A stretch of 64,000 nucleotides of DNA from NCBI RefSeq assembly GCF_000227765.1, contig NZ_JH165159.1, positions 805,433 to 869,432 of the forward strand. Reading direction: 5' to 3'. The DNA is from Neisseria wadsworthii 9715 (lineage in GTDB: Bacteria; Pseudomonadota; Gammaproteobacteria; Burkholderiales; Neisseriaceae). The notes under the pieces were generated by a model. The model was not told the DNA's origin. It was given only the letters and a program-made list of their open reading frames with translations, and searched no databases. The number at the start of each line of letters is the position of its first letter. The first letter of the stretch is position 1. A program made the translations under genes and the position numbers. Below, in pieces: positions 1 through 64,000 of the stretch.

Positions 1-33
1 CATGCAAATTAAGTGGATTAACTATATTCAACG

Positions 34-458
34 ATGCGCGGCCAGAATTCGGGGCGGGTGCGGCTGAAGAAGGCTTTGGCATGGATTAAGGCTGAGGCAG
101 AGCGCTTGCAGGTAGAGGCGGACGCCGAAGAGGCCGAAATCGAAAAAAAGCCGTAGCTTGGTATGAATGGCAGACAGGTAGACATGACACGCAAAAATCT
201 AAAAACGTGTATGCCTACCTGAATATGGCGCAGCCGGAAAAGCCCGAGTATTCGTATTTGGCCGACTGGCTGGTTTTTGCTTATTTCCAAATAGGCAGGA
301 GCCGCAGATACGAACAGGGCATTCCTCTGCCCTTATCCTTGCGCGATGTGAACGATTTTGCGGAATGCGAAACCGTGCCGGTAAGCAGAAAGCTGTTTAA
401 CCGCGTGATATTTGCCATTGACGATGTTGCGCTTAACGCCGCCCGGAAGAAAAGTTGA
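34..458 (+). CDS. Phage-like reading frame with a possible -1 frameshift (remnant)
   Basis: A short frame opens at ATG 34 and stops at 154-156, giving a charged 40-residue peptide rich in Glu and Lys. A second frame is open from 96 to 458 and encodes about 100 further residues (motifs YLADWLVFAYFQIGRSRRYE and LPLSLRDVNDF). They overlap at A AAA AAG (144-150), with zero-frame codons GAA AAA AAG, exactly the slippery heptamer that drives -1 frameshifting in E. coli dnaX. A -1 slip would give one protein of about 140 residues. Tail-assembly chaperones of tailed phages are often made this way, so a prophage remnant is plausible, but I do not recognise the protein. A single-base indel in the A run would look the same. 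The second frame alone could start at GTG 207. No clear ribosome binding site precedes ATG 34. Confidence 0.3.
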
Positions 459-522
459 CCGAAATATGCAATAAGCCCTTTTTGTTGTATGATGTGTTTT
501 TTTGTCAACAAATGGATTAAAA

Positions 523-1164
523 ATGAAAAGAATTGTTGTTTTGTCGGCTGCGCTGCTTTTGGCAGGGTGTTCGGAATCTGATACAAAAGAGAGCTTTTCA
601 GATGAGAAAAAGGCAAGTCAAGAAACGGCAATTTCCAAAGCAAAAATAAGTCCTGATGCTTTGAGTGAATACCCTAAAAAGGGATTTCCTAAATTATGGA
701 AAAAATGGGGGAAAGATGGAATTGCTCGTATCATAGAAAATGACAAGTTGGCGATTGAACAAGCCGCCAAGTTCGGTAAGTGCGACGTAGTAGAGGCAGC
801 AGCGTATTCTGACAGAAGCGTTTACCCTAATAAAATCGTGAGTTTCGTCGATTGCGCCAACGGAGAGCGGTTTTATTACGAGGGAGGCGCAGATGAAAAT
901 CGTGCTGTCCCTCAATCTGCAAAAATGATTAGGGAAGTCGATGCAATGATGAAATGCCGAGAAATGGTCAAACCATTGCTAAAAAATTCTTCTTCATTTG
1001 ATATGAATCTCAGCGACGGTAGATTTTTTGCAGATAGAACAAGCGGAAATGCATCATATGTTATGTCATTTTCGTCAAAGAATGATTTCGGGGCTGAGGT
1101 TGACAATGAGGTTAAATGCTCTTTCCCAGCTGATAACGCCCCTGAAATTGAAGTTATTAGATAA
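523..1164 (+). CDS. Putative lipoprotein of unknown function
   Basis: This encodes 213 residues. The N-terminus MKRIVVLSAALLLAGC is a typical type II signal peptide with a lipobox (LLAG-C16), so the mature protein should be lipid-anchored from Cys16. The ATG at 523 is preferred over the upstream TTG at 502 because it begins directly with the signal peptide. The mature part is charged and has three further Cys residues (in GKCDVV, VDCANG and MKCREM) plus a late one (VKCSFP); the spacing could allow disulfides. I recognise no domain. It ends just before a strong intrinsic terminator at 1200-1231, so it is probably a single-gene transcript. The neighbouring phage-like and truncated genes suggest a remodelled site. 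Confidence 0.7.
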   Translation: MKRIVVLSAALLLAGCSESDTKESFSDEKKASQETAISKAKISPDALSEYPKKGFPKLWKKWGKDGIARIIENDKLAIEQAAKFGKCDVVEAAAYSDRSVYPNKIVSFVDCANGERFYYEGGADENRAVPQSAKMIREVDAMMKCREMVKPLLKNSSSFDMNLSDGRFFADRTSGNASYVMSFSSKNDFGAEVDNEVKCSFPADNAPEIEVIR

Positions 1165-1199
1165 AATATTTGATATTTTATGCCTTGAATGTCAATTTT

Positions 1200-1231
1200 A
1201 AATCCCACCAATCGGTGGGATTTAATTTTTT
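1200..1231 (+). terminator. Intrinsic terminator of the lipoprotein gene
   Basis: A perfect 10-bp stem (AAATCCCACC / GGTGGGATTT) with a 4-base AATC loop is followed by a T-rich run at 1226-1231. Unlike most terminators here it contains no uptake sequence. Confidence 0.8.
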
Positions 1232-1239
1232 CGAGTTTT

Positions 1240-1590
1240 TCAAAATGAGAAAATCTCACTTTGCTTTATGGCAGTGGGCAATGCGGTGCAGAGGATCACG
1301 AACACGGCGCGGTTGGTACGGAGATTACGCAGTTCGTACCAGGCAATCAGTGCGGTAATTAATGTGGCGGCTGGCCATTTGCCTGTTCAGTGCAGGGCAA
1401 TGGCAAGATAAGTGGGCAGGCTGTCTCGGGTGTGATGATGAACGGTCAGCATCAGTGGCTGTTCAAAGGCAAAACGCTCATGTGCTAAGAGATGCTCGCC
1501 GATTTCTCCGGCAATCAGTAAGGGAATGAACGTGCCGGGAAAAAGTATCAACGGGCGGCAAGGTGAGGGAATGTATTTTTTCAGGCTCAT
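1240..1590 (-). pseudogene. Truncated membrane-protein remnant, possibly PAP2-phosphatase-like
   Basis: On the minus strand a frame starts at ATG 1588-1590 and reads 67 residues (MSLKKYIPSPCRPLILFPGT...), meets an in-frame TGA at 1387-1389, then stays open for 48 coding-like residues (WPAATLITALIAWYELRNLR...) to a second stop at 1240-1242. Hydrophobic stretches and the HTRD...LPTY...LTGKWPAATL pattern recall the N-terminal half of bacterial PAP2-type membrane phosphatases. The catalytic motifs of that family (KxxxxxxRP, PSGH, SRxxxxxHxxxD) would lie further downstream and are absent, replaced by the lipoprotein region. Nonsense mutation plus truncation argues for a dead gene. The family assignment is from memory of sequence style and is weak. 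Confidence 0.45.
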
Positions 1591-1684
1591 GGAAATGGAT
1601 GGTGTGTTTGGATGAGTCCAGTGTTGCTGAGTGGTTTAGTTATCGTTTCTTATGCGGCCATTTTATCGAATCGGCCTGAAATTA

Positions 1685-1730
1685 AGCCTGTCTGAAAATA
1701 TTGGTTGTTTTCAGACAGGCATTATTTTTT
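1685..1730. terminator. DUS-pair hairpin terminator
   Basis: AGCCTGTCTGAA (1685-1696) pairs with TTCAGACAGGCA (1710-1721), followed by a T run at 1725-1730. The first copy differs from the window consensus at its first base. It lies at the 3' end of the minus-strand DUF2750 gene and can serve either strand. Confidence 0.75.
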
Positions 1731-1749
1731 GGTATCTTGCCCAAGGCAT

Positions 1750-2217
1750 TTAGTTTAACAAGGGCTGCCCGGCTGCCATGCGCTCCCATTCCAAGCGGTA
1801 GGTAACCAGCTCTTCATAGTCGGGAATGTCGAGCGTGATGCCACGCTTTTGGGCTGCGTCCATTAAGTCGCCCAGAAGTTCGATGGGTTCTATTTCAAGG
1901 CCGTATAAACCGGCATCGAATTCCACGCCGGCCAAGCATTCGTCTTCATCCATATTAATCAGCCAGGTGCGCATGAATTCTGCCAGCGGCACGGCTTCAA
2001 TCTGGTAAACGCTCCATTCTTCGCTTTGGCAGGCCTGTGCGGCTTCGGCTGACGACCAATAACACAAAACCGCAATCGGTTCGCCGTCGGCACCGTTGTA
2101 TTCGGTGGAAGGGCATTCGGCCACGCCGTTTTCGTCGGCAAGCGTGTAAACGGTTTGGGTGTCGAGCAAAGTGTCGATAAAACGCTGGTATTCGGAATCT
2201 TCAAATGCTGTATACAT
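1750..2217 (-). CDS. DUF2750 domain protein
   Basis: The 155-residue acidic protein has the pattern of the DUF2750 family: an N-terminal segment on whether a value is typed or displayed (TLADENGVAECPSTEYN), a central CYWSSAEAAQACQSEEWSVYQ block and a LAEFMRTWLINMDEDE block ending with a conserved acidic helix. Function is unknown; related proteins are small cytosolic proteins with no catalytic assignment. It follows darP on the same strand with a 10-bp gap, so the two are probably co-transcribed and end at the DUS hairpin at 1685-1730. Confidence 0.7.
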   Translation of the reverse strand: MYTAFEDSEYQRFIDTLLDTQTVYTLADENGVAECPSTEYNGADGEPIAVLCYWSSAEAAQACQSEEWSVYQIEAVPLAEFMRTWLINMDEDECLAGVEFDAGLYGLEIEPIELLGDLMDAAQKRGITLDIPDYEELVTYRLEWERMAAGQPLLN

Positions 2218-2227
2218 AGCGGAACCT

Positions 2228-2758
2228 TTATTCTTCAGCTTCTTCGGCTAAGTTGTTTACGCCGCTGCTACCCGACATCACGGCTTTAATTTCTTGATAC
2301 AAGGCGCGGAAGTTTTTCGGCGGTTTGCCCAGCTCTTTTTCTTTGCGTGTGTTGCGGATTAAAGTGCGCAAAGCGGCAACATCGGCATGCGGGTATTCGG
2401 ATACAAACACGGTGAGAGCGTTATCGTTTTCCAGCAATCGCTCACGCATTTGCTCAATGCGCTGTAAAAAGGCATTGTGTGCGGTGTTTTCACCTTTGAG
2501 CTTGGCGAGAAATTCGCGTATCGGTGCAGGATCGGTTTCGCGCATCAGGCGGCCGATGTATTGGGTTTGGCGTTTGAGTGCGCCGTTGGAAGTGATTTTT
2601 TTGTATTCGCGCACCGCTTCGTACAAATCTTCGGGCAGGTCGATTTTTTTCAGGGTTTCGGCGGAAAGGCGGGTTAATTCCATGCCCAAATCCTGCAATT
2701 CGTCCATACGCTTTTTCATTTGCGTTTTGCTGATGCGCTCTTCTTGTTGTTCACTCAT
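2228..2758 (-). CDS. darP: Ribosome biogenesis factor DarP (YjgA family)
   Basis: The 176-residue protein is highly charged and helical, typical of the YjgA/DarP family: SKTQMKKRMDELQDLGMELTRLS near the N-terminus, a KRQTQYIGRLMRETD motif in the middle, and RTLIRNTRKEKELGKPPKNFRALYQEIK near the C-terminus. DarP joins late 50S subunit maturation in E. coli, acting near the peptidyl transferase centre. Length matches the family. The gene is divergent from pmbA; the 112-bp gap between them should hold both promoters. In E. coli yjgA is also adjacent to and divergent from pmbA, which supports both calls. Confidence 0.9.
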   Translation of the reverse strand: MSEQQEERISKTQMKKRMDELQDLGMELTRLSAETLKKIDLPEDLYEAVREYKKITSNGALKRQTQYIGRLMRETDPAPIREFLAKLKGENTAHNAFLQRIEQMRERLLENDNALTVFVSEYPHADVAALRTLIRNTRKEKELGKPPKNFRALYQEIKAVMSGSSGVNNLAEEAEE

Positions 2759-2870
2759 GTTTCATACTCGATTTAAGGATTTCCGCATTCTAACATAGCC
2801 ATAGACTATTTCTTCAACGGCAGCTGCTGAAAAGGGTTAAAATAACCTTAGTTTTCAAATAGGAAAAAAT

Positions 2871-4199
2871 ATGTTTCACCACTCTTCAGAAGAAATGGGC
2901 CGTTTGTGTGCGCAGGTGCTGGATTTAGCCAAGCAGAAAGGGGCTACGGCGGCAGAGGCGGATTTGAGCGAATCGCTGGGGCAGAGCGTGCAGGTGCGTT
3001 TGCAGCAGATCGAACAGATTGAATATCAACAAGATAAATCGCTTGATCTTACAGTGTATGTGGGGCAGCGCAAGGGCCGTGCCAGTACTGCGGATTTTTC
3101 TCCAACTGCCCTGGCAGAAACCGTGCAGTCAGCCATTGATATTGCTAAATACACGGCAGAAGACGATTGCGCGGGTTTGGCTGATGCGGAATTGATAGCA
3201 AACCAGTTCGGTGATTTGGATAAATACCATGAGTGGAACTTGAGCAGTGAAGATGCGGTGGCACTGGCGATGCGTTGCGAAGCGGCGGCTTTAGATGCCG
3301 ATAAGCGCATTCAGAATTCCGAAGGTGCGGGCGTGCAGACTTACCATTATCAGTTTGTGTACGGCAATACGCACGGCTTTTTGCAGCACCAGCGAGGCAC
3401 GCGCCACAGTATTTCGTGCAGTGTGGTTGCTGCGGACGAGTCGGGTATGCAGCGTGATTATTGGTATGACACGGCGCGTTCGGCGGCGGGTTTGGCCGGT
3501 GTCGAATCAATCGGCGGCACCGCCGCAGAGCGCACCGTGCGCCGCTTGGGTGCAAAGAGTGTGCCGACCGGCAATTACCCCGTGTTGTTTGACACAACGA
3601 TTGCCTCAAGCTTGATCGGGCATCTGGTCGGCGGTTTGAGCGGCGGTTCGCTTTACCGCCAAAGCAGCTTTTTAACCGACAGCCTGGGTAAACAGATTTT
3701 TTCCGATTTTATCAATTTGCGCGAAGAACCGCATATTCCGCAAGGATGGAGCAGCACTTATTTCGATGCCGACGGTGTGGCGACCAAGCCGCGTTTTGTG
3801 GTTGAGCAAGGTATGGTGCAAGGCTATTTTCTGAATAGTTATAGCGCGCGTAAGCTGGGTTTGCAAACCACGGCCAATGCCGGCGGCGCACACAACTTGA
3901 TTCTGGCACCAACACATGCCGATCAGGCGGCGCTGTTGAAAGAAATGGGCACGGGGCTGTTGGTTACCGAGCTGATGGGGCAGGGCGTGAATATGCTGAC
4001 CGGCGATTATTCGCGCGGTGCGGCAGGTTTTTGGGTGGAAAACGGCGTGATTGCTTATCCGGTGGAAGAAATCACCATCGCTTCGCGCTTGCAGGATATG
4101 TTTATGAACATTGTCGGCGTGGCTGATGATGCTTTGCGCCGCTCCAGCCATAAAGTGGGTTCGCTGTTGGTGGAAGAGATGACGGTAGCCGGGGCTTGA
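2871..4199 (+). CDS. pmbA: Metalloprotease subunit PmbA/TldE
   Basis: The 442-residue protein belongs to the TldD/PmbA (U62) family. TldD and TldE form a heterodimeric peptidase that trims peptides such as microcin B17 precursor and degrades the CcdA antitoxin in E. coli; TldD carries the zinc HExxxH motif and TldE does not. No HExxxH is visible here, which fits TldE. Family landmarks include DLTVYVGQRKGRASTADFSP near residue 60, GGLSGGSLYRQSSFL, and the C-terminal GDYSRGAAGFWVENGVIAYP and MFMNIVGVADD blocks. The ATG at 2871 follows an AGGAAAAA ribosome site. It ends just before a copied bioD 3' end (4209-4239) and a DUS hairpin. Confidence 0.92.
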   Translation: MFHHSSEEMGRLCAQVLDLAKQKGATAAEADLSESLGQSVQVRLQQIEQIEYQQDKSLDLTVYVGQRKGRASTADFSPTALAETVQSAIDIAKYTAEDDCAGLADAELIANQFGDLDKYHEWNLSSEDAVALAMRCEAAALDADKRIQNSEGAGVQTYHYQFVYGNTHGFLQHQRGTRHSISCSVVAADESGMQRDYWYDTARSAAGLAGVESIGGTAAERTVRRLGAKSVPTGNYPVLFDTTIASSLIGHLVGGLSGGSLYRQSSFLTDSLGKQIFSDFINLREEPHIPQGWSSTYFDADGVATKPRFVVEQGMVQGYFLNSYSARKLGLQTTANAGGAHNLILAPTHADQAALLKEMGTGLLVTELMGQGVNMLTGDYSRGAAGFWVENGVIAYPVEEITIASRLQDMFMNIVGVADDALRRSSHKVGSLLVEEMTVAGA

Positions 4200-4208
4200 G
4201 TTTTGAAC

Positions 4209-4239
4209 ATGCTTGAAAAGCTGACGATGCCTGTCTGAA
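4209..4239 (+). repeat. Orphan copy of the bioD 3' end
   Basis: These 31 bases match the last ten codons plus two bases of bioD (minus strand, 4969-4999) with a single difference (ACG versus ACA). Read in frame they spell MLEKLTMPV-stop, where the uptake sequence supplies MPV-stop. The two copies are inverted and bracket the DUF2247-like gene. This looks like a scar of inversion or duplication rather than a gene. Confidence 0.85.
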
Positions 4240-4258
4240 ACAGTTTTCAGACAGGCAT
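4227..4258. terminator. DUS-pair hairpin after pmbA
   Basis: ATGCCTGTCTGAA (4227-4239) pairs with TTCAGACAGGCAT (4246-4258) over a 6-base loop and is followed by TATTTAA. It is placed to terminate pmbA. Confidence 0.8.
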
Positions 4259-4275
4259 TATTTAAGTAAGCGTAA

Positions 4276-4353
4276 CGTGATATTCGGGCCGGCTCTAAGT
4301 ATCTTGAGCTTCAGTAACGTTGGAAGGTACTCGGGGCAAGCATGAGTATGATG
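4276..4353. repeat. Degenerate copy of a palindromic intergenic repeat
   Basis: About 78 bases align along their whole length with the better-preserved palindrome at 53185-53262; both share the core AGTATCTTGAG and CAGTAAC in the loop and GAGTATGA in the right arm. Here the arms have decayed and no longer pair perfectly. It lies directly after a DUS hairpin, as does the other copy. Confidence 0.65.
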
Positions 4354-4440
4354 GGTATAGTATTTTTATTATGGATTCAAATAGTGCATATGTACATAGC
4401 AAACACATGCTACTTACCGGCAAAGGAATTTTCACACAGA

Positions 4441-4920
4441 CTACACTTGTTTATCTTCTAAATATTTAGCCCAATTATTATAGATTCTTTGGATGTAGTC
4501 TTCTTTACTTTGTAATAAGAATTCGTCTCCTCCATTATCATGTATAGACATATATCTAACAAATGATTCAATTTCCTCTGGGTAATCAAAATCTGCATAA
4601 ATTTTTTCTACTTCCTCTAAAGGATCATCGAAACTATCTTTGGATTCATATACTTTTTTTAAAATGATATATAACCACTTTCCCTTATCATAATCGTCAT
4701 AGTTAAAGTTTGGAGATAATCTTTCTAAGATGATACCTACTTTAAAAGCATTACATTTGGTTAAAAAAGCTAATTCGTCAATAAGGTCATTTTCAGGAAA
4801 ATTCTTTAAGTTGGCTTTAGCAAAATTTACTATATCATGCCATCCTAGGTATTGATTATGATATCCAAACTTAATGTCATCCCAAGACAACCCAATTAAG
4901 TCGTTAGTTAAATAGTCCAT
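4441..4920 (-). CDS. DUF2247-like protein, possible orphan immunity protein
   Basis: The 159-residue acidic protein (WDDIKFGYHNQYLGWHDIV..., DDPLEEVEKIYADFDYPEEI, IHDNGGDEFLLQSKEDYIQR) resembles the DUF2247 family, small cytosolic proteins often found near contact-dependent or polymorphic toxin genes. The assignment is from memory. No toxin gene is next to it. Its base composition is clearly more AT-rich than pmbA and bioD on either side, indicating recent acquisition. It is enclosed by inverted copies of the bioD 3' end. ATG 4918-4920 is preceded on the minus strand by AAGAGGTAATTTTATA, a usable ribosome site. Confidence 0.5.
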   Translation of the reverse strand: MDYLTNDLIGLSWDDIKFGYHNQYLGWHDIVNFAKANLKNFPENDLIDELAFLTKCNAFKVGIILERLSPNFNYDDYDKGKWLYIILKKVYESKDSFDDPLEEVEKIYADFDYPEEIESFVRYMSIHDNGGDEFLLQSKEDYIQRIYNNWAKYLEDKQV

Positions 4921-4950
4921 TATAAAATTACCTCTTAGGTTTTTTATGGG

Positions 4951-4981
4951 ATGCCTGTCTGAACACTTTTCAGACAGGCAT
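4951..4981. terminator. DUS-pair hairpin overlapping the bioD stop codon
   Basis: ATGCCTGTCTGAA (4951-4963) pairs with TTCAGACAGGCAT (4969-4981). The right arm is the end of bioD: read on the minus strand, ATG CCT GTC TGA encodes Met-Pro-Val-stop. Confidence 0.8.
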
Positions 4982-5620
4982 TGTCAGCTTTTCAAGCATC
5001 TGCCATTCGGTTTGCGGAAAATGCGTGCGGATATAGTTTTGTAAAAAGCGCTCGGTTTCGGTGTTGATGGCCGGGTCGTATTCGGGGTGGCGGTTGTAGA
5101 TAATCCGATGCAGGGGCAGGTTGCGTTGGGCGACGGCGTGTATGCTGAGCAGGGTGTGGTTGATGCTGCCCAGCTTGCCCGATGTAACCAGAACGATGGG
5201 GTAGCGGTGTTGGGCGGCGTAGTCGAGGATGGTGGTATCGCGGGTAAGCGGCACCATCAGGCCGCCTGCGCCTTCAAGCAATACGGTGTCATAGTGTTGC
5301 AACAAGGTGGCGGTGGCTTGCAGGATGCGGTTGGGGTCGATTACCGTGTTTTCTCGTTCGGCGGCCATATGCGGTGAGCATGGGTAGGGGAACACGTAGG
5401 GCGCGGTGGTGCCGTTTAAATCGTGTTCGGTTAGGGGCACGCCCTGCAATTTCCGGTGGGTAAGAATGTCTTGAGCGATTCCGGTATTGCCTGTCTGAAC
5501 CATTTTTTGCGTGATTACGGAAAGGCCTTGTGCGGCAAGCTCTTGGGCGTAGCGGGCGGTGGCAACGGTTTTTCCGACGTCGGTATCGATGCCGCTGATA
5601 AGGAAAATGCGTTGGGTCAT
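4970..5620 (-). CDS. bioD: ATP-dependent dethiobiotin synthetase
   Basis: BioD closes the ureido ring of dethiobiotin from 7,8-diaminopelargonate, CO2 and ATP, the penultimate step of biotin synthesis. The 216-residue protein has the N-terminal P-loop GIDTDVGKT (about residues 9-17), the VQTG substrate loop, and LLEGAGGLMVPL. An uptake sequence sits inside the gene (5488-5499) in the coding sequence for QTGN, and another supplies its last residues and stop. It overlaps the upstream bioC by 4 bases (ATGA), so the two are translationally coupled. Confidence 0.93.
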   Translation of the reverse strand: MTQRIFLISGIDTDVGKTVATARYAQELAAQGLSVITQKMVQTGNTGIAQDILTHRKLQGVPLTEHDLNGTTAPYVFPYPCSPHMAAERENTVIDPNRILQATATLLQHYDTVLLEGAGGLMVPLTRDTTILDYAAQHRYPIVLVTSGKLGSINHTLLSIHAVAQRNLPLHRIIYNRHPEYDPAINTETERFLQNYIRTHFPQTEWQMLEKLTMPV

Positions 5621-6366
5621 GGTGTGTTAAGCGGTTTTTGCGCCACAATGTAAAGCGGCGTGTAGGTGAGCGGGTAGCGGCCGTCAGTTGCGTAGCGGTT
5701 GCGGTATGCTTCGGCAAAATGCTGCATGCGGGATTTTGTCCACATTTGTTTTTGCGTCGCGGTTACGCCGGTGTATTTCAAATGCTGCAACACGGCCAGA
5801 GGGCTGTCGAAATGTAAAGTAAGGCTTTCGGATTCGGTATGGCAAACGTGAAAACCGCAGTTCAGCAGCAGTCGGCGCCATTCCTGTTCGGTTGGGTAAT
5901 CCAAGCCAGCTCCGGTAAGGGATTTGATTTGAAAAAGGTTTTCGGGTGTGAACGTGCTGAAGGCGAGTATGCCGCCGGTGTTCAGACAGGCATTGAGTTT
6001 GCGAAGCAAAGCAGCAGGTTCGGCAAGCCATTGGAAAGTGGAAGAAGAGGTAATTAAATCGTATTGCGTGTTTAAAGCCAGCGTTTCGATATCGCCGCCT
6101 AAAAAACGGTGGGCGCTCACCCACGCTTCGCACGCCGTAGATAGATCGTTGACATGCCATTCTCGCACGGGCAGGTTGCTTTGCAGCAAGTCGGAATAAA
6201 TGCCCGAGCCGCAGCCGATTTCCAGCGCACACGCCGCTTCGCCGGAGAACTGCTGCTTCAGCAGAGTAAGCAGCTTTCCGGCGATTTGGGTTTGTGCCGG
6301 CGCATTTTGCGCGTAAGAGGGCAGCGCGCGGGTAAAGCGGCGGGCGATATCTGTTTTACAGAGCAT
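5617..6366 (-). CDS. bioC: Malonyl-ACP O-methyltransferase
   Basis: BioC methylates malonyl-ACP so that fatty acid synthesis can build the pimeloyl chain of biotin; a carboxylesterase (BioH/BioG type) later removes the methyl group. The 249-residue protein has the BioC N-terminal signature (DIARRFTRALPSYAQNAPAQ) and a class I SAM-binding motif I, ALEIGCGSGIYSDLL, near residues 46-60, with a later FSTFTPENLFQIKSLTG block typical of BioC. It is first in a bioC-bioD unit. An uptake sequence lies in its coding region near 5982. Confidence 0.9.
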   Translation of the reverse strand: MLCKTDIARRFTRALPSYAQNAPAQTQIAGKLLTLLKQQFSGEAACALEIGCGSGIYSDLLQSNLPVREWHVNDLSTACEAWVSAHRFLGGDIETLALNTQYDLITSSSTFQWLAEPAALLRKLNACLNTGGILAFSTFTPENLFQIKSLTGAGLDYPTEQEWRRLLLNCGFHVCHTESESLTLHFDSPLAVLQHLKYTGVTATQKQMWTKSRMQHFAEAYRNRYATDGRYPLTYTPLYIVAQKPLNTP

Positions 6367-6450
6367 GGCAAAGAGTACGCAAAAATCAGGGATTGTAGCA
6401 GATTTGTATTTGTCGCAAGCCCGGGGCTTGGTAGAATTAGGAAAGCCGGC

Positions 6451-6463
6451 TTCAGACAGGCAT
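6451..6463 (-). repeat. Single DUS upstream of aroK
   Basis: TTCAGACAGGCAT is the reverse complement of the window's standard uptake sequence. It is unpaired and lies in the bioC-aroK divergent region. Confidence 0.85.
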
Positions 6464-6506
6464 TTCCATCGCCGCTTCAGGCGGATTTTCAGTTACAATC
6501 AAGCCC

Positions 6507-7025
6507 ATGAACACATCAAAAAAAAATCTATTTCTTATCGGCCTGATGGGTGCGGGCAAAACCACAATAGGCAGGCGGCTATCCCAAGAATTGGGGCAGC
6601 CTTTTTACGATAGCGACCATGTTATCTGTGAAAAAACCGGTGTGTCTATTCCCACTATTTTCGAGTTGGAAGGAGAAGAAGGGTTCCGCACAAGGGAAGC
6701 TTGCGTAATCAACGAATTAACCGGCAAAAAAGGTATTATTCTGGCCACAGGCGGCGGCGCGGTGCTGCGTGAGGAAAACCGCCGCTGCCTGCAAGAGCGC
6801 GGATTGGTTGTTTATCTGCATGCCAGCCCGGAAGTTTTGCTCAAGCGCACCCGTTGCGATAAAAACCGCCCGCTGCTGCAAGTGGACAATCCCCTGGAAA
6901 AGCTGCAGGAGCTTTACGAAGCCCGTGATCCCGTTTACCGCGAAGCCGCAGCGGCTGTGGTGGAGGCAGGCGAAGGAAGTTGCCGCAAAACCATTGAAAC
7001 CATATTGAACCTGATTCAAGAGTAA
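6507..7025 (+). CDS. aroK: Shikimate kinase
   Basis: AroK phosphorylates shikimate at the 3-hydroxyl using ATP, step five of the chorismate pathway. The 172-residue protein has Walker [10 protein letters not shown] (about residues 12-20), the [11 protein letters not shown] shikimate and Mg site, [10 protein letters not shown], the GGGAV loop and the lid region [11 protein letters not shown]. Start ATG 6507 is the first Met of the family N-terminus. aroB follows after 6 bp, the usual aroK-aroB arrangement. Confidence 0.95.
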
Positions 7026-7031
7026 CCCTAC

Positions 7032-8102
7032 ATGCAAACGCTCACAGTCAACACCCCGTCGCACAGTTATCCTATCTTTATAGGCAAAGATCTATTAAGC
7101 CAAATAGAAATATTGCGCCCTTATATCAAGCAAAAAGCCGCAGTTATTACCAATGAAACCATTGCGCCGCTTTATTTGGAAGCCATGCAAAAAGGTCTGG
7201 ATAGTTTGGGTGTGGATCACTTTTCCATCATCCTGCCGGACGGTGAAGAACATAAAAACTGGCAGACGCTCAACCTGATTTTCGACGGTTTGCTCCAAAA
7301 CAGGGCAGAGCGGCAAACCACGTTAATCGCATTGGGCGGAGGAGTAATCGGCGATATGGTCGGTTTTGCCGCTGCGGTGTACCAACGCGGCGCACCTTTT
7401 ATCCAAGTGCCCACCACTTTGCTGAGTCAAGTGGACTCTTCTGTGGGCGGAAAAACGGCGGTTAATCACCCGTTGGGCAAAAATATGATCGGCGCATTTT
7501 ACCAGCCGCAAGCCGTATTGGCCGATTTATCTACTTTGGCCACGTTGCCGCCGCGCGAATTTTCTGCAGGCATCGCCGAAGTGATTAAATATGCTTTGCT
7601 GGGAGATGCCGATTTTCTCGTTTGGCTGGAAAACAATATCGACGATTTGATGCGGCAAAAAGAAGAGGCGTTAAGTTATGCCGTTTACCATTGCTGCAAG
7701 ATGAAAGCCCAAATCGTGGCGGCTGACGAAAAAGAGCAAGGTATACGCGCATGGCTTAATCTCGGCCACACATTCGGCCATGCCATTGAAGCGGAAATGG
7801 GGTATGGCGTATGGCTGCACGGAGAAGCCGTTGCCGTAGGTACTGTGCTGGCATGCCGTTTGTCGCAGGAGCTGGGCAAATTGACTGAAGCAGATACTCA
7901 GCGTGTTATCCGTTTGCTTGCAAAAGCAGGGCTGCCCACCGAAGCGCCGGAATTTAGTTTCGAGCGCTGGATCGAACATATGCAGCACGATAAAAAAGTC
8001 AGCGGCGGAACCATGCGTTTTATCAGTTTGAACCGATTGGGCGAGGCCTGTATTACTCCGATCAACGATATGGAAATCTTGCGCCGTGTGCTGGGCGGTT
8101 GA
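7032..8102 (+). CDS. aroB: 3-dehydroquinate synthase
   Basis: AroB converts DAHP to 3-dehydroquinate using NAD and a divalent metal, step two of the chorismate pathway. The 356-residue protein has the NAD-binding [19 protein letters not shown] block, [20 protein letters not shown], and the metal-ligand segments [21 protein letters not shown] and [10 protein letters not shown]. Length is standard. It is co-transcribed with aroK. Confidence 0.95.
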
Positions 8103-8179
8103 TGTTGCTTGAAATCAGTGTAAATCCGACACTTATACATCTTGGCAAGCTGGAAAAATGAAACTGATACAACAAACAC

Positions 8180-8209
8180 TTGCATTAAAACGCCAAACTA
8201 TCCTAAAAT
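8180..8209 (+). promoter_or_regulatory. Candidate sigma-70 promoter of the rpsP operon
   Basis: TTGCAT (8180-8185) and TAAAAT (8204-8209) are separated by 18 bp, about 45 bp upstream of the rpsP start. Prediction from sequence only. Confidence 0.5.
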
Positions 8210-8255
8210 TAGCGGTTTCCCATATATTCTATTTTTCTCCAAGGAATTTTTAAAC

Positions 8256-8504
8256 ATGGTAGTTATCCGTTTAGCCCGTGGCGGCTCTAAAAAACGCCCT
8301 TTTTACAGCATTATCGTAGCAGACAGCCGCAGCCGTCGCGACGGCCGTTTCATTGAACGCGTTGGTTTCTATAACCCTGTTGCCAATGAAAAACAAGAGC
8401 GTGTTCGTTTGAATGCTGAGCGTTTGAATCACTGGGTAAGCCAAGGCGCGCAAGTGAGCGAAGCAGTAGCCAAATTGGTTAAAGAACAAAAAGCTGCCGC
8501 TTAA
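8256..8504 (+). CDS. rpsP: 30S ribosomal protein S16
   Basis: The 82-residue protein starts [19 protein letters not shown], the S16 signature, and continues with RVGFYNP and [18 protein letters not shown]. The true start is ATG 8256, preceded by AAGGA at 8241-8245; an in-frame upstream extension has no family support. S16 is an early-assembly 30S protein. It opens the rpsP-rimM-trmD-rplS operon, ordered as in most proteobacteria. Confidence 0.95.
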
Positions 8505-8526
8505 GTTTCAATAAAGCAAATACACC

Positions 8527-9036
8527 ATGAACGATTCTCGGCAATGGGTAGCTATGGGCTACATTAAAGGTGCGTTCGGTATTAAAGGCTGGGTTAAAGT
8601 AGCTGCCAATACCGAATATCCTGATAGCCTGTTGGATTATGCCGAGTGGCGCTTGGTTAAAGACGGCCAAATCAATAATGTTGCCGTAGAAAGCGGAAAG
8701 CTGGTCGGCGGCGAGCTTCAAGTGAAATTTGAAGGAGTTGACGACCGCGACATCGCACATGCCCTTCGCGGCTATACGATTGAAATTCCCCGCGAAGAAT
8801 TTGCTCCGGTTGAAGAAGATGAATACTACTGGGCTGATTTGGTGGGTATGGAAGTATTCAACCGTGACGGCGTTTCATTAGGCAAAGTTGAAAACCTGAT
8901 GGAAACAGGTGCACATGATGTTTTGATGGTTAACGGCAGTCACGGAAAGAAGCTGATACCGTTTGTGTCGCACTATATCGACCGCGTTGATTTCGAAACA
9001 CAATCCATTACGGTAGATTGGGGCTTGGATTATTAA
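8527..9036 (+). CDS. rimM: 16S rRNA processing protein RimM
   Basis: RimM binds S19 and helps mature the head of the 30S subunit. The 169-residue protein has the N-terminal RimM domain ([18 protein letters not shown]) and the C-terminal PRC-barrel-like domain ([11 protein letters not shown]...[17 protein letters not shown]). Its stop codon overlaps the trmD start (TAATG at 9034-9038). Confidence 0.95.
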
Positions 9037-9788
9037 TGAAAATCCAAGCCATTACCCTGTTTCCGGAGATGTTTGAGAGCATCACGCAATACGGCGTAAC
9101 TTCCCGCGCCCTTAAGCAGGGATTGTGGCAGTTTGATAGCATTAACCCGCGCCGGTTTGCCGATAACAAACTGGGTTATATCGATGACCGTCCTTTTGGC
9201 GGCGGGCCTGGAATGATTATGATGGCGCCGCCATTGCAGGCAGCTATTGATGCGGCAAAGGAAAATCTTGCCGGTAATCAGACTGTTGTGATTTATTTAA
9301 GCCCGCAAGGTATGCCGCTGACGCATCAAAAAGTGGCAGAATTCGCTCAGATGAGCGATTTGATTTTGCTTTGTGGGCGTTATGAAGGTGTGGATGAACG
9401 CATATTATCGACAAGCGTCGATCAAGAAATCAGCATAGGTGATTTTGTAGTGTCAGGCGGCGAGTTGCCGGCCATGATGCTGATGGACGCGGTGCTGCGC
9501 CTGATACCCGGCGTGTTGGGCGACAGTCAGTCGGCGGAGCAGGATTCTTTTGCAGATGGTCTGTTGGACTGCCCGCACTACACACGCCCTTTGGAATTTC
9601 GAGGTATGGCTATTCCTGAAGTGTTACGCTCGGGAAACCATGGTTTGATAGCGAAGTGGCGGTTAAAACAATCGCTGCAACGTACTTTACTGCGCCGACC
9701 GGATTTGCTGGAAAAGCGCAATTTAATCCCAGAGGAAATCCGACTCTTACAGGAAATTGAAGAAGAGCAACGGACAATCCAATCATAA
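9036..9788 (+). CDS. trmD: tRNA (guanine-37-N1)-methyltransferase
   Basis: TrmD makes m1G37 in tRNAs reading CNN codons, preventing +1 frameshifts. The 250-residue protein starts [13 protein letters not shown] at ATG 9036, overlapping the rimM stop. The SPOUT trefoil-knot motifs are visible: [25 protein letters not shown] and [17 protein letters not shown], as is the [11 protein letters not shown] loop. It is coupled to rimM. Confidence 0.96.
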
Positions 9789-9801
9789 TTAAGGAAATGA
9801 A

Positions 9802-10167
9802 ATGAACCTGATTGAACAATTAGAGCAAGAAGAAATTGCTCGTTTAAACAAAGATATCCCTGAGTTTGCTCCGGGTGACACCGTTGTGGTATGGGCGCGC
9901 GTGGTAGAGGGTAACCGTACCCGTTTGCAAGCTTATGAAGGTGTGGTGATTTCACGCCGCAACCGTGGTTTAAACAGCAACTTCATCGTGCGTAAAATTT
10001 CCAGCGGTGAAGGTGTGGAGCGTACTTTCCCACTGTATTCTCCGCGTCTTGAGAAAATCGAAGTGAAACGCCGTGGTGATGTGCGCCGTGCTAAGCTGTA
10101 CTATCTGCGTGGCTTGACTGGTAAAGCGGCACGTATTAAAGAAAAATTACCTGCGCGTAAAGGCTAA
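9802..10167 (+). CDS. rplS: 50S ribosomal protein L19
   Basis: The 121-residue protein carries the L19 pattern: [40 protein letters not shown] and [28 protein letters not shown] precedes ATG 9802. It is the last gene of the operon and is followed by a strong terminator. Confidence 0.96.
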
Positions 10168-10195
10168 AATCAAATATTGCCTTAGGATAAATATA

Positions 10196-10249
10196 AAACC
10201 TCTTAAGCGAAACCGGCTTTATCAAGCTGGTGGCTTGAGAGGTTTTTTT
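10196..10249 (+). terminator. Terminator of the rpsP-rplS operon
   Basis: AAACCTCTTAAGC (10196-10208) pairs with GCTTGAGAGGTTT (10233-10245), with one mismatch, and is followed by a T run. It contains no uptake sequence. Confidence 0.85.
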
Positions 10250-10501
10250 GTTTTAAGTTGGGTGTTTTGAGATTGTGTTTATATAATTAAAACGCTTACA
10301 TAGTAATAGTTCCGTTATGATGGATGGGGTTTGAGCCTAGGTATGGCCGGATTATAGTAATGCCTGTTTGAAAAGTCTTGTGGACCTGTTTTCAGACAAC
10401 CTTTGTGTATGGTTACGGTGATGACTCAACGATAAAACATTGCTGATATCTAATGGCTTCAGTTATTATCAAGTTACTTCGGTATTGAATAAGGATTAAA
10501 T
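10250..10501. other. Intergenic region rplS to nitrilase gene
   Basis: No gene seen. It holds a decayed DUS pair: ATGCCTGTTTGAA at 10361-10373, and TTCAGACAACCT at about 10391-10402. The hairpin is imperfect, so it appears to be losing uptake and terminator function. Confidence 0.6.
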
Positions 10502-11305
10502 ATGAATAATATCAAAGTGGCAGCCATTCAAATGGTTTCTTCTACACATCCGGATGAAAACCTTGAAACTATGAAAAATTTGGTGCGGAGCGCTGCCAAA
10601 TTGCAAGCGGACTGGGTGTTGTTGCCGGAGTATTGGCCGCTTATGGGTAAACAGGATGCTGATAAGTTAACGGTGGCGGAGCCTTTAGGTTGCGGGCCGT
10701 TTCAGCAGGCTTTGAGTGAGTTGGCGCATGAGTGTGGTGTGGTTTTATTTGGTGGTACGGTGCCTTTGAAGAGCCGTGAGTTGGATAAGGTTTTAAATAC
10801 CATGTTGGTGTTTGATGCGGATGGCGGGCGCTTGAGCTGCTACGACAAAATGCATTTGTTCGGTTATTCGGGGTTGGGCGAGCGTTATGCCGAAGCTGAT
10901 ACGATTTTGGCAGGCCAGTCGGTGCCCAGCTTGCGGGTTGACGGCTGGGGTGTAGCTCAGGGGGTATGTTATGACATTCGATTCCCTGAGTTTTTTCGTG
11001 CGCAATTGCCTTTTGATGTGTTGATGCTGCCGGCTGCGTTTACTTATACAACCGGTTTGGCTCATTGGGAATTGTTGCTGCGCGCACGAGCCGTGGAAAA
11101 CCAGTGTTATGTTGTGGCGGCTGCTCAAGGTGGTTTTCATGAGAATGGGAGGAAAACGTTTGGTCATACGATGATTGTTGACCCTTGGGGTGAGGTGTTA
11201 AATGTCTTGGGCGAAGGTGAGGGCATTGTTACGGCAGAGTTGGATGTGGCGCGATTAAAGAGTGTCCGCGCGCGTTTGCCGGCTTTATCGCACAAGATGC
11301 TTTAA
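10502..11305 (+). CDS. Nitrilase-superfamily amidase (Nit family)
   Basis: The 267-residue cytosolic protein has the nitrilase catalytic triad: Glu in LLPEYWP (about residue 42), Lys in CYDKMHLFG (about 117) and Cys in GVCYDIRFPE (about 158). GHTMIVDPWGEVL near the C-terminus is typical. The closest relatives are carbon-nitrogen hydrolases of the Nit1/deaminated-glutathione amidase type, which hydrolyse glutathione in which glutamine-like nitrogen has been lost; omega-amidase activity is an alternative. Substrate cannot be decided here. It stands alone, ending at a DUS hairpin. Confidence 0.85.
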   Translation: MNNIKVAAIQMVSSTHPDENLETMKNLVRSAAKLQADWVLLPEYWPLMGKQDADKLTVAEPLGCGPFQQALSELAHECGVVLFGGTVPLKSRELDKVLNTMLVFDADGGRLSCYDKMHLFGYSGLGERYAEADTILAGQSVPSLRVDGWGVAQGVCYDIRFPEFFRAQLPFDVLMLPAAFTYTTGLAHWELLLRARAVENQCYVVAAAQGGFHENGRKTFGHTMIVDPWGEVLNVLGEGEGIVTAELDVARLKSVRARLPALSHKML

Positions 11306-11320
11306 GCTGTTGTTGATCAA

Positions 11321-11355
11321 ATGCCTGTCTGAAACATTTCATTTCAGACAGGCAT
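11321..11355. terminator. DUS-pair hairpin, convergent genes
   Basis: ATGCCTGTCTGAA (11321-11333) pairs with TTCAGACAGGCAT (11343-11355). It separates the convergent nitrilase-family and 466-residue unknown genes and can serve both. Confidence 0.8.
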
Positions 11356-11360
11356 TTGGT

Positions 11361-12761
11361 TTATGGGCTGGATAATGCAACCGGTATGCTCATGGGTGCT
11401 TGATGGCGGGTGTAATAGAGGGGGAAGGTAATGTGGTGTGTTTCCGTATCCCACCGTAGCTGTCGGGACGGGCTGCTATGGCGGGCTAAAATGGAATTGA
11501 ATGCAGCTTGCCTTTGGTGCGCCGGCAACCGGTACAAATCCAAGCCGGCCTGGAAAGCACGCAATAGCATTTGGGTATCTTGCAGGCGGTTTTGATAGTC
11601 GGAAAAATCAACAAGGGCTGAGCCGAAGAAACGGCAGCCGAGTACATTGCTTTTGCATGACCAGCTATGATAGCTGATTGCTTCAGGCATTGAGACGGGG
11701 CCGGTGTCTTGCTTCAAAGACTGCAAAGCAGATGAGCGGCAGAAAGGTGCGTAGGATGTGGCAAGAATGGCTTCATTGTGTTCCGTGTTGAACACCGGCA
11801 ACGTCATGGCTTGGAGAGCCAACGGCCAAAAGGGTTCGTTATCGTCAAGCAGCAGAAACCATGAGTTCTTTGGTTTGGTAATAAGCTCAAGGCGGATATT
11901 GAAAGAGGAATTTGCTCCTATTTGCCGATTCAGGTTGCGGATCGAACGGAATTCTTTTTTTATTGAACCGCAAATGTTATGTTCGTTTTGTGTGAACGGC
12001 ATGAGCGCTTGAGTGCATGTTTCGGGCAGGTGCGTTGCCCATTCGGGCTTCTCCGAAAGCATGTGCGCAACCAAACGGGTGTTACCGGAAACTAAAACAT
12101 CGCCCATCATGGCGTAGATGAGTTCTTGTTGCTTCTGGATCAAGGTTTTGCCTAATTTGATTTGGCGGCAGGCGCGTTGCAGAGCCTGTTTGGGTTGGTT
12201 GTCTGCCCATTCTACGGCAGCAGCGGCGCGTCCGTAGGAAAGTAGGTTGAGTTGGGGCAGGCGCTGTTTGAACGGGGATAAACCATCGCCGGGCGGATGG
12301 TCGAGATACAGATTTTCATAATCTGCAAGCGCGTCGATATTGCGGATAAGGTCGCGGTATCGATAAAGAGCTTGCTTGTATTCGGGAAGCTTGGCTTTGA
12401 TTTCAGACAGGCATTCGGCTGCGTTAGGAGCGCAGCGCATTTCTTCATTTTGGGGCAGGAGCAGTGCCAATGCCTGTAATTCTTGCGGTATTTCAGCGTC
12501 GGTATTGTGCAGGGCTTCTTGGTATTTTTTCATTAAGCCGGTGCGTTCGGCTTCGGAGCCCGTTTGGTAGGGCAAGAGCCATAATGCGGCGTAGCCGTTA
12601 TTCGGATGTTTGGATGGTTCCGTGTTTTCCGAAGCCAGAAGTTGCAGATCGGCTTGTGCGGCTTGGATCTCGCGGTGTTTGAGATAGGCGGGCAGTAGAT
12701 AGAAAATGCCGGCAATAAGGGAAATAACGGTAAGGGTAATGAGTATGCGGATTCGTTTCAT
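11361..12761 (-). CDS. Membrane-anchored protein of unknown function
   Basis: The 466-residue protein starts MKRIRILITLTVISLIAGIFYLLPAYLKHREIQ, a single N-terminal membrane segment (about residues 6-27) with positive residues before it, so most of the protein should face the periplasm. The rest is rich in Leu, Gln and Ala with helical repeats (PQELQALALLLPQNEEM, EYKQALYRYRDLIRNIDALADYENLYLD) and ends in a beta-rich RWDTETHHITFPLYYTRHQ segment. Four Cys in pairs (MRCAPNAAEC, CKSNVLGC) may form disulfides. I recognise no family. An uptake sequence lies inside the gene (12402-12414). It is monocistronic. Confidence 0.75.
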   Translation of the reverse strand: MKRIRILITLTVISLIAGIFYLLPAYLKHREIQAAQADLQLLASENTEPSKHPNNGYAALWLLPYQTGSEAERTGLMKKYQEALHNTDAEIPQELQALALLLPQNEEMRCAPNAAECLSEIKAKLPEYKQALYRYRDLIRNIDALADYENLYLDHPPGDGLSPFKQRLPQLNLLSYGRAAAAVEWADNQPKQALQRACRQIKLGKTLIQKQQELIYAMMGDVLVSGNTRLVAHMLSEKPEWATHLPETCTQALMPFTQNEHNICGSIKKEFRSIRNLNRQIGANSSFNIRLELITKPKNSWFLLLDDNEPFWPLALQAMTLPVFNTEHNEAILATSYAPFCRSSALQSLKQDTGPVSMPEAISYHSWSCKSNVLGCRFFGSALVDFSDYQNRLQDTQMLLRAFQAGLDLYRLPAHQRQAAFNSILARHSSPSRQLRWDTETHHITFPLYYTRHQAPMSIPVALSSP

Positions 12762-13018
12762 GATGTGGAAATACAGTCAATCAATTTAACTTTTACTGCG
12801 GTGTTGTTGCAGTTTGACTGACTGTGGATAAATATTATGGATATAAATGTTATGGGCGGATTTTATCCGAAAGCCGGCGGTTTGCACGAACTATAGACAA
12901 AGTGTGCGGTTTTTCGCCGCAGCGGATCAGCCGGTAAGCTTTATCTACTATCGCTGTATTGTGGCTTGGAACATGCCTGTCTGAAAATTTTCAGACAGGC
13001 ATTGGTTTGGGTTCTACA
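12762..13018. other. Intergenic region upstream of the prfC leader
   Basis: No gene seen. It contains a DUS-pair hairpin (12973-13002) with a 4-base loop and no other recognisable site. Confidence 0.6.
12973..13002. terminator. DUS-pair hairpin before the prfC promoter
   Basis: ATGCCTGTCTGAA (12973-12985) pairs with TTCAGACAGGCAT (12990-13002) over a 4-base loop. It insulates the following promoter from upstream transcription. Confidence 0.75.
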
Positions 13019-13047
13019 TTGAATGAAAACGTGTTTTTTAGTACAAT
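13019..13047 (+). promoter_or_regulatory. Strong sigma-70-type promoter of the prfC leader RNA
   Basis: TTGAAT (13019-13024) and TACAAT (13042-13047) are separated by exactly 17 bp, close to the consensus. Transcription should start near 13054. Confidence 0.65.
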
Positions 13048-13053
13048 CGCGCA

Positions 13054-13170
13054 TCTTTAATGTGATGCAGGTGCGGTAAATCCGCTGCCTGATTAAGCTG
13101 TGAAACCTAATCATTCGACAGCCTTGCCGAATATCCCGGCCTTGTGCTCGTGCTGTGATTAGGTTTTTTC
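13054..13170 (+). ncRNA. Structured leader or small RNA ending in a terminator, upstream of prfC
   Basis: From the predicted start the transcript can form a GC-rich hairpin at 13068-13091 (CAGG-GCGG / CCGC-CCTG, loop TAAAT), then a long terminator stem in which AACCTAATCA (13104-13113) pairs with TGATTAGGTT (13156-13165), with inner CAGC/GCTG pairing, followed by six T residues (13164-13169). The promoter-to-terminator unit is about 117 nt. It may be an independent small RNA or an attenuator controlling prfC, whose start lies 27 bp further on. The RNA begins near ATG TGA (13060-13065), overlapping ATG CAG GTG CGG TAA, so a start-stop or 4-codon leader ORF is possible. I match it to no known family. 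Confidence 0.5.
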
Positions 13171-13196
13171 GCTAGACGCTGTTTTGAGAATAAAAA

Positions 13197-14795
13197 ATGT
13201 CGAATATTCCTTCAGAAGTGCGCCGCCGCCGCACGTTTGCCATTATTTCCCACCCGGATGCGGGTAAAACCACCTTGACCGAAAAGCTGCTGCTGTTTTC
13301 AGGGGCCATTCAAAGCGCCGGTACGGTGAAAGGCAAGAAAACCGGTAAGTTTGCCACTTCCGACTGGATGGAAATCGAGAAGCAGCGCGGTATTTCGGTG
13401 GCGTCTTCAGTGATGCAGTTTGAATATAAAGACCATACCGTAAACCTGCTCGACACCCCCGGCCACCAAGATTTCTCGGAAGACACTTACCGCGTGCTCA
13501 CCGCTGTTGACAGCGCGTTGATGGTGATTGATGCGGCCAAAGGTGTGGAAGCGCAAACCATCAAGCTTTTGAACGTCTGCCGCCTGCGCAATACGCCGAT
13601 TGTTACCTTCATGAACAAATACGACCGTGAAGTGCGCGATTCGCTTGAGCTTTTGGATGAAGTGGAGAGCATCCTGAAAATCCGCTGCGCGCCGGTAACC
13701 TGGCCGATAGGTATGGGTAAAAATTTCAAGGGTGTGTACCACATTCTGAATGACGAAGTGTATTTGTTTGATGCGGGCGGGGAAAAGCTGCCGCATGAAT
13801 TCGAGATTATCGAAGGCATTGATAACCCGCGCTTGGATGAGCTGTTTCCGTTGGAAATGGAAAACCTGCGTGCCGAGATCGAATTGGTTCAGGCTGCATC
13901 AAACGAATTTAACCTTGAAGAATTTTTGGCCGGCGAGTTGACCCCCGTGTTTTTCGGTTCGGCCATCAATAATTTCGGTATTCAGGAAATTCTCAATTCG
14001 CTGATTGATTGGGCACCTGCGCCGAAAGGCAGGGATGCTACTGTGCGTGTGGTTGAGCCGTCTGAAGAAAAGTTTTCCGGTTTCGTGTTTAAAATCCAAG
14101 CCAATATGGATCCGAAACACCGCGACCGTATTGCCTTTTTACGCGTGTGCTCCGGCAAATTCGAGCGCGGCATGAAAATGAAACATCTGCGTATCAACCG
14201 GGATATTGCCGCTTCCAGCGTGGTTACGTTTATGTCGCACGACCGTGAGTTGGTGGAAGAAGCCTATGCCGGCGACATCATCGGCATTCCCAACCACGGC
14301 AATATTCAAATCGGCGACAGCTTTTCCGAGGGCGAACAGTTGGCATTTACCGGTATTCCGTTTTTTGCGCCGGAGCTGTTTCGCAGTGTGCGTATTAAAA
14401 ACCCGCTGAAAATCAAACAACTGCAAAAAGGCTTGCAGCAGCTTGGAGAAGAGGGCGCGGTGCAGGTGTTTAAACCGCATTCCGGCGGTGATTTGATTCT
14501 GGGTGCGGTGGGTGTGTTGCAGTTTGAAGTGGTTACATCACGTTTGGCTGCCGAATACGGTGTGGAAGCGGTGTTTGATAATGTCGGCATTTGGTCGGCG
14601 CGCTGGGTGTCTTGCGACGACAAGAAAAAGTTGGCCGAGTTTGAAAAAGTGAATGCTGTTAATTTGTCAATCGATGCCGGCGGTAATCTGGCCTACCTCG
14701 CACCTAATCGCGTAAATTTGAATTTAACGCAGGAGCGTTGGCCGGATATCGTGTTCCATGAAACCCGTGAACACGCGGTTAATTTAAACGGGTAA
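13197..14795 (+). CDS. prfC: Peptide chain release factor 3
   Basis: RF3 is the GTPase that recycles RF1 and RF2 from the ribosome after termination. The 532-residue protein has the G1 loop [14 protein letters not shown] (about residues 19-32), switch [16 protein letters not shown], and FMNKYDRE as the NKxD-type motif, followed by the RF3-specific C-terminal domain ([27 protein letters not shown]). Length is standard. Its expression probably depends on passing the terminator at 13104-13169 or on an unseen promoter after it. Confidence 0.95.
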
Positions 14796-14819
14796 AAGCG
14801 GTTTAAGCAATAATATTTA

Positions 14820-14850
14820 ATGCCTGTCTGAAGTTTATTCAGACAGGCAT
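14820..14850. terminator. DUS-pair hairpin after prfC
   Basis: ATGCCTGTCTGAA (14820-14832) pairs with TTCAGACAGGCAT (14838-14850), followed by TTTATT. Confidence 0.8.
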
Positions 14851-15171
14851 TTTATTGGTTAAAATCTTTTGAATGGCGCTTGTCAAGTTATGATAAGTTA
14901 AACCAATCAAGAGTGTTGTGAAAAAGTTGAAAAAATCAAATAATCGGGTGTTATTTTGGATAAGCGTTAATTTAAATGATAAATAGATAATTTTGTTATA
15001 AATCATGGCGATATGGTTTCGAATGTCTATAGTAAAGCAAGTTGTTTGATTTATTACAAGGAAAATGTTAAAAAAAAGATTGGAAAATACCGATTGTCTG
15101 ATTAGAATGCCATTTATCTTTAGTTACATTATGTTTAAGCACTGGTAAATATTTTCAGGCAACTTTCAATC
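14851..15171. other. AT-rich intergenic region
   Basis: No gene or RNA recognised. The region is AT-rich with several T and A runs and presumably holds the promoter of the next gene, but no single promoter stands out. Confidence 0.5.
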
Positions 15172-15837
15172 ATGAAAACCATTTCTATCGATTTCCAACC
15201 GCAGCGCAGCTTTCTTGGGCATTCCAGAAGAGCTGCTGTTGCTCATATGGGAGAAATGGTTGCCGAATTGAATAAAAATGCCTTGTTTGCGGAGCAACGT
15301 ATATTAGTGAGAAGCCAGCCTGATTTTTCTTTGAACCATGTTGAAGAACAGCGTAAATCACCTTTTGCCAGTGCAGGTTTCGTGGATGTGATTAATGCGA
15401 TGGAAGGCAGTGAGCTGTTACAGGGCATGCCGTCTGAAAGCCGTTACCATAAGATTTTCTCAGTTAATTGCACGAATGATGCACATCAAAGCCTTTGCTT
15501 TCATGATAAGGAAGAGTTGAAAAGCACCGGTCTGATTGAGTGGTTGCTGGAACAAGAGGCCTCTACACTGATTATCGGCGGCACAGCAACAGACCGCAGC
15601 TTGAAAGAAACTGTGAAGCAGCTGCGCTTTTTTGGTAACTGGGATATTGTTGTAAATCTGGCTGCTTGTCGTGGGTTTGATGCGGAAGATACATTGTGTG
15701 CCATCAATGAAATGCGCAGGGTGGGTGTGCGCACCATCACCAACTCTATGGAGTTGCTCAGCAAGCTGATGCCTGAGGGATCAAAATCCGAGGAGTTTGC
15801 TAAAATCAATCATGCGTTGAAATTTGCCAGAATCTGA
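15172..15837 (+). CDS. Isochorismatase/nicotinamidase-like protein lacking the catalytic cysteine
   Basis: The 221-residue protein shows the cysteine-hydrolase fold pattern: an N-terminal SIDFQPQRSF where nicotinamidases have the Asp of DxQxxF, and GGTATDRSLKETVKQLRFFG...VVNLAACRGFD, matching the GxATDxCVxxTxxDA...DACRG block. In the active enzymes the nucleophilic Cys follows TDx; here that position is Ser (TDRS). It may therefore be a pseudoenzyme or have changed chemistry. It contains an ATGCCGTCTGAA uptake sequence of the other Neisseria dialect (15427-15438). It is monocistronic, ending at a DUS hairpin. Confidence 0.6.
   Translation: MKTISIDFQPQRSFLGHSRRAAVAHMGEMVAELNKNALFAEQRILVRSQPDFSLNHVEEQRKSPFASAGFVDVINAMEGSELLQGMPSESRYHKIFSVNCTNDAHQSLCFHDKEELKSTGLIEWLLEQEASTLIIGGTATDRSLKETVKQLRFFGNWDIVVNLAACRGFDAEDTLCAINEMRRVGVRTITNSMELLSKLMPEGSKSEEFAKINHALKFARI
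15427..15438 (+). repeat. Foreign-dialect DUS inside the nicotinamidase-like gene
   Basis: ATGCCGTCTGAA is exactly the uptake sequence of N. meningitidis and N. gonorrhoeae, not the form used by the rest of the window. It encodes Met-Pro-Ser-Glu in frame. Confidence 0.85.
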
Positions 15838-15861
15838 TTACTTATCTATAGTAATTTGAAT

Positions 15862-15899
15862 ATGCCTGTCTGAAAAGTTTAAATGATTCAGACAGGCAT
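15862..15899. terminator. DUS-pair hairpin
   Basis: ATGCCTGTCTGAA (15862-15874) pairs with TTCAGACAGGCAT (15887-15899), downstream of the nicotinamidase-like gene. Confidence 0.8.
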
Positions 15900-16103
15900 A
15901 TTTATTATGATGATGTTTTTGGAAAAAGTGTACTGCCAGCTTTCTTCGTTATAGATATAGTTCTATAATAACCAAGTCAGTGGTCGCATGATGGAAATTT
16001 ATTAATAAAAAATTTCTTTTGTTGCTGATTTGAATTAAAAATTAATAATAAACATTAGATTATAATCATTTCATTATAAATTTAATATTTTAAGGAACAC
16101 AGT

Positions 16104-17567
16104 ATGTCTGAGCAAGCTAACCAACAGCCGGACAAGCCGAAACCAACTTCATCCAAACAAGCCGGAAAAGAGCAGGTCATTAATCTTTATCAGGGTAGCA
16201 AGCGAATCCATCCTAAATTAGCGAAAGGCCGTTTCGCTAATTGGCGCGTGGTTGCAATTTTTGCAACACAGTTTGTGTTTTATGTTTTGCCCTGGCTTAA
16301 CTTCAATGGTCGGCAAGCGGTATTGTTTGATATTCCCGACAGGCATTTTTATATTTTCGGTTTGTCTTTAGGAACCGGCGATTTAATTTATCTTTCAGGC
16401 CTTTTGATCGTGTCGGCATTCGGTCTGTTTTGGTGGACAACCATTGCAGGACGGTTGTGGTGCGGCTATGCTTGCCCGCAAACGGTTTATACCGAAGTGA
16501 TGTTGTGGATAGACCATTTGGTTGAGGGCGACCGTAATAAACGTTTGAAGCTGGAAAAATCGCCTTGGAATTTCACAAAAATCCGTATTAAAGCTACCAA
16601 ATACCTGCTGATTTTCGCCGTGTGTGCATGGACGGGTATTTCATTTGCGGGTTGGTTTACGCCGATACGCGAATTTGTGCCGAATATTTTCAACGGCACG
16701 GCTAACGCCGCGCCCATGATTGCGGCCGCATTTTACGGCTTCATGACTTGGCTGATGGCGCATATGATGCGGGAACAAGTGTGTAAATATATGTGTCCGT
16801 ATGCACGTTTCCAGAGCGCCATGTTCGACCCGGATACTTTGATTATTTCTTACGATGAAGAGCGCGGCGAACCGCGTGGCGCACGTAAGAAAAACATGAG
16901 CAAAGAAGAAAGCGGCTTGGGCGATTGCATCAATTGCACCATGTGTGTGCAGGTTTGCCCGGTTGGCATCGATATCCGGGATGGCTTGCAGTATGAATGT
17001 ATCGGTTGTGCGGCGTGTATTGATGCGTGCGATGAGATTATGGATAAAATGAATTATCCGCGCGGCCTAATTCGATATACTACTGAAGCTGCACTCAAGC
17101 ACCAATATCCTGAAGCGCAAATCAAAAAGCGCCTGCTCAGGCCTCGAGTGGTGGGGTATGGTTTGTTTTTATTGGCGGCAGTGTCGGCATTGCTGTTTGG
17201 TCTGTCTACACGTGACAGCCTGAAAGTCGACATCATTAAAGACCGGGGTGTGATGGTTCGTGAAAATAAACAAGGCCGTTTGGAAAATGCGTATAATCTG
17301 AGGGTTGTGAATTATGGCGAAGAAGAACAGATAGTCACGGCAACGGTAAAAGGCTTTGACGATATCGTGTTGACTGGTTTGCCGGAAGAAGGCTTGCGCG
17401 TACCGCCAAGTGAAACGCTGACTGTGCCGGTGCAGGTTGCTACTTACCCGGAATATGCCGATAAAGGTACGCACCCGATTGAATTCACTTTCAAATATAG
17501 AAAAGCGGCAGAAACACCTGAAGTAGCCGCGGAGTTGATAGAAAAATCCTCATTTGTCGGAGAATAA
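16104..17567 (+). CDS. ccoG: Cytochrome c oxidase accessory protein CcoG
   Basis: CcoG (FixG/RdxA) is an inner-membrane 4Fe-4S protein needed to assemble the cbb3-type oxidase, where it reduces copper for delivery to CcoN. The 487-residue protein has several membrane segments (for example about 50-72 and 350-372), WCGYACPQTVYTEV near residue 125, and ferredoxin-type clusters CINCTMCVQVCPVG and CIGCAACIDACDE near residues 275-315. The C-terminal periplasmic Ig-like domain is present. ATG 16104 is preceded by TTAAGGAA. fixH follows after 2 bp. The ccoNOP structural genes are not in the window. Confidence 0.93.
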   Translation: MSEQANQQPDKPKPTSSKQAGKEQVINLYQGSKRIHPKLAKGRFANWRVVAIFATQFVFYVLPWLNFNGRQAVLFDIPDRHFYIFGLSLGTGDLIYLSGLLIVSAFGLFWWTTIAGRLWCGYACPQTVYTEVMLWIDHLVEGDRNKRLKLEKSPWNFTKIRIKATKYLLIFAVCAWTGISFAGWFTPIREFVPNIFNGTANAAPMIAAAFYGFMTWLMAHMMREQVCKYMCPYARFQSAMFDPDTLIISYDEERGEPRGARKKNMSKEESGLGDCINCTMCVQVCPVGIDIRDGLQYECIGCAACIDACDEIMDKMNYPRGLIRYTTEAALKHQYPEAQIKKRLLRPRVVGYGLFLLAAVSALLFGLSTRDSLKVDIIKDRGVMVRENKQGRLENAYNLRVVNYGEEEQIVTATVKGFDDIVLTGLPEEGLRVPPSETLTVPVQVATYPEYADKGTHPIEFTFKYRKAAETPEVAAELIEKSSFVGE

Positions 17568-17569
17568 AC

Positions 17570-18115
17570 GTGAATGAACCGAAGCAATCCAAGGTTTGGT
17601 ACAAAGAACCGTGGCCTTGGATTCTGATGGCAGGTCCCGCCATTGTGGTGGTAGCGGCGATTACCACTTTCTTTATTGCCAAAACCAATAATTCGGATTT
17701 GGTGATTGATGATTATTATAAAGACGGTAAATACATTAACCTGCAAATCGAACGTGATCGGGAAGCGCAGAAGCGTAATATTCAGGCTCAAGTGTTGATC
17801 AGCCCTTCGAATGATGCGGCTAAAGTGTTTATCAGTGGTGATTTTAATCCGAAAGAACCGATTAATATTTTGTTCATGCATCCGGCACGGCAAGCAGATG
17901 ACCAAACAGTTAAGCTTCAGGCGGGTTCTGGGGGATTATCCGGTGACAAGCACGAATATAATGCTGTATTTAAGCCGCTTCCTCCTGCCAAGCATTGGTA
18001 TGTGCGCGTTGAGGATGTTGGAGGTAAATGGCGTGTGGAAAATAAATGGCAGGTGAATAAAGGCAATGCATTAACGCTTTCTCCTATGGAAAAGCTGCCG
18101 GAGGCAGGCGGTTGA
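17570..18115 (+). CDS. FixH family protein
   Basis: The 181-residue protein has an N-terminal membrane segment preceded by KVWYKEPWPWILMAGPAIVVVAAITTFF, then YYKDGKYINLQIERDREAQ, the FixH pattern. FixH (CcoH) helps assemble cbb3 oxidase. The start is GTG 17570, two bases after ccoG; the nearby ATG at 17574 is out of frame. It is co-transcribed with ccoG and followed by a DUS hairpin. Confidence 0.85.
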   Translation: MNEPKQSKVWYKEPWPWILMAGPAIVVVAAITTFFIAKTNNSDLVIDDYYKDGKYINLQIERDREAQKRNIQAQVLISPSNDAAKVFISGDFNPKEPINILFMHPARQADDQTVKLQAGSGGLSGDKHEYNAVFKPLPPAKHWYVRVEDVGGKWRVENKWQVNKGNALTLSPMEKLPEAGG

Positions 18116-18170
18116 AGATGTTAGCGTGCCACCATAAAGCTTTGCCATGCTGTTCAAGTTGCTAACAGAG

Positions 18171-18201
18171 ATGCCTGTCTGAAAACTTTTCAGACAGGCA
18201 T
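18171..18201. terminator. DUS-pair hairpin after ccoG-fixH
   Basis: ATGCCTGTCTGAA (18171-18183) pairs with TTCAGACAGGCAT (18189-18201), followed by TTTT. Confidence 0.8.
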
Positions 18202-18356
18202 TTTTGAATGATGTAAAGATTATGCAAAAAAGCCATTAAAGCTAAATTTGGCGCACGCAGCAAAAGCCTTAGCTTTAAACAGCCTCCCGTGTTAACATTA
18301 CGGTAACATCAAATTACATTCCGTTGGAAAAATACGATATTAGGATTGAAAGTACC

Positions 18357-20636
18357 ATGGACGATTTAATCAAAGAAGCAGCCCTTCATTTCCACGAACA
18401 CCCGTTTCCGGGCAAAATTCAAGTAGCGCCGACCAAGCCTTTGGCTACCCAGTATGATCTTTCGCTGGCGTATTCGCCAGGCGTAGCCGCGCCTTGTATG
18501 GAAATCTATAATGACCCGCTCGCCTCATATAAATACACGGCACGAGGCAATTTGGTTGCAGTTATTTCCAATGGTACGGCTGTTTTAGGCTTAGGCAATA
18601 TCGGTGCGCTAGCCGGTAAACCCGTGATGGAAGGTAAGGGGGTATTGTTTAAGAAGTTTGCGGGTATTGACGTTTTTGATATTGAGGTAAATGAAACAGA
18701 CCCTGATAAATTGGTTGAAATTATCGCTTCTTTAGAGCCGACATTCGGCGGCATTAATTTGGAAGATATTAAAGCACCAGAATGTTTCTATATCGAGAAA
18801 AAACTGCGTGAACGTTGTAATATCCCTGTATTCCACGATGATCAGCACGGCACGGCCATCATCACTGCGGCGGCAGTAATTAACGGCTTACGTGTGGTGG
18901 GCAAAGACATTGCTGATGTGAGCTTGGTGTGTTCCGGAGCCGGTGCGGCGGCGATTGCCTGCTTGGATTTGTTGGTTGCGCTGGGTATGAAAACCGAAAA
19001 CATCACGGTTTGCGATTCAAAAGGTGTTATTTACCAAACCCGAGAAGACCGTGAACGCATGGATGAATCCAAAATCCGTTATGCCATCGCAGATAACGGC
19101 CAGCGAGTGTTGGCCGATGCAGTTGCGGGTAAAGATATCTTCTTAGGTCTCTCAGGCCCGAATCTCTTAAGTGTTGAGATGCTTAAGACTATGAATGACA
19201 AGCCGATCGTGCTGGCTTTGGCGAACCCGCAGCCTGAAATTTGGCCGCCTGAAGCCAAAGCTGCGCGCCCCGATGTGGTAATCGGTACGGGCCGTTCGGA
19301 TTTCCCCAACCAAGTGAACAATGTATTGTGTTTCCCGTTCATTTTCCGCGGCGCGCTGGATGTGGGTGCAACCACCATCAACGAAGAAATGAAGCTGGCA
19401 TGTGTACGCGCGATTGCCGATTTGGCGATGGCGGAGTCGAGTGCGGAAGTGGCCGGAGCGTATGAAGATGCTGACCTGACTTTCGGCCCGGAGTATCTGA
19501 TTCCGAAACCGTTCGACCCGCGTCTGATTGCGAAAATCGCGCCGGCTGTGGCGCAGGCGGCAATGGATTCCGGCGTGGCAACCCGTCCGATTACCGACAT
19601 GGATGCCTATGTTGAGAAGCTGAACCAGTTCGTTTATAAAACCAGCTTGTTTATGCGCCCGATATTTAATCAAGCGCGCAAACAGATTAAGCGCATTGTG
19701 CTGACCGAGGGCGAAGACGAGCGTATTTTGCACGCTGCGCAGCAAGTGGTTTCGCAAAAACTGGCTTTCCCGATTTTGGTGGGGCAGCGCAAAGTGATCG
19801 AAGAGCGTTTGCAGTCGCAAGGCTTGACCATTCAGCCGGGGCGTGATTTCGAGCTGATTGATATTGATGATAATCCACGCTTTGAAGCAAGCTGGAAAGA
19901 ATATTACCGCTTGCGCCAGCGCAAGGGCGTTACCGAAGAAATGGCACGCCGCCGTGTTCGAGCCAACAGCACGTTGATCGGCGCATTGATGGTGCGCTTG
20001 GGTCATGCCGACGGTATGTTGTGCGGCACAATGGGGCGTTTTTACGATCATTTTGCTATTTTTGAGGAAGTGATTGGTTACAATAATCCTGAAAAACATG
20101 CGTTTGCCATGAATGCGTTGATTTCCAATAAAGGCAACTTCTTTATTGCGGACACTTATATCAACGAAGATCCGGATGCCGAGCAATTGGCTAAGGGTAC
20201 TTTGATGTGCGCTAAAGAAATGAAGCGTTTCGGTATCAAGCCGAAAGTGGCGCTGGTGTCTAATTCGAACTATGGTTCGCGCCATGATAAAGATGCCGTG
20301 AAAATGCAAGGCGCGCTTGAAATGATACGCGAGCTGGATCCTGAATTGGAAATCGATGGCGAAATGCAGGCAGACGTGGCAATGGATGAAGAAATGCGTA
20401 AATCCATTTATCCGGAAACCACACTGACAGGTTCCGCCAATCTGCTGGTGATGCCCAACGTTGAAGCCGCCAATATCAGCTATAACCTGTTGCGCGTGAA
20501 TGCAACCAACGGTATTACAGTCGGCCCGATTTTGATGGGTATGAATAAACCTGTGCATATTGTGACGCCGATATCTACCGTGCGCCGCATAGTCAATATG
20601 ATTGCATTAACTGCCGTAGATGCGCAGCGTCAATAA
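18357..20636 (+). CDS. maeB: NADP-dependent malic enzyme with phosphotransacetylase-like domain
   Basis: MaeB decarboxylates malate to pyruvate with NADP reduction, feeding gluconeogenesis and NADPH supply. The start is taken as ATG 18357 ([20 protein letters not shown]), giving 759 residues, the E. coli MaeB length; an upstream TTG would add 11 residues. The malic domain has YSPGVAAPC, the Asp-rich [10 protein letters not shown] metal site and [13 protein letters not shown] for NAD(P). From about residue 430 the C-terminal phosphotransacetylase-like domain follows ([43 protein letters not shown]), usually regulatory rather than catalytic. Monocistronic. Confidence 0.93.
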
Positions 20637-20652
20637 GCTTGATTGAGCATGA

Positions 20653-20685
20653 ATGCCTGTCTGAAAAAAATGTTCAGACAGGCAT
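20653..20685. terminator. DUS-pair hairpin after maeB
   Basis: ATGCCTGTCTGAA (20653-20665) pairs with TTCAGACAGGCAT (20673-20685). Confidence 0.8.
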
Positions 20686-20759
20686 AGTTGTTATTACAGA
20701 CTTTCGGCAGGCGCGCTTATCCTTTAAAATAAGCAGCGTTTTATTTCAGGAGCCGATTC

Positions 20760-21158
20760 GTGGAATGTCCGATATGCAATGCGCGAGACGAAGACGTTTT
20801 GTTGCAAACCGATAAATTACGTGTGATTGCTGTGCATAATGAGGCCCATGCTCCGGCTTTCTGCCGCGTTATCTGGCAGCAACATGTTGCGGAGATGACC
20901 GACCTGTCGGCAGTAGAGCGTAATGAATTAATGGATGTGGTGTATCGCGTGGAAAGCGCGATGCGCGAGGTGTTTAAGCCTGCCAAAATCAATTTGGCCA
21001 GTTTGGGCAACGTGGTTCCGCATTTGCATTGGCATGTGATTGCCCGTTTTACCGATGATGCACATTTCCCCGCACCTATCTGGGCAGTACCCAAGCGCAC
21101 GTCTGCCGTTGCGCTGCCAAAAGATTGGCCGCAACAGATCAAAGCATTAATCAATTAA
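20760..21158 (+). CDS. HIT family nucleotide-binding protein
   Basis: The 132-residue protein has the histidine triad HLHWHVIAR (about residues 91-99), the active site of nucleotide hydrolases and transferases. An N-terminal CPICNARDED may bind zinc. The start is GTG 20760 after AGGAGCC. It is 21 bp upstream of ldcA, probably an operon by position, though no functional link is known. It most resembles the diadenosine tetraphosphate hydrolase-like branch of the HIT family. Confidence 0.85.
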   Translation: MECPICNARDEDVLLQTDKLRVIAVHNEAHAPAFCRVIWQQHVAEMTDLSAVERNELMDVVYRVESAMREVFKPAKINLASLGNVVPHLHWHVIARFTDDAHFPAPIWAVPKRTSAVALPKDWPQQIKALIN

Positions 21159-21179
21159 ACTAAACGAAAAGGAAACAAT

Positions 21180-22370
21180 ATGGATTGGCAAACCTCACGC
21201 CGTAATTTGTTGCGCGCAGGAGCGGCGGTGGTCGGTGCCGGTGTGTTGCAGGCCTGTACGGGCGGGGCACAAAAAAAGCCGACTGTGAAATCTACCGGAA
21301 AAGCCGTGCCTGTTCAGCCGAAGCCGACCATTAAACGTTCAGGAAAAAATGTGTTAAGAGTTGTTGCACCTTCCGGTTTTGCGGAAGATAGAAACCGTAT
21401 CGAAATCGGTTTGACCCGTCTTTACAATGCCGGGTTCACTGTAACTAACCAAGAAGCTGCTTATCGCCGTTATCAGCGTTTTGCCGGTGCAGATGCTCAG
21501 CGGATTGCTGACTTTCAGGATGTTGCCTCCGGCCGTGTGCCCGCGCCGAAAGTGTTAATGGGGCTGCGTGGCGGTTATGGTGCGGCACGATTGCTGCCTC
21601 ATATCGATTTTGCTTCGCTTGGTGCAAGAATGCGGGAGCGCCAAACACTGTTTTTGGGTTTTAGCGACGTGTGCGCTATCCAACTCGCGCTTTTGGCTAA
21701 AGGCAATATGATGAGCTTTGCCGGGCCTATGGTGTATAGTGAATTCGGTAAAACCATGCCTAGCCCTTATACAATGGATTCATTTATCAACGGTACCACT
21801 AATACGCAAAACACTATTACCGTGTCATCTATTCAGCGAAAAGGTGTGAGTGCGGAAGGTACGCTTTGGGGAGGGAACCTAAGTGTGCTGGCATCTTTGG
21901 TGGGATCGCCTTATATGCCTGATATTCAGGGCGGTATTCTGTTTTTGGAGGATGTGGGTGAACAGCCCTACCGTATCGAGCGTATGCTGCAAACCTTGCT
22001 TTTGGCAGGTATATTGCAAAAGCAGCAAGCCATTATTTTGGGTGATTTCCGCATGGGTACTATCCGTGATATTTATGACAGTAGCTATGATTTTACTAAT
22101 GTAATCAACATCATTAGCCGAGTAGCCAAAGTCCCTGTGTTAACCGGTTTCCCGTTTGGCCATATTACTAATAAATCTACTTTCCCATTGGGCGGACATG
22201 CGAAAGTAAAACCGAGTTCGGACGGAGGCTATTCTGTGACGTTCAGCGGTTATCCGGTTTTAGACAAAACCACTTTGGCTTTGGATACGCTGATTCCGCC
22301 GCCGGTATCGTTTGAAGACCCGTTAAGCGGATACAATCAGATTATCGAAGAAAAAGGTGATTTGGAATAA
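21180..22370 (+). CDS. ldcA: L,D-carboxypeptidase (Tat-exported lipoprotein)
   Basis: LdcA-type S66 peptidases remove the terminal D-Ala from murein tetrapeptides. The 396-residue protein starts with a twin-arginine-like RRNLLRAGAAVVGAGVLQAC: the Arg pair plus a lipobox ending at Cys26 suggest export and lipid anchoring. The catalytic Ser lies in LGFSDVCAIQLALL and the family motif GLRGGYGAARLL precedes it. Neisseria LdcA homologues are periplasmic and affect release of peptidoglycan fragments; that context is known from pathogenic species, not shown here. AAAGGAAAC precedes ATG 21180. Confidence 0.85.
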   Translation: MDWQTSRRNLLRAGAAVVGAGVLQACTGGAQKKPTVKSTGKAVPVQPKPTIKRSGKNVLRVVAPSGFAEDRNRIEIGLTRLYNAGFTVTNQEAAYRRYQRFAGADAQRIADFQDVASGRVPAPKVLMGLRGGYGAARLLPHIDFASLGARMRERQTLFLGFSDVCAIQLALLAKGNMMSFAGPMVYSEFGKTMPSPYTMDSFINGTTNTQNTITVSSIQRKGVSAEGTLWGGNLSVLASLVGSPYMPDIQGGILFLEDVGEQPYRIERMLQTLLLAGILQKQQAIILGDFRMGTIRDIYDSSYDFTNVINIISRVAKVPVLTGFPFGHITNKSTFPLGGHAKVKPSSDGGYSVTFSGYPVLDKTTLALDTLIPPPVSFEDPLSGYNQIIEEKGDLE

Positions 22371-22430
22371 TTTGGCACTGATATTGCCATTCATAGACCA
22401 TAGTTAACCTGTTTTATAGAATTGAGCACA

Positions 22431-22467
22431 ATGCCTGTCTGAATAACAAAACGTTTCAGACAGGCAT
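22431..22467. terminator. DUS-pair hairpin after ldcA
   Basis: ATGCCTGTCTGAA (22431-22443) pairs with TTCAGACAGGCAT (22455-22467), followed by TCTTTG. Confidence 0.8.
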
Positions 22468-22678
22468 TCTTTGTTGATTGGTTTTAAATATTTTATGCGG
22501 TGCTTGCAGCGCTGTTTGTGGAGGCGTATCTTCTTATATATTGATTTCGCTATAAACACAATTTAATAATTTATGTTATAGTCGCTTTTCAATTTTATTG
22601 CTAAATATTTATTTTATATGTTATGAAGTTTTGTTAATGCCACTATAGTTAAGTCAATAACAACTGGTAAATATATTG
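22468..22678. other. AT-rich region upstream of hisC
   Basis: No gene seen. The AT-rich sequence likely holds the promoter of the his cluster. I found no leader peptide rich in His codons and no terminator-antiterminator pair, so classical attenuation is not supported. Confidence 0.5.
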
Positions 22679-23773
22679 ATGGATACACAAGTTATGCTAC
22701 GCCAAATCATACGTTCCGATATTCAAGCAATGACTGCCTATGCTGTGGCAGATGTGCCTTTAAACTGTATTAAGCTCGATGCAATGGAGATGCCGTACCG
22801 TTATCCGGACGAACTGAAAACACAATTAGGAAAACTTCTGGCAGAAGCGCCGGAGAATCTTTATCCCAATCCGGCTACCAGCGGGCTTCAAGAAGCATTG
22901 CGTCAGACTTTTGGCATATCTGATGCTGCGAATATTGTTCTGGGTAACGGTTCCGATGAGTTAATCCAATTACTTACCATGCTGGTTGCCAAACCCGGCG
23001 CTAAAGTTTTAGCTTTGGAGCCGAGCTTTGTTATGTATCGACACAATGCCCGCCTGTTTGGCTTGGAATATGTCGGGGTTTCGCTGAATCAAGATTTCAC
23101 GATGAATCTACCGGCCGTGTTGGCCGCGATTGAAAAACACCAACCTGCTTTGATATTTGTGGCTTACCCCAATAATCCTACAGGGGTTTGCTTTGAGCGG
23201 GATGAAGTGCAGATGATTATTGATTTGGCTCCGGGAATTGTGGTGGTTGATGAAGCTTATGGGGCGTTCAGCCGAGATAGTTTTTTGCCGCAAGCCGGCA
23301 GTTGTGAGCGTCTAGTGGTTATGCGCACACTGAGCAAAATCGGCTTTGCCGGTTTACGGATTGGCTATGCCGCCGGCCATCCGATGGTGATGCAGGAGCT
23401 GACGAAAATCGTGCCGCCTTATAATATGAACCAACTAAGCCTTGCTGCTGCTAAATTTGCTTTGCAAAATCAAAACTGGATTACACAGCATATTGATATT
23501 TTGAAGCAGGAACGAAGCCGTTTAAGTGAAGCACTCTTAGCATTAGGGATTGAAGTTTTTCCCAGTGAAGCTAATTTTATTACGGTAAAAGTGAATGATG
23601 CCGAAAAAGTATTTGAAACTTTATGGCAGAATAACATTCTTATTAAAAAACTACATGGAATGCATCCGTTGTTGGCGCAATGTCTGCGCATTACCGTAGG
23701 CACACCTGAACAGAATGATGCCGTTTTAAATATTTTAAAAAATATTACAACATCAATCTTGAAACCAAATTAA
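22679..23773 (+). CDS. hisC: Histidinol-phosphate aminotransferase
   Basis: HisC transfers the amino group of glutamate to imidazole acetol phosphate in histidine synthesis. The 364-residue protein is a fold-type I PLP enzyme: [32 protein letters not shown] (the Asp that contacts PLP nitrogen) and [14 protein letters not shown] with the Schiff-base Lys. The start may be ATG 22679 or ATG 22694; neither has a clear ribosome site. First in the hisC-hisB unit. Confidence 0.93.
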
Positions 23774-23792
23774 TAAAGTAAGCGAACTTTTT

Positions 23793-24689
23793 ATGAAAAC
23801 CAAAAAAGAAATCCGTAATGAAAATTTCAACCGCTTGATTGAAGAAGCAGGTTCCATTTCCGAGCTGGCACGGCGTTGCGGTTATGAGAATCCCGCTTCA
23901 CTCTATCAGCTGAGAGTGCGTTTGAATAAACAGGAAGAGGGTAGCCGTGGTATCACCAATACACTGTCGGCTAAGTTGGAATCCGGTATGGGTAAGCCGC
24001 GTGGTTGGATGGATATTCCCCAAGAGAGCACAGTGGGCAGTTCGGGTACGGTATCGGGCAGTAGTGTTAGTGCAATTGATATGAGCAATGCCTCAGGCCG
24101 TGTCGTAACGGTAACGCGCAATACCAATGAAACCCAAATTACCATTTCGCTTAACCTGGATGGAACTGGTCGAAGTCGTTTTGATACAGGTGTGCCGTTT
24201 TTGGAGCACATGCTTGACCAAATTGCACGCCACAGCCTGATTGACTTAGACATTTCCTGCAAAGGTGATCTGCATATCGATGACCACCATACAGTGGAAG
24301 ATATCGGTATCACACTCGGCCAAGCTCTGAAGCAGGCTTTGGGTGATAAAGCAGGTATCCGACGTTATGGTCATGCCTATGTGCCTTTGGATGAAGCTTT
24401 GAGCCGTGTGGTGATTGATCTTTCCGGCCGTCCAGGTTTAGTGTATAACCTTAATTTCACTCGAGCATGGATCGGTAAATTCGACGTTGATCTATTCAGC
24501 GAGTTTTTCCACGGTTTAGTGAATCACAGTATGATGACATTGCACATTGATAATCTGAGTGGTTACAATGCACACCATCAAGCTGAAACTGTATTTAAAG
24601 CGTTTGGCCGTGCATTGCGTATGGCGGTAGAACATGATCCGAGAATGGCTGGCCAAATGCCGTCAACCAAGGGTACTTTAACTGCATAG
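23793..24689 (+). CDS. hisB: Imidazoleglycerol-phosphate dehydratase with N-terminal HTH-like domain
   Basis: The C-terminal ~195 residues are the IGPD enzyme of histidine synthesis: [24 protein letters not shown], the metal-binding [13 protein letters not shown], and [36 protein letters not shown] and [18 protein letters not shown]. In front are about 95 residues unlike usual His[42 protein letters not shown], then [19 protein letters not shown], which looks like a Cro/CI helix-turn-helix domain (the GKPxGWMD end is typical of phage-type repressors), joined by a Ser/Gly linker. Neisseria HisB proteins are longer than average by about this amount, as I recall, so the fusion is probably genus-wide. 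It sits 19 bp after hisC. Confidence 0.92.
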
Positions 24690-24733
24690 GGCTCCATCGT
24701 GGTTGAGTCAGTTAGCCGCTTTCGCGTCGCACT

Positions 24734-24759
24734 TTCAGACAGGCATATGCCTGTCTGAA
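24734..24759. repeat. Head-to-head DUS pair forming a 26-bp perfect palindrome
   Basis: TTCAGACAGGCAT (24734-24746) is followed with no spacer by ATGCCTGTCTGAA (24747-24759). The orientation is the reverse of all the usual terminator pairs here, with the two ATG ends meeting in the centre. It lies between hisB and hisH and has no T run. Confidence 0.9.
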
Positions 24760-24803
24760 AATGTTTTAAAGTCTTCAAAATATATACGTAAGGTTTGTGT
24801 GTA

Positions 24804-25448
24804 ATGAAAATAGCAATAGTCGATTACGGCATGGGTAATCTACATTCGGTTTTAAAATCTGTTCAAGCGGCAGACAAGTTGGCCAATACCGGCGCGCAAA
24901 TTGTACTGACTGACAAACCGGAAGATGTGTTTTCTGCTGATAAAATTATTTTTCCGGGGCAGGGCGCCATGCCTGATTGTATGACCGCTTTGCAACAGAG
25001 TGGTTTGGGTGAAGCTGTGTCCGATGGTTTGAAAAACAAACCTTTTTTCGGCATTTGCGTAGGCGCGCAGCTCTTGTTTGATCACAGCGAAGAAGGTTCC
25101 ACAGCTGGATTAGGTTGGTTTAAAGGTGAAGTGAAGCGCTTCCCGGCTGATAACACCGATGCAGATGGTAATAAACTGAAAGTGCCACATATGGGTTGGA
25201 ACAGTGTGCACCAAGTTTGCTCCCATCCTTTGTTTAAAGATATTCCCGATGAAACGCGTTTTTATTTTGTACACAGTTATTACTTTGCGCCACAGGAAGA
25301 AAGCATAATATTGGGCACCAGTGAATATCCTGAACCATTTGCGTGTATTGTCGGACGCGACAATGTGTTTGCCACCCAGTTTCATACTGAAAAAAGCCAT
25401 GATGCGGGATTACTGTTGTTGCGTAATTTTTTACACTGGAACGGATAA
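24804..25448 (+). CDS. hisH: Imidazole glycerol phosphate synthase, glutaminase subunit
   Basis: HisH hydrolyses glutamine and channels ammonia to HisF. The 214-residue protein has IVDYGMGNLHSV, the PGQGAMPDCM oxyanion region, GICVGAQLLFDHSEEG with the nucleophilic Cys, and a C-terminal TQFHTEKSHDAG with catalytic His and Glu. The true start is ATG 24804; a GTG at 24795 is also in frame but adds nothing typical. Partner hisF lies at 26857. Confidence 0.95.
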   Translation: MKIAIVDYGMGNLHSVLKSVQAADKLANTGAQIVLTDKPEDVFSADKIIFPGQGAMPDCMTALQQSGLGEAVSDGLKNKPFFGICVGAQLLFDHSEEGSTAGLGWFKGEVKRFPADNTDADGNKLKVPHMGWNSVHQVCSHPLFKDIPDETRFYFVHSYYFAPQEESIILGTSEYPEPFACIVGRDNVFATQFHTEKSHDAGLLLLRNFLHWNG

Positions 25449-25474
25449 ATTGTGTTAAAATCACTAAATTATAT

Positions 25475-25514
25475 TTCAGACAGGCATTTCTGAATAATGA
25501 AACGCCTGTCTGAA
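25475..25514. repeat. DUS pair, outward orientation
   Basis: TTCAGACAGGCAT (25475-25487) and a variant ACGCCTGTCTGAA (25502-25514) flank a 14-base loop. As at 24734, the orientation is reversed relative to most pairs in the window. Confidence 0.8.
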
Positions 25515-25603
25515 ACGATAATGTTTACCGCGTTTCGTTTGAGTTAGGTCAGCTAATCATATTTTGATTGCGATAAATATTTTATTTGAATAATGGATTT
25601 GCC

Positions 25604-26344
25604 ATGTTACTGATTCCTGCCATTGATTTGAAAAACGGCCAATGCGTGCGCTTGAAGCAAGGCTTGATGGATGAAGCAACCGTATTTTCAGACAAACCAG
25701 TCGAGATGGGGCGGCATTGGGTGGAACAGGGCGCGCGTCGTTTGCATTTGGTGGATTTGGATGGTGCATTTGCCGGTGAGCCGAAAAATTTTGAGGCTAT
25801 CAGGGAGATTGTGGCCGTAACTTCACGTGATGTGCCGGTCCAATTGGGTGGCGGCATTCGTGATTTAGGTACCATCGAAAAATATTTGGGTTTAGGTTTG
25901 AGCTACGTCATAATCGGTACGGCAGCAGTCAAAAATCCTGATTTTGTGCGAGAGGCATGCAAAGAGTTTGCCGGGCACATTATTGTTGGTCTGGATGCAA
26001 AAGACGGCATGGTTGCCATTGATGGCTGGGCTACGGTAACCGACCATCATGTGATTGATTTAAGCAAACGATTTGAAGATGATGGTGTAAACAGCATTAT
26101 TTATACAGATATCGGTCGCGACGGGATGATGAGCGGGGTTAATGTAGAAGCAACCGTTAAACTTGCCGAGGCTGTCGATATTCCTGTGATTGCTTCTGGC
26201 GGTTTAACGAATTTAGAAGACATTAAAGCATTGTGTGCAGTTCAGGAAAGCGGCATTGAAGGTGCCATCACAGGCCGGGCAATTTATGAAGGCAGTATTG
26301 ATTTTGCCGAGGCCCAAACATTGGCGGATGAATTATCAAAGTAA
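25604..26344 (+). CDS. hisA: ProFAR isomerase
   Basis: HisA isomerises ProFAR to PRFAR on a (beta-alpha)8 barrel. The 246-residue protein begins [20 protein letters not shown] with the catalytic Asp of AIDL, and contains [28 protein letters not shown] with the second catalytic Asp, and [15 protein letters not shown] 25604 is chosen over TTG 25586 because it matches the family start. It precedes a small membrane protein and hisF. Confidence 0.95.
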
Positions 26345-26466
26345 GCAAGCATTTTACATTTATCTGGATTAATTAGTTTTATTAATAGCAATCTCGCAGC
26401 CTGCTAACGGGTTGAAATTAAATATATTAAACGAGATTGCATGCATATTCGCAGGGAATAGAAAAA

Positions 26467-26784
26467 ATGTTGGAAGTATTTGTTTTAGGTTTTTGGCTGA
26501 TATGGTCGTCTGAACGCGACATTTCAGCACTGATGGAGGGCTTGGCATTTGTCGGGCTTACTGTTCTGATTCGCAGCATCATGGTCTTTTCTCCGCCTGA
26601 AATTAACCAATTATTTTTTATTACGATGGGCATTGAATGGGCATTTGTATCTTTGATAATGTGGGCGATAAACCGTTATTCGACCACTTTCATTACTACT
26701 TTGCTGTTTGCGCTAATCGGCTCGGCATCTTATTATTGGTTATCGCAGCATTCGCTCGAAATTGCCGAAAAAATTATTACATAA
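26467..26784 (+). CDS. Small membrane protein between hisA and hisF
   Basis: The 105-residue protein (start ATG 26467, preceded by AGGGAATAGA) has three hydrophobic stretches: LEVFVLGFWLIW, LAFVGLTVLIRSIMVF and TTFITTLLFALIGSASYYWL, so two or three membrane passes. I recognise no family. Its place inside the his cluster, 72 bp before hisF, suggests shared transcription but not a role in histidine synthesis. Confidence 0.65.
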   Translation: MLEVFVLGFWLIWSSERDISALMEGLAFVGLTVLIRSIMVFSPPEINQLFFITMGIEWAFVSLIMWAINRYSTTFITTLLFALIGSASYYWLSQHSLEIAEKIIT

Positions 26785-26856
26785 TTGAACAGATTGAACA
26801 GGCTGCTTGGCAAATAAAGCAGCCTGTCGTTATTTTGGAGTAGTAAAGGAATCGTT

Positions 26857-27624
26857 ATGGCATTGGCAAAACGTATTATTCCATGTCTGGATGTAGAAAA
26901 TGGTCGTGTTGTGAAAGGTGTCAACTTTATCGGCTTACGCGATGCGGGCAATCCGGTTGACGTAGCCAAACGTTACAATGACGAAGGTGCGGATGAATTG
27001 ACATTTCTCGATATCACAGCATCTTCTGATAACCGCGACACCATTTTGCATGTCATTGAAGAAGTTGCCTCACAAGTGTTTATTCCACTAACAGTTGGTG
27101 GCGGTGTACGTTCTGTAGCAGATGTGCGCCGATTGTTAAATGCCGGTGCAGATAAGGCCAGCATTAATACTGCTGCCGTTACCAATCCCGATTTAATTAA
27201 TGAAGCCAGTGGTTTTTTTGGTTCACAGGCAATTGTGGTAGCGATTGATGCCAAAGCCGTCAATCCTGAAAACACACGTTGGGAAGTATTTACCCACGGT
27301 GGGCGCAAAGCCACAGGTATTGATGCTGTTGAGTGGGCAAAAAACATGCAGATGCGCGGTGCAGGTGAGATTCTTTTAACCAGCATGGATAGAGATGGCA
27401 CGAAAATAGGTTTCAACCTGCCGCTTACACGAACGATTAGCGAAGCAGTGGACATTCCTGTGATTGCATCAGGCGGTGTGGGTAACGTGCAGCACTTGAT
27501 AGATGGCGTGAAAGAAGGTAAGGCTGATGCTGTGTTAGCGGCCAGTATTTTTCACTTTGGAGAAGTAAGTATTCGTGAAGCTAAGCTGGCAATGCAGGCC
27601 GCAGGAATAGAGATACGGCTTTAA
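26857..27624 (+). CDS. hisF: Imidazole glycerol phosphate synthase, cyclase subunit
   Basis: HisF uses ammonia from HisH to form imidazole glycerol phosphate and AICAR. The 255-residue barrel protein starts [22 protein letters not shown] with the catalytic Asp of CLDV and has [30 protein letters not shown] with the second Asp, and [21 protein letters not shown] precedes ATG 26857. Confidence 0.96.
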
Positions 27625-27650
27625 ATTAAAATCCGTTAAACTAATTTTTT

Positions 27651-27678
27651 AAGTTGATTCACTATGGTCAATCAACTT
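27651..27678. terminator. Hairpin after hisF
   Basis: A perfect 9-bp stem with a 10-base loop is preceded by a T run and followed by ACTTTTATT. It probably ends the his transcript. Confidence 0.6.
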
Positions 27679-27756
27679 GACTTTTATTACAGCCTTGCGT
27701 CTTGCTATATCTGTGCTGTTTTGTATAAGCGGCCAGTTTCATAGCTATATAAAAAA

Positions 27757-27777
27757 GCGTACTCATTTTGAGTACGC
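27757..27777. terminator. Bidirectional hairpin
   Basis: GCGTACTCA and TGAGTACGC form a perfect 9-bp stem with a 3-base loop, with AAAAAA before and TTAAAATTT after. Confidence 0.7.
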
Positions 27778-28014
27778 TTAAAATTTGGAGAGAGTGTACA
27801 AATAAAGAATTAAAGCAAATATAGCAAGCTTGTTTCTTAGGCTCCTCAGGTTTGGGAGGAGTGTCGATCAATAGCTTAGGAAGGAATTAACTATCTGTTG
27901 CTAAAGAAATAGTTAGAAGATATCTTGTTTGTTAAACATCTAAAAATCACATCATTGATGCATCGATGCATTTTATTTCTTTGCTACAGTTAGTTTCTTA
28001 AATAAGCATGTTGC

Positions 28015-28371
28015 TTATTTTTTCAGACCTAATTGGATTTCGCCACCTTTGCTGAATTTGATTTCTTTAACAACGCTGAACTCTTGTGCTTGGCCGTTTA
28101 CGAAAGCAGGGCGTAGCGTTTGGTTGGTCATCCATGCAATAGCTTGATTGTCGACGGTTGCGTTGCCGCTGGTGCGGGTAACACGAACATCTTTTACGGA
28201 GCCGTCTGTATTAATGGTAAGGCGTACGGCCAATTTGCCGTCAATTTTTGCTTGGGCTGCGCTCACTTCTTGGTTTTTTTGGAAGAATTGCAGGCTTTGT
28301 GCAGAAGCAGCTTGAGCAGACAACAGAGCAGCTGAAATAGCGATAGAAGAGAAGATAGTGCGGATAGACAT
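28015..28371 (-). CDS. Secreted TonB C-terminal-domain-like protein
   Basis: The 118-residue protein has a signal peptide (IFSSIAISAALLSAQAASAQ, cleavage likely after ASA) and then a single domain resembling the TonB C-terminus: AKIDGKLAVRLTINTDGSVKDVRVTRTSGNATVDNQAIAW and TLRPAF. There is no membrane anchor or Pro-rich spacer, so it is not a TonB itself; it may be a free periplasmic protein. The pattern of V-x-x-x-x-D-G-S-V-x-x-V is family-wide. Confidence 0.75.
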   Translation of the reverse strand: MSIRTIFSSIAISAALLSAQAASAQSLQFFQKNQEVSAAQAKIDGKLAVRLTINTDGSVKDVRVTRTSGNATVDNQAIAWMTNQTLRPAFVNGQAQEFSVVKEIKFSKGGEIQLGLKK

Positions 28372-29148
28372 TGTAAAACTCCTTGCGTAATGTGTTGAGT
28401 ATAATTATTAGCATAAAATGCTAAATTTCTATATAAGAAGCATTTTCGACCTGTGTTGGTTTTAGGTCTTTTTTGCTTTTCGATGGGCTCATTGTGCCAA
28501 ACATTTTTTTTATTTGCAATAGAATTAAAATGTCAAAACAAATTTATTTATTGCATTAAAAAATGGATAAACGGTTATTCTGGTTTTGTGATAGAGCAAA
28601 AATTAGCGCTTAGTGTTTAATGATAGCTGGATATTTGGCTTTTTATTTTATTTTATTTCAATTAAATTAGTTAGTTACTTTTAATAAGTTTAGTTCTAAA
28701 TTATTTATATATGCATAATTTTATGCTTTTATCATTTAAAAATATACCAAATATCACCTTTATGTACCGATTGTTTAAATTTTATTTGTGTTGTATTTGT
28801 GATAATTGTAGACAATTTTGTGGTGAGGTTTTATGTAGATTGCTAGTTTTTTAGGCAATTGCTATTTTTATGGTATAGATAGTTGATTTTTTGTGATATT
28901 TGCATAAAAAATTTTTTCTAAATATTCATTTTAATTATTTTTGAAATATAATTTCAATTCTGGGTTTTTGAATTAGTGGATGACGGCTGGATAGCATTTG
29001 CTTGTAATTAAACTAGATCCATTTTGTGGGTATGTAATTAAATATTTTCAGGCAGCCTATTTATTCTTGGCTTAATCGGTGCTATTTTCTTTAAGGTATG
29101 CATGTTCATCTGCGTGCACTATGAGAAAAACAATTCAGGAGAACAATA
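28372..29148. other. Long AT-rich non-coding region upstream of glcB
   Basis: 777 bases with no recognisable gene, extremely AT-rich from about 28540 to 28980. It holds a GACCT/AGGTC hairpin with a T run near 28449-28477, an AAAATGCT/AGCATTTT inverted repeat near 28413-28446, and a single TTCAGGCAGCCT uptake sequence of another dialect (29047-29058). It may be a regulatory region or foreign DNA. Confidence 0.6.
29047..29058 (-). repeat. Foreign-dialect uptake sequence
   Basis: TTCAGGCAGCCT is the reverse complement of AGGCTGCCTGAA, the form I recall for Simonsiella and relatives. One copy only, so chance cannot be ruled out. Confidence 0.5.
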
Positions 29149-31323
29149 ATGACCTATCAATACACTCAAGCTGCCGACTTGAAAGTTGACAATCATCTCT
29201 ACCATTTCATCGTTGAGGAAATCCTTCCTAAGCAAACCAAACATACGCCGGAAACGTTTTGGCAAGCGCTTTCCCGTTTGGTGCACAAATATGCGCCGAA
29301 AAACCGCGAGTTATTGGCCAAGCGGGATGAATTACAGTTGAAGCTGGACGAATGGCACAAAGCTAACCCTGGCCCGGTTCGCGATGAGGTGGCTTATCAG
29401 GCGTTTTTGCGTGAAATCGGTTATCTGGTTGATGCGCCGGCTTCTTTTAAAATTGTCACTCAAAATGTTGACCGTGAAATTGCCGAGCAGGCCGGCCCGC
29501 AATTAGTGGTGCCGATAAATAATGCGCGCTATGCGTTGAATGCTGCCAATGCACGCTGGGGCAGCCTGTATGATGCGCTTTACGGTACCAATGCGATTGA
29601 TCAAACCGGCGATTTGGCGCCGGGTAAAGGCTACAATCCGAAGCGCGGTGATGCGGTTATTGCATTTGCGCGCAAGGTATTGGATGAAAGTTTGCCTTTG
29701 GCCAAAGGCAGCCATAAAGATGTGCTGGCTTACAGCGTAGACGGAGGGCAACTGAAAGCGAAATTGAAAGACGGCAGCGAAAGCGGCTTGAAGCAGCCTG
29801 AATTGTTTAAAGGTTATAACGGCAACCCGCAGGCGCCTTCTTCTTTATTATTCCTGCACAACGGTCTACACATTGATATTCTGATTGATAAAGACAGCCC
29901 TATCGGCAGCCAAGACCCCGCCGGTATTAAAGATATTGTGATGGAAGCGGCTTTATCCACCATTATGGACTGCGAAGACTCGGTGGCAGCGGTTGACGGC
30001 GAAGACAAAACTTTGGTTTACCGTAACTGGCTGGGCTTGATGAACGGTACTTTGGCGGAAGAAGTTGAGAAAAACGGCAAAACCTTTACCCGTAAGCTCA
30101 ACCCCGACCGCGAATATACTGCGCCTGATGGTTCTTCTTTCAAGCTGCCTGGTCGGTCTATGCTGTTTATCCGTAATGTAGGCCATTTGATGACGACGCC
30201 GGCAGTATTGGATAAAGACGGTAACGAGATTCCCGAAGGCATTCTTGACGGTGTGATGACGGCAATGATTGCGCCTTTCGATTTGAACCGCAGTGAAAAC
30301 ACCAACAGCCGTTCAGGTTCGGTATATATTGTTAAACCGAAAATGCACGGGCCGGAAGAAGTGGCTTTTGCCAACGAATTGTTCGGCGCATTTGAAGATT
30401 TGGCCGGTTTGCCGCGCAATACTCTGAAAATGGGCGTGATGGACGAAGAGCGCCGCACTTCTGCTAATCTGGCGGCTTGTATCGAAGCGGCGAAAGAACG
30501 CTTGGTATTCATCAACACTGGCTTCCTCGACCGTACCGGTGATGAAATGCACACCTCCATGCATGCTGGTGCGATGGTACGCAAAGGCGATATGAAGTCG
30601 ACCGATTGGATTAGGGCTTATGAGCATAACAATGTTCAGCAAGGTTTGGCCTGCGGCCTGCCGGGCAAAGCGCAAATCGGTAAAGGCATGTGGGCGATGC
30701 CTGATTTGATGGCGGAAATGTTGGAGCAGAAAATCGGCCATCCGAAGTCCGGTGCAACGACTGCTTGGGTTCCGTCGCCAACAGCCGCTACGCTGCATGC
30801 ATTGCACTATCATCAAGTGAACGTATTTGATGTGCAGCGGGCTTTCCAAGCGCAAGACGATAAAAAAGTCCTGTCTGAAATCCTCACGATTCCGGTGGCT
30901 GAAAATACCGGCTGGTCGGCTGAAGAGAAACAGCAGGAGCTGGATAACAACTGTCAGGGTATTTTAGGCTATGTGGTTCGTTGGGTAGAGCAGGGCGTAG
31001 GTTGCTCGAAAGTGCCCGATATCCATAACGTAGGCCTGATGGAAGACCGCGCGACTTTGCGCATTTCCAGCCAGCATATTGCCAACTGGTTGCTGCACGG
31101 CGTGGTAAGCAAAGAGCAAGTGCGCGAAACTTTGGAGCGCATGGCTGCCGTAGTGGATAAACAAAACGAAGGCGATGCGGCTTACACGCCGATGGTTGGC
31201 CGCTTCGACAGCTCGCCCGCTTTCTTGGCGGCTTGCGATTTGGTGTTTAAAGGCACGGAGCAGCCCAACGGCTATACCGAGCCGCTGCTCCATTACTGGC
31301 GCCGCGTTGCCAAAGGCAACTAG
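29149..31323 (+). CDS. glcB: Malate synthase G
   Basis: Malate synthase condenses glyoxylate with acetyl-CoA to give malate. The 724-residue length and motifs are those of the monomeric G isoform: [50 protein letters not shown], and the C-terminal lid region ([18 protein letters not shown]). AGGAGA precedes ATG 29149. No isocitrate lyase gene is in the window, so a glyoxylate-using role or a shunt partner elsewhere cannot be decided. It has its own DUS terminator. Confidence 0.95.
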
Positions 31324-31347
31324 CCTTTAGGCCGCAAGCGTGAACCA

Positions 31348-31400
31348 ATGCCTGTCTGAAAAAGTTTTAACTTGGTTAAAGCCTGCTTTCAGACAGGCAT
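31348..31400. terminator. DUS-pair hairpin after glcB
   Basis: ATGCCTGTCTGAA (31348-31360) pairs with TTCAGACAGGCAT (31388-31400) over a 27-base loop. Confidence 0.75.
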
Positions 31401-31463
31401 TTCAGTTATAATCTACCGTAAACGGGGCATGTGCCCCGTATTTCCATTATAGATTGAGAAGAT

Positions 31464-32606
31464 ATGGCCACTTATTCCCTATTCATTACCTGCCCGCGGG
31501 GCTTGGAACCTGTATTGCAAACCGAGCTGGAAACACAAGGCTGCTCCGATATTCGGGCAACGGACGGGGGCGTGGCATGTAAAGGCGGCTTGGAACAAGT
31601 TTACCGCGTGAACCTGCACTCGCGCACCGCCAGCCGTGTGCTGCTGAGGCTGACCAAAGGTAGCTTCCGTAGCGAGCAGGATATTTACACTTTGGCGCGC
31701 AACATCCAATGGGATAACTGGTTTGATGTGCACAATACGTTTAAGGTCAAAGTGGAAGGCAAACGCGCACGGGTAAAGAGCCTGGATTTTACGGGGCTGA
31801 AAATCAAAGATGCTTTGTGCGACAGCTTTCGAGGGCAAACAGGCAGCAGACCCAGCGTGGATAAACACCGTCCGGATGTGCGCGTTCACGCATTCATTAA
31901 TGAAAACAATATTCAGATTTTTATCGATACCAGCGGCGAAGCGCTGTTTAAACGCGGATACAGGCAAGATGCGGGCGATGCGCCGCTGCGGGAAAATCTG
32001 GCGGCCGGATTGCTGATGCTGGCGGGTTACGACGGTACGCAGCCTTTCCAAGACCCGTTTTGCGGCAGCGGAACGATTGTCGTGGAGGCCGCTTGGATTG
32101 CGATACACCGTGCGCCTGGTTTGATGCGCCGTTTCGGGTTTGAACAGTTTAAAAATTTCGACCGTGCTTTGTGGATTCAAATCAAACAGGCGGCGCGCGA
32201 TGCGGAAAAAGCGCACGCACCGGCACTTATCGGCGGTAGCGATAATGACCGCCACATGATACACACGGCTCAAGCCAACGCGCGGGCAGCAGAAGTGGAT
32301 GCTTTCATACAGTTTTCAGTAAGCGATGCGCAGGATGTGCGCCCCAACGGCGCTGCCGGCATTATGCTTTCCAACCCGCCTTACGGCGTGCGCCTGGCCG
32401 AAGTGGAAGCCTTGCATGCGCTTTATCCGCAGCTCGGCGCATGGTTGAAGCTGCATTATGCGGGCTGGCTTATCGGCATGTTTACCGGCGACCGAGATAT
32501 GCCCAAGCTGATGCGTTTGCAGCCCAAGCGTAAAATTCCGCTTTATAACGGCAACCTCGACTGCCGTCTGTTTCTTTTCGATATGGTTAAGGGCAGCAAC
32601 CGCTGA
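31464..32606 (+). CDS. rlmL: THUMP-domain RNA methyltransferase (RlmL-type)
   Basis: The 380-residue protein matches the N-terminal half of E. coli RlmKL, which makes m2G2445 in 23S rRNA. It has a THUMP domain (about 45-160, [20 protein letters not shown]), the SAM site [23 protein letters not shown] (about 195-215) and the catalytic SNPPYGVRL (about 305). The RlmK half is absent, as in many non-enteric proteobacteria. A single DUS directly follows its stop codon. Confidence 0.88.
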
Positions 32607-32618
32607 TGCCTGTCTGAA
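32606..32618 (+). repeat. Single DUS between rlmL and the pseudouridine synthase gene
   Basis: ATGCCTGTCTGAA starts on the last base of the rlmL stop codon. It is unpaired, so it is not a terminator and is consistent with read-through to the next gene. Confidence 0.85.
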
Positions 32619-32629
32619 ACGGATAATTT

Positions 32630-33373
32630 ATGAATCATAATCATCAGGAAATGATGCGCTTATCCAAGCGCATGGCAGAGCTGGGCTTGTGTTCGCGTCG
32701 TGAAGCGGACGGCTATATCGAGCAGGGTTGGGTAAAAGTAAACGGCCAAACTGCGGTGCTAGGGCAGAAGGTGAGTTTGTCCGACCGCATCGACTTGGAT
32801 AAAAAAGCGCATGAAAGTCAAGCGGGGCGGGTAACGATTTTGTTGAACAAGCCGGTAGGTTATGTGAGCGCCCAAGCTGAAAAAGGCTATGCGTCTGCCA
32901 CTTCGTTGATTACGGAAGAAAACCGCTGGGAAGGCGATTCGAGCGGGATTGTGTTTAAAAAGAACCATTGCCGCAATCTGGCGCCGGCCGGCCGGTTGGA
33001 TATTGATTCGGTCGGGCTGCTGGTGTTGACGCAAGACGGACGGATTGCCAAACAGCTGATTGGTGGGCAAAGCGGCATAGAAAAAGAATATCTGGTGCGG
33101 GTGAAAGGCACGCTTTCCGACGAAGGGTTGCGCTTGCTCAACCACGGCCTGAGCCTTGACGGCGAAAAATTGCGCCCCGCACAGGTTTCCTGGCAAAACC
33201 AAGACCAACTGCGTTTTATTTTGAAACAAGGTAAAAAGCGCCAAATCCGCCGCATGTGCGAATTGGTCGGCCTGCGGGTTGTGGGTTTGAAACGCATCCG
33301 CATGGGCAAAGTCAAACTGGGTGCGCTGCCGCCGGGTAAATGGCGCTATTTGGATAAAAAAGAAAAGTTTTAA
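32630..33373 (+). CDS. RsuA/RluB/RluF-family pseudouridine synthase
   Basis: The 247-residue protein has an N-terminal S4 RNA-binding domain (RLSKRMAELGLCSRREADGYIEQGWVKVNG) and the catalytic domain with NLAPAGRLDIDSVGLLVLT (catalytic Asp in GRLD) and GKKRQIRRMCELVGLRVVGLKRIRMG. The target is 23S or 16S rRNA; RluF (position 2604) is the nearest style, but I cannot separate it from RluB/RsuA. It lies 23 bp after rlmL, a likely rRNA-modification operon. Confidence 0.85.
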   Translation: MNHNHQEMMRLSKRMAELGLCSRREADGYIEQGWVKVNGQTAVLGQKVSLSDRIDLDKKAHESQAGRVTILLNKPVGYVSAQAEKGYASATSLITEENRWEGDSSGIVFKKNHCRNLAPAGRLDIDSVGLLVLTQDGRIAKQLIGGQSGIEKEYLVRVKGTLSDEGLRLLNHGLSLDGEKLRPAQVSWQNQDQLRFILKQGKKRQIRRMCELVGLRVVGLKRIRMGKVKLGALPPGKWRYLDKKEKF

Positions 33374-33386
33374 GAATCAGCAGCAA

Positions 33387-33438
33387 ATGCCTGTCTGAAA
33401 GCAAACAACTTGATAGCTGTTTGTTTTCAGACAGGCAT
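33387..33438. terminator. DUS-pair hairpin, convergent genes
   Basis: ATGCCTGTCTGAA (33387-33399) pairs with TTCAGACAGGCAT (33426-33438). The arms extend outward by CAAATG/CATTTG-type bases. Confidence 0.75.
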
Positions 33439-33519
33439 TTGCTGTAACGGTACAGGTGCTACGATAGAAGGCGTAACCACGCCGAAGAAAAGTTAAGTTG
33501 CTTGATTATATCGCCCGCT

Positions 33520-34164
33520 TTATAAAGCACGGTCAAAATACAAGGGTACTTTCGCTGCCTTCGACATTGTGTTTACATAAGCCAGCAATTTCTCCGGTAG
33601 CTCCAAACCGCGGACCATGGTCAGATTACGCAGAATAGGGAAGATGAGAATGTCTTCCATACTTAATTTGCCGGCTAGGGTCTCGGTTGATACAACCAGC
33701 TTTTCCAGCTCTGCTAAATCAGTGTGCAATTGGGCCAAATATTGAGGAGTATTCGTTAGATGTTCTTCGAATTTGCCGATAGTTTCTTCTTTTTTCTTCA
33801 CAAAATAATCGATTGCCGATTGGGTGGGATAGTCAGGTAACCCCAATTTGATATTACGCGGCCAAACCAGCTTGTTTTGATAGCTGCTTACTTTATCGAA
33901 CCATGCCTGTATTTCGGGGCGGATAGCTTCGTCTAATTTGCCATCGGCATATTCTCTAACCCAGCGGACAATATCCAAGCTTTCTCCCATGTATGACCCA
34001 TCGGGCTTTTGCAAAATAGGCACTTGCTTTGCGCCAATCATACTGATGGGTGTGTCTTCATCATCGTTAGCTAGGATAATCTGCTCAACATCAATATTGA
34101 AAAGGCCAAACGACATACGGGCACGAACACAAAAAGGGCAATGGTCATAAATATACAGCTTCAT
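33520..34164 (-). CDS. grxB: Glutaredoxin 2
   Basis: The 214-residue protein starts MKLYIYDHCPFCVRARMSFG with a CPFC redox centre (Cys9, Cys12), then PDGSYMGESLDIVRWV, and an all-helical GST-like C-terminal domain. This is the long Grx2 type, not a 10-kDa glutaredoxin. It should reduce disulfides and glutathionylated proteins with GSH. Monocistronic. Confidence 0.93.
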   Translation of the reverse strand: MKLYIYDHCPFCVRARMSFGLFNIDVEQIILANDDEDTPISMIGAKQVPILQKPDGSYMGESLDIVRWVREYADGKLDEAIRPEIQAWFDKVSSYQNKLVWPRNIKLGLPDYPTQSAIDYFVKKKEETIGKFEEHLTNTPQYLAQLHTDLAELEKLVVSTETLAGKLSMEDILIFPILRNLTMVRGLELPEKLLAYVNTMSKAAKVPLYFDRAL

Positions 34165-34649
34165 AATGCTTCTCCGTAGAGGGAATGGGTTTTAATAAAA
34201 AATATAACTTAGTTAAAAATTATTTTTAAAATATTTTAAATTGTAATTAAATGTATTAAAATTAAACTCAAAATAAATAAAGAAAACATTTTTTTACAAT
34301 TGCAGTGTTGTATTATTTTTATGTATTCTTAGCATTTGTTTTTTCAGTAAATTTCAAAATTAAAAATAAACGGCATTTTTCTTAGATAAGCGGGATTATG
34401 CAAATTAATTGTTATTGTGTGAAAATTGCTTAAATTTTGAGCGGCGAAAATTTTACAACTTTCGTGTGCCGCCCTATACTTACAACATATTATCAGAGCT
34501 ACAAGCTTAATGCGTATAGATTTTTTCAAACCCCTTGGCAATGCTGCATCAAAGCGTCAATGTTATGATGCAGTTGATTTGTAAATAAACTTGTTTCAGG
34601 CTTGCAGCATTATTAAATGTGTTTTTTATAATATTTAGTGGAGAGTACT
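34165..34649. other. AT-rich intergenic region upstream of the Roadblock gene
   Basis: No gene seen. The first 250 bases are very AT-rich. Later it has a GCGGC...GCCGC hairpin near 34442-34473 and CTGCATCA/TGATGCAG (about 34543-34572), which could form a stem in the leader. Function unknown. Confidence 0.5.
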
Positions 34650-35006
34650 ATGAATTACGATAAAGCCGTATCAGAAATGTTGAACGTTGATGGTTCTATT
34701 GCTGCTGCTGTGGTTGATTATGCAAGCGGAATGCTTTTAGCCGGTGGCGGATCACCTTCCGTAGACTTGGAAATTGCGGCTGCCGGGCACACTGAAGTAG
34801 TTTCTTCAGAAATGAAAACCATGAAAATGCTGGGCATGAATGATGTTATCGAAGACATTCTGATTACATTGGGTAAACAATACCATTTGCTCCGCCCGTT
34901 AAAAAACCACGACGGTTTGTTCCTGTATTCTGTATTGGACAAATCTAAATCCAATTTGGCTTTGGCTCGTCGCTCTTTGGTTGAGGTAGAGCGTAATTTG
35001 GGCTGA
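34650..35006 (+). CDS. Roadblock/LC7-domain protein
   Basis: The 118-residue protein fits the Roadblock/LC7 fold: DGSIAAAVVDYASGMLLAGGG, LEIAAAGHTEVVSSEMKTMKML, IEDILITLGKQYHLLRPL and LFLYSVLDKSKSNLALARRSL. In bacteria such proteins often pair with small GTPases (MglA/MglB) or act in sensing complexes; no GTPase is nearby. The start is ATG 34650 after GGAGAGT. It is followed by its own terminator and lies upstream of relA. Confidence 0.75.
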   Translation: MNYDKAVSEMLNVDGSIAAAVVDYASGMLLAGGGSPSVDLEIAAAGHTEVVSSEMKTMKMLGMNDVIEDILITLGKQYHLLRPLKNHDGLFLYSVLDKSKSNLALARRSLVEVERNLG

Positions 35007-35028
35007 TTCTAAAGAGAGTTGGTAACGA

Positions 35029-35059
35029 ATCCAGCCATCTTAACGGGCTGGATTTTTTA
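35029..35059 (+). terminator. Terminator of the Roadblock gene
   Basis: ATCCAGCC (35029-35036) pairs with GGCTGGAT (35046-35053), followed by TTTTTTAT. Confidence 0.85.
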
Positions 35060-35061
35060 TG

Positions 35062-35123
35062 GTTGGAATACAAGAATGCCTGTCTGAAAACCAGTTTCCA
35101 GACAGGCATTCTTGTATTCCAAC
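35062..35123. repeat. Extended DUS inverted repeat with 25-bp perfect arms
   Basis: The two 13-base DUS arms extend outward: 35062-35086 and 35099-35123 are perfect reverse complements over 25 bases (outer part GTTGGAATACAAG). The loop contains one extra C near the DUS end, so the right copy reads TTCCAGACAGGCAT. Confidence 0.9.
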
Positions 35124-35272
35124 GGCTTATTGTTACATGCGAGTGCGTTGACACGGTAGATTTTCTCTCTTTCGTTTGTCATGGCGGTTTAAGAATGCTT
35201 GGTTCGCGGCTGGATTTAGCCTATGCTTAACGCTACAATAATCCTTCAGGGAAACACTAGCGGGTAGAAACT

Positions 35273-37483
35273 ATGACGATCACGTCCACCGTAAGCAGCC
35301 TTGCTCTGGATTTGGATAAATATCGCGATTGGTTTGATATTTATCTTAAAGGCCTGTCTGAAAAACATCAAAAGCTGCTGAAATCGGCACTGGATTTGGC
35401 CGAAGAATGCTATCCCGCAAATGCTGTAACGCATACCGGCGAATTACTGATCAGCAATTTATTGGGTGCGGCTCAAATGGTTTCTGAGATGGACTTGCTG
35501 CCGGATGCCGTGGCAGCCACCATCCTCACGGATATTTCCTCTTTTTGCGAAAATTGGCAGGAGAAAGTTACCGAAACGTGCGGTAAGCAAATATGCGATT
35601 TGGTGAAGGGTATCGATGAAATCCAAAAGCTGACTCATTTTGCCAAGGTTGATAATCTGGCTACGCCTGAAGAGCGGGCGGAGCAGGCCGAAACCATGCG
35701 GAAAATGTTACTGGCCATGGTGTCGGATATTCGGGTGGTGTTGATTAAACTGGCGCTCCGCACCCGTACGATGCAGTATCTCTGCCGTTTGCCGGATAGT
35801 GAGAAAAAGCGGGCGATTGCTAAAGAAACCTTGGATATTTTTGCTCCTTTGGCCAACCGCTTGGGAGTTTGGCAGCTCAAGTGGCAGCTGGAAGATTTGG
35901 GTTTCAGACATCAAGACCCTGAAAAATACAAAGAAATTGCCAATCTGCTGGATGAAAAGCGCACCGAGCGTTTGGAATATATTGAAAATTTTCTAAACAT
36001 TTTGAGAAAAGAGTTAGATAAATACAATATCCACTATGATGTAGCCGGCCGACCCAAACATATTTATTCCATTTATAAAAAAATGGTTAAGAAAAAGCTT
36101 GGTTTTGAAGGTTTGTATGATATCCGTGCCGTGCGGATTTTGGTTGATACTGTGCCCGAGTGTTATACCACGCTCGGTATCGTACACAGTTTGTGGCAGC
36201 CCATCCCGGGTGAATTTGATGATTACATCGCTTATCCTAAAGCCAATGGCTACAAGAGCTTGCATACGGTTATCGTGGGGCCGGAAGATAAAGGTGTGGA
36301 GGTGCAAATCCGCACTTTTGAAATGCACCAATTCAACGAATTCGGCGTGGCGGCACACTGGCGCTACAAGGAAGGGGGTAAGGGCAATAGTGCTTACGAA
36401 CAGAAAATCGCGTGGCTGCGCCAGCTTTTGGATTGGCGTGAAAATATGGCGGAAAGCGATCAAGAAGATCTTGCTTCAGCCTTTCAAACAGAATTATTTA
36501 ACGACACGATTTACGTGTTGACGCCGCACGGCAAAGTGTTCTCACTACCGGCGGGCGCCACCCCGATAGATTTTGCTTACGCTTTGCATTCTGATTTGGG
36601 CAATCGCTGCAGAGGTGCAAAAGTAGATGGGCAGATTGTGCCGCTTTCCACGCCGCTGGAAAACGGCCAGCGGGTGGAGATTATTGCTGCCAAAGAGGGC
36701 GCGCCATCGGTAAACTGGCTGTATGAGGGCTGGGTAAAAAGCCCGCGCGCCATCAGCAAAATCCGCGCCTATATCCGTCAGCAGAACGCGGAGGCTGTGC
36801 GCGAAAACGGCAAGGCGCAGTTTGAAAAAGTGCTGGCCAAAACTTCCCCCAAACCTAATCAGCAAGAATTAAGCGAGAAGCTCGGGTTCAAAAAAATCGA
36901 AGATCTTTATACCGCCATAGGGCAGGGCGAAATCACGCCTCGAGCCATACAAAAGGCTTGCGGTATGTTGAATGAGCCGCCGCCTGCGCAGGTTAACGAA
37001 ACCAGTATTGTCAAACGGTCGAAAATCAAATCCGATAATAAAAACGGGATTTTAATTGATGGCGAAGAGGGTTTGCTTACCACATTGGCCAAATGCTGCA
37101 AACCTGCGCCGCCCGACGATATTATCGGTTTTGTAACCCGGGAGCGGGGTATTTCGGTGCATCGAACCAACTGCCCGTCGTTTCAAAATCTTGCTAAGCA
37201 ATCACCGGATAAAGTATTGCCTGCTTCTTGGGCGCAAATACAAGAAGGTCAGGTATTTGCGGTGGATATCGAAGTGCGCGCGCAAGACCGTAGCGGGCTG
37301 TTGCGTGATGTATCCGAAACATTGGCGCGCCATAAAATCAATGTGACAGCGGTTCAAACACATTCCCGTGATTTAGAAGCCAGTATGAGGTTTACTTTGG
37401 AAGTGAAACAAGTGAGCGAACTGCCCCGTGTTTTAACCAGCTTGAGCGAAGTTAAAGGTGTACTGAGCGTTACGCGGCTCTGA
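35273..37483 (+). CDS. relA: (p)ppGpp synthetase RelA
   Basis: RelA makes pppGpp from GTP and ATP when uncharged tRNA stalls on the ribosome. The 736-residue protein has a degenerate HD region (TILTDISSFCENW, no HDxxED), so hydrolysis is unlikely. The synthetase domain has GRPKHIYSIYKKM, YDIRAVRILV, DYIAYPKANGYKSLHTVI and VEVQIRTFEMH; it is followed by TGS (IYVLTPHGKVFSLPAGATPIDFA, about 405-430), a CCKPAPPDDIIGFV Cys-containing region, and a C-terminal ACT domain. An uptake-like GGCCTGTCTGAA lies inside the gene near 35351. Confidence 0.95.
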   Translation: MTITSTVSSLALDLDKYRDWFDIYLKGLSEKHQKLLKSALDLAEECYPANAVTHTGELLISNLLGAAQMVSEMDLLPDAVAATILTDISSFCENWQEKVTETCGKQICDLVKGIDEIQKLTHFAKVDNLATPEERAEQAETMRKMLLAMVSDIRVVLIKLALRTRTMQYLCRLPDSEKKRAIAKETLDIFAPLANRLGVWQLKWQLEDLGFRHQDPEKYKEIANLLDEKRTERLEYIENFLNILRKELDKYNIHYDVAGRPKHIYSIYKKMVKKKLGFEGLYDIRAVRILVDTVPECYTTLGIVHSLWQPIPGEFDDYIAYPKANGYKSLHTVIVGPEDKGVEVQIRTFEMHQFNEFGVAAHWRYKEGGKGNSAYEQKIAWLRQLLDWRENMAESDQEDLASAFQTELFNDTIYVLTPHGKVFSLPAGATPIDFAYALHSDLGNRCRGAKVDGQIVPLSTPLENGQRVEIIAAKEGAPSVNWLYEGWVKSPRAISKIRAYIRQQNAEAVRENGKAQFEKVLAKTSPKPNQQELSEKLGFKKIEDLYTAIGQGEITPRAIQKACGMLNEPPPAQVNETSIVKRSKIKSDNKNGILIDGEEGLLTTLAKCCKPAPPDDIIGFVTRERGISVHRTNCPSFQNLAKQSPDKVLPASWAQIQEGQVFAVDIEVRAQDRSGLLRDVSETLARHKINVTAVQTHSRDLEASMRFTLEVKQVSELPRVLTSLSEVKGVLSVTRL

Positions 37484-37509
37484 TGTGCTATATACACTGA
37501 AAAAACGGA

Positions 37510-37555
37510 ATGCCTGTCTGAAAACTTGTTAGAACTTGAGTTTTCAGACAGGCAT
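37510..37555. terminator. DUS-pair hairpin, relA and trxB convergent
   Basis: ATGCCTGTCTGAA (37510-37522) pairs with TTCAGACAGGCAT (37543-37555), with extended CGGA/TCCG pairing outside the arms. Confidence 0.8.
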
Positions 37556-37580
37556 TCCGTTTACCGAATTATGATTGGAT

Positions 37581-38600
<1,020 letters not shown>

Positions 38601-38614
38601 AAAAGTGTAGCGTA

Positions 38615-39184
38615 TTAACGGCGGCGGCCGAAACCGCGTTTGCCGCCCATGCTGCGCTGTTGGCGCGGTTGTTGGTAGTTGTTTTGCGCGTTATTGCTTT
38701 GACGGTAGGCGGATTGGTTGGCCTGTTGTGCGGCTTTTTGGCGCGGGGTCAGTTTGTTGGGTGCTTGGGCGGTTTTGCCGCGGTATTGTTGGGCGTATTG
38801 GGTGCGCACTTGTTGGGCGGCCGGGCTGTTGGCGGGGGCTTTGGTGAATTTGTTTGCCAAAGCGCTGCCGATAAAGGCACCTGCCGCGGCACCGATCAGG
38901 CTTTGCAGCAGCCAGCTGCCGGTTGACGGGTCATACATATATTGCTGGCCGTCGGTACCGGTAACCACTTCGCCGTTTTTGCCTTTTTCCTGCTCGGCGG
39001 GAGGAATGGTTTCGTTAACTGCGCTTGCAGCCAGCTGGTAAACAGTGGTGTCTTGTTGAGCCTGCAGTTGGGCAATCTGTTCTTGCTGGGCTTTCACTTG
39101 AGCTTCCAGCTCGGCTTGTTTGTTGTCGCCGCAGGCGGTAAGCGCAAGGGCGGAAAGGCTGATAAGGGCGAGGTATTTCTTCAT
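38615..39184 (-). CDS. Glycine-zipper lipoprotein
   Basis: The 189-residue protein has a lipoprotein signal MKKYLALISLSALALTAC (Cys18). After it comes a Gln/Ala-rich coiled-coil stretch (AELEAQVKAQQEQIAQLQAQ, about 25-45), then a glycine-zipper membrane-inserting segment LIGAAAGAFIGSALANKF (about 95-113), then a basic, Gln/Asn-rich tail ending KRGFGRRR. This layout is seen in outer-membrane-associated lipoproteins, but function is unknown. It lies 80 bp downstream of trxB on the same strand. Confidence 0.75.
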   Translation of the reverse strand: MKKYLALISLSALALTACGDNKQAELEAQVKAQQEQIAQLQAQQDTTVYQLAASAVNETIPPAEQEKGKNGEVVTGTDGQQYMYDPSTGSWLLQSLIGAAAGAFIGSALANKFTKAPANSPAAQQVRTQYAQQYRGKTAQAPNKLTPRQKAAQQANQSAYRQSNNAQNNYQQPRQQRSMGGKRGFGRRR

Positions 39185-39310
39185 AGGTATTCCGATTGTA
39201 TCTTGTGGGTTTCAAACAGTTTTTAATATATAGCCAGATAATCGAATATTCAATAAACGGATTTGGCTGCGGCTGTTTAATGGTACAAGGGGGGGATGAC
39301 AAAAACAGCA

Positions 39311-39341
39311 ATGCCTGTCTGAAAGCTTTTCAGACAGGCAT
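39311..39341. terminator. DUS-pair hairpin after typA
   Basis: ATGCCTGTCTGAA (39311-39323) pairs with TTCAGACAGGCAT (39329-39341), separating typA from the lipoprotein gene, both on the minus strand. Confidence 0.8.
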
Positions 39342-39349
39342 TGTTTGCT

Positions 39350-41161
39350 TTACTCGGGTTTTTTGAAGTGTTTTCGGCGTTCGTGTTCTTGCAGGTAACG
39401 CTTACGCAGGCGGATGGATTGCGGTGTGATTTCCACCAATTCGTCGTCGTCGATAAACTCAACCGCGCTTTCCAACGTCAGTTTGACCGGCGTGGTCAGG
39501 CGCACGGCTTCGTCGGTGCCGCTGGCGCGCACGTTGGTGAGTTTTTTGCCTTTCAGTGGGTTAACCACCAAATCGTTGTCGCGGCTGTGGATACCGATAA
39601 TCATGCCTTCGTAAAGTTTGTCGCCGGGCGATACGAACATGCGGCCGCGGTCTTCCAAGTTCCACAATGCGTAAGCCACCGCTTCGCCTTGCTCTTGGGA
39701 AATCAACACGCCGTTGTGGCGGCCGGGCATATCGGGTTTCACCGGTGCGTAATCGTCGAAAACGTGGCTCATCAAGCCGACACCGCGGGTTAAGGTCATG
39801 AATTCGCCTTGGAAACCGATCAGGCCGCGGGCGGGGATGTGGTATTCCAAACGGGTGCGGCCGTTGCCGTCACTTTCCATATTGGTGAGTTCACCGCGGC
39901 GGCGGCCAAGCTCTTCCATTACCGCGCCTTGGTTGTCGTCGGGTACGTCAACGGTCAGGTTTTCATAAGGCTCACATTTTTGACCGTCGATTTCGCGGTA
40001 AACCACACGAGGTTTGCCGACGGCCAATTCGTAGCCTTCGCGGCGCATGTTTTCCAACAGAATGGTCAAGTGCAGTTCGCCGCGGCCGGATACGCGGAAT
40101 ACGTCGGCATCTTCGGTGTCTTCCACGCGTAGGGCAACGTTGGTGAGCAATTCTTTTTGCAAGCGGTCGCGGATTTGGCGGGAAGTAACGAATTTGCCTT
40201 CGGTGCCGGCCAGCGGAGAAGTGTTTACCATGAAGTCCATGGTTAAAGTCGGCTCGTCCACACTCAACATGGGCAGACCTTTGGGGTTGTCTTTATCGGT
40301 GATGGTGACGCCGATGCCGATGTCTTCAATACCGGAAATAATCACGATATCGCCGGCTTCCGCTTCTTCCAACGGCACGCGTTCCAAGCCTTTGAAGCCT
40401 AAAAGTTGGTTGATGCGGCCTTGTGCAACTTGTTTTTCGTGGTTCATCACGGCAACCACTTGGCCGGGTTTGATGCGTCCGTTCAAGATGCGGCCGATAC
40501 CCAAGCGGCCGGTATAGTTGTCGTAGTCGAGTTGGGAAATTTGCAGTTGTAGGGTTTCGTCTGCGCTGCCGCTGGGGGGCGGGGTGTGTTTGAGAATGGT
40601 GTCGAACAATGGGCGCATGTCTTTGCTTTCGTCGCTTTCTTCCAACTTGGCGAAACCGCTCAAGCCTGAAGCGTAAATGATGGGGAAGTCTAATTGTTCG
40701 TCGGTTGCGCCGAGGCTGTCGAACAGCTCGAAAGTTTGGTCGATGACCCAGCTCGGACGCGCGCTCGGTTTGTCGATTTTGTTGATCACTACAATCGGGC
40801 GCAAACCTAAAGCCAAGGCTTTTTTGGTTACGAAACGGGTTTGCGGCATCGGGCCTTCTTGGGCGTCCACCAGCAAGACCACGCAATCCACCATGCCCAA
40901 TACGCGCTCGACTTCGCCGCCGAAGTCGGCGTGTCCGGGGGTGTCGACGATGTTGATGTGGTAGCCTTCGTATTCGATGGCGGTATTTTTGGCAAGAATC
41001 GTGATGCCGCGTTCTTTTTCGATGTCGTTGCTGTCCATCACGCGTTCGTCAACCTGTTGGTTGGCGCGGAAGGTGCCGGATTGGCGCAGGAGTTGGTCAA
41101 CCAGCGTGGTTTTGCCGTGGTCGACGTGGGCGATAATCGCAATATTGCGGATTTGTTTCAT
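39350..41161 (-). CDS. typA: Ribosome-associated GTPase TypA/BipA
   Basis: TypA is an EF-G-like GTPase that aids 50S assembly, notably in the cold. The 603-residue protein has [15 protein letters not shown] (G1, about 11-25), [15 protein letters not shown] (G3), [12 protein letters not shown] (G4) and the C-terminal region with [20 protein letters not shown] and [25 protein letters not shown] typical of the family. Basic tail [15 protein letters not shown]. Confidence 0.96.
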
Positions 41162-41506
41162 GTTTGTGCTTTAGCTAGAATTTGAAAAACTGTGAATTAT
41201 AACATGCTTTTACCGGCTGAATGTCGGCAATAAAAAACAGGCGGTAAAGTTAATTAATGTAAAATCTAAATCTAATTGATAGAGCTTATCAAAATCGTAT
41301 CAAATAAAACATTATTAAAAACAATATGCTGATATTTTCTTTGGGTAAAAAAGGTGCTATTTATTGTTGATAATTGTTTGTATTTTAAATAGAAAATTTG
41401 AAATATCCGGAATAGTTGATAAAATTTGAATCATAGAGAGCTGTACAAAAGAAACACATACTGTATCAAGACAGTAAACAATCATGGAATCATGAAAGGA
41501 ATAACC
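41162..41506. other. AT-rich region upstream of bfrA
   Basis: No gene seen. It must hold the bacterioferritin promoter. A TGATAATTGTTTGTA stretch at about 41367-41381 faintly resembles a Fur site, but too weakly to call. Confidence 0.5.
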
Positions 41507-41971
41507 ATGCAAGGCAATCAAGCTGTAATTGATTATATGAACGAGTTGTTGGCGGGCGAATTGGCTGCGCGCGACCAATATTTTATCCATTCTCGTATGT
41601 ATGCGGAATGGGGTTACAACAAATTATTTGAACGTATCGGCCATGAGATGGAAGATGAAACCGAGCATGCAGAAGCGTTTATCCGCCGTATCTTGATGCT
41701 GGGCGGCACGCCGAAAATGGTGCCTGCAGCTATTAATGTAGGTACTGATGTGGTTTCCATGCTTAAAGCCGATTTGAACACAGAGTTGGAAGTGCGCGCC
41801 GCTTTGAAAAAAGGTGTGAAGCTTTGCGAAGAGCAACAAGATTATGTTACCCGCGAATTGCTGGTTAATCAGTTGAAAGATACTGAAGAAGACCATGCAC
41901 ACTGGCTTGAGCAGCAGTTGCGCCTGATTGATATGGTCGGCATGCAAAACTATCTGCAAAGCCAAGTTTAA
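41507..41971 (+). CDS. bfrA: Bacterioferritin subunit A (ferroxidase subunit)
   Basis: The 154-residue subunit keeps all ferroxidase ligands by E. coli numbering: Glu18, Tyr25, Glu51, His54, the Glu94 equivalent (in NTELE) and Glu127/His130 (in EEDH). The haem-ligand position Met52 is Thr (EDETEHAEA), so it should not bind haem on its own. ATG 41507 is preceded by GAAAGGAATAACC. bfrB follows after 27 bp. Neisseria Bfr is known to be a mixed polymer of two subunits. Confidence 0.93.
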   Translation: MQGNQAVIDYMNELLAGELAARDQYFIHSRMYAEWGYNKLFERIGHEMEDETEHAEAFIRRILMLGGTPKMVPAAINVGTDVVSMLKADLNTELEVRAALKKGVKLCEEQQDYVTRELLVNQLKDTEEDHAHWLEQQLRLIDMVGMQNYLQSQV

Positions 41972-41998
41972 TATTTCGAACCTTGAAAGGAGTCGATG

Positions 41999-42472
41999 AT
42001 GCAAGGCGAACGTTCGGTAATCCGTGAGCTGAATATAAATCTAGGCTTGCTGCTGGTAACCATCAATCAATATTTCCTGCATGCCCGCATTTTGAAAAAC
42101 TGGGGCTTTGAAGAATTAGGCGAGCATTTCTACAAACAATCTATTGTGGAAATGAAGGCTGCCGATGATCTTATTGAGCGCATTTTACTGCTGGAAGGTC
42201 TGCCTAACCTGCAAGACTTGGGCAAATTGCTGATTGGTGAAACCCCGGAAGAAATTATCCGTTGCGATTTGACTAAAGAGCAGGAAAAACATGATGCGTT
42301 GGTGGCTGCGATTGCCGAGTGCGAGGTTCAAGAGGATTATGTAAGCCGTGCACTGTTAACCGGTTTGAAAGACACCAATGAAGAACACATCGATTGGTTG
42401 GAAACCCAGCAAGAATTGATTGGCAATATGGGTTTGCACAACTATCTGCAATCTGCTGCGCAAGAGGACTAA
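41999..42472 (+). CDS. bfrB: Bacterioferritin subunit B (haem-binding subunit)
   Basis: The 157-residue subunit keeps haem Met52 (VEMKAADD) but has lost ferroxidase residues: position 18 is Leu instead of Glu, and position 54 is Ala instead of His; the Glu127 region reads TNEEH. It complements bfrA. ATG 41999 is preferred to ATG 41996 because AAAGGAG ends 6 bases before it. Confidence 0.93.
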   Translation: MQGERSVIRELNINLGLLLVTINQYFLHARILKNWGFEELGEHFYKQSIVEMKAADDLIERILLLEGLPNLQDLGKLLIGETPEEIIRCDLTKEQEKHDALVAAIAECEVQEDYVSRALLTGLKDTNEEHIDWLETQQELIGNMGLHNYLQSAAQED

Positions 42473-42536
42473 GCAGGGTAACCCGCTTAGTAACAAACAC
42501 TACCAAACTGACAACAGCTTTTGCGCAAGCTGTGGC

Positions 42537-42569
42537 AACAGCCCGTCATACTTGATGGGCTGTTTTATT
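42537..42569 (+). terminator. Terminator of bfrA-bfrB
   Basis: AACAGCCCGTCA (42537-42548) pairs with TGATGGGCTGTT (42553-42564) with one G-T pair, followed by TTTATT. A second short hairpin (ACAGCTT/AAGCTGT) precedes it. Confidence 0.8.
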
Positions 42570-42573
42570 ATGT

Positions 42574-42615
42574 ATGCCTGTCTGAAAAGTGTTTAATTAG
42601 TTTTCAGACAGGCAT
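42574..42615. repeat. DUS-pair hairpin
   Basis: ATGCCTGTCTGAA (42574-42586) pairs with TTCAGACAGGCAT (42603-42615), directly after the bfr terminator. Confidence 0.8.
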
Positions 42616-42694
42616 TGCCGAAGATATATAGTGGAAGCAGTAAACTTGTGCTATAAATAAAAACGTTTTTTATTTAAACAGAAAGCGAACAGCA

Positions 42695-43252
42695 ATGGAT
42701 GCATTGGCGCTATTAACGACACGCCGTTCAAGCAAGAAATTGACTGTGCCCCGGCCAAACAGGGCGCAGATTGAAACGATGCTGCAAGCGGCAACACAGG
42801 TGCCTGATCATGGCAATATGCGGCCGGTTAAGTTTACCGTTATCGAGAGTGAAGAAGGTTTGAACCGTTTCCGCGAGCTGCTCAAGCAAACCGTGGTTGA
42901 ATTAAACTTTGGTGAAGAGAGTTTGCAAAAAGCCGAGAGAGTAGGGCGTATGGCGCCTTTGGTGGTGGGGGTGACATTCAGCCCAAATCGTGAAGTGTCG
43001 AAACCCAAACCCGAATGGGAGCAAATGTTGAGCGCAGCTTGCTCTGCATATGCTTTTCAGCTGGCTGCCAAAGCGCAAGGTTTTGATAATGTTTGGATTA
43101 CCGGGCTTTGGGTAAACAGCCCTTTATTGCGCGAAGCTTTCGGTTGCGCTGAAAAAGATAAAATCATTGCTTTGTTGATGGTGGGCACAGGCGAGGAAAA
43201 CAGCGACGGTGCAAAAAACACGGATTTATCGGAATCGGTAACTTATTGGTAA
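42695..43252 (+). CDS. Nitroreductase family protein (YdjA-like)
   Basis: The 185-residue FMN-dependent protein has the short YdjA-type pattern: LLTTRRSSKKL at the N-terminus (FMN phosphate Arg pair), AATQVPDHGNMRPVKF, and GFDNVWITGLWVNSPLLREAFG, with a C-terminal LLMVGTG. Substrate is unknown; family members reduce nitro compounds or quinones with NAD(P)H. Monocistronic. Confidence 0.88.
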   Translation: MDALALLTTRRSSKKLTVPRPNRAQIETMLQAATQVPDHGNMRPVKFTVIESEEGLNRFRELLKQTVVELNFGEESLQKAERVGRMAPLVVGVTFSPNREVSKPKPEWEQMLSAACSAYAFQLAAKAQGFDNVWITGLWVNSPLLREAFGCAEKDKIIALLMVGTGEENSDGAKNTDLSESVTYW

Positions 43253-43260
43253 ACGATTAA

Positions 43261-43305
43261 AACCCGGTTGCTCTTCATGGCAGCCGGATTTTTTCAGACA
43301 GGCAT
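43261..43305 (+). terminator. Terminator with single DUS after the nitroreductase gene
   Basis: AACCCGGTTG and CAGCCGGATT form an imperfect stem followed by TTTTTT; TTCAGACAGGCAT (43293-43305) overlaps the T run. Confidence 0.65.
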
Positions 43306-43337
43306 CGGATAAGTGAACTTTAACTACTGATTAGCTA

Positions 43338-43367
43338 TTGATAAGCAATCTCAAATAGAGTTATAAT
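43338..43367 (+). promoter_or_regulatory. Promoter of rpmE2-rpmJ2
   Basis: TTGATA (43338-43343) and TATAAT (43362-43367) with an 18-bp spacer. The -10 is covered by the palindrome at 43360-43380. Confidence 0.7.
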
Positions 43368-43381
43368 GTTACGTTATAACA
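43360..43381. promoter_or_regulatory. Zur box over the -10 element
   Basis: GTTATAA and TTATAAC are perfect arms around TGTTACG (43360-43380). TGTTACGTTATAACA (43367-43381) matches the meningococcal Zur motif TGTTATDNHATAACA, recalled from the literature, with one mismatch. Zur with zinc would block the promoter, so the L31/L36 substitutes would be made only in zinc shortage. Confidence 0.75.
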
Positions 43382-43396
43382 CTAGGAGGAAGTTAT

Positions 43397-43666
43397 ATGA
43401 AACCCAATATTCATCCGGAAAACTACCGCACTGTTTTGTTTTATGACAGCAGCGCAGATGAAGGCTGGCTGATTCGCTCTTGCGCGCCCACTTCTAAAAC
43501 CATGCAGTGGCGCGACGGCCAAGAGTATCCTGTATTTATGCTGGATACATCATCCGCAAGCCATCCAGTATACACAGGCAAGCAGCGCGAGCATAACCGT
43601 GAAGGCCGTGCCAGCCTATTTAACCAACGCTATGCGGGCATGATGAACGCACTTAAGAAAGGATAA
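43397..43666 (+). CDS. rpmE2: 50S ribosomal protein L31 type B (zinc-independent)
   Basis: The 89-residue protein matches type B L31 ([38 protein letters not shown]) and lacks the CxxC pair used by type A for zinc. It replaces zinc-binding L31 when zinc is short. AGGAGGA at 43384-43390 is a strong ribosome site. rpmJ2 follows after 4 bp. Confidence 0.95.
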
Positions 43667-43670
43667 GCAC

Positions 43671-43796
43671 ATGCAAGTTTTATCATCTTTAAAAGCCGCC
43701 AAACAACGCCACAGAGATTGCCAAGTGGTGCGCCGTCGCGGAAAAGTTTATGTGATTTGCAAAAGCAATCCGCGTTTTAAAGCGCGCCAGCGTTAA
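43671..43796 (+). CDS. rpmJ2: 50S ribosomal protein L36 type B (zinc-independent)
   Basis: The 41-residue protein reads [20 protein letters not shown], then [20 protein letters not shown] and a final Arg, matching YkgO/L36 type B. The zinc ligands of type A L36 are not all present. It is co-transcribed with rpmE2 from the Zur-controlled promoter and followed by a terminator. Confidence 0.93.
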
Positions 43797-43825
43797 AAAT
43801 ATATTCCCTTTATCTATCGAAATTG

Positions 43826-43849
43826 AGCTGCCTTTGGGCAGCTTTTTTT
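43826..43849 (+). terminator. Terminator of rpmE2-rpmJ2
   Basis: AGCTGCC (43826-43832), loop TTTG, GGCAGCT (43837-43843), then a T run. A single DUS follows at 43869-43881. Confidence 0.9.
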
Positions 43850-43940
43850 ATGTTTTTGAAAGTAGATTTTCAGACAGGCATTGAGATAAATCAAAATCAT
43901 ATTAATCATCTGCTGTCAAATAGAATTAATAAAATTTAAC

Positions 43941-43969
43941 TATTGAAATACATCTTCATAACCCAATAT
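43941..43969 (+). promoter_or_regulatory. Candidate heat-shock (RpoH) promoter of clpB
   Basis: TATTGAAA (43941-43948), 13-bp spacer, CCCAATAT (43962-43969), near the sigma-32 pattern CTTGAAA-N13-15-CCCCATNT. It lies 47 bp upstream of the clpB start, and clpB is a known RpoH target in many proteobacteria. Confidence 0.55.
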
Positions 43970-44016
43970 CGCATTTATCCAACAAATTAAGCTATTAAAC
44001 AAGGAGCTCTAGAAAC

Positions 44017-46590
44017 ATGAGATTCGATAAATTAACCGCAAAATTCCAACAAGCTCTGGCCGATGCCCAGAGCTTGGCTTTGGCTGCCGACAACAGTTAT
44101 CTCGAAGCAGGCCATGTATTGAAAGCCTTGCTCGACGATGCCGAAGGCGGCACCACAGCCCTGCTTTCACACGCTGGTGTAAACGTACCCCAAGTAAAAC
44201 AACAACTTACCCAAACCCTAAACAGCCTACCCAAAGTATCGGGCACCGGCGGCGAAATCCTGCCCAGCCGCGAATTGCAGGCCGTCTTAAACCTGATGGA
44301 TAAAGCCGCCGTGAAGCGCGGCGATGCCTATATCGCCAGCGAACTGTTCCCGCTTGCCTTGGTACAGCAAAACGACAACACCGGCCGTATCCTGAAAAAC
44401 GCCGGAGCCACCGAACAAAACATCAACGCCGCCATTGACGCGGTACGAGGAGGAGCCTCTGTGGATAACCCCAACGCCGAAGACCAACGCGAAGCCCTGA
44501 AAAAATACACCACCGACTTAACCCAGCGCGCCCGCGAAGGCAAACTCGACCCCGTGATCGGCCGCGACGACGAAATCCGCCGCGCCATCCAAGTCTTGCA
44601 ACGCCGCACCAAAAACAACCCCGTGTTAATCGGCGAACCCGGCGTGGGTAAAACCGCCATTGTGGAAGGCTTGGCGCAACGTATCGTGGACGGTGAAGTG
44701 CCCGATTCCCTGCGCAACAAACGCCTGCTGGTGCTCGATTTGGCCGCATTGATTGCCGGTGCCAAATACCGTGGCGAATTTGAAGAACGCCTGAAGGCCG
44801 TCTTAAACGATTTGGCTAAAGACGACGGCAACACCTTGATTTTCATTGATGAAATCCACACGCTTGTCGGCGCGGGCAAAACAGACGGCGCAATGGACGC
44901 AGGCAATATGCTCAAACCCGCTTTGGCACGCGGCGAGCTGCACTGTATCGGTGCCACCACTTTGGACGAATACCGCCAATACATTGAAAAAGATGCCGCG
45001 CTGGAGCGCCGCTTCCAAAAAGTATTGGTGGGCGAACCGAGCGTGGAAGACACCATCGCCATTCTGCGCGGTTTGCAGGAGCGTTACGAAATCCACCACG
45101 GCATCGACATCACCGACCCGGCCATCGTTGCCGCCGCAGAGTTGAGCAACCGCTACATTACCGACCGCTTCCTGCCCGATAAAGCCATTGATTTGATTGA
45201 TGAAGCTGCCAGCCGCATCAAAATGGAGCTGGATTCCAAACCCGAGCAGATGGACAAACTCGATCGCCGCATCATCCAGCTCAAAATGGAAAGAATGCAC
45301 GTTGAGAAAGAAAGCGACGATGCCAGCAAAAAACGCCTCGATTTAATCGACGAAGAAATCGCCGGACTGCAAAAAGAATACGCCGATTTGGACGAAATCT
45401 GGAAAGCCGAAAAAGCCGCTTCCGCCGGCACCGCCGACATCAAAAAACAAATCGACGACATCAAAGTCAAAATCGAGCAGGCCAAACGCCAAGGCGACTT
45501 CGCCCGCGCATCCGAGCTGGAATACGGCGAACTGCCCAAACTCAGCCAACAGCTGCAAGCGCTGGAAAACAATCCGCAAGAGCAGCAGGCCAACAAACTT
45601 TTCCGCACCAAAGTGGGCGCGGACGAAGTGGCCGAAATCGTATCGCGCATGACCGGCATTCCGGTGAGCAAAATGATGGAAGGCGAACGCGACAAGCTCC
45701 TGAAAATGGAAGAAGTATTGCACAACCGCGTGGTGGGGCAAGACGAAGCCGTGCGCGCCGTTTCCAACGCCATCCGCCGCTCGCGCTCCGGCTTGGCCGA
45801 CCCCAACAAACCATACGGCAGCTTCCTCTTCTTAGGCCCGACCGGTGTCGGTAAAACCGAACTGTGCAAAGCCTTGGCGAGCTTCCTGTTTGACAGCGAA
45901 GACCATTTAATCCGCATCGATATGTCGGAATACATGGAAAAACACGCCGTTGCCCGCTTAATCGGCGCGCCTCCCGGCTACGTCGGCTACGAAGAAGGCG
46001 GCTACCTAACCGAACAAGTCCGCCGCAAACCTTACAGCGTGATCCTGCTCGACGAGGTGGAAAAAGCCCACCCCGACGTGTTCAACATCCTGCTGCAAGT
46101 GTTGGACGACGGCCGCTTGACCGACGGTCAAGGCCGCACGGTAGACTTTAAAAACACCGTGATCGTGATGACTTCCAACATCGGCAGCCACCACATCCAG
46201 CAAATGGGCACATCAGATTACGAGGCCGTGAAAGAAGTGGTCATGGAAGACGTGAAAGAACACTTCCGCCCCGAAATGATTAACCGTATCGACGAAGTGG
46301 TCGTGTTCCACGGCTTGGATCAGGCCAATATCCGCAGCATCGCCAAAATCCAGCTCAAAGGCTTGGAAAAACGCCTTGCCGCCCAAAACCTGCACCTCAA
46401 AGTCGACGATGCCGCGCTGGACATCATCGCCAAAGCAGGCTTCGACCCCGTGTACGGCGCACGCCCGCTCAAACGCGCCATCCAAGCGGAAATCGAAAAC
46501 CCGCTGGCTCTTGCCCTGCTCGAAGGCAAATATCAGCCTGAAAGCGTGATTCATGTGAAAGCGGATGGGGATAATTTAATATTTGATTAA
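44017..46590 (+). CDS. clpB: ATP-dependent chaperone ClpB
   Basis: ClpB rescues aggregated proteins together with DnaK. The 857-residue protein has the N-terminal repeat domain (about 1-145), NBD1 with [14 protein letters not shown] (about 206-219) and [21 protein letters not shown], the ClpB-specific middle coiled coil (about 405-525, [20 protein letters not shown]), and NBD2 with [14 protein letters not shown] (about 608-621) and [24 protein letters not shown] precedes ATG 44017. The restriction island starts just after it. Confidence 0.97.
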
Positions 46591-46615
46591 CTATTTTATA
46601 GCTAACTATAACCAA

Positions 46616-46643
46616 AGGCCGTCTGAAAATTTTCAGACGGCCT
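46616..46643. terminator. Foreign-dialect DUS hairpin after clpB
   Basis: AGGCCGTCTGAA (46616-46627) pairs with TTCAGACGGCCT (46632-46643), followed by TTTT. This is the AG-DUS dialect of N. meningitidis-type species, unlike the pairs elsewhere in the window. It marks the left edge of the restriction island. Confidence 0.9.
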
Positions 46644-46694
46644 TTTCATGAGTTAAAATACGTTTCTTTGTGATAACTTCAGCCATTATTCACT

Positions 46695-49600
46695 ATGTCT
46701 GCACTGCAAACTCTTCTTTCAAAATTTCGCGAGCTGACTCAAACCGAACGTGATAAAGGCACGGCTTTTGAGAACCTAATTATTCGTTATTTTGAAAACG
46801 AACCTTACTACCGTAGCCAATATGCCAAAGTGCAGACCTATGCCGAGTGGGCGCAAGAGCATTTTGAATCACTAGGACTAAGCAGCAAAACCGATGCGGG
46901 TATTGATTTAGTTGCTACTACTCAAGTTGGTGAGTTCCATGCGATTCAATGCAAAAACTATGCTCCGGAAAAAACCATTCAAAAAGCAGACATCGATAGT
47001 TTCTTTACCGCTTCCGGAAAACACTATTTCAACCACCGTTATATTGTGACCACTACCAACAAATGGTCATCGAATGCCCGTGCTGCGCTAATTGACCAAC
47101 ATATTCCGGTAGCGGTTATCAATCTGGAAGATTTGGAAAACAGCCGGATTGACTGGACACAATATCAAATTGATGCTTCTCCCGTATTAAAAGCGCGTAA
47201 AGATCTGCGGCCACACCAACAACAAGCACTTAAAAGTGTGCAAACCCGTTTTGACGGAGGGGAAACCCGAGGCAAACTGATTATGGCTTGCGGTACAGGC
47301 AAAACCTTCACCGGCTTAAAAATTGCCGAAAACATTGCAGGTGTAGGGAAGCGGGTATTGTTTTTAGTACCCGGTTTATCCTTATTAAGCCAAACCTTGC
47401 GGGAATGGACGCAAGACAGCGAAATCGCTTTAAACAGCTTTGCCGTGTGTTCCGATAGTGACGTTGGCAAGAAAGGTAAAAAAGACGAAGATGACCGTGT
47501 GCTGGTCACTACCAGTGATTTGCAATTTCCGGCGACAACCCATGCGAAAAGTTTGGCTCAAGCCATAAGTGTTGCCGAAGCCAAAAACAATCGGCAGGCT
47601 ATGACTGTTGTCTATGCCACTTATCACTCTATTGATGTGATTCATCAGGCGCAAAAACAATTCGGACTACCTGAATTCGATCTGATTATCTGTGACGAAG
47701 CCCACCGCACTACCGGAGCAACCTTCGACGGTGATGATGAATCTGCCTTTGTCCGTATCCATGATGCCGATTACATCAAAGGTGCAAAACGTCTGTATAT
47801 GACTGCCACGCCGCGCATTTACGGTGAGACCGCCAAAGCTGCTGAAGGAGTGGTGTTGTATTCGATGGATGACGAAACCCATTACGGCAAAGAATTTTTT
47901 GTTCTTACTTTCTCTCAAGCCGTTTCAGACGGCCTCTTAGTCGATTACAAAGTGATTGTGCTGGCGATTGAAGAATCACATGTCAACCGTCGTTTACAAA
48001 ACTTGCTTACCGATAGCAATAACGAGCTCAAAGTCGACGATGCCGCAAAAATCGTCGGCTGCTGGAAAGCCTTATCAAAATATGGGTTGAGCGGCGAGGA
48101 TGGGGCTTTATATAACCCCATGCGTCGAGCTGTTGCTTTTTGCCAAGTGATTGAAAAAGAATATAAAGGCAGCAAACACAAAGTCAGTTCGAAACTCATT
48201 GCCGAAATGTTCCAAGCCGTAATTGAAGAATACCAACAAGCCGAAAGCAAAGCTTTATTAGAACACAATCCCGATTTAAAACTGCCTCCGCAATTGGCCA
48301 TGAAGTGCGAAGCCGAACACGTTGACGGCAGCATGAATGCAGGCGAAAAAGAAAGCAAATTACAATGGCTCAAAGCAGAGCTGCCCGATAATACCTGCCG
48401 CATTCTTTCCAATGTACGTTGCCTGTCTGAAGGCGTGGATGTACCTGCACTTGATGCAGTACTGTTTCTTACACCGCGAAATTCACAAGTGGATGTTGTG
48501 CAGTCTGTCGGGCGCGTAATGCGCCGTGCAGAGGGCAAAAAACAAGGTTATGTCATTCTGCCGGTTGTGATTCCTGCCGGTATCGAAGCCGAAGATGCTT
48601 TGGATAAAAATGAAAACTACAAAGTCGTTTGGCAGGTGCTCAATGCCTTACGTGCGCATGACGACCGCTTTGATGCCATGATCAACAAACTAGAATTCAA
48701 CGGCCAAGATACTCAAAAAATGGAAGTGATTGCCGTTGCAGACAAAGTACAGGCAAAGCAAAAACGCCAAAACAAGAGTGCAAAAGCAGTAGGTAACGCA
48801 CGCGGTGGCAACGCTATCGGCACAAAACCCGAACACAATCCCGATAATCAAGGAACCATTGAATTCGAAATCGGCGAAATTGAACGCGCCTTGTACGCTA
48901 AAATCGTCAAAAAATGCGGCAACCGCCATCACTGGGAAGACTGGGCAGGCGATATCGCTAAAATCGCCCGCACCCACATCGACAGCATCACCGCCATTTT
49001 AGAAAACCCGGCTAACACCGCCGAACAAAACGCCTTTGAAGCCTTCGCCGCCGAATTACGCGACGACCTCAACAATGCCATTACCGATGCCGAAATCATC
49101 GAAATGCTGGCACAGCACATGATTACCAAACCCGTGTTCGATGCTCTGTTTGAACAATACAGCTTTGCCGAGCACAATCCCATGAGCCGCGCCATGCAAA
49201 ACGTGCTGGATTTATTACAGGCCAAAAACCTTCATAAAGAACGAAACACCCTTCAATCGTTCTACGAATCCGTACAAATGCGTGCATCCGGTATCGAAAC
49301 CGCCGAAGGCAAACAGAAAATCATCGTCGAGCTATACGACAAATTTTTCCGCAACGCCTTCCCCCGCATGACCGAGCGGCTCGGCATTGTTTATACCCCG
49401 GTTGAAGTCGTCGATTTCATCATCAAAAGCGTGGAAGACGTATTGCAAAACGAATTCGGCAGCAGCCTAAAAGATAAAGGCGTACACATTATCGACCCCT
49501 TCACAGGCACCGGCACCTTTATTACCCGACTGCTGCAAAGCGGCATTATTCCTGCCGACAGGCTACCTGAAAAATATCAAAACGAAATCCACGCCAACGA

Positions 49601-51179
49601 AATCGTTTTACTCGCCTACTACATCGCCGCCATCAACATTGAAGCCACCTATCACGGCATCTTGCACGGCAATATCGACGGCAAAATTTCAGACGGCCTC
49701 GCTTACCAACCCTTTAACGGTATCTGCCTGACCGATACTTTCCAAATGTACGAAAAAGGCGACATGCTCGATGAAATGCTGGTAGACAACAGCGCACGCC
49801 GCAAACGGCAGAAAGAATTGGATATCCGAGTGATTATCGGCAATCCGCCATATTCAGCGGGGCAAGAAAGTGCCAACGACAACAATGCCAATATCGAATA
49901 CCCGCATTTGGACGACCGTATCCGTGCAACTTATGCCGAGCATTCCAAAGCCACGAATAAAAACGCTCTATACGACAGCTACATCCGCGCCATCCGTTGG
50001 GCTTCCGACCGCATTGGAACGCAAGGCGTGATCGGATTTGTGACCAACGCGGGTTGGGTGGAAGCCAACACCGCCGACGGCTTAAGAAAATGCCTGTCTG
50101 AAGAATTCAGCAGTTTGTATATCTTTCATTTGCGCGGAAATCAACGTACATCAGGTGAACGTTCGCGCAAAGAAGGAGGCAAAATTTTTGGTTCGGGAAG
50201 CCGGGCTCCCATTGCAATTTCCATTTTGGTAAAAAATCCGCAAGCCCAAAAACAAGGGCAGATTTATTTTCACGATATCGGTGACTATCTAACCCGCGAG
50301 CAAAAACTGGAAACAGTTTCCGAATTCGGCAGTATTAACGGCATTAGCGCGCAAAACGCTTGGCAGCAGATCGTACCGGATGAATTCAACGATTGGCTCA
50401 ATCAGCGTGATCCGAATTTTGATGACTACATCAGCCTGGGAGATAAAAAAGATAAAGACGCGCTGGTGGTGTTTGAGAATTATTCGATGGGTATTAAAAC
50501 CAACAGAGACGCATGGGTTTACAATTTTTCAGGTAGCCTTTTGCAACAGAACATGCAAAACATGATTGGTTTTTATAACTCTGAAGTCAGTCGTTTTCAG
50601 ACTGCCTGTATCGGAATAGAAAAAGACAAACAGCCCGCAGTAGAAAGTTTTATTGATCCCGATACAACCAAAATCAGTTGGTCACGTGCATTGCGTTACG
50701 ATATTGGAAAAGGAAGAGAACATCAGTTTAAACCGCGAGCAATGACTTTGGGTTTATACCGCCCGTTTACGAAACAACACCTTTACTTCGACAGGAACTT
50801 TGTGAACGATATTGCACAAATTCCACGAATGTTTGCAAGTGGTGATTTAACCGTAAGTCGGGCATTTATGTCTGACACCAACGCCGTTATTTCCGTAACA
50901 GGCCGCGGAGCAACCAAAGAATTCTCCGCATTGATAACCAACGAAATTCCAGACTTGGAAATGATTTCCAAAGGGCAATGTTTCCCGATGGATTTGTATG
51001 ACGTTTCAGACGGCATAGAAACAGCCGAACGAACGAACGAACGAACGAACGAACGAACGAACGAACGAACGAACGAACGAACGAACGAACGAACGAACGA
51101 ACGAACGAACGAACGAACGAACGAACGAACGAACGAACGAACGAACGAACGAACGAAATTATACCGCACCGCAGCATAG
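46695..51179 (+). CDS. Type ISP restriction-modification enzyme, phase-variable
   Basis: This 1494-residue protein combines restriction and modification in one chain. Order: Mrr-like nuclease with D71 and QCK (85-87); superfamily 2 helicase with ACGTGKT (about 198-204), DEAHR (about 334), MTATPR (about 370) and QSVGRVMR (about 602); then an N6-adenine methyltransferase with DPFTGTGTF (about 933) and GNPPYSAG (about 1048); then the start of a target-recognition region. This is the LlaGI/LlaBIII (type ISP) layout, in which the helicase-translocase cuts after head-on encounter. Near its end it has a GQCFPMDLYD motif, then 33 CGAA units coding for (ERTN)n, then the short tail KLYRTAA. It is truncated relative to ISP enzymes, whose recognition domain continues; the missing part is encoded downstream in another frame. 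Four foreign-dialect or variant DUS lie inside it (47924-47935, 49688-49699, 50596-50607, 51005-51016), plus two native ones (48420-48431, 50090-50102). Confidence 0.9.
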   Translation: MSALQTLLSKFRELTQTERDKGTAFENLIIRYFENEPYYRSQYAKVQTYAEWAQEHFESLGLSSKTDAGIDLVATTQVGEFHAIQCKNYAPEKTIQKADIDSFFTASGKHYFNHRYIVTTTNKWSSNARAALIDQHIPVAVINLEDLENSRIDWTQYQIDASPVLKARKDLRPHQQQALKSVQTRFDGGETRGKLIMACGTGKTFTGLKIAENIAGVGKRVLFLVPGLSLLSQTLREWTQDSEIALNSFAVCSDSDVGKKGKKDEDDRVLVTTSDLQFPATTHAKSLAQAISVAEAKNNRQAMTVVYATYHSIDVIHQAQKQFGLPEFDLIICDEAHRTTGATFDGDDESAFVRIHDADYIKGAKRLYMTATPRIYGETAKAAEGVVLYSMDDETHYGKEFFVLTFSQAVSDGLLVDYKVIVLAIEESHVNRRLQNLLTDSNNELKVDDAAKIVGCWKALSKYGLSGEDGALYNPMRRAVAFCQVIEKEYKGSKHKVSSKLIAEMFQAVIEEYQQAESKALLEHNPDLKLPPQLAMKCEAEHVDGSMNAGEKESKLQWLKAELPDNTCRILSNVRCLSEGVDVPALDAVLFLTPRNSQVDVVQSVGRVMRRAEGKKQGYVILPVVIPAGIEAEDALDKNENYKVVWQVLNALRAHDDRFDAMINKLEFNGQDTQKMEVIAVADKVQAKQKRQNKSAKAVGNARGGNAIGTKPEHNPDNQGTIEFEIGEIERALYAKIVKKCGNRHHWEDWAGDIAKIARTHIDSITAILENPANTAEQNAFEAFAAELRDDLNNAITDAEIIEMLAQHMITKPVFDALFEQYSFAEHNPMSRAMQNVLDLLQAKNLHKERNTLQSFYESVQMRASGIETAEGKQKIIVELYDKFFRNAFPRMTERLGIVYTPVEVVDFIIKSVEDVLQNEFGSSLKDKGVHIIDPFTGTGTFITRLLQSGIIPADRLPEKYQNEIHANEIVLLAYYIAAINIEATYHGILHGNIDGKISDGLAYQPFNGICLTDTFQMYEKGDMLDEMLVDNSARRKRQKELDIRVIIGNPPYSAGQESANDNNANIEYPHLDDRIRATYAEHSKATNKNALYDSYIRAIRWASDRIGTQGVIGFVTNAGWVEANTADGLRKCLSEEFSSLYIFHLRGNQRTSGERSRKEGGKIFGSGSRAPIAISILVKNPQAQKQGQIYFHDIGDYLTREQKLETVSEFGSINGISAQNAWQQIVPDEFNDWLNQRDPNFDDYISLGDKKDKDALVVFENYSMGIKTNRDAWVYNFSGSLLQQNMQNMIGFYNSEVSRFQTACIGIEKDKQPAVESFIDPDTTKISWSRALRYDIGKGREHQFKPRAMTLGLYRPFTKQHLYFDRNFVNDIAQIPRMFASGDLTVSRAFMSDTNAVISVTGRGATKEFSALITNEIPDLEMISKGQCFPMDLYDVSDGIETAERTNERTNERTNERTNERTNERTNERTNERTNERTNERTNERTKLYRTAA
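47924..47935 (-). repeat. AG-dialect DUS inside the ISP gene
   Basis: TTCAGACGGCCT is AGGCCGTCTGAA on the opposite strand; it encodes part of AVSDGLL. A second exact copy is at 49688-49699. Confidence 0.9.
51005..51016 (-). repeat. AT-dialect DUS just before the CGAA tract
   Basis: TTCAGACGGCAT is ATGCCGTCTGAA on the opposite strand, the meningococcal/gonococcal uptake sequence. It encodes VSDGIE, 10 bases before the repeat tract. Confidence 0.9.
51026..51157 (+). repeat. Simple sequence repeat, 33 copies of CGAA
   Basis: 132 bases of uninterrupted tetranucleotide units, translated as (ERTN)n in the gene frame. Tetranucleotide tracts of this length in Neisseria and Haemophilus restriction genes change copy number by slipped-strand mispairing and switch the reading frame. 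All three frames through the tract are open on the plus strand. Confidence 0.98.
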
Positions 51180-51316
51180 AGAATTTAACCATCTGCTTGA
51201 CAGTAACGGGCAGCAAGGGCTTCTCGGTGCTGATGACCGATACCTTGCCCGACCTACATCTGATTGGCGATGCACAATGCTTCCCAATGTTCCTCTACGA
51301 AACGGAGGAAGCATAA
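51160..51316 (+). other. Second copy of the recognition-domain junction, in an alternative frame
   Basis: In frame 2 (shifted relative to the ISP gene) the sequence after the tract reads TVTGSKGFSVLMTDTLPDLH and then LIGDAQCFPMFLYETEEA, stopping at 51314-51316. It parallels the pre-tract frame-0 segment FSALITNEIPDLEMISKGQC/FPMDLYD. It would be joined to the ISP protein if the tract gained one unit (or lost two). Confidence 0.75.
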
Positions 51317-52104
51317 TGGCAACGCAAAAAGATTTATTTGCCGCAGATGCTGCACAGGGACCGTCTGAAACAGAAAAAGCACCGAAGCAGAAAAAGCTGG
51401 TACGTCGTTCTGCCATCACCGATGAAGCGTTAACGCATTTCCGCGAACCTTATTCAGCCGAAGATGCTGAAAAAATCGGCAAAGAAGACATTTTCTACTA
51501 TATCTACGGATTGCTGCACAGCGAGGAATACCGTGAACGCTATGCCGACAATTTAAGCAAACAGTTGCCGCGCATTCCGCGTATGAAAAACTATGATGAT
51601 TTTGCCGCCTTCAGCCAAGCCGGACGTGATTTGGCCGCATTGCATCTGAATTATGAAAGTGTGCCGATGTATCAGGGCATCAAACTTTCAGGCAGTCTGA
51701 AAGGACTCAAACTTACCCCGCAGCAAATTGTCGGTGGAGAAGACGAAGATTTCCGTGTGATAAAAATGAAATTCGCCAAAAAAGACGATAAAACCAAAGT
51801 TATCTATAACGGCAAAATCACGGTAGAAAACATTCCCGAAACTGCTTACGATTACATCGTGAACGGCAAGTCGGCAATCGAATGGGTAATGGAGCGACAA
51901 GCCGTTACCACCGATAAAAAATCGGGCATTACCAACGATGCCAACGATTGGGCACTCGAAACGATGGGTAATGCGCGTTATCCGTTAGAATTGTTGCTGA
52001 GGGTGGTTACCGTAAGCTTGGAAACTCAGAAAATTGTAAACAATTTACCTAAGCTGGAGATTTTGAAAAGTATGGAGGAAGTTGCATGCAACAACGACCA
52101 TTAG
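51316..52104 (+). CDS. C-terminal target-recognition part of a type ISP enzyme, separate ORF
   Basis: The 262-residue product begins MATQKDLFAADAAQGPSETE; ATG 51316 is preceded by GGAGGAAG and overlaps the frame-2 stop (TAATG). From residue ~40 it matches the C-terminal region of ISP enzymes: ITDEALTHF, KEDIFYYIYGLLHSEEYRER, KQLPRIPRM, AGRDLAALHLNYE, and YDYIVNGKSAIEWVMERQ. In known ISP enzymes this is part of the same polypeptide. Frame 1 is also open from the CGAA tract through this ORF, so a tract change of minus one (or plus two) units would fuse them. The 3' end overlaps the next gene by 19 bases. Foreign or variant DUS cores lie at 51361-51369 and 51690-51701. Confidence 0.8.
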   Translation: MATQKDLFAADAAQGPSETEKAPKQKKLVRRSAITDEALTHFREPYSAEDAEKIGKEDIFYYIYGLLHSEEYRERYADNLSKQLPRIPRMKNYDDFAAFSQAGRDLAALHLNYESVPMYQGIKLSGSLKGLKLTPQQIVGGEDEDFRVIKMKFAKKDDKTKVIYNGKITVENIPETAYDYIVNGKSAIEWVMERQAVTTDKKSGITNDANDWALETMGNARYPLELLLRVVTVSLETQKIVNNLPKLEILKSMEEVACNNDH

Positions 52105-53138
52105 GCCGCAGCGGTATCCGGGTGAGTAAAATCTGTTTGGGTACGATGACTTGGGGCGAGCAGAATACGGAGGCCGAGGCGCATGAGCAGCTGGATTATG
52201 CGCTGGCGAACGGTGTGAATTTTATCGATACGGCGGAGATGTATCCGGTGCCGCCGCGTAAGGAAACGTATACGCGCACGGAGCAGTTTATCGGTAATTG
52301 GATTAAGGCGCGCTGCCGGCGTGATGATTTTGTGTTGGCGAGTAAGATTGCGGGACCGACGGGGGCGAACGGTTTGGAGCGCTATATCCGCGGCGGCAAT
52401 GATTTTTCGCGTGCGCAGATTTTCGAGGCGTGTGATGCCAGTCTGAAGAGGTTGAACAGGGATTATCTGGATGTGTATCAGCTGCATTGGCCGGAGCGGA
52501 AGACGAATTTTTTCGGCCGTTTGGGTGTGCAGGCAATCGGTGAGGACGAGCGGTTTACGCCGTTTGACGAGATTGTGGATGCGCTGGGCGAGCTGGTGAA
52601 GCAGGGCAAAATCAGGGCTTACGGTGTGTCGAACGAAACGCCGTGGGGGACGATGCGGTTTTTAAACGAACATGATCGCAATCCAGCTTTGCCGCGCGTG
52701 GCTTCGGTGCAGAATCCTTATAATTTGTTGAACCGCAGCTATGAAGTGGGCATGAGCGAGGTTTCGTTGCGCGAGGATGTGCCGCTGTTGGCTTATTCGC
52801 CAATGGCGTTTGGTGTGTTGAGCGGCAAATACCGCCACGGTGCGGTGCCGGAAAACAGCCGGCTGGCTTTGTTTCAGCGTTTTCAGCGCTATACGAAGCC
52901 GCAGGGTTTTGCGGCGGTGGAGCGTTATGCCAAGATTGCGGACGATGCGGGCATGAGCCTGGCGGTGATGTCGCTGGCGTTTGTGACGCAGCAGGCTTTT
53001 GTAGCGAGCAATATTATCGGTGCGACGACGATGGCGCAGTTGCGCGAGAATATCGGCAGCGCAGATGTGGTGCTTTCGGGCGATGTGTTGGATGCGATTA
53101 ATGCGGTGCACGCGGAAATCAGTAATCCTTGCCCTTAG
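52086..53138 (+). CDS. Aldo/keto reductase (Tas family)
   Basis: The 350-residue NADPH-dependent oxidoreductase starts MQQRPLGRSGIRVSKICLGTMTWGEQN and has NFIDTAEMYPVPP (catalytic Asp/Tyr), YLDVYQLHWPER (catalytic His region), GKIRAYGVSNET and SVQNPYNLLNR. This is the Tas/YajO group. Its start overlaps the end of the recognition ORF, so it marks the right edge of the restriction island. Substrate unknown. Confidence 0.9.
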   Translation: MQQRPLGRSGIRVSKICLGTMTWGEQNTEAEAHEQLDYALANGVNFIDTAEMYPVPPRKETYTRTEQFIGNWIKARCRRDDFVLASKIAGPTGANGLERYIRGGNDFSRAQIFEACDASLKRLNRDYLDVYQLHWPERKTNFFGRLGVQAIGEDERFTPFDEIVDALGELVKQGKIRAYGVSNETPWGTMRFLNEHDRNPALPRVASVQNPYNLLNRSYEVGMSEVSLREDVPLLAYSPMAFGVLSGKYRHGAVPENSRLALFQRFQRYTKPQGFAAVERYAKIADDAGMSLAVMSLAFVTQQAFVASNIIGATTMAQLRENIGSADVVLSGDVLDAINAVHAEISNPCP

Positions 53139-53142
53139 CGGG

Positions 53143-53311
53143 ATGCCTGTCTGAAAGCGGGCAATAACAAATATTTATGGGTTTCGTCATACTCGGGCTT
53201 GACTCGAGTATCTTGAGTTCCAGTAACTTTAGGAGATAATCGGGTCAAGCCCGAGTATGACGGGCGTACTATTGTTTAAGCTTATTTGTCATAAGCGTTT
53301 CAGACAGGCAT
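53143..53311. terminator. DUS pair split by an inserted palindromic repeat
   Basis: ATGCCTGTCTGAA (53143-53155) and TTCAGACAGGCAT (53299-53311) have the usual inward orientation of a terminator pair but are 143 bases apart; the palindrome at 53185-53262 lies between them. They separate the convergent aldo/keto reductase and sirtuin genes. Confidence 0.7.
53185..53262. repeat. Palindromic intergenic repeat, intact copy
   Basis: CGTCATACTCGGGCTTGAC (53185-53203) and GTCAAGCCCGAGTATGACG (53244-53262) are perfect 19-bp arms around a 40-base loop containing ACTCGAGTATCTTGAG. A decayed second copy is at 4276-4353. It looks like a small REP/MITE-type element with no coding capacity. Confidence 0.8.
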
Positions 53312-53313
53312 AT

Positions 53314-53997
53314 TTATTTTGCTTTTCCAATCAGATAATCCACCAGCGGCGGCACGCCTTCGGCGGCTTTTTTCGGCACGATTTCTATATGCGCGCCGGA
53401 TGCTTGGGGATTCGGGTCTACGAGATAAACATCGGCATGCGGCGGGGCGTAGTGCAGCAGCGAGGCGGCGGGGTAAACTTGCAGCGAAGTGCCGATAATC
53501 AATACAACGTCTGCTTCGTGCATCATGGCCACGGCTTTGGGAAACAGCGGCACGTCTTCGCCGAACCAAACGATATGCGGGCGCAGCGGGTGGCCTTTGC
53601 TGTTGGTGTCGGAAAGGGCTTGGTCGCCTGTCCATTCGATAATGTCGGTTTCGTCTAGGGTGCTACGCAGTTTGCTGAGTTCGCCGTGCAGATGCAGAAC
53701 ATGGCTGCTGCCTGCGCGCTCGTGCAGGTTGTCGACATTTTGTGTGATGATCTGCATTTGATAATGCTGCTCCAGCTTGGCCAGCGCCAAATGGGCGGCG
53801 TTGGGAGAGGCTTGTTCGGCCTGTTTGCGCCGCTGATTGTAGAAATCCAGCACGAGCTGCGGATTGCGTGCAAATGCTTCGGGTGTGCACACTTCTTCCA
53901 CGCGGTAGCCTTCCCATAAGCCGCCGGCGTCGCGGAAGGTTTTTAAGCCGCTGTCGGCGCTGATGCCGGCGCCGGTTAGGACAATGCATTTTTTCAT
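53314..53997 (-). CDS. NAD-dependent protein deacylase (sirtuin, CobB type)
   Basis: The 227-residue protein has GAGISADSGLKTFRDAGGLWEG (NAD site), TQNVDNLHERAG, the catalytic His in LHLHGEL, and WFGEDVP and IGTSLQVYPAASLL. It would remove acyl groups from lysines using NAD. The zinc-binding Cys residues of the family are missing: the segment reads KLRSTLDETDIIEWTGDQAL with no Cys. The true start is ATG 53995-53997; the longer in-frame extension is not typical. Confidence 0.88.
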   Translation of the reverse strand: MKKCIVLTGAGISADSGLKTFRDAGGLWEGYRVEEVCTPEAFARNPQLVLDFYNQRRKQAEQASPNAAHLALAKLEQHYQMQIITQNVDNLHERAGSSHVLHLHGELSKLRSTLDETDIIEWTGDQALSDTNSKGHPLRPHIVWFGEDVPLFPKAVAMMHEADVVLIIGTSLQVYPAASLLHYAPPHADVYLVDPNPQASGAHIEIVPKKAAEGVPPLVDYLIGKAK

Positions 53998-54041
53998 GAT
54001 GGTTTGCCGTTCGGAATAAACAGGGTTCACTATATCAAACA

Positions 54042-54054
54042 ATGCCTGTCTGAA
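54042..54054 (+). repeat. Single DUS
   Basis: ATGCCTGTCTGAA, unpaired, in the divergent region between the sirtuin gene and the next small gene. Confidence 0.85.
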
Positions 54055-54149
54055 AAACCTTCCAGCGGGCGGGAAAAAGGGGCGCGGAGTGCGGATTCTG
54101 CTATATTTGTTGCGGGCAAACTGATTGTTTTGCAACAAGGGGTTAAGTG

Positions 54150-54335
54150 ATGAATGTCAATAAAGTTTGGTTTTATATTGCGCTGCTCAGCATTATTGTG
54201 GCCGGCGTGTGGCTCTCGGCGCCTGATGAGGCGGCGCAGCAGCGGATGAAAGAAGCGGTGGCCCAAAAGAAAGCGGCGCAAAAGCAGAAGCAGCAGGAGG
54301 CGGCATCGGCAGCGCAGGGTGAGAGCGGTAAATGA
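54150..54335 (+). CDS. Small single-pass membrane protein
   Basis: The 61-residue protein starts MNVNKVWFYIALLSIIVAGVWL, one membrane segment, followed by a charged Lys/Gln/Ala-rich helical tail (RMKEAVAQKKAAQKQKQQEA), a probable coiled coil. ATG 54150 is chosen over GTG 54147. It overlaps the L,D-transpeptidase gene by 4 bases (ATGA), so they are coupled. Function unknown. Confidence 0.65.
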   Translation: MNVNKVWFYIALLSIIVAGVWLSAPDEAAQQRMKEAVAQKKAAQKQKQQEAASAAQGESGK

Positions 54336-54901
54336 AGTGGTTGAAATGGATTGCGGCGATTTTGGCGGCAGCGGCTTTGGCATTGGCCGCCCTATGGTTT
54401 TGGCTGCCGCAGGATGTAGGTTTGACACCGCGCCAGAAAATGCTGCTTGGGCAGAAGCCTTTGTCTGAACGCGCGGTGGTGGCGCGTTTGGTGTTGCGCA
54501 AGGGCGCGCGTGAAATGGATGCTTATGATGAGGCGGGAAGGCTTTTGAAAACCTATCCCGTATCGCTCGGTTTTAACCCGAAAGGGCACAAGCAGTTTGA
54601 AGGCGACGGCAAAACGCCTGAAGGCAGCTACACGATTAATGACAGAAACCCAAACAGCGGCTACCACAAAAATCTCGGCGTGTCTTATCCGAACGGTCAG
54701 GACAAAGCGTTTGCTGAATCGCAAGGCAAAAGCCCGGGCGGCGACATCAAGATTCACGGCCTGCCCAACGGCTCGGGCGGCATCGGCGCACGGCATTTGC
54801 TGCGCGACTGGACAAACGGCTGCATCGCCGTTACCGATGCCGAAGTGGATGAGCTTTACCGGCATGTAAAATACAAGGCTCAAATAGATATTCTGCCTTG
54901 A
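54332..54901 (+). CDS. L,D-transpeptidase (YkuD family)
   Basis: The 189-residue protein has an N-terminal membrane anchor or signal (WIAAILAAAALALAALWFW) and a periplasmic YkuD domain with IKIHGLPN and RDWTNGCIAVTDAEVDEL, which holds the catalytic His and Cys (HG...NGC). Such enzymes make 3-3 peptidoglycan crosslinks or attach proteins to murein; this short form resembles ErfK-like members. It is preceded by a coupled small membrane protein. Confidence 0.9.
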   Translation: MKWLKWIAAILAAAALALAALWFWLPQDVGLTPRQKMLLGQKPLSERAVVARLVLRKGAREMDAYDEAGRLLKTYPVSLGFNPKGHKQFEGDGKTPEGSYTINDRNPNSGYHKNLGVSYPNGQDKAFAESQGKSPGGDIKIHGLPNGSGGIGARHLLRDWTNGCIAVTDAEVDELYRHVKYKAQIDILP

Positions 54902-54928
54902 TTAGATTTTCGCTGTATAAACAATAAA

Positions 54929-54961
54929 ATGCCTGTCTGAAAAAAGCTTTCAGACAGGCAT
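54929..54961. terminator. DUS-pair hairpin after the L,D-transpeptidase gene
   Basis: ATGCCTGTCTGAA (54929-54941) pairs with TTCAGACAGGCAT (54949-54961). Confidence 0.8.
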
Positions 54962-54997
54962 CATGTTACAATCCAGCATCTTAATTCAGAGAACCTC

Positions 54998-55807
54998 ATG
55001 CATACCCCCAACCCTAAAATCATCTTTTTCGATATAGACGACACGCTCTACAGCACAAAAGAACACCGCATTGCCGAGAGCACGCGTGCAGCTTTAAAAG
55101 CGCTCAACCGCAAAGGCTTCATCACCGCTATCGCCACCGGCCGCGCGCCCTGCCTGTTACCCGAAGTGATACGCGAACTGATTGAAGAAACCGGCATCGA
55201 CATGCTGGTGAGCATCAACGGGCAATACGTGCGGCACAAAGGAAAAACATTGGCCGAATTTCCTTTGCCGCAGGCAAGTGTGCAGGAAATCATCACTTTT
55301 CTGAAGCAGGCAGATGTTGCTTACGGGCTGGTGTCTGTCGAGCACTTCAGCGTTTCGCGCGAAACAGAAGCCTTACTCGATGCCGCCGGCGCGCTTAAAC
55401 TACCTTACCGAATTGCCCCGGATGCCTATCTACATGATCCGGTTTACCAGATTATCGGTTTTTACGATGAAGCCACCGAGCAATCACTCAACGGTAATTT
55501 GCCGGCAGGCATCAAAACCGTTCGTTGGCATCCTTACGGCGTTGACCTGCTGGATGAAGGAGGCTCCAAAGCTCGAGGTATCCAGGTTGCGTTGGATAAA
55601 CTGGGCTTGACTATGGCGGATGCGATGGCTTTCGGCGACGGCCCGAATGATATCGAAATGATGAAAGCCGTCGGCTTCGGTGTGGTTATGGGCAACGGCC
55701 ACCCAGATACCAAAGCCGTGGCGGACTTTGTTTGCCCGCCCGTAACGGAAGACGGCGTATACCGCGGTTTGCTCAGTTTGGGTTTGATTGAAGAAATGCC
55801 TGTCTGA
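54998..55807 (+). CDS. HAD-superfamily hydrolase, Cof type
   Basis: The 269-residue protein has the HAD motif I FFDIDDTLYS (Asp12, Asp14), motif II in ATGRAP (Ser/Thr), Lys in DEGGSKARGIQVAL and motif IV in AMAFGDGPNDIEMMKAVG. The cap is the C2B (Cof) type. Likely a phosphatase on sugar or nucleotide phosphates; substrate unknown. Its last codons ATG CCT GTC TGA are the DUS itself. Confidence 0.9.
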   Translation: MHTPNPKIIFFDIDDTLYSTKEHRIAESTRAALKALNRKGFITAIATGRAPCLLPEVIRELIEETGIDMLVSINGQYVRHKGKTLAEFPLPQASVQEIITFLKQADVAYGLVSVEHFSVSRETEALLDAAGALKLPYRIAPDAYLHDPVYQIIGFYDEATEQSLNGNLPAGIKTVRWHPYGVDLLDEGGSKARGIQVALDKLGLTMADAMAFGDGPNDIEMMKAVGFGVVMGNGHPDTKAVADFVCPPVTEDGVYRGLLSLGLIEEMPV

Positions 55808-55826
55808 AAATGATTCAGACAGACAT
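55796..55826. terminator. DUS-pair hairpin overlapping the HAD stop codon
   Basis: ATGCCTGTCTGAA (55796-55808) provides Met-Pro-Val-stop for the gene; the right arm is a variant, TTCAGACAGACAT (55814-55826), followed by TTTT. Confidence 0.8.
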
Positions 55827-56104
55827 TTTTATCAATATGATTTAAGGAAACAAAATTTTACATATTGATAAAAATAAAGATGAGATGCAGGTAAAAGCCG
55901 CGTAAAACCTGATTTTTACGGGCAATATTCACAGAAACGCATTGTCTTGCTGGTAATGAAAAAGGCATATTATTCATTATGTAATGTAGTTGTGCTTGAA
56001 ACCGCTTTTAAAAAAGACTAAGCTGTTTTCAAGCCCCTTGGATTGATTGAAACAAGAGTGGCTGCATGTTTGATAAATCCGAATTACAAAATAGAAGGAG
56101 AATC

Positions 56105-57592
56105 ATGATGGCAAAAAACTTGAATGTATTTGACAAAGAATACGGCCTGTTCATTAACGGTGAGTGGACTAAAGGCAGCAAAGGTGAGTTACTCACTTCT
56201 TATAACCCTTCCAACGGCGAAGAGTTGGCTAAATTTGTTGATGCCAGCAACGAAGATGTTGATGCCGCGGTGAAAGCGGCACAGGAAGCTTTTAAAACGT
56301 GGAAGAAAACTACTGCGACCGAGCGTGCTTTGATTTTGAACCAAATCGCTGATGTGATTGATGAAAATGCAGAGCTGTTTGCTTTGCAGGAAACACTGGA
56401 TAACGGCAAACCCATCCGCGAAACGCGTGCAGCCGATATTCCTTTGGCGTCCGACCACTTCCGCTACTTTGCAAGTGTGATCCGAGGTGAAGAAGGCACT
56501 TGTAACCAACTGGACGAAGAAGATTTGTCTATCGTATTGCGCGAGCCTATCGGCGTGGTAGGTCAAATTATTCCGTGGAACTTCCCATTTCTGATGGCTG
56601 CGTGGAAAATCGCCCCCGCTTTGGCTGCCGGTTGCACCATCGTGATCCATCCTTCAAGCAGCACTTCTTTGAGCCTGCTTTCGTTTGCACAGAAAGTGAG
56701 CCATTTATTGCCTAAAGGGGTGTTGAACATCATCACCGGTAAAGGCTCCAAATCCGGTGAGTATATGTTGCATCATAAAGGTTTCAACAAGCTGGCATTT
56801 ACCGGTTCGACCGCAGTAGGCCGTCGCGTAGGTATTGCTGCTGCGGAACTGTTGGTTCCGGCTACTTTGGAATTGGGTGGCAAATCGGCCAACATCTTCT
56901 TTGACGATATGCCCTTTGACAAGGCTTTGGAAGGTGCGCAAAAAGGCATTTTGTTCAACCAAGGACAAGTATGTTGCGCCGGTTCGCGTATCTTTGTTCA
57001 GGAAGGTATTTACGATAAATTTGTGAATGCGTTGGCTGAAGAGTTTAAGAAAGTGAAAGTTGGTCTGCCGTGGGAAGACGACACTCAAATGGGTGCGCAA
57101 GTGAATGCCGGTCAGCTGGAAACGATTTTGAAATATGTCAAAATCGGTGAACAAGAGGGTGCCCGTATTATTACCGGCGGTAAAAAAATAGAAGGTGGCG
57201 ATTTGGGTAAAGGTGAATTCGTTGAGCCGACCCTGATTGCTTCCGACAGCAATGATGATCAAGTTTCCCAAGAAGAAATCTTTGGCCCGGTAGCAACTGT
57301 GATTAAGTTCAAAACCGAAGAAGAAGTAATCAAAATGGCCAATGATTCTGAATACGGTTTGGGCGGTGCGGTTTGGAGCAAAGATATCAACCGCTGTTTG
57401 CGCGTATCCCGTGCATTGGAAACCGGCCGCGTTTGGGTAAACTGCTATAACCGCTTGCCTGCCGGCGCACCGTTTGGTGGCTACAAAGCTTCCGGTATCG
57501 GCCGTGAAACCCACAAAATGATGCTGGCTGCTTACACCCAAGTGAAGAATATCTACATCAGCACCCGCGAAGAGCGTGAAGGTATGTATTAA
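56105..57592 (+). CDS. Aldehyde dehydrogenase
   Basis: The 495-residue NAD(P)-dependent enzyme has IPWNFPFLMAAWK, LELGGKSANIFF (general-base Glu) and NQGQVCCAGSRIF (catalytic Cys), with EEIFGPVATVIKF. The cofactor motif that is often KPSExTP reads IHPSSSTSLS here, in the style of the IQPSSST subgroup. Start ATG 56105 follows AGAAGGAGAATC; an upstream ATG at 56066 lacks such a site. It probably oxidises acetaldehyde or similar. Confidence 0.9.
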   Translation: MMAKNLNVFDKEYGLFINGEWTKGSKGELLTSYNPSNGEELAKFVDASNEDVDAAVKAAQEAFKTWKKTTATERALILNQIADVIDENAELFALQETLDNGKPIRETRAADIPLASDHFRYFASVIRGEEGTCNQLDEEDLSIVLREPIGVVGQIIPWNFPFLMAAWKIAPALAAGCTIVIHPSSSTSLSLLSFAQKVSHLLPKGVLNIITGKGSKSGEYMLHHKGFNKLAFTGSTAVGRRVGIAAAELLVPATLELGGKSANIFFDDMPFDKALEGAQKGILFNQGQVCCAGSRIFVQEGIYDKFVNALAEEFKKVKVGLPWEDDTQMGAQVNAGQLETILKYVKIGEQEGARIITGGKKIEGGDLGKGEFVEPTLIASDSNDDQVSQEEIFGPVATVIKFKTEEEVIKMANDSEYGLGGAVWSKDINRCLRVSRALETGRVWVNCYNRLPAGAPFGGYKASGIGRETHKMMLAAYTQVKNIYISTREEREGMY

Positions 57593-57618
57593 TTGCTGAT
57601 TTGATATTGGTTTGAATG

Positions 57619-57647
57619 AGGCTGTCTGAAAATTTTTCAGACAGCCT
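57619..57647. terminator. AGGCTGTCTGAA hairpin overlapping the TIGR03915 stop codon
   Basis: AGGCTGTCTGAA (57619-57630) pairs with TTCAGACAGCCT (57636-57647). The right arm encodes Gln-Ala-Val-stop of the minus-strand gene. The variant is not the window's usual form and recurs at 59786-59817. Confidence 0.8.
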
Positions 57648-58395
57648 GTTTTTCTGTGAGATATTTCCAATAACGTTGCGGCATTTGTTGGCGGTGTAAA
57701 CGAGGATTACGCCGCGAAAAAATGGTCGTGCTTTGAAAATAACGCTGCCATAGCTTTTGGTAGTCTTTTTCGTGTGTGGCACGGCTCGTTTGCGGAGGGT
57801 TTTCTTCCGAACCGCTGATGGGGTAAAGGCTGCCTGAATCGTGATATATGCCGTAATGCCTTTGGATATCGAAAATTGCCCATTTCTGATCGGGATAGCG
57901 GTTTCGGAAGTGGCGTACAATCAACGGTAGGACGTCAAATTGCGGTTCAATCCGTGCCAGATAAAGGTTGTTTTCCCATTCTTCAAAGCGTACAAACGCT
58001 TCCATGCGATGTTTTTCGCAGCCTACGCTTTTTACCCATTGTGCCCATTGCATCACATCGAAATGACCGTAATCGCTAAGTATGTTGGCATGGTGCGGCT
58101 GTGCGAGTGCGAGGCGGACGATGCGGAAAAAGGTATCCGGCATTTCCGGAGCAGCGGACAGGAAACCATAGAGCAGCTTCAGCATCCCGCGTCGGCCGAT
58201 TTGCCGTTCTAATCGGGTAAAAACACGGCGGGCATGTTCGGGAGAAGTGGGTACGGTTTCATTTTGTGCAAATAAATCGGCATGGTTGTTGTTGCAGGAA
58301 ATATGTATGGCCTGAGGTGGGTATTTTTTCGCGTAAATATAGAAGACTGCGCTTAGCAAACCGTCGAAGCTGCCGTCGTAATATAGATGGTGCAT
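57637..58395 (-). CDS. TIGR03915-family protein of the putative DNA repair/modification pair
   Basis: The 252-residue protein starts MHHLYYDGSFDGLLSAVFYIYAKK and contains RTLERQIG-type FTRLERQIGRRGML, AQPHHANILSDYGHFDVMQW, FVRFEEWENNLYLARIEPQFDVLPLI and WAIFDIQRHYGIY. This matches my memory of TIGR03915, often named putative DNA repair protein, always paired with a radical SAM protein. No biochemical function is established. ATG 58393-58395 is preceded by AAAAGGAATACTC; the longer in-frame start is less likely. It is 25 bp downstream of the radical SAM gene. Confidence 0.8.
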   Translation of the reverse strand: MHHLYYDGSFDGLLSAVFYIYAKKYPPQAIHISCNNNHADLFAQNETVPTSPEHARRVFTRLERQIGRRGMLKLLYGFLSAAPEMPDTFFRIVRLALAQPHHANILSDYGHFDVMQWAQWVKSVGCEKHRMEAFVRFEEWENNLYLARIEPQFDVLPLIVRHFRNRYPDQKWAIFDIQRHYGIYHDSGSLYPISGSEENPPQTSRATHEKDYQKLWQRYFQSTTIFSRRNPRLHRQQMPQRYWKYLTEKQAV

Positions 58396-58407
58396 GAGTA
58401 TTCCTTT

Positions 58408-58418
58408 TTCAGACAGGC
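58408..58418 (-). repeat. Variant DUS between the paired genes
   Basis: TTCAGACAGGC is followed by CCT instead of AT, so it lies between the two dialect forms. It sits in the gap between the radical SAM and TIGR03915 genes. Confidence 0.6.
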
Positions 58419-58420
58419 CC

Positions 58421-59683
58421 TTATCCAAATAAATCGCCTTGTTGTGCATCGCTTTGGCTGAATTTTGAACGTATGTTTTGCAGCAGCAGGCAGCTTAGTT
58501 TCGGGCTGTCGATTAAGTCGGCATAGCGGTTGGGTTCTTGCAGCGTGATGAAGTAGCGTGCTCGGTTGAGGGCGATGCCCATTTTTGCCAGTTGGGCGAG
58601 GGTAATGACGCGGAAGCGTCGTGCTTGCACTATACGCTTAGCTGATTTCACTCCAATGCCCGGCACGCGTAAAATGGTTTCGAGGGGAGCGGTTTGCAAC
58701 GGCACAGGAAACCATTCGCGGTGGCGTAGCGCCCAGGCGAGTTTGGGGTCAAAGTCCAAATCGAGAAAGGGTTGTGTATCGTCGAGAATCTCGTGTTCAT
58801 TGAAGCCGTAAAAACGCATCAACCAATCGGCCTGATAGAGGCGGTTTTCGCGCCGAAGCGGCACTTGTGCGGACAAAGGTGGCAGGCGTTTGTCTTCTAA
58901 AACCGGAACATATCCGGAGTAATACACGCGTTTGAGGCGGTAGTTGCGGTAAAACTGGCCGGCCGCTCGGATAATCTGGCGGTCGTTTTCACCTGCCGCA
59001 CCAATGATAAATTGCGTACTTTGGCCTGCGGGAGCGAATTTCGGCGTGGATTTGATGGTTTTACGGGTTTCTTGTAATGCGGTGATTTCGTTGCGCACAA
59101 AAGCCATTGGTCGGGTCATGTCGTGATGGTTTTTTTCAGGTGCAAGCAGTTTAAGGCCGGAAATGGTGGGGATTTCCATATTGATGCTGAGGCGGTCGGC
59201 GTACAGGCCGGCTTCGTGTAGGATTTCTTCTGAGGCTTTCGGGATGGTTTTGAGATGGATGTAGCCGTGAAACTGGTGCTCCAGCCGTAGTTTTTTGGCG
59301 ATCCGCACCAAACGCTCCATGGTGTAATCCGCGTTTTTGAAAATACCCGAGCTTAAAAACAGACCTTCGATGTAATTTCTGCGGTAAAAGCTAAGTGTCA
59401 AATCGACCACTTCGTCTACCGTGAAGGCTGCTCGGACAATGTCGTTACTGCGGCGTGAAACGCAATAGGCGCAGTCGTAAATGCAATGGTTGGTAAGCAG
59501 GATTTTTAATAATGATACGCAGCGGCCGTCTTCAGTGAAGCTGTGGCAAATGCCTGCCCGTGAAGCGTTGCCCAGACCGCTGCCGTTATTAGTGCGTTTG
59601 CTGCCGCTGGATGAGCAGGAAACATCGTATTTTGCTGCGTCGGCCAGTATTTCCAGCTTTTTGCTGATTTTATCGTAGTCCAT
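58421..59683 (-). CDS. Radical SAM protein, TIGR03916-type DNA modification/repair family
   Basis: The 420-residue protein has a radical SAM cluster motif CIYDCAYC (about residues 67-74), preceded by the typical ISKKLEILADAAKYDVSCSSSG and GICHSFTEDGRCVSLLKILLTNHC. The C-terminal part has helix-hairpin-helix-like RVPGIGVKSAKRIVQARRF (about 350-368), a DNA-binding motif. It matches TIGR03916, whose partner is TIGR03915; the pair is conserved but its chemistry is unknown. It is transcribed first, then the partner. Confidence 0.85.
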   Translation of the reverse strand: MDYDKISKKLEILADAAKYDVSCSSSGSKRTNNGSGLGNASRAGICHSFTEDGRCVSLLKILLTNHCIYDCAYCVSRRSNDIVRAAFTVDEVVDLTLSFYRRNYIEGLFLSSGIFKNADYTMERLVRIAKKLRLEHQFHGYIHLKTIPKASEEILHEAGLYADRLSINMEIPTISGLKLLAPEKNHHDMTRPMAFVRNEITALQETRKTIKSTPKFAPAGQSTQFIIGAAGENDRQIIRAAGQFYRNYRLKRVYYSGYVPVLEDKRLPPLSAQVPLRRENRLYQADWLMRFYGFNEHEILDDTQPFLDLDFDPKLAWALRHREWFPVPLQTAPLETILRVPGIGVKSAKRIVQARRFRVITLAQLAKMGIALNRARYFITLQEPNRYADLIDSPKLSCLLLQNIRSKFSQSDAQQGDLFG

Positions 59684-59785
59684 GATGTTTCTCTGTAAAA
59701 CTAAAGTTTATTTATTATAATTGTAAGATTTTATGTAGTCAGCTAAATTTTTTCTTAGTTTTGGTGTGGGGAGTTATTATGGATA

Positions 59786-59817
59786 AGGCTGTCTGAAAAC
59801 TTTGTTTCAGACAGCCT
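59786..59817. terminator. AGGCTGTCTGAA hairpin on the far side of the paired genes
   Basis: AGGCTGTCTGAA (59786-59797) pairs with TTCAGACAGCCT (59806-59817), followed by TTTT. With 57619-57647 it brackets the radical SAM/TIGR03915 pair. Confidence 0.8.
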
Positions 59818-59856
59818 TTTTATGTGATTCAGTTTGAATAGCTTATTGCAATAAGT

Positions 59857-60303
59857 TTACTTACCGGGTTCAGCCTCGCCGCTGTCTATCGACCAGGGAA
59901 TGCCGAAGCGGTCGGTAACGATACCGAAGCCTTGGGAAAAGAAAGTTGCTTCAAACGGCATTTCGATGGTGCCGCCTTCTGCCAAGGCATTGAAAATACG
60001 TTGCCCTTCGGCAGGGGTGTTCACGCTGATATTGATTTGTATGCCTTGCGGTTTTTGATAGCCGCTGCCTGTGGCGCATAGCTCGGAGACAATGTCGGAT
60101 GCCATTAAGGTTTGCGAACCGATTGTTAACTGGGCATGCATGATTTTTTGTTTGTTTGCTTCGGATAAGGGCGGCATATCGGGATCAGGCGGCATGTCGT
60201 TGTAGGTATAGCGGTCGGTGATTTTTGCATTGAAGAGTTGCGCATAGAATTCAATAGCTTCGGCGCAATCGCCGTTGAAATAAAGATATGGAATGAATTT
60301 CAT
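59857..60303 (-). CDS. VOC-family protein (PhnB-like)
   Basis: The 148-residue protein starts MKFIPYLYFNGDCAEAIEFYAQLF and has HAQLTIGSQTLMASD and GFGIVTDRFGIPWSID, the PhnB-like vicinal-oxygen-chelate pattern. Metal ligands are not conserved enough to assign an enzyme. ATG 60301-60303 is preceded by GGAGAACACC, so the longer in-frame ATG is not used. Confidence 0.85.
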   Translation of the reverse strand: MKFIPYLYFNGDCAEAIEFYAQLFNAKITDRYTYNDMPPDPDMPPLSEANKQKIMHAQLTIGSQTLMASDIVSELCATGSGYQKPQGIQINISVNTPAEGQRIFNALAEGGTIEMPFEATFFSQGFGIVTDRFGIPWSIDSGEAEPGK

Positions 60304-60346
60304 GGTGTTCTCCATTGTGTGGTTTGATTGGGAGAAGCCCGTTTTT

Positions 60347-60359
60347 TTCAGACAGGCCT
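60347..60359 (-). repeat. Variant DUS
   Basis: TTCAGACAGGCCT, a mixed form of the TG- and AG-dialects, unpaired, upstream of the VOC gene. Confidence 0.6.
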
Positions 60360-60396
60360 TGCGGCAATGATAAGGTATTTGAAGAAAAGCTATTTA

Positions 60397-61179
60397 TCAC
60401 GGATTGCGCTGGGCTTTGATAAATTCAAACAACAGCTTGGGCAGATTGACGGTAATCGGCGGATCGCTGGATTGGAAGGGACGCATGTTTAAGCTTACCG
60501 TAAGCGGAGCGGCCAAAGGAAAGCAAATGGGTTCGGGGTGGATGCCGCGCAGGCAGTGGTCGAGGCGGAAATAGTGCAAAGGGTTGAGGCTGGGTTCGAT
60601 TTCGCAACCGAGCAGATAATAAATACCGTCGGGCACATTACGGATTGAGAAACTTCTGGTATGGAATAAGGCGTTGCCGACTATGGGCACGCCGCGAGGG
60701 ATGGGTTCGGGAAACAGGCCGGCAAATACTACGCTGTGCGAATTTGCGCCTGAAATGGAGATGTTGAGAGGATGCGGTTGCCGGTGTTTTTCAGGATCAA
60801 AGTTGTAATGGGGAAGGGCGCGGGAGGTGGGTTCGGAAACCTGTTCGTTGAAAATGCGGCTTGCGGTTGCGGCTTGATTGCGGTAATCGCGCGGGGTTTG
60901 GCCGGTATGGTAATGGAAGCGTTGGCTGTATGTGCCTGCGCTGGCGTGGCCGGCTTCAAGTTGTGATTCGATAATGCTTTTGCCTTCAATCAGAGGCCCG
61001 ATGCCTTGTTCGATTTTGAGGGCCGCAATGTAGTCGCGCATGGAAATGCCTGTCTGAAGATGAAACCAGCGGCTGAGATAGAAGCGGCTGTAGCCGAAAT
61101 GTGCGGCGATATCGGCTGGTGTGGGGTTGTCTTTCAGACAGGCTCTGATATGGGTGGTTACTTCGTCTAGTGAAAGCAT
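60397..61179 (-). CDS. AraC-family transcriptional regulator
   Basis: The 260-residue protein has the AraC DNA-binding domain at its N-terminus: ADIAAHFGYSRFYLSRWFHLQTGISMRDYIAALKIE and a second helix-turn-helix HASAGTYSQRFHYHTGQTPRDYR (about 18-100). The C-terminal part (LNISISGANSHSVVFAGLF, PDGIYYLLGCEIEPSLNPLHYF) may be the sensor. An N-terminal DNA-binding domain is the reverse of AraC but common in some subgroups. Two DUS lie in its coding sequence (near 61051 and 61132). It is transcribed after the 145-residue gene, 11 bp apart. Confidence 0.85.
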   Translation of the reverse strand: MLSLDEVTTHIRACLKDNPTPADIAAHFGYSRFYLSRWFHLQTGISMRDYIAALKIEQGIGPLIEGKSIIESQLEAGHASAGTYSQRFHYHTGQTPRDYRNQAATASRIFNEQVSEPTSRALPHYNFDPEKHRQPHPLNISISGANSHSVVFAGLFPEPIPRGVPIVGNALFHTRSFSIRNVPDGIYYLLGCEIEPSLNPLHYFRLDHCLRGIHPEPICFPLAAPLTVSLNMRPFQSSDPPITVNLPKLLFEFIKAQRNP

Positions 61180-61190
61180 AGTTTGGGTGC

Positions 61191-61628
61191 TTATTCGTAG
61201 GGCTCTGTAAAGCTGACAGGGGTGGTTAAAGTAAACGGTGTGTCTGTGTAGCCGTCCAAACCTTCGTAGTCAAAACAATAAACGCCTTCTATGGTAACGG
61301 AAACACTGCCGTCGGAGTTAGCTTGGAAGGTTAAAGCGTTTACGTCAATCGGATGGTGTACTCCATCAAGATAAATCGATCCGTCGATATAAGGCGTGGT
61401 TGGGGTGGCTGCTGCATCGTTGAGGGGAAATTGGAATGTGCGGCCGATTAAATCTTCCGGTTGGAGTGAGGGCAGCCTGATGCTGTCGAGGCGGATTTCG
61501 GTTTCTTCTTCTTCGTAGTCGTCGTTCCATTTAAATGTATGTAGTGGGATGGTTAAGGAAGCATCGTTTGGCGAACCGAGTAAAGCGGCGTAGCGTGGGC
61601 GTAAGAGATGTGTAGGAAAAGTTTTCAT
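61191..61628 (-). CDS. Protein of unknown function upstream of the AraC regulator
   Basis: The 145-residue acidic protein (MKTFPTHLLRPRYAALLGSP..., WNDDYEEEETEIRLDS, YIDGSIYLDGVHHPIDVNAL, GLDGYTDTPFTLTTPVSFTE) looks beta-rich and lacks a signal peptide. I recognise no family. It is the first gene of a likely two-gene unit with the AraC regulator. Confidence 0.6.
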   Translation of the reverse strand: MKTFPTHLLRPRYAALLGSPNDASLTIPLHTFKWNDDYEEEETEIRLDSIRLPSLQPEDLIGRTFQFPLNDAAATPTTPYIDGSIYLDGVHHPIDVNALTFQANSDGSVSVTIEGVYCFDYEGLDGYTDTPFTLTTPVSFTEPYE

Positions 61629-62076
61629 TGCGGGCTTTCTGAAAAATAGATTGTTGGTAATTGAGCATGCTCGGTAAATGCGGGTTCAAAGCAGCCTGTT
61701 ACGGCTTTGTGATATGTGATTCTTTTGCGACCTTATCCAATCGTTTTTTATCTGTTATTTTTTGTTTTACATCAATTTTAGCTGATGAGAATATGAATCT
61801 CAAAATGCCTGTCTGAAAAGTTTCAGACAGGCATTGATTATATATGCTGATTTGATAAATGATTTGATTGTAATCCGGTAAATCAGTTTTGCTTCAGGTC
61901 AAATTTGGTTGAATCATTTAAAGGAAAGCAGCGGATATTGGTTGAACGCAATATGAATGAAAATGACACGTTGTTAGAATACAAAAAATTCATAATGAAT
62001 TATATAAAGCAGGTGCGTTTGCTTCTTTGGGCAGACGGGTTGGCGCAGTCTGATTTTGAAATAAAGGAGAAACTAT
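61629..62076. other. Intergenic region, divergent promoters
   Basis: No certain gene. It has a DUS-pair hairpin at 61805-61834. A short frame from ATG 61953 (MNENDTLLEYKKFIMNYIKQ...) looks partly coding but runs into the next gene, so it may be a remnant. Confidence 0.5.
61805..61834. terminator. DUS-pair hairpin
   Basis: ATGCCTGTCTGAA (61805-61817) pairs with TTCAGACAGGCAT (61822-61834) over a 4-base loop. Confidence 0.75.
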
Positions 62077-63825
62077 ATGACAAAGCTGTATCTTGGCCCA
62101 GTGTTGTCGTTCCGTGGTGGGGCAGAGCAGGGGCAGTGGAAAGTGAGTGCGATGATCGGCGTTTCCGATACTGAGCTTTTCCCTGTGGTGCGGGTGGACG
62201 GAGTGGCGACCGATGCGCCGAAAATATTGTTGCGGCATGGCGGGAAAGCTTATCTGCGTTATGATTTGTCATGCAAACAGCGGGCGCAGGAAAGAAGGGT
62301 TGAATACCGTATCGATGGGGTTGATGAAGTATGGCATTTTACCGTTCCGGCCAAAGGGCAGGCGCCGCGTATGGTTTATGTGTCGTGCAATGGTTTTTCG
62401 GATGCCAACGGTATCCGAAAGTTGATTAAAGGCGAAAATGCGGTTTGGGAAGATTTATTGTGTAATCACGATAAAACCGTGCGCCCGCCGCGTTATCAGC
62501 TGGATAAGGAGCAGCTTTGGCACGAAGCGCGCACGCATGATAAAGGTTTGCAACGCTTTCATCTGATGGTGATGGGCGGTGATCAGATTTATTTTGATCC
62601 TATTTGGGAAGATATTAAGCTGTTGAAAAAGTGGATCGGCCTGCCGCGCAAGGAGCAATTGAAATACAAGGTTAACGCACAGCTCGAAAAGGTGATAGGC
62701 GATTATTACATTAATTTTTATCTGAGCCGTTGGCTGCCGAGCAATCATGCGCCGTGGGGTTCGTCTAACAAAACTTTGGATTCGGCACACGGTATGGCGC
62801 GTATCCCTACTGTGATGATGTGGGATGACCATGACATTTTCGACGGTTGGGGGTCTCATAGTCCGGAAATGCAGCGCTGCCCGCTGTTTCAAAGGATGTT
62901 TTATCACGCAAGGCGCGCGTTTTGGGTGTTTCAGATGCAGCAGGCTGAAGAGCAGCTTCCTGAATTAAAGCTGCGCACGGATATTAATATGCGGATTGAT
63001 GACCCGATATTTGAGCCGATTGAGTGGTCGAAAGTGTTGAAATCAGACAAACTGGCTTTGCCCTTATTCGATAATCAGCCCGGCTTCTCTTTTGCCCACG
63101 CTATCGGCCCCGTCAGCCTGCTGGTGGCGGATTTGCGCACCGAGCGTTCGCATGAGCAGATTATGGGGCCGACAACATGGCATTCGATGCAGAAATGGCT
63201 GGCATCAGGAATTCCCGAAGCCGGCGGCTCGCGCCATTTATTGTTTGTATCATCGGTGCCGGTGATGCACCCCAAACTTTCATTGGCAGAGCTGCTGATG
63301 GACAATCTGGGCTACGACCATGTGCTCGACAGCAGCGCCGATGATTTGAAAGATCATTGGACCAATGATGATCATGAAGGCGAACGCAAGCGTTTGATAG
63401 AAACGCTGTTTAGAACAGCGCAAGAAAAGCAAATGCGCGTAACCGTATTGTCAGGGGATGTGCATGTTGCCGCATGGGGCGTGGTTTCACGCACCGACAC
63501 GGATTGCTGCGACGGCAGCACGCAGATTCAGCAGCTTACCTCCAGTGCGGTGGTACATCCTTCGCTGGTGTCTGTGATGGAGCGTTTGTTTTGCCAAATG
63601 CTCAATTCGTTGGCCAAGAAAAAGCAGAAACTGGACGGTTGTACTGAGGCTGAAATGATGCTGTTCCCTGCGTCTAACCGCTATGTAGTAGCGGCGCGAA
63701 ACTGGCTTGCGCTTGAGTTGGATGAAGATATGAAAGGCGGTAAATTATGGGCAAGCTGGCGTTGCGAAACAAAAGACGCATTTACCAATCATTTGCTGGC
63801 TATTGAGCCGGTAAAAAACAGTTGA
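62077..63825 (+). CDS. PhoD-like metallophosphatase
   Basis: The 582-residue protein has the PhoD/alkaline phosphatase D metal motifs: VMGGDQIYFD, MMWDDHDIFDGWG and LSGDVHVAAWG. No signal peptide is seen, so it is probably cytosolic, unlike Bacillus PhoD. AAAGGAGAAAC precedes ATG 62077. Substrate unknown; phosphodiesters or phosphomonoesters are plausible. Monocistronic, ending at a DUS hairpin. Confidence 0.85.
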   Translation: MTKLYLGPVLSFRGGAEQGQWKVSAMIGVSDTELFPVVRVDGVATDAPKILLRHGGKAYLRYDLSCKQRAQERRVEYRIDGVDEVWHFTVPAKGQAPRMVYVSCNGFSDANGIRKLIKGENAVWEDLLCNHDKTVRPPRYQLDKEQLWHEARTHDKGLQRFHLMVMGGDQIYFDPIWEDIKLLKKWIGLPRKEQLKYKVNAQLEKVIGDYYINFYLSRWLPSNHAPWGSSNKTLDSAHGMARIPTVMMWDDHDIFDGWGSHSPEMQRCPLFQRMFYHARRAFWVFQMQQAEEQLPELKLRTDINMRIDDPIFEPIEWSKVLKSDKLALPLFDNQPGFSFAHAIGPVSLLVADLRTERSHEQIMGPTTWHSMQKWLASGIPEAGGSRHLLFVSSVPVMHPKLSLAELLMDNLGYDHVLDSSADDLKDHWTNDDHEGERKRLIETLFRTAQEKQMRVTVLSGDVHVAAWGVVSRTDTDCCDGSTQIQQLTSSAVVHPSLVSVMERLFCQMLNSLAKKKQKLDGCTEAEMMLFPASNRYVVAARNWLALELDEDMKGGKLWASWRCETKDAFTNHLLAIEPVKNS

Positions 63826-63851
63826 GTTGGTTTTAGTTTGAGTTCATGGGA

Positions 63852-63892
63852 ATGCCTGTCTGAAAAAGTTTTATGGGTTTTCAGACAGGCAT
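63852..63892. terminator. DUS-pair hairpin after the PhoD-like gene
   Basis: ATGCCTGTCTGAA (63852-63864) pairs with TTCAGACAGGCAT (63880-63892). Confidence 0.8.
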
Positions 63893-63913
63893 TTGTTTGG
63901 AGTAACGAAGCGT

Positions 63914-64000
63914 ATGATGAAACCAACGTTTGCGGTTGTTATTCCTTTTCTACCAAATCGCATGAAATATGCCTGGTTTGAGCATCTAAACAGCAACCTG
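63914..64000 (+). CDS. Start of an unidentified gene (cut by the window)
   Basis: An open frame runs from ATG 63914 (or ATG 63917) to the window edge: MMKPTFAVVIPFLPNRMKYA and WFEHLNSNL. Too little is visible to name it. Confidence 0.5.
   Translation, partial: MMKPTFAVVIPFLPNRMKYAWFEHLNSNL

What the first reader, a model, noticed from the sequence alone, without database searches (positions are those of the whole stretch)
51026..52104. CGAA tract predicts a three-way phase switch of a type ISP restriction-modification enzyme
The 33-copy CGAA tract lies near the 3' end of the ISP gene and all three downstream frames have a distinct meaning. With 33 units (frame 0) the protein ends a few residues later (KLYRTAA). 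With one more unit (or two fewer) it gains about 53 residues ending GDAQCFPMFLYETEEA. With one fewer (or two more) it reads uninterrupted for 315 codons into the 51316-52104 ORF, giving a ~1800-residue enzyme with the C-terminal recognition region. Simple repeats in restriction genes are known in Neisseria, but usually give on/off switching in the middle or 5' part; a choice between three C-termini could change specificity or activity.
Basis: partly seen in the sequence, partly recalled or inferred. Interest (0 to 1): 0.88.

Follow-up and report, generated by a model that had tools for sequence, protein, structure and literature searches.

The report
Repeat-driven three-way restriction enzyme switch
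In several Neisseria species a stretch of short DNA repeats inside a large DNA-cutting and DNA-marking defence enzyme appears to let cells choose between different enzyme endings, one of which carries a second version of a loop that reads the DNA target.

Summary
[quoted passage not shown] The three frames are as described: short stop (1494 aa), tail (1541 aa), fusion to the next ORF (1801 aa). Five more Neisseria species carry a repeat tract at this site (CGAAx9, 22, 30, 68; ACGCAx11), each with one fusing frame and one tail frame.

Two things change the reading. ORF2 is not the recognition region: it is the TRD core helices plus 'guide'. And the tail is a second copy of the hairpin and Loop VI that precede the tract, with another residue at the base-reading position (Glu before the tract, His in the tail). 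The tail is under strong purifying selection (19 differences from genome G022, none changing an amino acid), so the tail frame is probably used, not merely 'off'. It ends on a TAATG overlap with ORF2, which has its own Shine-Dalgarno motif: probably a split enzyme. A change of specificity is inferred, not shown. C-terminal phase variation is already described in Neisseria; I found no report of it in a type ISP enzyme.

The parts
46695..51179 (+). Type ISP restriction-modification gene: nuclease + helicase + coupler + MTase + first half of TRD (1494 aa in the present frame)
   Evidence: Pfam Mrr_cat_2, ResIII, Helicase_C, ISP_coupler, N6_Mtase, Type_ISP_C 2-164; LlaBIII/LlaGI hits
50880..51002 (+). 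S1: beta-hairpin + recognition Loop VI module before the tract, base-reading position Glu (GAA 50958-50960)
   Evidence: alignment to LlaGI/LlaBIII, LlaGI numbering fixed by NPPY, Loop VI defined in PMC4872093
51005..51014 (+). TTCAGACGGC, reverse complement of the neisserial DNA-uptake-sequence core (name recalled, from no call), starting 21 nt before the tract
   Evidence: at -21 in 5 of 5 CGAA loci; not there in the ACGCA locus G022
51026..51157 (+). (CGAA)33 tract; no stop codon in any frame, encodes ERTN repeats
51158..51315 (+). Fusion-frame linker: the same DNA as the tail, read in the ORF2 frame; open, with no sign of amino-acid constraint
51179..51313 (+). Tail (S2): second copy of hairpin + Loop VI in its own frame, base-reading position His (CAT 51257-51259); stop TAA 51314-51316
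51304..51308 (+). GGAGG Shine-Dalgarno-like motif, 7 nt before the ORF2 ATG, inside GAAACGGAGGAAGC[AT]TAATG
   Evidence: that motif is found once in each of 7 Neisseria loci examined
51316..52104 (+). ORF2: rest of the TRD (core helices + guide), 262 aa; its ATG overlaps the tail's stop (TAATG)
   Evidence: Pfam Type_ISP_C 158-340; AF2 mean pLDDT 84.7; LlaBIII 1379-1577, Z 16.8, 2.4 A over 199 residues

Best explanation
A slipped-strand, three-way C-terminal switch in a type ISP restriction-modification locus. The tract sits in the natural linker that follows Loop VI of the TRD. With 33 units the protein stops just after the tract, without core helices or guide, and translation ends about 140 nt before ORF2: probably inactive. 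With 34 or 31 units the protein gains a second hairpin + Loop VI module and stops on TAATG, so that ORF2 (helices + guide) can be made by coupled re-initiation: a two-subunit enzyme with a second reader module. With 32 or 35 units the protein is fused to ORF2 through a flexible ERTN linker: a one-piece enzyme using the first Loop VI. Shown: the anatomy, its presence in six Neisseria genomes, purifying selection on the tail. Inferred: slippage in this strain, coupling, activity of each form, and any change of the +3 base read.
For: (1) Six Neisseria genomes carry an SSR at this site with different copy numbers (CGAA 9, 22, 30, 33, 68) and one with another unit (ACGCA x11); in 6 of 6, one frame fuses to ORF2 and one ends in the last tail. 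(2) Tail constraint: window against G022 has 19 nucleotide differences in 135, none changing the tail protein (13 amino-acid changes in the fusion frame); pS 0.60 pN 0.000, while ORF2 has pS 0.61 pN 0.087 and R+MTase pS 0.63 pN 0.117, so the tail has diverged about as long as its flanks and is more constrained than they are. A His-class tail is in 7 of 7 Neisseria loci. In the three one-tail loci no ATG, GTG or TTG stands in the tail frame between the tract and the module, so the tail's constraint implies use of the tract's tail frame. (3) GAAACGGAGGAAGC[AT]TAATG is in 7 of 7 loci. (4) The tail equals a recognition module: hairpin 1347-1358 plus Loop VI 1365-1374, where LlaGI H1368/G1372/Q1373 and LlaBIII N1360 read base +3. 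(5) Nine of nine tail entries (eight distinct peptides) have as best match among 41 one-piece segments one with the same residue at that position. (6) ORF2 folds alone and matches the corresponding part of LlaBIII/LlaGI.
Against: No isolates of one species were available, so length variation is seen only between species. None of six assemblies is in the fusion frame (3 last tail, 1 first tail, 2 short). An open fusion frame is only moderately improbable by chance (0.026-0.142 per locus; 0.24-0.42 still open after 19 neutral synonymous changes). S1 stays in the polypeptide in tail states, so the tail would have to displace it or act otherwise. The AF2 model of a natural tail-state TRD is too weak to decide (mean pLDDT 68.6), and the one PDB row that reaches the Loop VI part (4xqk_B, model 4-279, Z 4.8, rmsd 19.9) spans S1, not the tail. 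The His tail sits behind very different TRD halves (TRD part pN 0.22-0.30), which fits a general docking role as well as a specificity role.
Confidence: 0.6

Rival explanations
1. Plain on/off phase variation: only one frame (fusion, or the tail/split form) makes an active enzyme, the others are off.
For: SSRs in restriction genes usually act on/off (established knowledge; PMC9577141 introduction says so for type III). Type ISP genes with SSRs near their 5' start were seen here in Lonepinella (ATCA x19), Avibacterium (CCAG x26) and a RUG347 genome (ACAGG x12). Loss of core helices and guide should cripple the truncated form. No assembly of six is in the fusion frame.
Against: If only fusion were active, the tail should not show zero amino-acid change in 19 differences. 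If only the split form were active, the open fusion frame in 6 of 6 loci would need chance or shared ancestry.
Confidence: 0.33
2. The tails are relics of displaced TRD ends left by successive recombination, and the tract is a neutral or decaying scar.
For: TRD halves are mosaic between species (window/G067: R+MTase pN 0.012, TRD part pN 0.256), and a DNA-uptake core lies 21 nt upstream of the tract in 5 of 5 CGAA loci. N. iguanae has lost the R+MTase part and has no tract.
Against: Between window and G022 tail pS equals that of flanking genes while pN is zero; over 7 loci pN stays at 0.00-0.16 against pS mostly 0.40-0.78; the start/stop/SD motif is kept in 7 of 7; tracts are perfect, with a different unit in G022.
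Confidence: 0.06
3. A version of the best explanation without the specificity part: the tail is a docking segment for the separately made ORF2 (split-protein interface), not an alternative reader; the switch tunes assembly or activity at constant specificity. It overlaps with the best explanation, so the two confidences do not add.
For: The tail ends exactly where ORF2 begins; ORF2 and the His tail are conserved while the TRD halves vary. Helices in this part of the TRD stack on the core's central sheet (PMC4872093 section 15).
Against: In two-tail loci the second tail differs from the first at the base-reading position (His/Gln, His/Gln, His/Glu), which a pure docking role does not predict.
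Confidence: 0.25

Closest known systems
C-terminal phase variation (N. gonorrhoeae, PMC5320596, passages read; H. canadensis, PMC2823697, search listing only)
   Same: A repeat tract in the 3' part sets which of three C-termini is made; NGK_1211 has two alternative ends plus fusion to the next gene
   Different: The gonococcal cases are homopolymers in ispH, a membrane protein, a mafB and a pilin cassette; here a tetra- or pentanucleotide tract inside a TRD, and the alternative end is a conserved homologue of the segment before the tract
NgoAV type I R-M, hsdS1/hsdS2 poly-G switch (PMC9577141, abstract, outline and introduction read)
   Same: Neisseria; an SSR splits or fuses a specificity protein; both forms are active with different motifs
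   Different: Type I HsdS subunit and a homopolymer; the text seen describes no duplicated reader module
Type ISP enzymes LlaGI/LlaBIII (PMC4872093, abstract and sections 15-18 read)
   Same: Same domain order, close homology over nuclease, helicase, coupler, MTase and TRD
   Different: Single polypeptides; the sequences aligned here have one Loop VI and no tract
HpyAXVIII type ISP of H. pylori (PMC3936762, passages read)
   Same: Type ISP gene interrupted by frameshifts; the part with MTase and specificity domains is active alone
   Different: The frameshifts are not due to sequence repeats

Membership tests
Type ISP restriction-modification | Mrr-like nuclease, SF2 helicase, coupler, N6-MTase and Type_ISP_C TRD in this order | tested here: met
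Type ISP restriction-modification | All in a single polypeptide | tested here: inconclusive
   Only in the fusion frame; the present 33-unit frame splits the TRD
Type ISP restriction-modification | Methylates adenine at its site and cleaves after translocation | not testable with these tools
   no experiment
C-terminal phase variation | SSR in the 3' part of the gene giving different C-termini in three frames | tested here: met
C-terminal phase variation | Tract length differs between isolates of the species | not tested
   one genome per species; lengths differ between species only
NgoAV-like specificity switch | Frame change alters the methylated motif | not testable with these tools
   needs methylome data
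NgoAV-like specificity switch | Type I HsdS subunit | tested here: not met
   The split domain is Type_ISP_C; it may work like NgoAV but is not a member

The most novel reading that the evidence does not exclude
The tract selects which Loop VI cassette reads target position +3: fusion uses the first module (Glu in four genomes, Asn in two), the tail frame brings in a His module, and in two-tail loci the further tail brings a Gln or Glu module. Each frame would then write a different methylation motif, giving one gene two or three specificities by slippage alone, through strand-swap of a hairpin-plus-loop cassette.
Probability: 0.28. Interest if true: 0.92.

Novelty: new variant of a known kind. 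Interest (0 to 1): 0.76.

Why it matters
Type ISP enzymes are single-chain models for how restriction enzymes read DNA, and engineering new specificity has been an unsolved problem (PMC4872093 abstract). A natural locus that keeps two or three versions of a base-reading module behind a slippage tract would show how specificity might be re-programmed with a roughly 40-residue cassette. It would also add type ISP to the R-M types that can drive phase-variable methylomes. The question can be tested directly with three frame-locked constructs and long-read methylation calling.

Tried and rejected
Relic hypothesis: disfavoured on substitution patterns. Tail copies elsewhere in the genus: searched with the fusion-frame peptide and the tail-frame peptide; 7 of 46 genomes matched, all matches at this locus. 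Viral contigs for the tail/start motif: 0 matches. The AF2 model of the G022 tail-state TRD (370 aa, 46 rows) had mean pLDDT 68.6 and did not show whether S1 or the tail fills the core. A strict regex for linkers matched 27 of 76 non-Neisseria loci (L024-L099); the other 49 did not fit the pattern and were not counted as split. A recount by script of the table: 70 of those 76 loci have hits to both TRD halves. In 67 of 70 the best hits are in one frame, 64 of these without a stop between (stops in L030, L054, L080). L044, L065 and L084 have them in different frames; in L065 the break lies within the first half. The six without a first-half hit are L067, L073, L077, L081, L085 and L091. None of the 70 shows a second copy of the first-half end (L065's two hits are one split copy). 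'All modules within a locus have different base-reading residues' (6 of 6 loci) is suggestive only, since the loci are related; and the match of tails to classes is partly circular because the loop is part of the compared segment. A first regex for His tails found none because of a wrong gap and was repeated. Literature: nine searches, open-licence full texts only. Six papers were opened, in passages or sections. I saw no SSR-switched type ISP gene in what I read; most hits were seen only as listings. Counts: 'type ISP' + Neisseria 6 papers, 'type ISP' + phase variation + R-M 8, CGAA + Neisseria + phase variable + restriction 6. The Neisseria phasome paper (PMC5953494) has no CGAA, AACG, ACGA, GAAC or TTCG string in its main text, and its R-M section names modA, modB, modD and a type I S subunit; its supplements were not seen.
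Full report
OBSERVATION. The tract is (CGAA)33 at 51026-51157, perfect. The ORF 46695-51179 encodes 1494 aa with the type ISP order: Mrr-like nuclease, helicase, ISP coupler, N6-MTase and the first half of the type ISP specificity domain. The second half lies in ORF2, 51316-52104. Reading frames in silico: 33 units 1494 aa, 34 units 1541 aa, 32 units 1801 aa.

COMPARATIVE EVIDENCE. ISP upstream parts were found in 6 of 46 Neisseria genomes at E <= 1e-50, and ORF2 relatives in 10 of 83 Neisseriaceae genomes at E <= 1e-20, 7 of them Neisseria. Six of those seven carry an SSR at the same place: window CGAAx33, G031 (= HMSC077D05) x9, G062 (= N. bergeri) x22, G067 (= Neisseria sp. 83E34) x30, G026 x68, and G022 ACGCAx11 (names by matching contig lengths). 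The seventh (G064 = N. iguanae by coordinates) has no tract; its TRD is in the fusion frame, but the R+MTase part is gone. Relatives elsewhere are mostly one-piece: G039, G092 and G102 have open frames of 1610-1694 aa, and of 70 non-Neisseria loci with both halves, 67 have them in one frame and 64 of these have no stop between. CGAA runs of six or more units occur in 5 of 46 Neisseria genomes, in each only here.

THREE FRAMES. In 6 of 6 tract loci one frame runs through to ORF2 (1738-1880 aa) and one ends ...QCFPMFLYETEEA at a TAA overlapping the ATG of ORF2. The third is a short stop in one-tail loci (window, G031, G022) or an additional tail ending ETE/ETEQ in two-tail loci (G026, G062, G067). 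Present states: short in window and G031; last tail in G022, G026, G067; first tail in G062; fusion in none of six. If the three frames were equally likely, no fusion in six would have probability 0.09 (my arithmetic), so this is weak evidence against fusion being the usual state.

WHAT THE PIECES ARE. LlaGI numbering was fixed with the catalytic NPPY (chain index + 164, with N1018). Counting in the LlaBIII alignment puts the residue opposite the window's Glu at N1360, the number given in the paper. The segment just before the tract contains the beta-hairpin 1347-1358 and recognition Loop VI 1365-1374. In LlaGI, H1368, G1372 and Q1373 read the +3 base pair; in LlaBIII the equivalent N1360 does (PMC4872093 section 18). 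ORF2 starts after Loop VI. AF2 folds it alone (mean pLDDT 84.7, pTM 0.78; residues 1-29 and 254-262 below 50) and it matches LlaBIII 1379-1577 (Z 16.8, rmsd 2.4, 199 aligned) and LlaGI 1382-1569 (Z 16.0, rmsd 1.9, 182 aligned). That region is the core helices plus the guide, and the guide does not take part in target recognition.

THE TAIL IS A SECOND READER MODULE. The tail (ENLTICLTVTGSKGFSVLMTDTLPDLHLIGDAQCFPMFLYETEEA) is a homologue of the pre-tract segment. At the H1368 position the pre-tract segment has Glu (window, G022, G026, G031) or Asn (G067, G062). Tails have His (7 of 7 loci), Gln (second tail of G026, G067) or Glu (second tail of G062). Among 46 aligned TRDs this position is Q13 E9 H9 N6 D5 C3 S1, as expected for a base-reading position. 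Each of nine tail entries (eight distinct) finds its best match among 41 one-piece segments in one with the same residue (partly circular). The window tail's nearest is the native segment of a Rodentibacter enzyme (L030).

SELECTION. Window against G022: the tail has 19 differences in 135 nt, split 5/0/14 by codon position, no amino-acid change in the tail frame but 13 in the fusion frame. pS is 0.60 in the tail, 0.61 in ORF2 and 0.63 in R+MTase; pN is 0.000, 0.087 and 0.117. With about 23% synonymous sites, zero of 19 being non-synonymous has a chance near 1e-12 under neutrality (my arithmetic). Other pairs of His tails show pS 0.40-0.78 and pN 0.01-0.16, apart from G026/G062 (pS 0.11). In the three one-tail loci no ATG, GTG or TTG stands in the tail frame between the tract and the module; the first such codons lie inside it. 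Selection on the tail therefore implies that the tract is at times in the tail frame. The fusion frame shows no amino-acid constraint but is open in 6 of 6 loci. Chance of being open given the tail protein: 0.026-0.142 per locus; after 19 neutral synonymous changes 0.24-0.42. I take this as moderate support that fusion also matters.

ORF2 AS A GENE. GAAACGGAGGAAGC[AT]TAATG is found once in each of 7 loci: GGAGG, 7 nt spacer, ATG sharing one base with the tail's stop. Such a 1-nt overlap couples translation in EcoKI hsdM/hsdS (PMC3510504, start of abstract seen). Coupling here is inferred.

MECHANISM. The likeliest reading: short frame, inactive; tail frame, split enzyme with a second reader module and ORF2 in trans; fusion frame, one-piece enzyme with the first module. 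The CGAA and ACGCA units have no stop in any frame and encode hydrophilic repeats, so length changes are tolerable in a linker that is variable in one-piece relatives (36-92 residues from module end to the DIFYY motif in the 27 loci measured). Against the idea that the tail replaces S1: the only PDB row reaching that part spans S1, at low quality. A DNA-uptake core (name recalled) begins 21 nt before the tract in 5 of 5 CGAA loci, so exchange of TRD halves by transformation is plausible (inference).

KNOWN OR NEW. C-terminal phase variation with fusion to the next gene is described in N. gonorrhoeae (PMC5320596, passages). SSR-driven split or fusion of a specificity subunit is described for NgoAV (PMC9577141 introduction). 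I found no report of it in type ISP enzymes within the searches named under Tried and rejected. Hence: a new variant of a known kind, with a possible specificity-cassette twist that only methylome data can settle.

Noticed in passing
L026:1518-1593, L032:1-104, L094:1616-1675: Other type ISP genes carry SSRs near their 5' start (Lonepinella ATCA x19, Avibacterium gallinarum CCAG x26 at a contig edge, RUG347 ACAGG x12), i.e. conventional on/off candidates.
   Followed up: partly
genomes G062, G020, G008, G066, G003, G015: The control pattern (the unit read backwards, AAGC x6) occurs in 6 of 46 Neisseria genomes at places not shown, so tetranucleotide tracts of another unit are present there.
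   Followed up: no
window 52086-52104: ORF2's 3' end overlaps the start of an aldo/keto reductase ORF; the window's ORF2 runs 12 residues past the point where that of G067 ends.
   Followed up: no
L023 (N. iguanae) 4300-5470: ISP locus with a large internal deletion joining the N-terminus to the Loop VI segment, no SSR, TRD in the fusion frame.
   Followed up: partly
L044, L084: Two non-Neisseria ISP loci (Pseudomonadales MAG, Bartonella massiliensis) have the two TRD halves in different frames; could be real splits or sequencing errors.
   Followed up: no
G022:C1:1859793-1860004 (L006, L007): Partial second matches to the ORF2 C-terminus a few kb downstream of the main locus, with stops.
   Followed up: no
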